35,832 nt of DNA from positions 1 through 35,832 of the forward strand of contig JAKSBK010000151.1 of the NCBI GenBank assembly GCA_022361155.1, in the 5' to 3' direction. How positions within the stretch are numbered: the first letter of the stretch is position 1; every line of letters starts with the position of its first letter. The notes below the pieces were generated by a model, which had not been told where the DNA came from, ran no database searches, and worked only from the letters and a program-made list of their open reading frames with translations. Source of the stretch: Pseudomonadota bacterium. Its GTDB lineage: Bacteria; Myxococcota_A; Polyangia; Polyangiales; JAKSBK01. The translations under genes and the position numbers were made by a program. Shown here piece after piece: positions 1 through 35,832 of the stretch.

Positions 1-106
1 CAGCTCGGCCTGCAGGACTGAGCCGCAACGAGTTCCGGTGCCACCAACGCTCGGCCGGTTGACCGGACGCGGGAATCATGTTCTCGGCTTCGTTTGGCTA
101 ACGCTT
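1..106. other. Left edge, no complete gene
   Basis: Only about 100 bases lie before the first gene's stop codon. In plus frame 1 the window opens with six codons (QLGLQD) and then TGA at 19-21. This could be the last codons of a gene entering from the left, but six codons cannot be identified. Nothing else is evident. Confidence 0.2.
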
Positions 107-2020
107 CTAACGGTAGGGAGGGTTCAGGCGCGTGAAGTGCTGGCCCCGGAGCTGCACGAGGTAGCTGGCGCGGGAGGGTTCGCGGTTGTCGTCGAACCCC
201 GGGCTGGGTCCCGCTGCCGCACGGGCCCTTAGTGTGGTCAGGTGCTGGCGTAGCGCGAACCGCGTGCCGGCTCCGTCCTTCACGGCGCTGCGGATGAACT
301 GGAACGCGTCGTACGCAAAGGCAGCAAAGGCGTTCGCCGGAACACCGAACTGCGTCCGAAAGCGAGCCGCGAAAGCCTGCGCCGCAGCGGCGCCCGTGCG
401 CGGATCGAACAGCGTCGAGAACACGCTGCCCTGGAGGTAGCGGGAGGTCGTGCGCGCGAGCTCGTGATCGAAGCCGACACTCGGGGCCAGCAGCTGGACC
501 GAGCGAGCTCCCTTCGGCGCGGCGTTTCCCGGCGCGGTGGGCCACAGTCCTGCAGCCGCGAGTGCGGGAGCTATGAGGGCCAGTCGGTGGGCTGTGTCCG
601 GCAAGAACAGCGCGTCAAAGCGCTGGCCGCGCAGCTCGCCTACCAGCGTTCCAAACGAAGTTGCCTCGGGTGGATAGTCGATTCTTGCCACCAGCTCGCC
701 GCCCGCGGATCGCACGCCTAAAGCGAACGCACTCGCCATGACCTCGCCGTAGCCACTGGCCGGGTACATTACCGCGAATCGGGTGTAGCCCCGAGCGCGC
801 GCAAAGCGCAGCAATTGCTCGACCTCTCCCTGTGGCGTCGCAAACAGGCGAAAAATCATGGGCCCCGTCTGCGTCAACCGAGGGGCCTGGCTGAGCGTGA
901 TCATCGGCACGCCGAGCTCGTGTGCTCGCTTGGCCGCCGCTTCGGCTGCTCTCGCGTCGATGGGGCCGATGATGGCTGCGACGCGATGCATCCGAGCCAG
1001 CTCGTCCACGGCGGCCGTCGCGCGCGCCGGATCCCCCCCGTCATCTCGAAAAACCACCACCGGAGCGTTTGCAGGCAAGGGACCCCTCGGTGGCAAGCCA
1101 GCCGCGAGCATGATGCCGTGCAGGGCAAGCTGTCCGAGCTCCCTGGCCCGGCCGCTCAGGGTCAGGATGACTCCGACGCTGCGCATGTCCACGTCCGTTG
1201 CGCGCTCGGCACGCGCCGCAACGGCCTGCAGTTCATCGTCGAGCTCGAAACCTCGATGCTCGAGCTCGGCCAGAACGGCGCGCACACGCGTGAGATCACC
1301 CATGGCATCGGCGTCTCTGAGGGCTCGCCGGGCTACCTGACCCCACACTTCGCCCCGGTGCTCCAGCTCGCGGTAAGCCCGCTGGATCTGGTCGCCGCCG
1401 GCTTCGTGGTGCACCAGCTTTGCGACGCGTGCGCGCACGCGCTCTCGATCTTGCTCGGCGAGCGGAGCATCTTCGGCCCTGTGCAGTACAGTCAGCGCGT
1501 CCATGTGGCGTTCCAGCTTCACCAATGCGTCCGGAAGCGACCACAGCAGCTTGGCGGTCTCTACCGGGTCGATGGTGCGCCCCACGAACGGCGACAGGAA
1601 GCGCACGGCGCTTTCGTACTCCTGCGCCGCATGCAGCGTCAGCCCCAGGTTGAAGCGGGCGTGCTCCGCCAAGGCCACGTCCGTGTGATCTGCCACCTGC
1701 TCGAACAGTGTCAGGGCCGCATCGAGGTCTCCGGCATCAAGACGGATCCTGCCAAGCTCGAGCCGTGCTATGGCAGCCAGGGGATCATCGGAGCGCATGG
1801 CAAGAAAGGCTTCGTAGCGAGTCGCTGCCTGTTCGATGTCGCCCTGTTCGGCGAAGGTCCGAGCTTCACGCAGCTCGGCTTCCGCCTGCGGGTTGTCGCT
1901 CGTAAGCAGAGGTGACTGCCCCACGAAGCGGGGTGGCGTACGACGGCTGCAGCCCGGCGAGGTCAGTGCGGCCCCGAAAAGCATGGCGAGAGCGAAACGG
2001 CCAGCAACGCGTAGCGACAC
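107..2020 (-). CDS. TPR / periplasmic-binding-protein lipoprotein (LpoA-like)
   Basis: Probably an outer-membrane or periplasmic lipoprotein that binds a small ligand or helps control a peptidoglycan synthase. I place the start at GTG 2020 because it gives a clean lipoprotein signal: basic residues, a hydrophobic run and Cys at residue 24 (SPGC). The frame stays open to an ATG at 2152, which would bury that signal some 50 residues in. Residues about 48-148 carry TPR-like helices (EQGDIEQAATRYEAFL, AGDLDAALTLFEQV). From about 281 to 616 the sequence matches a type 1 periplasmic-binding fold of the branched-chain amino-acid/LpoA kind (SVGVILTLSGRARELG, then AAIIGPIDA). TPR followed by this fold is the architecture of LpoA-type penicillin-binding-protein activators; an ABC-type ligand receptor is the alternative. 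It is divergent from the reductase at 2293. The fold is fairly sure, the role is not. Confidence 0.8.
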   Translation of the reverse strand: MSLRVAGRFALAMLFGAALTSPGCSRRTPPRFVGQSPLLTSDNPQAEAELREARTFAEQGDIEQAATRYEAFLAMRSDDPLAAIARLELGRIRLDAGDLDAALTLFEQVADHTDVALAEHARFNLGLTLHAAQEYESAVRFLSPFVGRTIDPVETAKLLWSLPDALVKLERHMDALTVLHRAEDAPLAEQDRERVRARVAKLVHHEAGGDQIQRAYRELEHRGEVWGQVARRALRDADAMGDLTRVRAVLAELEHRGFELDDELQAVAARAERATDVDMRSVGVILTLSGRARELGQLALHGIMLAAGLPPRGPLPANAPVVVFRDDGGDPARATAAVDELARMHRVAAIIGPIDARAAEAAAKRAHELGVPMITLSQAPRLTQTGPMIFRLFATPQGEVEQLLRFARARGYTRFAVMYPASGYGEVMASAFALGVRSAGGELVARIDYPPEATSFGTLVGELRGQRFDALFLPDTAHRLALIAPALAAAGLWPTAPGNAAPKGARSVQLLAPSVGFDHELARTTSRYLQGSVFSTLFDPRTGAAAAQAFAARFRTQFGVPANAFAAFAYDAFQFIRSAVKDGAGTRFALRQHLTTLRARAAAGPSPGFDDNREPSRASYLVQLRGQHFTRLNPPYR

Positions 2021-2162
2021 CGGTGAGTGCCCTGGCCAGCGGAGCACCCCATGCCGAGACAGTTTCCCGCCACCCGTGCGGAGCGGCGCTCGCCCTGACA
2101 TCCTGTTGGGCATCTCAGCGCGGAGTGTAGTGACAGCGTGGGACGCGTCCATACTTCTTCGG

Positions 2163-2221
2163 ATCGGCGAGGGCCGGCCGCAGCTGGCAAAGGCACGACG
2201 ACGAGCAATACTGCTGGTACA
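2163..2221 (+). repeat. Dispersed repeat, copy A
   Basis: This stretch resembles 13064-13122, roughly three quarters identical by eye. Shared blocks are GCGAGGGCCGG / CCGAGGGCCGG, TGGCAA and ACGACGAG followed by AATA. It lies between the divergent genes starting at 2020 and 2293. No terminal inverted repeats remain here, so it would be a decayed or partial copy of the element described at 13036-13196. Confidence 0.45.
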
Positions 2222-2292
2222 GAGCTTCCCTTGCGCCCGATTTAAAAGTACATCATCCCTGAAAGCCCATCATCTGGGGCCTGAACGCTTGC

Positions 2293-3027
2293 ATGGTGTG
2301 GGAGCGTCTGGTGGTTGAGCGGCGACAGGTCGAGCTGGTTAGGGCGCGCAAGCTATCGCCTGATGTGCGTCAGCTCGGCTTGAGCTGCGTCGACGACCGG
2401 CCTTTCGCTTTCTTGGCGGGCCAGTGGGTCAATCTGGAAGTACCGGTCGACGGCCAGACCCTGACCCGGGCCTATTCGCTGTGCTCCGCTCCGGACCTCG
2501 AGCGCCCGGCGCAGATCGAGATCGCCGTGACCCGCGTGCGAGGTGGGCCTGCTTCCTGTGTCCTGCACGAGCTGCCTCTGGGCAAGCGGCTCGAGATCCA
2601 CGGTCCCCACGGCTTCTTCACCCGGGAGCCCGCGCCCGAGGGAAGCGCGCTGTTTATCGGCACAGGCACGGGGCTGGCTCCCTTGCGCGCGATGTTGCAA
2701 CAGGAACTCGCTCGGGACGGCGTAGACGACTTGGCTTTGCTGTTTGGCTGCCGGAGTGAACAGGATGTGCTGTGGGAGAATCAACTGCGCCAGTGGGCCG
2801 AGAAGCACTCGCGGTTCTGCTACGAGGTCACACTCTCACAGGCAGGGTCCAACTGGAAGGGGCGCGCAGGCTACGTTCAGCATCACCTGGCCGACGTGCT
2901 CGCCCCGCTGGGAAGACCCCACGTGTACGTCTGCGGCCTGTCGAGAATGGTCACCGAGGTGCGGCGGATCCTCAAGAACCAACTCGGCTACGAGCGGCGC
3001 TGGATTCACACCGAGCGCTACGATTGA
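2293..3027 (+). CDS. Ferredoxin-NADP reductase-like flavoprotein
   Basis: A soluble FAD/NAD(P)H oxidoreductase of about 244 residues, the usual size of a two-domain ferredoxin-NADP reductase. The FAD-binding motif RAYS is at 59-62, the dinucleotide-binding loop GTGTGLAP at 123-130, and a CG pair near 214 belongs to the nicotinamide site. The end HTERYD is typical of the family. There is no 2Fe-2S domain, so it probably works with a separate ferredoxin or flavodoxin. ATG 2293 has no good ribosome-binding site. GTG 2311, six codons in, is preceded by GGGAG at 2300-2304 with a 6-base spacer and may be the real start. The gene converges with the kinase ending at 3060, leaving 32 bases and no obvious terminator. 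It could equally be the reductase arm of an oxygenase. Confidence 0.88.
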   Translation: MVWERLVVERRQVELVRARKLSPDVRQLGLSCVDDRPFAFLAGQWVNLEVPVDGQTLTRAYSLCSAPDLERPAQIEIAVTRVRGGPASCVLHELPLGKRLEIHGPHGFFTREPAPEGSALFIGTGTGLAPLRAMLQQELARDGVDDLALLFGCRSEQDVLWENQLRQWAEKHSRFCYEVTLSQAGSNWKGRAGYVQHHLADVLAPLGRPHVYVCGLSRMVTEVRRILKNQLGYERRWIHTERYD

Positions 3028-3059
3028 CCAGCTCGTACTACGGGCCCTTGGGCTGCTGG

Positions 3060-4682
3060 TTATGACAGACTCGGTGCCGTGCCCCCGGCTCCGGCTGCTC
3101 GGGGGCTCAAGGGTTTGCCCGCGAGGGGGAGCTGGATCGTGAACGTGGTGCCCCGGTTGGCGTCGCACTTGAAGGCCAGGCGCCCGCGGTGACGCTGCAC
3201 TATGATCCAGTACGTCACCGCCAGCCCCTGGCCAATGCCTTGACCCACTTCCTTGGTGGTGAAGAAGGGCTCGAAGACCCGCTCTCGAATGTTCTCTGGA
3301 ATTCCTGGACCGTCGTCCCGGATGCGTACGTGCACCCACGCTTCGCAGGACTCCGTCTCGACGAGAATCCGGCCCTTGCCAGCGGACCCACGAGGCCTCC
3401 GCTCGGAGAGGGCCTGCGCCGAGTTGGTCAGCAGATTCAGCAACGCCTGCACGAGCTGAGCAGGCTCGGCAGACGCAGGCGGCAGCGGTTCGCAGAGGCT
3501 CAGCTGTACGTCGGCCACGTCCTGCCAGTGGCAGCGGCTCAACTCGATGCTGGTCTTGACCAGCGCATTGACATCTGCCGGGCAGCGTTCCTGATTTCCG
3601 GGGCGAGCGAGCTCTCGCACCGTTGCCACCGTGGCGCTCGCCTGCCGCACGCCCCATTGGGCTTGCTCGAGCGCCATGGGTATCTCTGCTCGCAGGTACT
3701 CGAGCTCGTCGCCTTCGGCCACGCAGGTGCTCGAGTTGCCGAGGGCCAGGCTGAGCGTGCGAAAGGCATCGCCAAGGAACTCCAGGTTGCTGGATATGTA
3801 CTGCATGGGCGTGTTGAGCTCATGGGCGATTCCCGCGGCCAATTGGCCGATCGCCCGTAGCTTTTGCGCCTGCAGCAGCTCGAGCTGGCAGGCCTGGCGC
3901 TTGGCGACCTCTGCCTTGAGGGCGCCGTAGGTCGCTTGCAGCTCCTGGTATCGCTCGCGGAGGCCTTGCTCCAGGGTGTCGATTCTCCGGGCAGCCTGGA
4001 GCCGAAGCGCCCACTTATCCGATAGTGTGCGCGCCAAGTAGCGGACTTCGACGGGCTCGAAGGGCTTCTTGAGGATCAGCAGTTGGCTCGACTGCGAGAC
4101 GGCAGCCTGCAGGGCGGTCTCGATCTCCGGGGCAAAGGAACTGCAAAGCACTACTTCGAGCGCGGGGTCGTGCCGCCACAGCTCGGGGATGATCTCGATC
4201 CCCGTAGGGCCCCCGGGGAAGTCGTAATCGACGAAGGCCACCCTGAAGGGTCTGCCCTTGTGGACCGCTTGCTTCACCTCGTCTAGACCACCCTGCGCGT
4301 CGTAGGCGGAAACCAGCTCGAAGCTGGCTTGGTGCGGTCCCGCTTGGATCTCGGTCGTTCCCAGCACCCTGCGGAAGACCGTGTGCAGCATCTCGTCGTC
4401 GTCCACTATGAGGACGCGGGGGGGGGCGTCGCCATGCTGACCGGGGGCTGGTGTGGGCACGATTCTCCCTCTGGCCCCCGGAACGGGTTGGTGGCGTTGA
4501 GCCGGTGTGCAGTTGTCGCCCCGCGGGGTTACAACGGCCAGGCTGGGCGGATCTGAAGCGGGCGATTTGGGCGCCTGCTCTTTTGGCCCGCAGCGCGAAC
4601 GAGCCGCCGAACCAGCTGTCGCTGGCTCCCGCTCGACGCTCGAGTACGTGCTCGCTCGCGAGGCGACAGAGCCGGAGTGCAA
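3060..4682 (-). CDS. Receiver-histidine kinase, last gene of signalling operon
   Basis: A cytoplasmic two-component protein with a receiver domain before the kinase. After a low-complexity stretch of about 88 residues, the receiver (about 89-220) has the acidic pair VDDD and the likely phospho-acceptor at D152 or D154 (VDYDFPGG). A coiled helix (about 230-275) leads to the dimerisation domain with phosphorylatable H287 (GIAHELNTPMQY). The ATPase domain follows, with N-box LNLLTNSAQAL, G1 RDDGPGIP and a G2-like GQGIGQGLAVTY. No membrane segment is visible. The start is TTG 4682, preceded by AAAGGA at 5-base spacing. It lies 18 bases after the stop of the kinase at 4701, so it is probably the fourth cistron. 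It resembles that upstream kinase in layout and in its H-box, so the two look like diverged duplicates. Confidence 0.88.
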   Translation of the reverse strand: MHSGSVASRASTYSSVEREPATAGSAARSRCGPKEQAPKSPASDPPSLAVVTPRGDNCTPAQRHQPVPGARGRIVPTPAPGQHGDAPPRVLIVDDDEMLHTVFRRVLGTTEIQAGPHQASFELVSAYDAQGGLDEVKQAVHKGRPFRVAFVDYDFPGGPTGIEIIPELWRHDPALEVVLCSSFAPEIETALQAAVSQSSQLLILKKPFEPVEVRYLARTLSDKWALRLQAARRIDTLEQGLRERYQELQATYGALKAEVAKRQACQLELLQAQKLRAIGQLAAGIAHELNTPMQYISSNLEFLGDAFRTLSLALGNSSTCVAEGDELEYLRAEIPMALEQAQWGVRQASATVATVRELARPGNQERCPADVNALVKTSIELSRCHWQDVADVQLSLCEPLPPASAEPAQLVQALLNLLTNSAQALSERRPRGSAGKGRILVETESCEAWVHVRIRDDGPGIPENIRERVFEPFFTTKEVGQGIGQGLAVTYWIIVQRHRGRLAFKCDANRGTTFTIQLPLAGKPLSPRAAGAGGTAPSLS

Positions 4683-4700
4683 GCTGTCCTTTCAAGCCGC

Positions 4701-6080
4701 TCACAATGCCTCAGGTGGCTGGCCATCGAGGATGGCTGTGGGCTGGACGTCGCGCAGCGGCAGCCGGACCACGAACGTGGTCCCTTCGCCCTTCCGTGTC
4801 TCGAACTCCAGGGAGCCGTTGTGCCTGTCCACGACCACGCTGCGGCAGATGGCGAGTCCTTGTCCGGTGCCGCGGCCTACCTCCTTGGTGGTGAAGAAAG
4901 GATCGAATATGCGTTCCTGCACTTCCCGTGGAATGCCTGCACCCGTGTCTTGAACTCGAATCTCGACGCTGTCCTGCAGGCTGGAAGTGGTCACGCAGAT
5001 CGTTCCCCGGGCGCTCGAGCCATCGCCGACCACATCGGCCACCGCGTGTGCCGCATTGACGATCAGATTCAGGACCACTTGGTTGATCTCGCTCAGAACG
5101 CAGGGGACCATGGGCAGGCACGGATCGAGCTCGGTCTCCATCTCGGCCACGAATTTCCACTCGTTGCGGCTGACCGCGATCGTGGCCTCTATCGCCTCGT
5201 TTAGATCGCTCGGGACCTTTTCCTCTTGGCCGACATGAGAGAAGCTCTTCATCGTTCTTACTATTTTGGCGATGTGCTCGACGCCCTCCTTGGCCTGCTC
5301 TGCGGCTCGCGGTAGCTCGGAGCGCAGGTATTTGAGCTGAATACTGTCCTCGGCTCGCTGAAGTGCCTGGCGTGCCTCAGCCAGGCCGTCGACCGTGTCG
5401 GCCTGCTTCTTCAGGCATTCCGTTGCTGTGAAGACCTCTTCGAGGTCTTGAAGGGACTCCAATATGAATGCGAGATTGTCGCCGACGTACTGCGCGGGCG
5501 TATTGACCTCATGGGCGACACCGGCAGCAAGCTGGCCGATGCTCTCCAGTTTTTGGGCGAGCCGCAGCTCGGTTTCGATCCGCTCGCGCCGGTCCATCTC
5601 GAGCTTCAACTTCTCGACCGTCTGCGCTAGATGCACGCGACCGCGATGGAGCTCGGCAAAAACAGCAACCTTGGAGACCAGTATCTCCAGGTCGAGGGGC
5701 TTGAACAGGTAGTCCACGGCGCCGGCCTCGTAGCCACGGAACAAGTACCTCTTTTCCTTGCTTATGGCCGTTAGGAAGATAATGGGCAGATAGCGTGTCT
5801 CTTCATTTTCGCGAAGGAACTGCGCAAGCTCGAAACCGTCCATGCCCGGCATCTGCACATCGAGCAGCACCACGGCAAATTCGTGGCGCAGCGTCGCGCG
5901 CAAAGCCGCTTCTCCTGAGTCCGCTGTTACCACTTCGACGGGCAGCCTCTTCAGGGTGGTCTGGATCGTGAATAGGTTCTCGGACCGATCGTCGACCGCC
6001 AGGACTTTGACAGGGGATTCGTGTCGATCTCGGCCCAACACGTTGGAGGCGGAAGCCCGCGGCAAGGCAGAGCCTTTCAT
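4701..6080 (-). CDS. Receiver-histidine kinase
   Basis: A 459-residue cytoplasmic two-component protein. The receiver at about 24-145 begins VKVLAVDD and carries phospho-acceptor D74 (LLDVQMPGMDG) and K127 (FKPLD). A coiled linker (about 148-180) leads to the histidine phosphotransfer helix with H190 (GVAHEVNTPAQY). The ATPase domain has N343 (LNLIVNAAHAV), G1 DTGAGIP at 378-384 and GTGQGLA at 404-410. The receiver at the N-terminus suggests that phosphorylation by another kinase, such as the membrane hybrid kinase upstream, modulates this kinase's own activity. Its ATG (6078-6080) overlaps the TGA of the CheR gene as ATGA, so translation is probably coupled. No DNA-binding output domain is present. 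Confidence 0.92.
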   Translation of the reverse strand: MKGSALPRASASNVLGRDRHESPVKVLAVDDRSENLFTIQTTLKRLPVEVVTADSGEAALRATLRHEFAVVLLDVQMPGMDGFELAQFLRENEETRYLPIIFLTAISKEKRYLFRGYEAGAVDYLFKPLDLEILVSKVAVFAELHRGRVHLAQTVEKLKLEMDRRERIETELRLAQKLESIGQLAAGVAHEVNTPAQYVGDNLAFILESLQDLEEVFTATECLKKQADTVDGLAEARQALQRAEDSIQLKYLRSELPRAAEQAKEGVEHIAKIVRTMKSFSHVGQEEKVPSDLNEAIEATIAVSRNEWKFVAEMETELDPCLPMVPCVLSEINQVVLNLIVNAAHAVADVVGDGSSARGTICVTTSSLQDSVEIRVQDTGAGIPREVQERIFDPFFTTKEVGRGTGQGLAICRSVVVDRHNGSLEFETRKGEGTTFVVRLPLRDVQPTAILDGQPPEAL

Positions 6081-6949
6081 CGTGCGGACTCGCCGATGGC
6101 AGGGTAGTCGTGCTGCGGGGAGTCAGCGTTGTTCTTGCGAAAGATCCGCAGGGAGGAATCGACGGTTGTGAACCCGCGTTGGCTCAAGGGAGCGCCCAGC
6201 ATCTCCCTGCTTCCAAGGCAGAGAAAGCCGCCGGGCGCAAGGCTCGATGCGAAGAGGTCGAGCGTCTGTAATTGAAGCTTGGCATCAAAGTAGATGAGGA
6301 CGTTGCGACACAGGATCAGGTCGGCCGTCAGGAAGCTCCGATCGCGTACGAGGTTATGGTGGGAGAACTTGATCGACCGACGAAGAAAGCTGGAGATCCG
6401 AGCGCGGCCGTACTGGGCATGGACATAGCTCGAAAACGGGGCCAAACCGCCGGAACGGTAGTAGTTGGTGGCGTACCCGCGGAGATGGTGCAGCGGAAGA
6501 ATGCCGTCTTCGGCCGTGGCAAGGGAGATGGAATTGTAGTCGGTGGCGTAGAGACGGCAGCGGTCCAGGCAACCTGCTTCGTGCAGCAAGATCGCCATGG
6601 AGAAGGCCTCCTGGCCGGTTGCGCAACCGGCGTGCCAGACTTTCACCACCGGAAGCTCTCGAAGAAAGGGAACCACGGCCTCGCGCAGGGCTCGGTAGAA
6701 CGGCGGGTTGCGGAACATGGCGGTCACGTTGATCGACATGTCATGCAGGAACGCGGCAAAGAGCTCCTCGTCTCGCAGCATCCTGGCCAGAAGCTCCGAG
6801 ACCGTGTCCACGCCCGACTCCGCCATGCGGTGCGCCACGCGCCGTTTCAGGGAGCTACGGGCATAGCGGCGGAAATCGTAGCCATAGCGTTCGGCTATCC
6901 CGTGCAGCAAGAGGTCCAGCTCGAGGTCCTGTAGCTTCGCGTGTCTCAC
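6077..6949 (-). CDS. cheR: CheR-type protein-glutamate methyltransferase
   Basis: CheR proteins use S-adenosylmethionine to methylate glutamates on chemoreceptors or related signalling proteins. The N-terminal helical CheR domain (LDLLLHGIAERYGYDF, then SSLKRRVAHRM) is followed by the methyltransferase domain with GCATGQEAFSMAILL and the hallmark CRNVLIYFD. From GTG 6949 the protein has 290 residues, a normal CheR length. I chose this start because it overlaps the preceding kinase's TGA as GTGA; the longer frame to 7042 would run back through the coding end of that kinase. No chemoreceptor, CheW or CheB methylesterase gene is visible nearby. The substrate is therefore unclear; the long coiled coil of the hybrid kinase is one possibility (inference). 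Confidence 0.93.
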   Translation of the reverse strand: MRHAKLQDLELDLLLHGIAERYGYDFRRYARSSLKRRVAHRMAESGVDTVSELLARMLRDEELFAAFLHDMSINVTAMFRNPPFYRALREAVVPFLRELPVVKVWHAGCATGQEAFSMAILLHEAGCLDRCRLYATDYNSISLATAEDGILPLHHLRGYATNYYRSGGLAPFSSYVHAQYGRARISSFLRRSIKFSHHNLVRDRSFLTADLILCRNVLIYFDAKLQLQTLDLFASSLAPGGFLCLGSREMLGAPLSQRGFTTVDSSLRIFRKNNADSPQHDYPAIGESAR

Positions 6950-9900
6950 GACGCCTTGAAGAGCCAAATACGCAGCAGCGACAGCAGCCTGTCGATATCG
7001 ACGGGTTTCGTCATGTAGTCGTTGGCGCCGGCGTCGAGGCACTTGGCTCGATCTTCGAGCATGGCCTTGGCCGTGAGCGCGATGATGGGAAGCTCGGCAA
7101 AACGTTCTTGAGCGCGGATGCGGCGCATGGCTTCGAAGCCATCCATCACGGGCATCATGATGTCCATCAGTACCAGTTCGATGTCGTTTTCGTGCGCGAG
7201 CTTCTCGAGCGCCATCCGGCCGTTGTCGGCCATGAGTACGTGCAGGCCGTGCTGGCGCAGGACGCGAGAAAGCGCGAAGGTATTGCGCATGTCGTCGTCG
7301 ACCAGCAGCAGCTGCCGTCCCTGGAGCATTTCGTCAGGGTCATGCAGCATGCGTATGATCTGCTGCTGCTCGGAAGTCAGCGAGGCATCGACAGAGTGCA
7401 AGAAGAGCGTGGTTTGCTCGAGCACGCGCTCCTTCGTGGGAGCCTGCTTGACAACTGCGCGGACCCGGCGTCGCAGCCGGCGTGCCAGCGCTGGGGGCAA
7501 GGGGGAGCTCGAATGGACGATCACCGGGGGCAGAGGATCGAGGTGGCCTCGAGCGTGCTCGTCCAGCAGTGCCCTTGCTGTCTGTCGTGGATCCGAGGTG
7601 TTCACCACGATGCAGTGGCAGCGTCGAGCGGCGCACATGCCGAGGGCCTGTCCTGCCGTAGAGGCCAGCTGCACTTCGGTTTGCCGGTTTTCGAGCAGCG
7701 GAACCAGAGACCGGCCGCCATGGTCCTGGGACTCGATCACGAGCACGTGGCGGGCATCTTCGGAGAGGTACTCCTCGATACTGCCGAGGGCGGCTCGTAT
7801 GGCGTCGGCGCTGGCCGGCTTGCGCAGGAAGCCCACCGCGCCATGGCTACGTGCCAGATCGCCTGCGTCCCTGCCCGACAGGACGTGTACCGGAATATGG
7901 CGGGGCCTGGGGTCGTACTTGAGCTGGTCGAGCACTCGGGCACCTGGGATATCCGGCAGGCCCAGGTCAAGCAGAATCACGGTGGGTCTCATACCCAACG
8001 CAAGCTGCAGGGCGCTCGCGCCGTCGGGGGCCGCCACGCACCTGTATCCCCGGCTGCGGGTGAGCTCGACCAGCGCCTGCGCGAAGCTTGGGTCGTCCTC
8101 GACTACGAGAGCGACCTTGTCGCCTCGGGCGATCCGGTTCCGGTCGTCCTTGACAAAGCCGGCCCCGCAGGTGCTGAGCGCGCTCACGGGCGCGGGAGTA
8201 GCCCTGGCAGCTGCCTCCCCGCGAGCAGAGGGTCGCTTCGAGTTTCCCTTGTGCCTCGCGCTCTCCTTGGCCGGCGCGGCAACGGAAGAGGCCGGCGAGG
8301 ATCCGTTGCGCCTCGAGGCAGCAGTACTTGCGCCTGTGCTCGAAGGCGCGCCCCGAGCCGACGCGGAAACGCTCATGGCGTGGCCGACCGGCATCGACTT
8401 CCGCCCTGGCGGCAATGAGCCCCCGGCGGGAAGATAGAGCGTAAAGGTGCTTCCCTTGCCCAGCTCGCTTTGAAGCTGCATCTCGCCACCCAGCAGGAGA
8501 GCGAGCTGGCGTGAGATCGATAGACCCAGGCCGGTGCCTCCGTACTGGCGGCTGGTGCTTCCGTCGGCCTGACAAAAGGCATCGAAAATGGATTCCTGGC
8601 GATCCCTGGGGATCCCCGGGCCCGTGTCTCGGACAGAGAAGCCAACGGCCCCGACCGATCTCAGCTTGGGGTTGCGCAAGACCGTGTCCTTCGCCGGTGC
8701 GTGCACCGTCAGCGTGACCGATCCTTGCTCGGTGAACTTGAGCGCATTCGAGAGCAGGTTCTTGAGCACCTGCCGGACGCGGTGGATGTCTGTGGAGATG
8801 AACCCGGGCAGATCGTCGGCATGTTCGATCAAGAACTTCAGGCCTTTGACCTGCGCGTGGGCCTCGAACTGGTCCTTGAGTCCATGGAGAATGCCGGCGA
8901 TCTCGGTTGGCTGAACGTCGACTTCCAGCATGCCGGCTTCCACCTTGGACAGGTCGAGGATGTCGTTGATGAGCGAAAGCAGATCCTCCCCACCGTGATG
9001 GATGATCTCGGCCGCCTTGACTTGCTCCTCGCTGAGGTTGCCATGCTCGTTGTCTGCCCGCGATCTGGACAGGATCAGCAGACTGTTCAGGGGGGTGCGC
9101 AGCTCGTGCGACATGTTGGCCAAGAACTCGGACTTGTATGTGTTGGCTAGCTCGAGCTCGCGAGCCTTTTGCTCCGTGACCGTCTTGGCGGCTTCAAGCT
9201 CGGCGTTTTGCTTGGCCATGGCAGCACGCTGCCTCTCCAGGGAGTCGGTCTTTTCCTCGAGCTCCTGGTTCGCTGCCTGCAACTCCTCGCTCTGCACCTT
9301 CAAGCTGTCCTCGGACTCCTTCAGTGCCTTGGTCTGCTCTTCGAGGGTCTCGTTCGCGGCTTCGAGGTTGTGCTGCTGTCCCTGGAGCTCGCCGGCCTGC
9401 CGTTGCGTCTCGTCGAGCAATTCCTGCATCTGTTGGCGCGCCTGCGCAGAGCCGAGCGCGATGGCGACGCTTTCGGAGACCGAGCTCAAGAGCTCGAGCT
9501 GCGCCTCGCTGAAGGGCTCGAAGGCAGCCAACTCCAGAACGCCTTTCACGGCCTCGTTGTGCAGCAAGGGTGTGACCACGAGATGCCGAGGAGGGCTCTG
9601 CCCCAAACCGGAGCGCACCACGACGTAGTCATCCGGTACCTCGCTCACCACGATGCGCTCCTTTTCGAGAGCCGCCTGTCCTACAAGACCCTCTCCGGGC
9701 TGGTAGCGGTTGCTCAAGTGCTTACGTTGCGTGTAGGCATGGCTGCCAGCGAGCTGCAAAGATCCGTCTTGCTTGGCGACGTAGAGGGCACCGACCGGGG
9801 CATTCAGGTACTTGGCCAGGTAGCTCACGACCCGGCGGGCCAGTGCCGCGATGTCTTGCTCTCCGCGCATGGCTTCCTGCAGCTCGGCGGCTCCCGTCTT

Positions 9901-10599
9901 GGTCCAGCGCTCGAGCGCGTTCTCCTGCGAGTACTTGCGCAGGCCCTCGATCATCTGGTTGATGTCGGCGGCAAGCCTGCCGATCTCATCGCGGGTGGAG
10001 ACCGCGACATCGCAGTCGAGGTCGCCGTCCGTGACCCGTTTGACGCCGCGAGAGATCTCCGTGATGGGTCGCACCACGTAGCGGGTGAGCACAAACGTGA
10101 CCAGCAGCGCCACAAGACCGATCGCGAGTACTTCGACCCACAGCATGTGCATCTGCCGCTTCGACTCGATGAAGACGCGATCGAGGCTCATGGCGAGCAG
10201 CACATGACCGATCGGGTGCATGCCGGAGGCGATAGCCTGACGGACGACAACATGCCGCTCGAGCAGCTCGGTGGCCTGCCCCTTCATGGGGAGCCGATCC
10301 AGCTCCGGAGGCGGGTTACCCGACTCGGCCAGCACCTTGCCGCTCGCATTGCTGACCGCTACGTAGCGGCAGTCGCGCAGTTCCATGGCTTGCTCGATCG
10401 CGGCCCTGATCAGCTCGGCGTCTTGGAACTCGACGGCCGCATCCAGATTCTCGGCGACGAAACCAGCCGTGACCTTGGCAAGCGTGAACAGACTCTCGCG
10501 CAGCTCCTTGGTCTGGGGGTGCAGGGAGCGGTAGGCAAACACACTGATGACTACCAGCAGCGAGAGGAAAGCTCCTGTGATCTTGAGTCGGATGGACAT
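6946..10599 (-). CDS. Membrane hybrid sensor kinase, HAMP-GAF-HK-REC-REC-REC
   Basis: First gene of the signalling operon, 1217 residues. TM1 is at about 8-24, a probable periplasmic sensor at 25-150, TM2 at about 152-175 and HAMP at about 173-226. A GAF domain (about 245-385) follows, then a long Glu/Gln-rich coiled coil (about 385-487). The kinase core has H498 (MSHELRTPLNS), N-box LKNLLSNALKF, DTGPGIP at 658-664 and GGTGLGLS at 687-694. A Ser/Ala-rich linker (about 730-825) leads to receiver 1 (D878, LLDLGLP), a degenerate receiver (about 950-1068) with Asn1000 at the expected phospho-site, and receiver 3 (D1146, LMDIMMPVMDG). This is a BarA-like multi-step phosphorelay layout. No histidine phosphotransfer domain is visible, so phosphate may pass to a separate partner. 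A perfect palindrome lies 25 bases upstream of the start. Confidence 0.95.
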   Translation of the reverse strand: MSIRLKITGAFLSLLVVISVFAYRSLHPQTKELRESLFTLAKVTAGFVAENLDAAVEFQDAELIRAAIEQAMELRDCRYVAVSNASGKVLAESGNPPPELDRLPMKGQATELLERHVVVRQAIASGMHPIGHVLLAMSLDRVFIESKRQMHMLWVEVLAIGLVALLVTFVLTRYVVRPITEISRGVKRVTDGDLDCDVAVSTRDEIGRLAADINQMIEGLRKYSQENALERWTKTGAAELQEAMRGEQDIAALARRVVSYLAKYLNAPVGALYVAKQDGSLQLAGSHAYTQRKHLSNRYQPGEGLVGQAALEKERIVVSEVPDDYVVVRSGLGQSPPRHLVVTPLLHNEAVKGVLELAAFEPFSEAQLELLSSVSESVAIALGSAQARQQMQELLDETQRQAGELQGQQHNLEAANETLEEQTKALKESEDSLKVQSEELQAANQELEEKTDSLERQRAAMAKQNAELEAAKTVTEQKARELELANTYKSEFLANMSHELRTPLNSLLILSRSRADNEHGNLSEEQVKAAEIIHHGGEDLLSLINDILDLSKVEAGMLEVDVQPTEIAGILHGLKDQFEAHAQVKGLKFLIEHADDLPGFISTDIHRVRQVLKNLLSNALKFTEQGSVTLTVHAPAKDTVLRNPKLRSVGAVGFSVRDTGPGIPRDRQESIFDAFCQADGSTSRQYGGTGLGLSISRQLALLLGGEMQLQSELGKGSTFTLYLPAGGSLPPGRKSMPVGHAMSVSASARGAPSSTGASTAASRRNGSSPASSVAAPAKESARHKGNSKRPSARGEAAARATPAPVSALSTCGAGFVKDDRNRIARGDKVALVVEDDPSFAQALVELTRSRGYRCVAAPDGASALQLALGMRPTVILLDLGLPDIPGARVLDQLKYDPRPRHIPVHVLSGRDAGDLARSHGAVGFLRKPASADAIRAALGSIEEYLSEDARHVLVIESQDHGGRSLVPLLENRQTEVQLASTAGQALGMCAARRCHCIVVNTSDPRQTARALLDEHARGHLDPLPPVIVHSSSPLPPALARRLRRRVRAVVKQAPTKERVLEQTTLFLHSVDASLTSEQQQIIRMLHDPDEMLQGRQLLLVDDDMRNTFALSRVLRQHGLHVLMADNGRMALEKLAHENDIELVLMDIMMPVMDGFEAMRRIRAQERFAELPIIALTAKAMLEDRAKCLDAGANDYMTKPVDIDRLLSLLRIWLFKAS

Positions 10600-10623
10600 G
10601 GCGCTTTAGGAGCCCACTGCGCT

Positions 10624-10638
10624 GATGCGACTCGCATC
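10624..10638. promoter_or_regulatory. Perfect palindrome upstream of kinase operon
   Basis: GATGCGACTCGCATC is a perfect 7-1-7 inverted repeat, with its near edge 25 bases upstream of the start codon at 10599. Its size and place fit a transcription-factor operator. The surrounding 10600-10851 interval holds no gene and no clear sigma-70 promoter on the minus strand. Binding is inference. Confidence 0.4.
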
Positions 10639-10851
10639 TGACGAACCAGCTCGGCGATCTCGAGAATCTCTGGCTTAACTACTCTTGACGACGGCCGGGC
10701 CGCGCTACTTTAGCCCGCGTCGGTCATCAACCTGATGCCGGATGCGAGGGCGACGATGCAGCAATGGCAGGTCCCATTTCGAGGAAGAGGACGCGGCGGA
10801 CGGCGCCGGACCGGCCGTGGGGGGCGATAGAGGTCAGGCGGCTGGAGGAGA

Positions 10852-13014
10852 CTAGAACCGCACGTTGTAGGTCACGTGTTCCCGTTTCATGCTGCGGGTG
10901 ACAGGGAAGGTCTGCGCGCGCACGAGGGGCTCGATACAGCTTCGCAGCGATTCGGGCACCACGGACACCGACATCAGCAGGCCGTCTTCGACTACCAGAA
11001 CCAATCTCGCGAAGTACTGCGGGGGATCGACTGTACGCAGACAGGCACGCATCTGGCGCTTGACGGGACCGAGAGTCTGCTCCACGACATCCGGCGTCAG
11101 CCGGTCGGGGACGTCGGACGATCGCGAGGACTGCGGCGAGAGCGACTGCGGCGAGAGCGACTGCGTCTGGTCTGGATCGCCGCGGGCAATTTCGCCTTCG
11201 CGTTCCCTCTGCTGCTTTGCCTGCCGCCCGGCATCGAGCAAGTCGAGGGCCAGCCGGATGCGCTCGTCGACACCAGGGGTTGTCAGGGCGTCGTTCGCGA
11301 TCTTCTCGAGCAAAGGACGAGCCTGCTCACCTTGGATCGTGGCCAGGGCTTTGGCGGCGGCACCCACGGCCTGCACGAGATGCTCGTCGGCGGAATCGGC
11401 ATGGTACGCGCGCAGAAACCGCGTCAAGGATGGCACCGCGCCGGGCCCCCCAAGCGCCGCCAGCGAGGTCACGATGGTGGCCAGCGCGTCGGCGGGTGTG
11501 GCCGGATCGTTGAGATGCTCGATCAGCATCGGGGCTGCTGCGCCTAGGTTCATCGTCTTGGCCGCCAGGGCGAGCGACTTCACTGGCGGGGGCCGGGTCT
11601 TGGTCAGGTAGTTGGCGTAGCGACCCAAAGCGGCGAGCACGTGATCTTTGCCGTTTTTTCGGGCTGCTAGCGCGCTACAGGCTGCGCCACGGACCCCTTT
11701 GGCAAGCAGCCGGTCGTCGCAAAGCCCTATCAATCGCTTGGTCACCAGCGGGCCGGGCATCTTTGCGAGTCCTTTGGCGACCAGCAGCTGCACTGGAACG
11801 AGCCGAGCATCGTGGTCACCGATGACCTCGACGATCGCGTCGAGGCCGTCGCCCGGCGCATGGTTCGCAACCCGCGCCGAAGGTGGCTGCGATACGTACA
11901 ATTGGGTAACGAGACTGGGTACGCCCGCTTGTGCCGTCCACAGCTGCTCTCCGCCGGCCGCGTCGAGCAAGGTCAGCGTACCCTGCTGATCCGCGATCAG
12001 AAGACCCGTCCGCACTGCGCGGGCCCCCACCACGTCACGCGGCAGCAGTCTCGCCCACTGCACGGCATAACTGCTGGCGTCCAAGGCCAGGGCTACGCGA
12101 TAGAAGGTCAGGTAGAGCCGGTCGCCTTCGGGGTGGACTCGCATTTCGCGTACAGTGGGTCTGAGACTCAGCCGGATCCGGTGCGTGGCGCTCTTGAGCG
12201 CCCGCGACTCCAGGTCTGCGTAGACGGGCGGCAACAGTCCTGGACTGCCAGGCAGGGTCACGCGCCGCACTGGGGTGTAGCGCCCTGCCTTCGAGGCAAG
12301 CCCGGAGGCGAGCGCGGCGCTGACGCGAAACAGGTTCGACTGGCCTGCGTAGATGTGTTGGCCATCGCGGAACACGTGCCCAACCACATCGTCGGTGACC
12401 CGGAGCCGCGCGAACTCCGTGCCCGTGATGGAGTGCAGGGCGCTGATGAACTGCGTGCTCCATGGAACGAGCACGACGTCGCCGACGAGCGCCGGAGCGC
12501 CTGCCGGTGCATCCAGCTGCCTTCGCCACGCCACGTTGCCTGCACGCACGGCAACCACCGTGGAATGGGCGCGCGAAGTGCCACCGCTGCTCAACGTGAA
12601 GACAAGCGAATCGCCCTCACCGTCGGCACCGATCAGCGTGCGCCGTTGATCGGGCAGCGCGAACACTGTGCGGCCGGAAGCAAGATCACGGCCCACGATC
12701 CCGTCTGCTTCCTGAGTCAGCACCGTGCTGCCGGCGAGCAGCGGCCGGTACCTGGGGCTGCACGGCTGCTGCCAGCGCAGCCGTTGCGTCGCAAGGTCGT
12801 ACACGAACAGGCGCTGCGGCGCCGGAGTCACGCCAACCGCACTGGACTGCGGGGACTGCGCCGGAGCCACGGCGAGCCTCTGAAACAGGGCCTGGATCGC
12901 TTCCGGCTCGTTGTCGGGGTAGTGAACGGAGAAGGCATTGCGGGCTGGATCACCGCAAGCCGGAGCGAGCACGACCAGAGCCAGCAGCAGCGCATGAGGA
13001 GAGCGAGGTGACAT
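10852..13014 (-). CDS. Propeller / HEAT lipoprotein with TonB-like C-terminus
   Basis: Probably a periplasm-facing lipoprotein of 720 residues. ATG 13014 gives a short signal ending in Cys20 (LAPAC). The frame is open to 13269 only because it reads through the inverted-repeat element. Residues about 60-400 look like a PQQ/quinoprotein-type beta-propeller, with repeated blade ends such as RLRWQQPCS, NVAWRRQLDA and EQLWTAQAG. From about 410 to 590 there are HEAT-like helix pairs (MLIEHLNDPATPADALATIV). A Ser-Pro-Gln linker made by a 15-bp repeat (11131-11160) precedes a final domain with MRACLR, LVLVVEDGLL and a late Cys, similar to the AgmX/PglI C-terminal (TonB-like) domain of myxobacteria. 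It is the last gene of the group starting at 15961. Function unknown; it may be an assembly or scaffold protein. Confidence 0.75.
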   Translation of the reverse strand: MSPRSPHALLLALVVLAPACGDPARNAFSVHYPDNEPEAIQALFQRLAVAPAQSPQSSAVGVTPAPQRLFVYDLATQRLRWQQPCSPRYRPLLAGSTVLTQEADGIVGRDLASGRTVFALPDQRRTLIGADGEGDSLVFTLSSGGTSRAHSTVVAVRAGNVAWRRQLDAPAGAPALVGDVVLVPWSTQFISALHSITGTEFARLRVTDDVVGHVFRDGQHIYAGQSNLFRVSAALASGLASKAGRYTPVRRVTLPGSPGLLPPVYADLESRALKSATHRIRLSLRPTVREMRVHPEGDRLYLTFYRVALALDASSYAVQWARLLPRDVVGARAVRTGLLIADQQGTLTLLDAAGGEQLWTAQAGVPSLVTQLYVSQPPSARVANHAPGDGLDAIVEVIGDHDARLVPVQLLVAKGLAKMPGPLVTKRLIGLCDDRLLAKGVRGAACSALAARKNGKDHVLAALGRYANYLTKTRPPPVKSLALAAKTMNLGAAAPMLIEHLNDPATPADALATIVTSLAALGGPGAVPSLTRFLRAYHADSADEHLVQAVGAAAKALATIQGEQARPLLEKIANDALTTPGVDERIRLALDLLDAGRQAKQQREREGEIARGDPDQTQSLSPQSLSPQSSRSSDVPDRLTPDVVEQTLGPVKRQMRACLRTVDPPQYFARLVLVVEDGLLMSVSVVPESLRSCIEPLVRAQTFPVTRSMKREHVTYNVRF

Positions 13015-13035
13015 GGTTAGGCGGAGCCTTGGAGC

Positions 13036-13196
13036 TAAGGGCCCACGGAAGAATAACTCGTCTGTATCGCCGAGGGCCGGGCGCCGTTGGCAAGGCGCAA
13101 CGACGAGGAATATTGGGGATATTTCGAGGAGGCGCAACATGGCCGGCGGTGGTCGGAACCGGTGAGATGGATGAGTTATTCTTCCGCGGGCCCTAA
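13036..13196. mobile_element. MITE-like element with 22-bp terminal inverted repeats (copy B)
   Basis: The segment at 13038-13059 and the reverse complement of 13173-13194 match at 21 of 22 positions; the shared core is CGGAAGAATAACTC preceded by AGGGCCC. The similarity continues imperfectly inward for about 15 more bases, so the whole unit could form a cruciform. No transposase is encoded. The right repeat contains the stop codon of the HEAT gene at 13193, and the left repeat ends 22 bases before the start of the lipoprotein gene at 13014, so the element sits inside an operon. A diverged stretch of its interior recurs at 2163-2221. Confidence 0.65.
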
Positions 13197-14062
13197 GGTG
13201 CGATCTGCTGCGCCGCACGCAAGGCAGCCTTGCGCAGCGAGCCCTTGCGCGACCCAGGCGACGCGGCAAAGGTCTCGAGGTAGCTTCTTGCTTGAGGCGT
13301 TCGCAGCTCCTGCAGTGCCGAGATGATCTCCAGTTTCTTTGCTTGCGGCATGTCCTGCCGCTCTAGCAGTTTCATCACTGCCGGCCCCACCAGGTTCAGC
13401 GGCGCCTTGCCCAGGTAGCCGAGCAACCGTCGCACCTCGCCTGGTCCGAGGAGCTTGCCCAGGGCGGTCTCCGAGCCGACGACCCCGCGATCGAAGGCCA
13501 GAAAAAGCGCTTCGATGGAGTCTCGGGCACCCAGCTCCGCCAAGGTTTGCGCGGCTGCGGCACGCACCGCGCCGTCGGGATCGGTCAAAGCACGGGCGAC
13601 CTTCTCGGCCGCCCCTCTGGGCCGGCAGGTACCGATCGCGACCAGAGCCTTCTCCCGGATTTCCGGACGCCGGTGACGGGTGAGCTCGAACAGCACGGGT
13701 CCAGCCTGGGGCCGACCCAAGACCATGAGCGTGTCGACTGCAATTGCGAGCAGGCTCGCGGGCAAGCCGTCGCGGATGCGAGCGCTTAGCGGCGCGACCG
13801 CCGCCCTCGATCCCATGACACCCAAGGTCTCGATGCCGGCCTGGACCGTCTCGGGGTCCGAGGCGTGCAGCATGGCAGCCGCTTCATCGAAGCTCACCGG
13901 CGCCATCTTGGCGGCCGGCTGTGCGCTAGCGGAGCGTGACTGCCACATGGCAGCCAGCGCAAGCGTGCACGCCAGTACCGTTGCGGCGCTGCGCAGCCAG
14001 CGCTCTACCTCGTGCCCCCAAGGCGTCGGGTCACGCACCTTATGCGTCGCGTGCTCGTCCAT
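13193..14062 (-). CDS. Exported HEAT-repeat protein
   Basis: A 289-residue protein of unknown function made mostly of HEAT/PBS-lyase-type repeats. ATG 14062 follows the previous gene's stop by 4 bases and is preceded by AGAGG; an in-frame ATG at 14134 lies inside that gene and is less likely. A hydrophobic stretch at about 24-40 (SAATVLACTLALAAMW) ending near SASA looks like a signal peptide with a long charged front. Six or so helix pairs follow, with typical blocks such as GVMGSRAAVAPLSARI, ALTDPDGAVRAAAAQTLAEL and LGARDSIEALFLAFD. Such repeats form a curved protein-binding scaffold. The stop codon lies within the right inverted repeat of the element at 13036-13196, so the original C-terminus may have been altered by the insertion. 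Confidence 0.78.
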   Translation of the reverse strand: MDEHATHKVRDPTPWGHEVERWLRSAATVLACTLALAAMWQSRSASAQPAAKMAPVSFDEAAAMLHASDPETVQAGIETLGVMGSRAAVAPLSARIRDGLPASLLAIAVDTLMVLGRPQAGPVLFELTRHRRPEIREKALVAIGTCRPRGAAEKVARALTDPDGAVRAAAAQTLAELGARDSIEALFLAFDRGVVGSETALGKLLGPGEVRRLLGYLGKAPLNLVGPAVMKLLERQDMPQAKKLEIISALQELRTPQARSYLETFAASPGSRKGSLRKAALRAAQQIAP

Positions 14063-14066
14063 GCCT

Positions 14067-14954
14067 CTAGCCACCCTGGGCACTCCAGGTGAAATCGCAC
14101 CCGGACCCCATGCAGTCGCGCGTGGTACAGCCAAGCCTGCCCCTGCAGTCGAAGTCCTCTACTCCGCAGCCGCAGTCGCAGCGATCGTCCGCCCAAGCGA
14201 TGGGCGGGCAGCTCCAACCCGCGGGTGGCTTCGCATCCACGCAATCGACGTCCAGCAGGCCTGAAGAGACACAGGTATCGCAGGCATCCTGTTGGCATCC
14301 CGCCTCGGCGCAACCACCTTGCCCGCAGTCGGGATCGATGCTGCTGCAGCCGCAGTTGCATGCGGGCGTCGTGCTCGGCATCCGGGTCGCCTCTGCGTAG
14401 AGCTGGTCGTCGCAATCCCACCACGTGCTGGCGGTGCCGCACACGACCTGGCGGCCTTGCTGGTTGGTGCAAGCGGAGCAGCCATCGGTGTCCTGGCAAC
14501 CCGCCTGCGCGCAGCCCGCGCCGGCGCAGTCGGGGTCGGGGCTTCCGCAGCCACAGTCGCAGAAACCGTCCCCGTAGCGGATCAAGGGGCAGGCCCACGG
14601 CACGTTGTTCATGCCGCAAAGCACTTGCGTGGGGCCATCGATGAAGCAGCTTTCGCACGCGCTCGCATGGCAGCCCGGCGCCTGGCAGCCCTCGCCGGCG
14701 CAGTCCGGATCGGGGGCTCCGCAGCCGCAGTCGCAGTTGACCGGCGTGCTCTGGCCGCTTGCATGGCGTTCGTCGTAGAAGTGCTCCCTGCAGGTCCAGG
14801 CGTCAGGCACCCTGGAAGTGCGAAACTCGTCGAAGTCGTCAAGCCAGATGCAGGACGCTGCCGGAACAACGCCCAGCGTCACGAACACGAGAGCACCTAC
14901 CAGGCGTGTGCGCGTTGCCTCCGAGCGTCCAAGGGTCGGTGGCGGCCGTGTCAA
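14067..14954 (-). CDS. Cysteine-rich lipoprotein with four repeats
   Basis: A surface or periplasmic lipoprotein of 295 residues with no recognised catalytic domain. TTG 14954 overlaps the preceding gene's TGA as TTGA and yields a good lipoprotein signal: a basic front, then LVGALVFVTLGVVPAAS with Cys35. The frame is open to an ATG at 15167, but that would lie wholly inside the upstream gene. The rest is four Cys-rich units of about 55-60 residues, each built on CDCGCG, PDPDC and GC spaced pairs (CDCGCGAPDPDC, CDCGCGSPDPDC, CNCGCSSIDPDC, CDCGCGVEDFDC). The even Cys spacing suggests a disulfide-stabilised extracellular rod. Such families are common in Myxococcota genomes. It lies in the envelope operon between the TPR protein and the HEAT protein. 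Confidence 0.75.
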   Translation of the reverse strand: MTRPPPTLGRSEATRTRLVGALVFVTLGVVPAASCIWLDDFDEFRTSRVPDAWTCREHFYDERHASGQSTPVNCDCGCGAPDPDCAGEGCQAPGCHASACESCFIDGPTQVLCGMNNVPWACPLIRYGDGFCDCGCGSPDPDCAGAGCAQAGCQDTDGCSACTNQQGRQVVCGTASTWWDCDDQLYAEATRMPSTTPACNCGCSSIDPDCGQGGCAEAGCQQDACDTCVSSGLLDVDCVDAKPPAGWSCPPIAWADDRCDCGCGVEDFDCRGRLGCTTRDCMGSGCDFTWSAQGG

Positions 14955-15961
14955 AAGGTCACCCTCAGGCTCGCGCCCACGAGCCCACCCGAGGCTGGCA
15001 CCAAAGCCATCCGCTTGTGTTTGCCGGCGTGTTCCTGGCTGGGTCGATCCAGCACCAGCAGCGCGGCTCCCGCAACACCCGCCGCCAGACCCGAGAACAT
15101 GGTCACCGTGGAGACGAGCGCCAGGGACTTGCCCCTGTCGATATCGCTTTGAAAACGCTCCGGGCACACTCCCGCCGGGCAGCTCTCTTCCAGCGTACCG
15201 TGCTTGCCGTGGGCAACGAGCCCGGTGACGAGCGATGCCGCCAGCAATGCGCCGCCTCCTATCGCGAGCGCTAGACCGGGAACCGACAGGCCGGCGCGGG
15301 CCGGGGGTCCGCTCGGGTCGCCTGGCGGAAAGAGCGTTCCCTCGGCGGGCGCAGCGGGCGGGGGCGCCGTGGCCGTCCGAGCGGGGTGCGCCAGGGTTGG
15401 CGGTCGGGTAGCCGGCTGCGGCGCGGTTGCGGGCTGCGGCTGGGCGGCGGGCTGCGGCTGGGCGGCGGGCTGCGGCGCGGTTGCGGCAGGCCGCCAGGCT
15501 GCGCTCGAACCAGGGGGCGCCGCAGGCACCGGGACCGGCGGCGCATTCCTCGGGCCGGCAATCGGGGCTGGAGCTGGCGGGGCTGCGCCGGGCGCGGGTT
15601 GCTCGGGGCGAAGCTTCGCCTTGAGCGCCTTGAGCCGCGACACACGCTGTTCGAGGCTGCGGCGTTGGTCAGAGCTCGGCTCCACCGCCAAGAAGCGTTG
15701 GATCGCGTTGATGGCATCGTCGAAGCGCAGCGCTCTCTCGTAGGCCATGGATAGGTTGATCAGGAGCAGGGCGCGTTTGGACAGCGCGTAGGCTTGGGCG
15801 AACTCGTTCGCGGCCTGCTCGTAGTGAGCCTGTTCGTAGTACGAGCGGCCGGCTTCGAAGTGCAGCCGTGCGCGCTCGTCGTCGGTCTTTTGCGCGACGA
15901 CCGGCGCAGCGACCCATAGACTGCCCAGCGTGAGCAACGCGGCTCCCCAAGGCTTTGTCAT
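14951..15961 (-). CDS. TPR protein with Pro-rich linker and two C-terminal membrane segments
   Basis: First gene of the envelope group, 336 residues. ATG 15961 is preceded by AGGAGA at good spacing and starts a signal peptide ending near VVAQ (residue 24). Residues about 25-110 form TPR-like helices (HFEAGRSYYEQAHYEQAANE, then ALRFDDAINAIQRFLAVEP). A long Pro/Ala/Gln linker (about 115-215) includes an 18-bp tandem repeat. Two hydrophobic segments (about 228-250 and 278-300) are joined by a loop with two cysteines (CPAGVCPE). This signal-TPR-Pro linker-double-TM design is frequent in myxobacteria and has no assigned function; it may gather other envelope proteins. Its TGA overlaps the TTG of the Cys-rich lipoprotein. 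Confidence 0.82.
   Translation of the reverse strand: MTKPWGAALLTLGSLWVAAPVVAQKTDDERARLHFEAGRSYYEQAHYEQAANEFAQAYALSKRALLLINLSMAYERALRFDDAINAIQRFLAVEPSSDQRRSLEQRVSRLKALKAKLRPEQPAPGAAPPAPAPIAGPRNAPPVPVPAAPPGSSAAWRPAATAPQPAAQPQPAAQPQPATAPQPATRPPTLAHPARTATAPPPAAPAEGTLFPPGDPSGPPARAGLSVPGLALAIGGGALLAASLVTGLVAHGKHGTLEESCPAGVCPERFQSDIDRGKSLALVSTVTMFSGLAAGVAGAALLVLDRPSQEHAGKHKRMALVPASGGLVGASLRVTF
15432..15467. repeat. 18-bp tandem repeat in coding sequence
   Basis: Two perfect 18-bp copies in direct tandem, with degenerate continuation on both sides. They encode the Pro-Ala-Gln part of the linker in the TPR protein. The repeat keeps the reading frame, so copy-number change would only lengthen or shorten the linker. 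Confidence 0.8.
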
Positions 15962-16300
15962 CGTTGGGTTCTCCTGACACCAGTCTAACGAGGCTGGGGA
16001 CATTTACTAGACTGAAAGCACGCGTCGCGTATTCTCAGGACCCAACGCGCGTCCAGTCAACCGACTCTTGTCGCATTTCCTAGAGCGCCGACCGGTTTGA
16101 AATACGTGGTGGAGTCCAAGCATTTCGTTTCGGACCCGAGCGCCCCCGTACCCCGCAGCCCTGGAACGAGGCGTGGCAGCGCTACGCCGCAGTGGGGAGC
16201 GAGGAGGTAAGCCGGGGATGGGACGAGAGGTAAGCCGGGGATGGGAAGAAAGGCGTAGGATTGTATAGGATTCAAACCGGCTGGCGCTCCAGGGAACGGC
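15962..16300. other. Intergenic region with a 23-bp-period direct repeat
   Basis: This 339-base gap separates the divergent TPR gene (start 15961) and HEAT lipoprotein gene (start 16301). I see no convincing gene in it. A 20-base unit beginning GAGGTAAGCCGGGGATGGGA occurs twice, at 16204-16223 and 16227-16246. A TATAGG at 16264-16269 could be a weak -10 for the rightward gene, but no -35 partner is clear. On the left, AGTCTA and TAGACT form an inverted repeat just before the leftward gene. Confidence 0.45.
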
Positions 16301-16828
16301 ATGCTGGCAGGTAGATGGGCGCTTGTCCTGGGTGTCGGGCTCGCCGGGTGTTTTGCTTCGTCCGGCAGGGCCAGCGAGCCAAAGCGCCACTCCCACCAGG
16401 GTCGGGCGCAAGGGTTTGCCGCCGTCGTTGACGAGAATCCTCTCGAGCTGGCGCGGCGGGTCGACGTGCTGGGAGACCGCGCCGTGCTGAACGCCCTGGC
16501 CCTCGATGCAAATGCTCCCGAGCGTCTGGCAGCGATACGCGCCGCGGCCTGGATGCGTGCGCCCGAGTGGGCGCTCGAGCCCCTGGTGGTCATGCTGCGC
16601 GGGCGGGATGCCGAGGTGGCCACTGCTGCGGCGCGGGCGCTGCAGCGGATCGCGTCACGCATCGACGCTGACACACTCGCCATGCGCGAAGTGATGCCGA
16701 GCGATCTCGCGCCGGTGCGTGCTCAACTGGCCATGGCCCTCGGTGACGCTTTGCTTGCTCCCGACCTCGCGCTCGTGGCCGCCTTGATCGACCAGCATCT
16801 GAAGCACCTGGGGGTCCCCTCGGGCTAG
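16301..16828 (+). CDS. Small HEAT-repeat lipoprotein
   Basis: A 175-residue protein with a textbook lipoprotein signal: MLAGRWALVLGVGLAGC, with lipobox LAGC and Cys17. After a basic spacer (about 20-40) come three or so HEAT-like helix pairs (ANAPERLAAIRAAAWM, GRDAEVATAAARALQRIA, SDLAPVRAQLAMALGDAL). ATG 16301 is preceded by AGGGA at suitable spacing. No enzyme motif is present, so it is probably a small binding scaffold in the envelope. It is convergent with the gene at 16825 and both stop codons share the same CTAG. It is the second of four proteins in this window with HEAT-like helices when counted with the operon to its left and the protease at 30353. Confidence 0.75.
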   Translation: MLAGRWALVLGVGLAGCFASSGRASEPKRHSHQGRAQGFAAVVDENPLELARRVDVLGDRAVLNALALDANAPERLAAIRAAAWMRAPEWALEPLVVMLRGRDAEVATAAARALQRIASRIDADTLAMREVMPSDLAPVRAQLAMALGDALLAPDLALVAALIDQHLKHLGVPSG

Positions 16829-16832
16829 CCCG
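16821..16832. terminator. Palindrome at shared convergent stop codons
   Basis: CGGGCTAGCCCG is a perfect 12-bp palindrome. Its central CTAG supplies TAG on the plus strand (16826-16828) and TAG on the minus strand (16825-16827), ending both convergent genes. There is no T-tract, so it is not a classic intrinsic terminator; RNA from either strand could still form a short hairpin here. Confidence 0.35.
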
Positions 16833-17538
16833 GTCGCCACCAGGGCAGTCCGGGCTCGTCGAGGGCACCCGAGGGCTTGGGCGGGGCGAGAGCCTGATTG
16901 ACGAGCGCGTCGGCGTAACCGAGCCACCCGCGCGGCAGCTGACCCGAGGCGGCGAGTCCGCATGAAGTCATCAACTGGACGATGTGGCGTCCGTGCTTGG
17001 TCGCATGCCAGGCTTCGTACGTAGCGGACGTTTCGTCGTTGCCACGGCCGTACACCCGGAAGTGGTCTGCGCGCGTGCTCGGATTGGTCTGCACCTCGAA
17101 ACGCAGCTCAGCACAGCCTCGCAGCAGCGGGATCCTGCAGCCTCCCCACATCAGCTGCTGAAACGCCCTGTAGGCCGGCTCGGATAGTTGCTCGAGCACG
17201 CCGCCCATGGCCCGGAAGAAGGCATCCAGGGGGTGGCGGTAGGCCAGCCCAGCCAGGGCCGGGATGACCGCGGGATCCACTGCGTTCATCGTGAGCCGGT
17301 AGGCCCGAAATACTCGGGTTTGCAGGACTTTGTTCGCTGGATCTTCCGACGCTGGGTCCATTGCGTGCTCGCGAGCGAGCGCTTCGGATAGAGCTCGGGT
17401 CCGCCACGTCACATGGTCCCGAATCACACTCAGGAAGTGGTTGGCCACCACGCCCGTGGGGTCCGTCGAGGCGACCAGGTCCGACCCGAGGTCCGGTACG
17501 GCGCCATCGACTGCATCCGGATTCGTAGGTCTCGTCAT
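16825..17538 (-). CDS. Unknown protein downstream of asnS
   Basis: I do not recognise this 237-residue protein. It is predicted soluble, with no signal peptide or membrane segment. It is rich in aromatic residues and His towards the C-terminus (HFRVYGRG, YEAWHATKHGRH) and ends with a Pro-rich tail (LAPPKPSG, LPWWRPG). The middle has helical character (AYRAFQQLMWGGCRIPLL). ATG 17538 is used here; an in-frame TTG at 17547 is the alternative. It starts about 16 bases after the asnS stop, so the two are probably co-transcribed. It is convergent with the HEAT lipoprotein gene, and their stop codons overlap. Confidence 0.7.
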   Translation of the reverse strand: MTRPTNPDAVDGAVPDLGSDLVASTDPTGVVANHFLSVIRDHVTWRTRALSEALAREHAMDPASEDPANKVLQTRVFRAYRLTMNAVDPAVIPALAGLAYRHPLDAFFRAMGGVLEQLSEPAYRAFQQLMWGGCRIPLLRGCAELRFEVQTNPSTRADHFRVYGRGNDETSATYEAWHATKHGRHIVQLMTSCGLAASGQLPRGWLGYADALVNQALAPPKPSGALDEPGLPWWRPG

Positions 17539-17554
17539 GGCACCCAAGAGCTCG

Positions 17555-18955
17555 CTAGAAAGCCGCCGAACCGGGCGTGCGTGGAAACGGAATCACATCC
17601 CGGATGTTGTCCATGCCGCTAAGGTAGAGCAGAGCCCGCTCCAGCCCCAACCCGAAACCCGCGTGGGGCACGGTACCGTAACGACGCAGGTCACGGTACC
17701 AGGCGTAATCCTCTGCATCCAGGCCGAGCTCCGCCATGCGGGTGTCCAGCTCCTCGAGGCGCTCCTCGCGCTGGCTTCCGCCGATGATCTCTCCGATTCC
17801 AGGCACCAATACGTCCATGGCGGCCAGGGTCTTGCCGTCATCGTTGACGCGCATGTAGAACGGCTTGATTTCGCGGGGGTAGTTCATGACTACCAGCGGC
17901 CGCTTGACCACCTGTTCGGTGAGGTAGCGTTCGTGCTCCGACTGCAGGTTGACGCCCCAAGCGACCGGAAAGGTGAACTGGCGCGGTGCCCTCTCTAACA
18001 GGTGGATGGCTTCCGTATAGTCCATGCGGACGAAGGGCTGCTCTACGACTTGCTCGAGCCTGTCGATGCTGTGCTTATCGAAGTGCTTCGCGAAGAACCG
18101 CATGTCTTCGTCGCATCGATCGAGTGCCTCGCGAAAGACATACTTGAGGAAGGCCTCCGCCCAGTCCGCGTTCTGATGCAGATCGCAGAAGGCGATCTCG
18201 GGCTCGATCATCCAGAATTCCGCCAGGTGTCTGGAAGTGTTGGAGTTTTCCGCGCGGAAGGTCGGCCCGAAGCTATAGACGCGCCCCATCCCTTGGCAGT
18301 AAGCCTCCAAGCCGAGCTGACCGGACACGGTCAGAAACGCCTTGCGATGGAAGAAATCGTGCCTGAAGTCCACCTTGCCCTGCGAGTCCCGGGCGGCTGT
18401 GTCCGGGTCTAGGGTCGTCACCGTAAAGGCCTCGCCCGCGCCTTCGCAGTCACTGGTCGTGATGATAGGCGTGTTGACCCACACAAAGTGGTTTTTGCAG
18501 AAGAAGCGGTGAACCGCTTGGGTCAGCTCGTGGCGCAGCCGCGCGATCGCAGCAAAGGTGTTGGTGCGCGGCCGCAGGTGAGCGATCTGGCGCAGGTACT
18601 CCATGGAGTGGCGTTTTGGGGCGACGGGGTAGGTGTCGGGATGGTCCACCCAACCCACCACTTCCACGCGATGGGCGAGCACCTCGGTCTGCTGGCCCTT
18701 GCCCTGCGATAGCTGGTGCGTGCCCACGATGCGCACTGCGCAGCCGCTGCTCAGACATGCGACGCTGGAATCGAAATTGGGTAGCTCGCGGGAAACGACT
18801 ACCTGGTAGGCGTCAACCCAGCTTCCATCGAAAACGTGCACGAAGGCCACGCCCGCCTTGGACTCTCGCTTGGTGCGGACCCATCCCTGGATACAGACGA
18901 CCTCACCAACGGCGATCTTGCCGCGGGCGAGGTCCGCGAGTCGCACCTGCTGCAT
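17555..18955 (-). CDS. asnS: Asparaginyl-tRNA synthetase
   Basis: Charges tRNA-Asn with asparagine using ATP. The 466-residue length is normal. The N-terminal OB-fold anticodon-binding domain spans about 15-105 (VCIQGWVRTKRESKAGVAF). The class II catalytic core contains motif 2 starting FRAENSNTSRHLAEFW at 233, the form specific to AsnS rather than AspS, and motif 3 GFGLGLERALLYLSG near 435, followed by the family's end signature RDVIPFPRTPGSAAF. ATG 18955 is preceded by CGGAG. A dedicated AsnS suggests that direct charging of Asn is possible here. The unknown gene at 16825 follows in the same direction. It is divergent from the OmpA gene at 19153. Confidence 0.97.
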   Translation of the reverse strand: MQQVRLADLARGKIAVGEVVCIQGWVRTKRESKAGVAFVHVFDGSWVDAYQVVVSRELPNFDSSVACLSSGCAVRIVGTHQLSQGKGQQTEVLAHRVEVVGWVDHPDTYPVAPKRHSMEYLRQIAHLRPRTNTFAAIARLRHELTQAVHRFFCKNHFVWVNTPIITTSDCEGAGEAFTVTTLDPDTAARDSQGKVDFRHDFFHRKAFLTVSGQLGLEAYCQGMGRVYSFGPTFRAENSNTSRHLAEFWMIEPEIAFCDLHQNADWAEAFLKYVFREALDRCDEDMRFFAKHFDKHSIDRLEQVVEQPFVRMDYTEAIHLLERAPRQFTFPVAWGVNLQSEHERYLTEQVVKRPLVVMNYPREIKPFYMRVNDDGKTLAAMDVLVPGIGEIIGGSQREERLEELDTRMAELGLDAEDYAWYRDLRRYGTVPHAGFGLGLERALLYLSGMDNIRDVIPFPRTPGSAAF

Positions 18956-19028
18956 GCTCCGAGCCTACATCGCTGCGTCGGCACGCGGCAAGCGTACGAA
19001 ATCGATCCGATCCGCCGTGTAGCGTCGT

Positions 19029-19044
19029 GTGAGCAACCGCTCAC
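19029..19044. promoter_or_regulatory. Palindrome in asnS/ompA-like divergent region
   Basis: GTGAGCAACCGCTCAC is a perfect 6-4-6 inverted repeat, 73 bases upstream of the asnS start and 108 bases upstream of the OmpA-family gene. It could be an operator or an RNA hairpin in either leader. No strong sigma-70 promoter was recognised beside it. Confidence 0.3.
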
Positions 19045-19152
19045 GGGGGTAGCCGTTCGCTGGGGCGTTCGGTCCGGCCACGGTGTTCCGCCGGCCCGTC
19101 GGGCCTTTCGCGGGGCCTTCATCAATGGGGCCGGCGGTCGTTCTTCGGTCGC

Positions 19153-20583
19153 GTGGGCTACAGGCGATCAGGTGCATGGTCGTGCGTCGTTGTGCTCGTG
19201 GCCATTCCGGCGCTCGTCCGGGCTCAGCCGTTTGTCGCCGTCGAGGCAAACGGGCTCGTGCCGATCGTGAACGCTGCATCGAGCCCTCAGCCCCAGCTTG
19301 ATCTGTTTGGCCTTGGGGGTTCCCTGTCCGGCACGCTCCTGATCGCGCCGGTGCGCTCGCTGCTGATCGGCGCCAGGCTGCGGGGCGGGTTGCTGCTCGA
19401 TGGCGAGGCACCGCTCGATCGCGGTCGCAGCGATCCAGGGATCGGGTCCTTTGCTACGCTCAGCGGGTTGGTCCGCCTGCATCCGCTCGCAGGTGCGGGT
19501 ACTGGTGAGCGGTCGCGAGGCCCCTTCGTCGAGCTCGGCGCCGGGGGGGCGTTGACCGGCGACCTGGTGCGCACGCAGCTCGAGCTGGGCATGGGCTACG
19601 GTTTGACGCTCGGCAGGCTGAGGCTGGCGCCAACGGTTCGCTACGTTCAGATCGTGCAGCCAGGCAGCAATTTCGACACTCGAGACGGGCGCTTGCTTGT
19701 GTTGGGGGTGGAGCTGCTCGCCCTTGATGTGCGTCGCGACCTGTTGCAGCCGACGTCGGCTTCAAGTGTGGACCTCGACGGGGACGGGATCGTCGATTCC
19801 GAAGATCTGTGTCCGCTCGAGCCCGAGGACCTGGATAGGTTTCAGGACGAGGATGGCTGTCCCGATCCCGACAACGACAACGACGGCATTGCGGACATCA
19901 AATCCCGCTGCCCCTTGGAGCCAGAGGACCTGGACGGTTTTCAGGACGACGATGGCTGCCTCGACCCCGACAACGACGCCGATGGGATAGCCGACGCGCA
20001 GGACGCATGCCCGAACCGCGCGGAGGTGATCAACGGCATCGACGATCAGGACGGCTGCCCGGATCAGGGCGTGATTCAAATGATCGATGACCGCATCGTC
20101 TTGGACGAGTGCGTCCTGTTCGACTTCTCGCGTGCCAGAGTCAAGCGCGTTGCGCGTCCCATCGTCGAAGCGATCGCCGGTCTCGTTCGGCAACACGCGG
20201 AATGGAGGCGCATGCGTATCGAGGGTCATACCGACATACGCGGCAGCGACGAGTTCAACATGTGGCTCAGCACTCGCCGGGCTCACAACGTGCGCAAGGC
20301 GCTCATCGAGCATGGCATCGACGGCGAGCTTCTCGAAGCCGTGGGGTTCGGCAGAAGCCAGCTTACGGATACCGGAAGGTACCCGGACGCGCACCAGCGC
20401 AACCGTCGCGTAGAGTTCGTCGTGGTGACCCGGCACCCGTCGGTGCACCCGTCGGTGCAACCATCGATGCAGCCATCGATGCCCCCGACGGCCGAGCTGG
20501 CAGCGCAGGCCCGGACTGGCGAACGAACCGAGGCTCGTGAGGCCCAAGCGCTGTCCGATCGGTCAAAGCCGAGGTTGCCGTGA
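19153..20583 (+). CDS. OmpA-family protein with thrombospondin type 3 repeats
   Basis: An outer-membrane protein predicted to bind peptidoglycan. GTG 19153 begins a signal peptide ending near LVRAQ (about 24). Residues 25-200 look like an outer-membrane beta-barrel, with alternating hydrophobic strands and Gly turns (LLIGARLRGGLLL, FVELGAGGAL). Residues about 205-290 carry calcium-binding thrombospondin type 3 motifs (DLDGDGIVDSEDLCP, DNDNDGIADIKSRCP, DNDADGIADAQDACP). The OmpA C-terminal domain (about 305-425) has EGHTDIRGSDEFNMWLSTRR and the usual GFGRSQ / RNRRVEFVV end. A tail of four 12-bp repeats encodes HPSV/QPSM units. The stop TGA overlaps the next gene's GTG as GTGA, so the two are probably translated together. 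Confidence 0.93.
   Translation: MGYRRSGAWSCVVVLVAIPALVRAQPFVAVEANGLVPIVNAASSPQPQLDLFGLGGSLSGTLLIAPVRSLLIGARLRGGLLLDGEAPLDRGRSDPGIGSFATLSGLVRLHPLAGAGTGERSRGPFVELGAGGALTGDLVRTQLELGMGYGLTLGRLRLAPTVRYVQIVQPGSNFDTRDGRLLVLGVELLALDVRRDLLQPTSASSVDLDGDGIVDSEDLCPLEPEDLDRFQDEDGCPDPDNDNDGIADIKSRCPLEPEDLDGFQDDDGCLDPDNDADGIADAQDACPNRAEVINGIDDQDGCPDQGVIQMIDDRIVLDECVLFDFSRARVKRVARPIVEAIAGLVRQHAEWRRMRIEGHTDIRGSDEFNMWLSTRRAHNVRKALIEHGIDGELLEAVGFGRSQLTDTGRYPDAHQRNRRVEFVVVTRHPSVHPSVQPSMQPSMPPTAELAAQARTGERTEAREAQALSDRSKPRLP
20434..20481 (+). repeat. 12-bp tandem repeat in OmpA tail
   Basis: Four tandem 12-bp units (cacccgtcggtg twice, then caaccatcgatg and cagccatcgatg) encode HPSV HPSV QPSM QPSM. The repeat is in frame and extends the region after the peptidoglycan-binding domain. 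Length variation between strains is plausible. Confidence 0.8.
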
Positions 20584-21917
20584 CCCTGGTTCGCTTCGGG
20601 GCCGCGCGCTTGTTCGCGTACTGCATCGCTCTGGCCACGATTGGCGCGGCGTGCTCGAGTCCCATCGTCGGAGGTAGCTGCCGCGAGGATTTTGCCGAAT
20701 GCGGCACCCATTGTGTCGACCTGAGCGCCGACGCGCACAACTGCGGCCGCTGTGGCCTCCGTTGCATCGACTCCCACATCTGCTCGCTGGGCAGGTGCGT
20801 GCCAGGCACGCAGGCTGCCGGCAGCGGTGGCATGGGTGGCGGCGCGGGCAGCGGCTGGGCGGGCGTGACAGGTGCTGCCGGGAGCGCAGGCGTTGGCGGC
20901 AGCGCGGGCGCAGCGGGCATGGCCGGCGCCGCGGGCGCAGCCGGGAGCACGGGCGTGGCCGGCTTGGCCGGTATGGACGCGGGCCTCGCCGGCAGGCCGG
21001 ATGCCACGCCTCCAGGCTGCCCGATCGGCTTGATGGCATGCGACGGCGTGTGCGTCGACGTGACGGTCGATGCCAGCCACTGCGGCTCTTGCGGTTTGCA
21101 ATGCAGTGAAGGCGGATTCTGCGTTGGCGGCCGCTGTCATGCTGCCTGCGAGGTTCCTCTGGTTCAGTGCGCCGGCAGCTGCGTCGATCTCCAATCCCAC
21201 GGAAGCCACTGCGGCAGCTGCGGCAACGTGTGCGCCAGCGGGATCTGTGAGCTCGCCAGCTGTCAGGACAAGCAAGCCGGCCATCTGGTCGTGATCGGAC
21301 ACGACTTCAAGCAGGCAAACGATACGATGCGCCGCATGGCAGGCAACGCGGTTTTCCTGGCCCGAGGAGCGCGGGTGCGCGCGTTGCTGTTCGAGGGCAC
21401 AGCGCACGAGGACTCGATCACCGGCATCGGTCAGGCGATCGATTTCGTTGCTAGCCGCGACGGGCGCGCCTGGACACGGACCAAGGCCAGCGATGCCACC
21501 ATAACCCGGCTGCTTGCTGACAGCGACGTGTTTGTCGTCTATCCCCAGGCCGGTATCGGCGTGGAGCGCATGTCCAACAACCGTGAGCTCGCGCGCCTTC
21601 AGCAACTGTGGGCCAATGCGCTTGCGGGCTTTCTCGGTCGAGGCGGCGTGGTGGTGTTGTTCGAGGGGCCGGCCATGCACGATGGAACTTATCAAGTCCT
21701 CGGCCCGACGCTGTTCGCAGCTGGCGCACGACAAGCGCTGACCTCGGGAGTCGTACGCGTCGATGCGCTCGGGGATGCCGTGGCGCTGGGGGCCAGCCAG
21801 TGGTACGCCGGTCGCGAGAACACGGTCCGTTTCGTCGACTTCAGCTCACCCGGGTCGGTCGTGGCGCAAGACCCGAACGGAGACGCCGTGGTCGTGCACC
21901 GGGTCCTGGTAGAATAG
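20580..21917 (+). CDS. Cys-rich lipoprotein with C-terminal Rossmann-like domain
   Basis: A 445-residue secreted or surface lipoprotein. GTG 20580 overlaps the OmpA gene's TGA as GTGA. The signal runs to AACSSP, with Cys25 as the likely lipid site. A first Cys-rich unit (about 35-75; HNCGRCGLRC) is followed by a Gly/Ala-rich low-complexity hinge (about 80-140). Two further units follow (SHCGSCGLQC, SHCGSCGNVC; about 142-235), of a type common in myxobacterial lipoproteins. The C-terminal 205 residues differ: alternating strands and helices (HLVVIGHDF, DVFVVYPQAG, GGVVVLFEG) suggest a Rossmann-like or class I amidotransferase-like fold, but I see no Cys-His-Glu triad. It probably shares the envelope location of the OmpA protein. 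Function unknown. Confidence 0.8.
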   Translation: MTLVRFGAARLFAYCIALATIGAACSSPIVGGSCREDFAECGTHCVDLSADAHNCGRCGLRCIDSHICSLGRCVPGTQAAGSGGMGGGAGSGWAGVTGAAGSAGVGGSAGAAGMAGAAGAAGSTGVAGLAGMDAGLAGRPDATPPGCPIGLMACDGVCVDVTVDASHCGSCGLQCSEGGFCVGGRCHAACEVPLVQCAGSCVDLQSHGSHCGSCGNVCASGICELASCQDKQAGHLVVIGHDFKQANDTMRRMAGNAVFLARGARVRALLFEGTAHEDSITGIGQAIDFVASRDGRAWTRTKASDATITRLLADSDVFVVYPQAGIGVERMSNNRELARLQQLWANALAGFLGRGGVVVLFEGPAMHDGTYQVLGPTLFAAGARQALTSGVVRVDALGDAVALGASQWYAGRENTVRFVDFSSPGSVVAQDPNGDAVVVHRVLVE

Positions 21918-21920
21918 TTT

Positions 21921-22247
21921 CTAAGGCGGGATCGGCCTCAGCTTGATGCGGATCGTGGTCGTGCCAGGGACCAGCTTCACCCGCAGGTCGTGGGGGAAAT
22001 GGTCCGGCGCCTCGAAGCTGAGATAGTGCATGCCGGGAGCCAGCGCCTTGGGGCGCAGCGCCAGAACCCGAGCCGAGCCCACGAAACGACTCGCAACATA
22101 AACGCGCGTGTGGGCCGGCTCGGCCAGGACCTTCAGCTTCGCCTTCTGCGGGGGCAGGGTAGCTACCGGATAGCAGCCAGCCAGCAGAAGCAGTCCAAAG
22201 GCCACAGGCGCAGTCAGCGCCGCCACGGGACACCTGCCACGTCCCAT
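21921..22247 (-). CDS. Small PEGA-like lipoprotein
   Basis: A 108-residue lipoprotein with signal VAFGLLLLAGC (Cys25). The mature part resembles a single PEGA-type beta domain: KLKVLAEPAHTRVYV, a short turn with FVG, then LAPGMHYLSFEAPDHFP and TTTIRIKLRPIPP. PEGA domains are found in surface proteins and may bind other envelope components. ATG 22247 is used; GTG 22226 is in frame and would give a shorter front to the signal. The gene overlaps the end of the preceding one by 34 bases, placing it last in the guaB-guaA transcript. It is convergent with the gene ending at 21917, with only 3 bases between them. Confidence 0.72.
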   Translation of the reverse strand: MGRGRCPVAALTAPVAFGLLLLAGCYPVATLPPQKAKLKVLAEPAHTRVYVASRFVGSARVLALRPKALAPGMHYLSFEAPDHFPHDLRVKLVPGTTTIRIKLRPIPP

Positions 22248-22665
22248 ACCTGGCGCAGCGTCGCTGCTGGAAGCACGATCCGCACGACCACGCTGCCGTC
22301 GATCATGGGACGCATCCCGTCGACACGGGCCTTGGCTTCGATCAGCGCCTGCGCTCGCTTCGCCACCCAGGGCGGCGCCCCTGTCTTGGCAAGCACCCGG
22401 TCAACGAAGGCATGAAGCTGCAGTCTGGCGCGGCGCTCGGCCCGCTTTCGGGAAGAAAGCACTCGGGCCTCCGAACGGCGGCTGTGTGCCCTGGGCCTGC
22501 CGAGCGCCGCCGTCACAAGCCGATCCTCGGCGCGTACGTAGCGCGGCGGCGAATCGCTCCAAGGCATGTCGAACAACGCCTGCGCGTTTGCCGTGCCCGC
22601 GCAGACAGACGAGCCCAGCAGCGCTGCTGCCAGAGCCAAGCACGTAGTTCCGTTCGGCGATCTGC

Positions 22666-22669
<4 letters not shown>
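22214..22669 (-). CDS. Exported basic protein coupled to guaA
   Basis: I do not recognise this 151-residue protein. Its ATG (22667-22669) overlaps the guaA TGA as ATGA. A signal peptide is clear: CLALAAALLGSSVCAGTANA, with cleavage likely after ANA near residue 29. The mature part is Arg/Lys-rich in the middle (SRRSEARVLSSRKRAERRAR) and has a C-terminal stretch of beta character (GSVVVRIVLPAATLRQVW) that might be a small binding domain. An exported product translated directly after GMP synthase is unexpected; the coupling may reflect expression needs and not a shared pathway. Confidence 0.7.
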
Positions 22670-25730
<3,061 letters not shown>

Positions 25731-25771
25731 GGGTCGCTCGTCCGGCCGCTCCGCCTGCGCCAGAGCCGCGG

Positions 25772-25777
25772 AGTATA
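25772..25777 (-). promoter_or_regulatory. Possible guaB -10 element
   Basis: TATACT on the minus strand lies 75 bases upstream of the guaB ATG and matches the sigma-70 -10 hexamer at five of six positions. The -35 position is only weakly matched, so the promoter call is tentative. Confidence 0.3.
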
Positions 25778-25805
25778 GCCCGAAAGCACGCCGTCGCGAG
25801 CCCTG

Positions 25806-27170
25806 CTAAGGATCGCTTGCGGGTCGAGGCGCTCGGACGAGCAACGGCTGGCGCGCGGTCGAGCGGCCCTGCAGCCGCACGGTCACGCTGAGCCTTCCTG
25901 AACGGGCCTGCGCCGGCAGCCTGACGAGCAGGCGCGTCTTGCTGGCGTGCTCTATCTGGAGCGGGATGCCTTCCAGCTCGACCCGTACCAGCCTCGAGTC
26001 CTCGACAAAGTTGCGGCCCACGATCGTGAGGGTGCCGCCGGGAGCCGCCTCGGCCGGTTCGAAATACTCGACGTGCGGTGCAAGCAGCACCAAGAGCGGC
26101 TCCGCTGTGCGGACGGCCGCACCCGACCCCACCCGCACCGTGAGCAGATCGCTTGGCACCCGAGGCACTCGCACGCTGAGCTCCTCGGGTTCGGCGCTCA
26201 CGATCTGCATGGGGAACGCCCCGAGCTTCACGCTGTTTTGCTCGAGCTCCGGGGAGAAGCCCTGACCCTGCAGCTTCACAAGCGACCCCACGGGCGCCGC
26301 ACGCGGAGCGAAGCTCAGAACGCGCAGCGGCGGCAGGATTCGGAAGCGCTGCTTGGACAGGACCGGCGCCAACCCGCTCACCTTCAGGGACATCCTCTGG
26401 CTGCGAGCCCCGCCCGGCACGCGAGCGATGATGCGCGTTGGTTCGATGTGCTCGATCGCCAGCGGGCGCTGGCCGAGCCGTACCTCAACGGAGTTCGCGT
26501 CCGAACCGAAATGGCGGCCGTGCAGCGTGACCAGCTGGCCTGCTACAGCCGCTGGCGGCTCGATGCGCTCCAGACGCGGCTGTCCGAGGACGACGAAGTC
26601 GCCCGGCGAGCGGGCCGGGGGCTGTTTGGGCAGGCGCAGCTCGAATCGGCCCGAAACCGCCGAGGAGGGGATCAGGATCGACAGCTCTTGGTCTCGTGCG
26701 CTCAGCACACGCACCGGCCGCTTGCCCAGCAGGACCCTTAGCCGCCGCGGGTCGCGGCCGAAGCCGGTTCCCCGGAGGGTGACGCGGCTTCCCGGTGGCG
26801 CGGCATCAGGGTGCATGGCCTCGATGCGGAGCGGCGCGCGCACGACGAAGGTTTGAGGGCTGGTAGCGGTGCCTGCGCCCGCCACCTCTACGCGAAAACG
26901 TCCCGAGGTTGGCCTCTCGGGGGCGATCACATCGAGCCACCCGGGAGCGGCCTGCAGCACAATGACAGGCTCATCGCCAAGCGTCACGCGGTTGCCTGCG
27001 GTGCGCGGCGAGAAGTCATGTCCCAAGATTCGGACCAACGTACCGGGGTTGGCGCGCAGGGGCTTTACGTTTCGCACTCGCGGTTTCGGTGGCGCAGTGA
27101 GCCCGCTCTGAGCGCGCGCCGAACCGCTGTGGCCCGTCAGCGCAAAAGCGAGCGCAACGGACGCCAGCAT
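25806..27170 (-). CDS. Secreted TIG/IPT-repeat protein
   Basis: An exported protein of 454 residues made almost wholly of five immunoglobulin-like TIG/IPT domains of about 80-85 residues. Each opens with a recurring pattern: VKPLRANPGTLVRILGHDF, MHPDAAPPGSRVTLRGTGF, IEPPAAVAGQLVTLHGRHF, FAPRAAPVGSLVKLQGQGF, FEPAEAAPGGTLTIVGRNF. ATG 27170 starts a short signal (LASVALAFALTG, then SARAQ). An in-frame GTG at 27230 would add 20 residues containing basic residues and is a fair alternative. TIG domains occur in surface adhesins and cell-envelope binding proteins. It is divergent from the PASTA-repeat gene, and both may act at the cell surface. Confidence 0.82.
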   Translation of the reverse strand: MLASVALAFALTGHSGSARAQSGLTAPPKPRVRNVKPLRANPGTLVRILGHDFSPRTAGNRVTLGDEPVIVLQAAPGWLDVIAPERPTSGRFRVEVAGAGTATSPQTFVVRAPLRIEAMHPDAAPPGSRVTLRGTGFGRDPRRLRVLLGKRPVRVLSARDQELSILIPSSAVSGRFELRLPKQPPARSPGDFVVLGQPRLERIEPPAAVAGQLVTLHGRHFGSDANSVEVRLGQRPLAIEHIEPTRIIARVPGGARSQRMSLKVSGLAPVLSKQRFRILPPLRVLSFAPRAAPVGSLVKLQGQGFSPELEQNSVKLGAFPMQIVSAEPEELSVRVPRVPSDLLTVRVGSGAAVRTAEPLLVLLAPHVEYFEPAEAAPGGTLTIVGRNFVEDSRLVRVELEGIPLQIEHASKTRLLVRLPAQARSGRLSVTVRLQGRSTARQPLLVRAPRPASDP

Positions 27171-27513
27171 ACATCCCAAGGGGGGCCGTGTAGCCGTGGC
27201 GGGCCAGCGCCCGCCGGTAGCCTCGATCACCCCCGCAACGTACTTGCTCGGCCAGTGCTCGGCCAGCCCGCATCGGTCACCAGCCGCCGGCGGTTGCGTC
27301 GATTGGGGGCCGCGTGCCCGATCCGCCCGCACAAGCGGCCGCGTCCTCCGGGATCGCAGGAGCGCAGCGGCGACAGCTCCGATAGGTGTCAACCATGCCT
27401 CCGGTGCCTCGACCGCGGATCGGCGGCTACCGCACAGCCGCCTTGGGCGATTCGCCTCGAAGTTGGCGACAGATGGGGGCTGACCCCTGGGTTTTTGCCC
27501 CCATCTGCGTACA
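27171..27513. other. Divergent intergenic region with REP-like hairpin
   Basis: This interval separates the TIG gene (minus) and the PASTA gene (plus). CAGATGGGGGC (27470-27480) and GCCCCCATCTG (27497-27507) form a perfect 11-bp stem with a 16-base loop containing TGACCCC. The GGGGGCTGACCCC part resembles REP sequences linked to IS200-like REP transposases (family resemblance, not proven). The hairpin ends 6 bases before the PASTA start codon. TACAAT at 27510-27515 resembles a -10 but overlaps that start. GCTCGGCCAG is tandemly duplicated near 27246-27266. No other gene is evident. Confidence 0.5.
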
Positions 27514-28317
27514 ATGCGCTGCATGTACGACGACGAGCGAGTGTCGATTCCAGGTCTTGGGCGGCGGGGCGCAGGTCCAGGGTGTGTCAGCGTTGTGCTG
27601 CTGTCCATGCTTACGTCCGCGGTCGTGACCGTGGGCATTCTCGTTGCTGTCCAGCGCTTTGGACTGGCGGGACTCGAAGCTCTGTTGGAGGGCAAGCCCG
27701 CCGAGGCAGCAGCCGAGGTGGTCGAAGTGCCCGACATCACCAGCCTGCCGCTGGCGGCTGCCGAGGAGGTGCTCAGGGCGAGAGGACTGCGGCTGGTGGT
27801 CAAGGAAAAGGACTCGCATGCCAGCATCCCGCTCGATCACGTGGCCGCTCAGACGCCTCTGGCCGGCTCGCAGGTGAACCCGCAGAGCGAGGTGAGCGTC
27901 GTCGTGTCCGAGGGGAGTGCGATCGTGAGCGTCCCGGCGGTAGTGGGCCGATCGCTGGCCGATGCGAAACGAGCGCTCGAGCAGGCCGGGCTCCGCGTCG
28001 GCACGCCGTCTGCGACGGGCAAGGGTCCGCCCGGGACCGTGACGGCGATCACGCCCGCTCCAGGTACCCCCGTCAAGACCGGCAGCTCGGTCACCCTGAC
28101 CGTAGCCCCCACGGGGCTGCAAACGCCCAAGCTTGTGGGGCTGTCGCTGAGCAGAGCCAAGGCCGAGCTCGCCAAGCGCGGTCTCACGCTGGGGCAGGTG
28201 CGGGAGCGCTACGACCGGACAAAGCGGGCCTACGTTGTCTTGGAGCAAGACCCCACGCCCGGCAGCGTGGTGCCCCGCGGGGCGACGGTGGATCTGGTCG
28301 TCAACGAAGGCGACTAG
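27514..28317 (+). CDS. Membrane-anchored PASTA-repeat protein
   Basis: A 267-residue protein with one N-terminal membrane segment (about 24-46, CVSVVLLSMLTSAVVTVGIL) and three PASTA domains outside the cytoplasm (about 68-132, 135-200 and 203-267). Typical PASTA features are VPDITSLPLAAAEEVLRARG, VPAVVGRSLADAKRALEQAG and TPKLVGLSLSRAKAELAKRG, each followed by a P-G/S turn and a V-V ending. PASTA domains bind peptidoglycan fragments or penicillin-binding proteins. There is no kinase or transpeptidase domain, so it is probably an accessory wall-sensing or tethering protein. ATG 27514 or ATG 27523 may be the start; neither has a good ribosome-binding site, since a hairpin ends just upstream. Confidence 0.87.
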   Translation: MRCMYDDERVSIPGLGRRGAGPGCVSVVLLSMLTSAVVTVGILVAVQRFGLAGLEALLEGKPAEAAAEVVEVPDITSLPLAAAEEVLRARGLRLVVKEKDSHASIPLDHVAAQTPLAGSQVNPQSEVSVVVSEGSAIVSVPAVVGRSLADAKRALEQAGLRVGTPSATGKGPPGTVTAITPAPGTPVKTGSSVTLTVAPTGLQTPKLVGLSLSRAKAELAKRGLTLGQVRERYDRTKRAYVVLEQDPTPGSVVPRGATVDLVVNEGD

Positions 28318-28318
28318 G

Positions 28319-28445
28319 TCGTTCCGGGCCAGAATGGCGCCATAGCCGCTTTCGTCCTCGAAAAAGTCCTCGAAATAGCGCTGCTATTCCTGCGGTATTT
28401 TTCTGCGGGCGCGCTGGCTCTGGCATCCATTCTGACCCGGAACGA
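28319..28445. mobile_element. 127-bp element with terminal inverted repeats (copy C)
   Basis: The ends 28319-28337 and the reverse complement of 28427-28445 match at 18 of 19 positions (TCGTTCCGGG, one variable base, then CAGAATGG). The inside carries a perfect 6-3-6 palindrome (AATAGCGCTGCTATT) and two TCCTCGAAA blocks. In the minus orientation its TATTTCGAGGA resembles the ATATTTCGAGGA in element B at 13036-13196, suggesting a related family. No coding sequence. It begins 2 bases after the PASTA gene's stop. The rest of the 28318-28620 gap holds the partial second copy listed next and nothing else recognisable. Confidence 0.6.
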
Positions 28446-28455
28446 GGCTCTGTTT

Positions 28456-28489
28456 CCAGAATGGCGCCATAGCCGCTTTCGTCCTCGAA
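28456..28489. repeat. Partial second copy of the 127-bp element's left end
   Basis: This 34-base stretch is identical to 28329-28362, exactly 127 bases downstream, which equals the element length. It begins CCAGAATGGCGCC and ends at CCTCGAA. The similarity stops on both sides, so it looks like a truncated tandem copy or the scar of a second insertion. Confidence 0.7.
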
Positions 28490-28620
28490 GGCCAAACCAG
28501 GGAAGATGCTCAACTGGCGTGGCGTGGCGTGAAACAAGTTGCCATACACAAATAGGCCGATCAGGCATGCCGCCAATACGGCGCTGCACCCGTTTTTATC
28601 GCTCGCGTTTCACCCGCTCT

Positions 28621-30213
28621 TCAGCGGGCCTCTGCTCGCGGGTCCTCGCCGGCCGCGAGATTGCGTGCACTTGCCGGCGTCATGGCGCCGGTTTTCAGGC
28701 GTGTCCAGTAGTCGTCGAGGGCGTCCCGGACCTTGGGCGCGAGCAGTACCGCTCCCAGCATGTTCGGAAAGGCCATCCCGAACACCATCACGTCTCCGAA
28801 ATCCACCACATGGCCGAGCGTGATCAGGGGGCCTATGAAGGTGAAGACGAGGAACAGGAGCTTGTAGACGATCGACGTACGGGCACCAAACACGTGGGTC
28901 CAGCAGCGTTCGCCGTAGTAGCTCCACGAGATCATCGTGGAGAATGCGAAGAAGAACACGGCCAGCGACAGCACGTTGGGAAACCAGGGCAGCACGCTCG
29001 CGAAGGCTGCCGAGGTCATGTTCACGCCCTCCCCGTAGCCGCCTGTGTAGGTGCCGGTGACGATTACCACGAGCGCGGTCATGGTGCAGATGACGACGGT
29101 ATCGATGAAGGGCTCGAGCAGCGCGACGATGCCTTCCCGAACGGGCTCGCTCGTCGCTGCCGCCGAGTGCGCTATCGCGGCCGAGCCGATGCCCGCTTCG
29201 TTGGAAAAGGCGGCCCGCCGGACGCCGGTGACCAACACCCCGAGGAAGCCACCGTAGCCAGCCTGGGGAGTGAAGGCCTCGCTGAAGATGCGTCCGAACG
29301 CTCCAGGAATCGCCTGGACGTTGCTTAGCAGGATCCAGACGCCGGCAACCACGTAGACGCCGCACATCACGGGCACGATGTAGCCTGCTACGGCCCCAAT
29401 GCGACGGATGCCGCCCACGATCACGATCCCAACGAGCAAGACCATCAGCAGCCCGTAGAGGGTGGGGTTGTCGCGGAAGAACGGGATGACCTCGGCCGTC
29501 ATCTGGTAGGATTGATTGCTCTGGAAGATGTTGCCTCCTGCGAAGCTCGCCCCGATACAAAGCAGGGAGAACAAGATCGCGAGGAAGGTTCCGGTGCGAG
29601 GCATTCCCAGCTCGCTTAGGCCCGCCGACAGATAACGCATCGGGCCTCCGAGGACCCGGCCGTTGCTGTCGACCTCGCGAAACATCTGGCCCAGGGTGCA
29701 CTCGACAAATTTGGACGACATGCCAAGGAATCCGGCCAAGATCATCCAGAACGTGGCGCCGGGGCCTCCCGTTCCCACGGCAATCGCCACGCCGGCGATG
29801 TTTCCCAGGCCCACGGTCGCCGACAGAGCCGATGCCAACGCGCGAAAATGGCTTACCTCGCCGGGCTCGCTCGGATCATCGTAGCGACCCGCGGTTACGA
29901 CCAGGGCGTGCGAGAACGCGCGCAGGTTGATGAACCGCATGCGCAGGGTGAAGAACAGCGCGCCGCTGATCAGCCACAGCACGATGATCGGCAGCTCGGT
30001 CTCGCCTTCGCGCCCGTTGTCCCAGAACACGACGTCCCAGAACAATACGGTCTTGAAGGGCGCGACGAGGTAGCGGCCGAATTGCTCGTTCAGGGTCGAG
30101 GCGGCCTCGTCGCCCTGCCGGGCATGGGCAACGGATACGAACGATCCCGGGGCAGCCGGCGAGCCCACGAGCAGAGCCAGCGCCAGAAGGGCTGCTAGGA
30201 CGCGAGACGTCAT
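28621..30213 (-). CDS. AGCS-family sodium:alanine symporter
   Basis: An inner-membrane carrier expected to import alanine, glycine or a related amino acid with Na+. At 530 residues it is slightly longer than usual because of an N-terminal signal-like segment (VLAALLALALLVGSPAA) and a short spacer before the first family helix. Family hallmarks are present: ATVGLGNIAGVAIAVGTGGPG, GGPMRYLSAGL, AAFSNEAGIGSAAIAHSAAA, PFIDTVVICTMTALV and ISWSYYGERCW. About ten to eleven hydrophobic helices can be counted. ATG 30213 has no strong ribosome-binding site. It appears to be a single-gene unit between the element at 28319 and the protease gene ending at 30353; the 139-base gap upstream shows nothing definite. 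Confidence 0.95.
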   Translation of the reverse strand: MTSRVLAALLALALLVGSPAAPGSFVSVAHARQGDEAASTLNEQFGRYLVAPFKTVLFWDVVFWDNGREGETELPIIVLWLISGALFFTLRMRFINLRAFSHALVVTAGRYDDPSEPGEVSHFRALASALSATVGLGNIAGVAIAVGTGGPGATFWMILAGFLGMSSKFVECTLGQMFREVDSNGRVLGGPMRYLSAGLSELGMPRTGTFLAILFSLLCIGASFAGGNIFQSNQSYQMTAEVIPFFRDNPTLYGLLMVLLVGIVIVGGIRRIGAVAGYIVPVMCGVYVVAGVWILLSNVQAIPGAFGRIFSEAFTPQAGYGGFLGVLVTGVRRAAFSNEAGIGSAAIAHSAAATSEPVREGIVALLEPFIDTVVICTMTALVVIVTGTYTGGYGEGVNMTSAAFASVLPWFPNVLSLAVFFFAFSTMISWSYYGERCWTHVFGARTSIVYKLLFLVFTFIGPLITLGHVVDFGDVMVFGMAFPNMLGAVLLAPKVRDALDDYWTRLKTGAMTPASARNLAAGEDPRAEAR

Positions 30214-30352
30214 GGGGCCGCGAGTGTAACCGAAAACTACTCTCGTGCCGTGACCACGCGATCTGTTCGATGCGGGTCGCGGCGCTGCGGTGTTGACCAG
30301 ACAATGAGCGGCTTAGGTTGTTTTGCTGAAGCAGAGTCGCCCCGCCTACTTG

Positions 30353-31855
30353 CTAGAGCGCGTCGCGGATCGCGGGGCCGTGACCGAGGGATCCCCCATA
30401 TAGGGTCGTACCCGAGACGTGAGCCCAGGCCGCTGGTGCGTTCCGTCGGGGCACCACGACGAGCTCTGCGCCGTCGCTCGGTAGCGGTTCTTCGCCGACC
30501 TGTTGGCTGATGCCGTTCAGGGTGCCTCCGGGTAGCCGAAGGCCGTGCGCGGTCCCGGTAGCCTGGTCCACCACTTCGTAGCGCGTGAAGATGAGGCCGT
30601 CCTCGCGTGAGGCTCCCAGCCGAGCGATCCTGCCACGCAGCAGCTGTCCGCTGCCCAGCAGCGCGCTCAATCGGCTCCCGGCTTGCGCAGCCGGTACCGA
30701 GTGCCGCGGCGCCGCGTGCCTCGTCTTGTGGAGCGCCTCGAGACCCGCAGCCGAAACCGCGGGGTGCGAATCTTCGGCCAGGCGGCTCGCGAGACGCCGG
30801 TACTCTCGGTACGGCTGATCCGCGAGCGCTTGCGCCGCAGCCAGTCTGACCTCGGCGCTTCCTGAGAGTACTGCGCTTTGCAGCTCGGCGAGCTTGCCCT
30901 GCTGTAGCAGCAGATTGACCTTGCGGGTGGCTGCAGCGGGGTCGCCCGCGGGGGCGGTTCCGAGCTGTCCCGCGAACAGGAGCGGTGAGAACGCAAGAGC
31001 GAGGCTTCGGGCATAGCGACGGCGCACGGGCGTAGCGATGATCCTGGAGACCAACCCTGCCGCCGCGAGCAATCCCACAAGCCACCACACCGAGCCGGTT
31101 TGCGTGGGGCGGCCGGGAACGCTCGCCTGACCGCCGCAACCGCCTCGCGGCTCGCTGAGTACTTGGGAGCGGTAGATCGTGATGGCGCCTTGCTCGTCGT
31201 CGGCCTCGATGCTGCGCTGGTGGGTCTCGCCGTGACGAATGTAGGGCCACATCGTCACCAGACGATCTGCCTCGCTCTCGCCCAGGCCGAGCACGTGTCC
31301 GAGCTCATGCGTCAGGACCGCCGCCAGATCGTAGTCGTCGGAGCGCCGCCGCGGCGCGTGCTGCGCAGCATGCTCTTCTCCCGCGTGCTCCTCGAGCAGG
31401 TCATAACCGACGTCTCCGTTCACGAGCACATCGGCGTCGATCATCTTGCCGGTTGCCTCCTCGTAGGTGGTCACGGTCACGGCGAGCTTCTGGGAGTCGA
31501 ACGTCCAGGGTCGCACCAGGTAGATGCCGTTGCTGCTCGTGCCCTGGTGGTAGCCGGGGCCATCGTTGGAAAGTCCGTCCTGGAGCAGCACATCTGGAAC
31601 GCGCGGCAGCCCGAGCCAGGCATCGGTTGCGATTGCGGCGGCCCTGCGGGCCTCGCCGGGCTCGAGCAGGTTGACGACTTGCCGGCCCATGCGCATGGGG
31701 ACCGCTTGCTCCGTCCAGCGGATCGGTTTGCCGGAGGCCGTGGTCTTCGTGGTGAATGCGGAGACCGCGCCAGGAAGAGCCAAGACGGTCAAGGATAGCA
31801 TCGCGGCCAGCGTGCGGTGTGGAGCGAGGCGGATGCTGGCGACTTCTCTTGCCAA
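30353..31855 (-). CDS. Matrixin-like metalloprotease fused to a HEAT-repeat part
   Basis: An exported composite protein. TTG 31855 gives a basic front and signal (LSLTVLALPGAVSA); ATG 31801 is the alternative, and residue numbers here use that ATG. Residues about 20-215 form a matrixin-type zinc protease with HELGHVLGLGE (165-175) and a Met-turn TMWPY (183-187). The third zinc ligand, usually His or Asp, is Glu175. Next come a Gly-Cys-Gly segment (GGCGGQ, about 220), a hydrophobic helix (about 237-255) and an Arg cluster (VRRRYAR), the order seen in MYXO-CTERM sorting tails, but here internal. A second hydrophobic stretch (about 266-282) leads to HEAT-like repeats (about 290-370) and a C-terminal beta-rich part to about 483. 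It may be a fusion of an anchored protease and a separate exported protein. Confidence 0.8.
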   Translation of the reverse strand: MAREVASIRLAPHRTLAAMLSLTVLALPGAVSAFTTKTTASGKPIRWTEQAVPMRMGRQVVNLLEPGEARRAAAIATDAWLGLPRVPDVLLQDGLSNDGPGYHQGTSSNGIYLVRPWTFDSQKLAVTVTTYEEATGKMIDADVLVNGDVGYDLLEEHAGEEHAAQHAPRRRSDDYDLAAVLTHELGHVLGLGESEADRLVTMWPYIRHGETHQRSIEADDEQGAITIYRSQVLSEPRGGCGGQASVPGRPTQTGSVWWLVGLLAAAGLVSRIIATPVRRRYARSLALAFSPLLFAGQLGTAPAGDPAAATRKVNLLLQQGKLAELQSAVLSGSAEVRLAAAQALADQPYREYRRLASRLAEDSHPAVSAAGLEALHKTRHAAPRHSVPAAQAGSRLSALLGSGQLLRGRIARLGASREDGLIFTRYEVVDQATGTAHGLRLPGGTLNGISQQVGEEPLPSDGAELVVVPRRNAPAAWAHVSGTTLYGGSLGHGPAIRDAL

Positions 31856-31935
31856 AGCAAATTTATAAACGTGCGGTAATATCAAGTCTTTAGGTAGGTG
31901 GGCTGGCTCCGAAGTGGGGCGGGGGAGGTGGATAG

Positions 31936-31955
31936 CACCATGGATATCAATGGTG
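31936..31955. promoter_or_regulatory. Near-perfect 20-bp palindrome
   Basis: CACCATGGATATCAATGGTG is an inverted repeat with a single mismatched pair, centred on GATATC. It lies between the protease gene (minus, start 31855) and nuoA (plus, start 32165), about 70 bases upstream of the proposed nuo -35 element. Its size fits a dimeric repressor or activator site. The rest of the 31856-32164 interval has an AT-richer patch (31857-31890) and the promoter listed next, and no further gene. Confidence 0.4.
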
Positions 31956-32025
31956 ACACGATTGGGCGCAACAAAGCCTCGGGCTGCCGGTGTGGACGCG
32001 TGGAGCGTCGGCGCCCCCGCCACGA

Positions 32026-32054
32026 TTGACACTGCAGGGGGGGAAGACTACAAA
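32026..32054 (+). promoter_or_regulatory. Sigma-70-type promoter for the nuo cluster
   Basis: TTGACA (32026-32031, a full match to the -35 consensus) is followed after exactly 17 bases by TACAAA (32049-32054, four of six -10 positions). It faces nuoA with a leader of about 105 bases. It is the best sigma-70-like promoter seen in the window. Confidence 0.5.
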
Positions 32055-32164
32055 CCCTTCGAGTTGCGGGGCGTTAGCGCGCTTCTAGACGGGCGCGTCG
32101 TTGTGCGCCGACTGTTTCACACAGTTTGCGAGGCCCCCCAAGCAGGAGTTCGAGGTTCGGACCG

Positions 32165-32524
32165 ATGGTCAGCGTCTACCTGCCTGTCATGCTGCTGCTG
32201 CTCGTGGCCGTTGTCGTTGCGTTCGCGATGTTCACCGCAACGTCTTCGGCCGGTCCCAAGAACATGACGAAGGCCAAGGCGATCCCCTACGAGAGCGGGT
32301 CGTACACCCAGGGCGCTCAGCACGTCCGCCTCAGCGTGAAGTTCTATCTCACGGCTATCCTGTTTGTCGTTTTCGACATCGAGGCGGTGTTTCTGTACCC
32401 GTGGGGAGTGATGTTTCGAGAGCTGGGTTGGTTCGGCCTGTGGGAGATGTTGATGTTCCTCGGGATTCTGGGCATCACCCTCGTGTATGCGTGGAGAAAG
32501 GGAGCGCTCGAATGGGAGGACTAG
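32165..32524 (+). CDS. nuoA: NADH-quinone oxidoreductase subunit A
   Basis: A membrane subunit of respiratory complex I, near the quinone channel. The 119 residues form three membrane helices (about 6-28, 62-84 and 92-113). Diagnostic stretches are PYESGSYTQGAQHVRLSVKF and LFVVFDIEAVFLYPWGV, the latter with the conserved FDIE acidic pair. ATG 32165 is chosen because upstream residues are not family-like; a GAGG lies about 9 bases before it. The proposed promoter is at 32026. nuoB would normally come next but is absent; nuoC follows after 55 bases. Confidence 0.95.
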   Translation: MVSVYLPVMLLLLVAVVVAFAMFTATSSAGPKNMTKAKAIPYESGSYTQGAQHVRLSVKFYLTAILFVVFDIEAVFLYPWGVMFRELGWFGLWEMLMFLGILGITLVYAWRKGALEWED

Positions 32525-32579
32525 CCCACAAACCAGGTGCGCCAGCTCGACTCCTGATCGCGTGCCCGGTGCCGAGCCC

Positions 32580-33260
32580 ATGAGCCAGCGGGTCGTAGCG
32601 CGGCTGAAGCAGCAGTTCGGCGACAGGATCCTGGCAAGCAGCGATTTCCGTGGCGACGACGAGGCTCGGGTAGGGCCCAACGACTGGGCCGAAGTAGCGC
32701 GCTTCCTGCGCGACGATGACGCTTGTGCCATGGACCACTTCATCGATCTTACGGCCGTTGACTATCCAGAGCGTGAGAGCGACGAAGGCGGCTGTCGTTT
32801 CGAGGTCGTGTTGAGTCTGCGCTCCGCCGCCCACAACCACCGGGTTCGCATCAAGGCGCAGCTGCCGCACGCGCAGCCCATCGCCAGCGTGACCGCCGTG
32901 TGGGAGGGTGCGGACTGGGCCGAGCGCGAAGTGTGGGACATGTTCGGTATACGCTTCGAGGGGCACCCGGACCTCAGGCGTATTCTGATGTACGAGGAAT
33001 TCGAGGGGCATCCGTTGCGCAAGGACTATCCCATCGAAAAAGCACAGCCGCTGGTACCCTACAGGGAGACAGGAGGTATCGAGAAGGTCATGCCTTTTGG
33101 CGGTGACGAGGGTCAGCCCTACAGCCGTGTGGATTGGTTGCAGCGGGGCCGGGGCCGCGATCTGCAGGTTTCACCCGCGATCGGCCTGCAGCAGGGCCAG
33201 CGGCAGGCGCTGAGCGAATCCACGGCCGAAACGGATCGCGGCGAGCCGGATGCGACCTGA
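32580..33260 (+). CDS. nuoC: NADH-quinone oxidoreductase subunit C
   Basis: A peripheral-arm subunit (30-kDa family) that helps hold the hydrophilic and membrane arms of complex I together. The 226 residues include the signature EREVWDMFGIRFEGHPDLRR and GHPLRKDYPIE. ATG 32580 begins the conserved part; the frame is open upstream to 32487 within nuoA, without family similarity. The C-terminal tail (from about 180) is Gln/Ser-rich and poorly conserved. The protein is not fused to NuoD. It follows nuoA by 55 bases, and nuoG starts 122 bases after it. Confidence 0.94.
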   Translation: MSQRVVARLKQQFGDRILASSDFRGDDEARVGPNDWAEVARFLRDDDACAMDHFIDLTAVDYPERESDEGGCRFEVVLSLRSAAHNHRVRIKAQLPHAQPIASVTAVWEGADWAEREVWDMFGIRFEGHPDLRRILMYEEFEGHPLRKDYPIEKAQPLVPYRETGGIEKVMPFGGDEGQPYSRVDWLQRGRGRDLQVSPAIGLQQGQRQALSESTAETDRGEPDAT

Positions 33261-33382
33261 TCGGTACCGCTTCGCAGCGAACCTGGTACCCTCGCGCCTG
33301 CGCTTGGGGGCGAAGGTTGCCGAACCGGAATCCATCAACGTGATGGGTGGCGAGCGCGATCGCTAGCGCCTGGAGTTGTCGA

Positions 33383-35062
33383 ATGCCCACGTTCACGCTG
33401 GACGGCCAGGAGATACCCTTCGAGAAGGGCGATAGCATCATCAAGGCGGCGTGGCGGCAGGGTGTGGAGATCCCTCACTACTGCTGGCATCCCGGGCTTT
33501 CGGTGGCCGCCAACTGCCGCATGTGCCTGGTCGAGATCAAGAGCGACCGCCCCATGATGTTGCCGGTGTTGCGCTGGGACGACCAGGCGCAGCAGTACAC
33601 GCCGGTCGACAAGCCCAAACTCGTGCCGTCATGCCAGACCGGCGCCGCCGAAGGCATGCAGGTGCTGGCCCGGAGCGGCAACGCCCTGAAGGCCCAGGCC
33701 GCTGTACAGGAGTTTCTGCTGTTGAACCACCCCGTGGACTGCCCGATTTGCGACCAGGCCGGGGAGTGCAAGCTGCAGGACTACTGGCTGACCAGCCAGG
33801 GCTCGCTCAAGCGCAAACGAGGTGAGCCCGTTCACAAGCCCAAGGGCGTGCGTTTCGGTCCAACCATCGTCTACGACGCGGAGCGCTGCATCGTGTGCAC
33901 GCGCTGCATCCGCGTCTGCGATGAGCTGGTTCACGACCATGTGCTCGATATGCGCGAGCGCGGCAACCGCAACGAGATCATCCTCAGCCCCGGTCGCGAG
34001 CTCGACCATCGCTACACCCTGATGACCGAGCACGTGTGTCCCGTGGGGGCGCTCACCAGCCGGGATTTCCGGTTCAAAGCGCGCGTTTGGTTCCTGCGAG
34101 CCGCGCCGAGTGTTTGTCCCGGCTGCGCGACCGGATGCAACTCGTTCATCGACTACGATCCGCGCGACAACCGCGCCCACCGGCTGCGACCGCGTGACAA
34201 CTCGGAAGTGAACGGCTTCTGGATGTGCGACGATGGCATGCTGACCTATCAGCGCATCCATGAAGATCGCGTTCGCGCGGCGCGTGTGTGGGACGCAAAA
34301 CACGCAGGTAACGGAGACGGTCGCGCAAACGGCCGCGATTCCCATGCTGAGGGTGTCGACGATGCTGGCGGTTTCAGAAGGGGGCAGGGTAGGATACTCA
34401 GCGTCGCCCAGGCCCTGAGCGTTGCAGCCGAAGCGCTGGGTCGGATCGAGGCGGGCACACACGCCGTCGTGTTGAGCGCGCAGTACTGCAACGAGGACAA
34501 CTTCGCGCTAGCGCAGTTGGCGACCGGGGTCCTTGGCGCATCGCGCATGTACCTGGCCGCGCTCGGCGGCTGGGAGGGGGACGACATCCTGCGGGACTCC
34601 GATAACAACCCCAATCGTGCCGGTGCGCAGCAGGTGGCGGGAAAGCGGCTAGGCACCTTGGCAGACCTGGCCAAGGACGTCGAATCGGGTCTCGTTCGGG
34701 CCGTGGTGGGCCTCGGGGCCGAAAGCGACGAGCCTCAGGAGCAATTGACCGCGCTGGCCAAGCTCGAGGTGCTGGTCTTGCTGGCCAGTCACGCCGGGCC
34801 GCTCCTTGCCCCGGCCTCCCTGGTGCTGCCGGTAGCCTGTTATGCGGAGATGGATGGCACCTTCGTGAACCGCGACGGCAAGGCGCAGCGCTTTCGCCGC
34901 GCGCTGCCACCGGCCGTGGGGGTCCAGCCGGCCTGGGCGGCCATTGCCGCGCTGGCCAAGGCCATGAGCAAGCCGTTCGCATACGACAGATTGCCCGATC
35001 TGCGCAGGGCCATGGGGGCTTCCGCGCCTGCGGAGCCGAGGGCTGCGGAGGGGCGCGTCTGA
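33383..35062 (+). CDS. nuoG: NADH-quinone oxidoreductase subunit G (short form)
   Basis: The electron-carrying 75-kDa-type subunit of complex I. ATG 33383 is preceded by GGAG at 7-base spacing. Cluster ligands in order: 2Fe-2S C34, C45, C48, C84; a His-Cys 4Fe-4S set H116, C120, C123, C129; a 4Fe-4S set C169, C172, C175 with C219; and a further set C245, C248, C252, C282 resembling the extra N7 cluster known from E. coli and Thermus. The molybdopterin-oxidoreductase-like part is short: 559 residues in total, against about 900 in E. coli. Residues about 305-335 are an Asp/Gly/Asn-rich insert. Its neighbours are nuoC and nuoI, but no nuoE, nuoF or nuoH. Confidence 0.95.
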   Translation: MPTFTLDGQEIPFEKGDSIIKAAWRQGVEIPHYCWHPGLSVAANCRMCLVEIKSDRPMMLPVLRWDDQAQQYTPVDKPKLVPSCQTGAAEGMQVLARSGNALKAQAAVQEFLLLNHPVDCPICDQAGECKLQDYWLTSQGSLKRKRGEPVHKPKGVRFGPTIVYDAERCIVCTRCIRVCDELVHDHVLDMRERGNRNEIILSPGRELDHRYTLMTEHVCPVGALTSRDFRFKARVWFLRAAPSVCPGCATGCNSFIDYDPRDNRAHRLRPRDNSEVNGFWMCDDGMLTYQRIHEDRVRAARVWDAKHAGNGDGRANGRDSHAEGVDDAGGFRRGQGRILSVAQALSVAAEALGRIEAGTHAVVLSAQYCNEDNFALAQLATGVLGASRMYLAALGGWEGDDILRDSDNNPNRAGAQQVAGKRLGTLADLAKDVESGLVRAVVGLGAESDEPQEQLTALAKLEVLVLLASHAGPLLAPASLVLPVACYAEMDGTFVNRDGKAQRFRRALPPAVGVQPAWAAIAALAKAMSKPFAYDRLPDLRRAMGASAPAEPRAAEGRV

Positions 35063-35085
35063 ACCGAAGCGAGTGAGATTGGACG

Positions 35086-35670
35086 ATGGCAAAGCTAATT
35101 CCAAAGCCCCGGATGGGCATCGGTGAACAGTCCTATGTGCCGGAGATCGCCAAGGGTCTGGCCGTGACCATCAAGCGCTTCGCGAAGAACACCTTCCTGC
35201 CGCGGGACAAGGGTGACATCGTGACGCTGAACTACCCGGAGGAGAAGCTCACCTATCCAGAGCGGTTTCGAGGTGTGCATCGTCTCACGCACCGCAGCGA
35301 CGGTTCTCCGCGCTGTGTCGCGTGCCTGTGCTGCAGTACAGCTTGCCCTGCCCAGTGCATTCACATTGAAGCGGCCGAGTACGAACCAGACGACCCGCGC
35401 TACGGCTACGAGCGTTATCCCAAGGTATTCGTGATCGACGAGCTACGCTGCATCTTTTGCGGTTACTGCGTAGAGGCATGTCCTTGCGATGCGATTCGCA
35501 TGGACACGGGCGTGCATATGCCCCCTTCGACTCGTCGCGAGCACTTCATCTACGACAAGGAAGACCTGATGGCCATACCGGGCGCGGACGGAACCTTCGA
35601 GACCGCCAACCCGCGTCACGAGCCCGGCGACTCGAGCCACCCGGGGATCGACCGGGAACGAGGGCATTGA
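35086..35670 (+). CDS. nuoI: NADH-quinone oxidoreductase subunit I
   Basis: The 8Fe ferredoxin-like subunit of complex I that passes electrons towards the quinone site. Two 4Fe-4S motifs are clear: C77, C80, C83 with C87 ([12 protein letters not shown]) and C122, C125, C128 with C132 ([12 protein letters not shown]). The opening helix ([15 protein letters not shown]) and the end motif [11 protein letters not shown] also fit. The 194-residue length is normal, with a disordered acidic/Ser tail. ATG 35086 is 23 bases after the nuoG stop. It is the last nuo gene visible; a stem-loop and a tandem repeat array follow. Confidence 0.96.
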
Positions 35671-35690
35671 GCCGGAGCCTTGCCCGGGTC

Positions 35691-35715
35691 GGGTGCTCGC
35701 TTGCGCGAGCCCGCA
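35691..35715 (+). terminator. Stem-loop after nuoI
   Basis: GCTCGC (35695-35700) and GCGAGC pair around a TTGC loop, with extra GC pairing outside a bulge. It begins 20 bases after the nuoI stop. There is no T-tract, so it may be a 3'-end hairpin and not an intrinsic terminator. Confidence 0.3.
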
Positions 35716-35747
35716 TCGCTCACCGATTTCGAGGGGGTCAGTCCTGG

Positions 35748-35832
35748 CGGTTGTCGGATGCGACAGTGCGGTTGTCGGATGCGACAGTGCGGTTGTCGGA
35801 TGCGACAGTGCGGTTGTCGGATGCGACAGTGC
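35748..35832. repeat. 21-bp tandem array with palindromic core
   Basis: Four identical 21-bp units (starting 35748, 35769, 35790 and 35811) and the first base of a fifth run off the window. Each contains TGTCGGATGCGACA, a 5-4-5 inverted repeat. The base-pairing can also form the other way, CGACA across seven bases to the next TGTCG. There are no spacers, so this is not CRISPR. The 21-bp spacing equals two helical turns and would put every palindrome on the same DNA face. A REP-like GGGGGTCAG lies just before the array. It may be a protein-binding array or a variable-number repeat. Confidence 0.85.

Follow-up and report, generated by a model that had tools for sequence, protein, structure and literature searches.

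Short tandem repeats are found within bacterial genes, with intragenic arrays in Legionella pneumophila as one example (PMC2639597). A second described class, the palindromic amphipathic repeat coding elements (PARCEL), is built from 25-residue units (PMC2996958). Here we examine a tandem array of short palindromes at the right end of a stretch of 35,832 nucleotides (the window), which had been read from the sequence as a helically phased series of sites for bound proteins. We find that the array is very probably an in-frame coding minisatellite that has expanded recently. Its host, of which it forms the 3' end, is a gene conserved in Myxococcota whose product has a HARE-HTH domain and an Mrr-like domain.

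The array and its continuation on a second contig

Tandem Repeats Finder reports a repeat of period 21 at the window end, with 4.1 copies and 100% matches (positions 35747 to 35832, read on the minus strand), and copies of the 14-base core TGTCGGATGCGACA begin at 35752, 35773, 35794 and 35815. The claimed number of at least four perfect 21-bp units holds, and chance comes nowhere near explaining four perfect 21-mers. The window is the entire contig C151, so the array is truncated by the contig end and not by a border that someone chose. Outside the window, TGTCGGATGCGACA has three copies in the 5.41-Mb genome, all of them on contig C249.

This second contig (L008, 10,111 bp) continues the array: read on the minus strand, its first 79 bases are identical to window positions 35737 to 35815, and its first 30 bases have a single occurrence in the window. 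Beyond the 79 common bases the two part, with a fourth perfect unit in the window versus a diverged unit, then unique sequence, in C249. Reading beyond the window end, as the original prediction proposed, thus reveals a complete array of three perfect units and one diverged unit inside a gene on C249, as against at least four perfect units on C151. The diverged unit, ACTGTCGAACCCGATAACCGC, differs from the perfect one at three bases, and two of these differences change an amino acid.

The join between C151 and C249 is based on sequence overlap, not on reads, and the variation in unit number is that between two contigs of one assembly. Unequal unit numbers of this kind would be as expected for a variable minisatellite; they may reflect either a mixed population in the sample or one wrong contig end. 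It is possible, if rather unlikely, that the unit number of C249 is the true one and that the window closes with a wrong extension. Such an assembly error would affect nothing but the number of units and would leave the coding reading intact. In its favour, the array is terminal on each of the two contigs, and these disagree after 79 common bases; against it, C249 has its three perfect units and one diverged unit independently. Because C249 carries these units in an intact frame, the array exists in any case.

The host gene

An open reading frame of 686 amino acids on C249 (L008:8050-10110) runs through the array and stops just past it, ending in TVEPDNR TVASDNR TVASDNR TVASDNR QD and a stop codon. 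The minus strand of the window reads TVASDNR four times, then QD and a stop, in the same frame and with the same stop as on C249. Window positions 35738 to 35832 (minus strand) are the 3' end of this gene, with its TGA at 35738-35740, and the rest of the gene is on C249. Each 21-bp unit is seven codons (T-V-A-S-D-N-R): the array lies in an open reading frame and its unit length is divisible by three, as in an in-frame coding minisatellite.

The host protein has two Pfam domains above cut-off, HARE-HTH (PF05066; E=4.8e-19, 69 bits versus a gathering cut-off of 25.9) and Mrr_cat (E=3e-11), followed by a long C-terminal tail of low complexity that looks disordered. This tail holds a second in-frame tandem repeat upstream of the array (18 bp, 2.8 copies, positions 1811-1860 within the gene that begins at 8050), with the protein sequence GAEIKAGTEIKAGAE. 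A sequence search of the PDB with the host protein gave no match, and NCBIfam gave no named family. What we take to be the usual catalytic residues, D...(E/Q)xK, seem to be missing from the Mrr-like domain, and judged by its sequence the protein, encoded next to ddl, may have a nuclease fold that is conserved but inactive. A segment R-G-x-L/M-H-x-Y/F is conserved between the host protein and its orthologues.

A scan of genome contigs yields 23 relatives whose best segments show 43-54% identity (higher in two short matches), with titles that include Myxococcota, Myxococcales or Deltaproteobacteria MAGs, among others. A ddl-like gene adjoins the orthologue in every one of the 23, just as it does on C249. 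In a search with the Pfam model, 36 of the order's 38 genomes examined have HARE-HTH, almost all of them in a single copy.

The tails of the orthologues look disordered, and several have repeats of their own (DDSDDDSD and DRDRGR in L019, DAVHVD in L020, RGRDE in L036, DRDR in L037). These repeats sit in tails and linkers and are unrelated to the 21-bp unit. In an order-level set, which was fetched by Pfam model and partly repeats genes of the 23 relatives, all 44 strong tandem-array calls, those with a score of 70 or more (11 genes; calls partly overlap), have periods divisible by three, and these periods are mostly not near multiples of 10.5.

On the other side of the array lies the convergent gene nuoI (plus strand, 35086 to 35670), called from its open reading frame and from NCBIfam as NADH-quinone oxidoreductase subunit I; its best NCBIfam matches are all NuoI, yet under their curated cut-offs. 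With the stop side of nuoI at 35670 and the array starting at 35747, the array does follow the last nuo gene, as had been claimed. The relatives do not show this adjacency: nuoI or nuoG is near the orthologue in none of the 23 within the flank examined (at most 3 kb). Between the two stop codons is a 67-bp gap (35671 to 35737) with a GCTCGC-TTGC-GCGAGC hairpin that lacks a T-run, and this gap folds no better than shuffled sequence (z of 0.95 and 0.41). Scans for terminators and promoters at the right end of the window found none, and an Rfam scan of the window gave no match.

Two further features of the window lie away from the array. An 11-bp repeat, GATCGGTCATG, occupies 25688-25736 (3.8 copies, 93% matches in Tandem Repeats Finder) and spans the start of a minus-strand open reading frame (24225-25697) and the bases just upstream. 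The open reading frame at 19153-20583 has an OmpA-like C-terminal domain, and its best NCBIfam match is TraB, an outer membrane exchange protein, far under cut-off.

What the palindrome could mean

How surprising is the palindrome itself? Arms of 5 bp with a loop of 3-8 appear in 3.3% of shuffled units and in 5.8% of random synonymous codings of TVASDNR. All perfect units descend from one, and for this reason the palindrome counts as a single event that was copied. Chance would produce it somewhat rarely, and the array RNA folds slightly better than its shuffles, which together leave room for a minor extra role of the array. In the diverged unit one Watson-Crick pair is lost, and it can persist as G-U in the mRNA.

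One such role would be in RNA: hairpins formed near the mRNA's 3' end, or by nuo transcripts that read through, could help to terminate or stabilise RNA where the two genes converge. The better fold of the array RNA is seen on both strands (z about -2.4 against shuffles), but structure is a trivial outcome of a palindromic repeat. The array also precedes the stop codon, has no T-run and no terminator-like site, and is not conserved in the relatives and genomes searched, so we regard this role as very improbable.

We give still less credence to the idea that the palindromes are operators, with a dimeric regulator on each 14-bp core and the 21-bp spacing placing all of them on one face of the DNA, in control of nuo or of the neighbouring gene. 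The perfect 5-bp arms and the spacing of two helical turns are what make it attractive. Against it, the array is within coding sequence at the 3' end of a gene, between convergent genes and away from either start. The periods of the orthologue repeats differ as well, and the strong calls among them are all multiples of three. Because the units are seven-codon repeats, their spacing follows the genetic code and not the turns of the helix, and the coincidence of 21 bases with two such turns requires no further cause.

Nor does the core behave as a conserved binding site. A search of 183 further genomes from the order did not find the paired core (up to 3 mismatches), nor do the loci of the 23 relatives have the TGTCG-N4-CGACA core, and the array DNA is in none of 56 other genomes searched. 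Within the genome itself, TGTCG-N4-CGACA recurs at 13 further sites; their centres differ, and 11 are enclosed by open frames no shorter than 585 nt. These searches show a core neither conserved in relatives nor tied to promoters. The original prediction had named in advance the finding that would speak against it, namely a variable copy number with no core conserved in relatives, and as far as this can be tested it is what we see. Nothing that we tested favours a protein-binding array. A second function of the coding repeat at the level of DNA or RNA is likewise exceedingly doubtful; one form of it would be a site that the HARE-HTH protein recognises in its own gene, with unit number tuning expression.

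A gene tail that has probably expanded

We return to the in-frame coding minisatellite. Replication slippage or unequal recombination would add and remove units, and the tail would tolerate such gain or loss only in multiples of three bases, so that the frame is kept. The palindrome would then merely follow from the codon run GTC GCA TCC GAC. We infer both slippage as the mechanism and the near-neutrality of the repeat. The recent expansion that had been proposed fits well with perfect copies beside a diverged one and with unit numbers that differ between C151 and C249, while the helical phasing for bound proteins proposed along with it gains no support.

The practical lesson is that a contig break can mask the fact that a repeat is coding. 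An apparently intergenic, phased array of operators here belongs to the tail of a gene, the remainder of which is on another contig. Apart from this lesson, the array is an ordinary coding minisatellite.

Comparison with known systems

With operator arrays for DNA-binding regulators the locus shares repeated palindromes and a spacing near two helical turns, but it has a coding location at the 3' end of a gene, no conservation and no promoter context. It resembles PARCEL in combining tandem coding repeats with dyad symmetry of the DNA. PARCEL units are amphipathic and widely dispersed, whereas here seven mostly polar residues are repeated in one gene of one genome; by this description, a unit of 7 residues in place of 25 sets the array outside PARCEL. 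The closest likeness is to the intragenic in-frame repeats of bacteria (VNTRs). The present array differs from these in its HARE-HTH/Mrr-like host protein and in that the only variation observed is that from C151 to C249 within a single assembly, and it shares with them short tandem units in an open reading frame, a unit length that is a multiple of three and an apparent difference in copy number.
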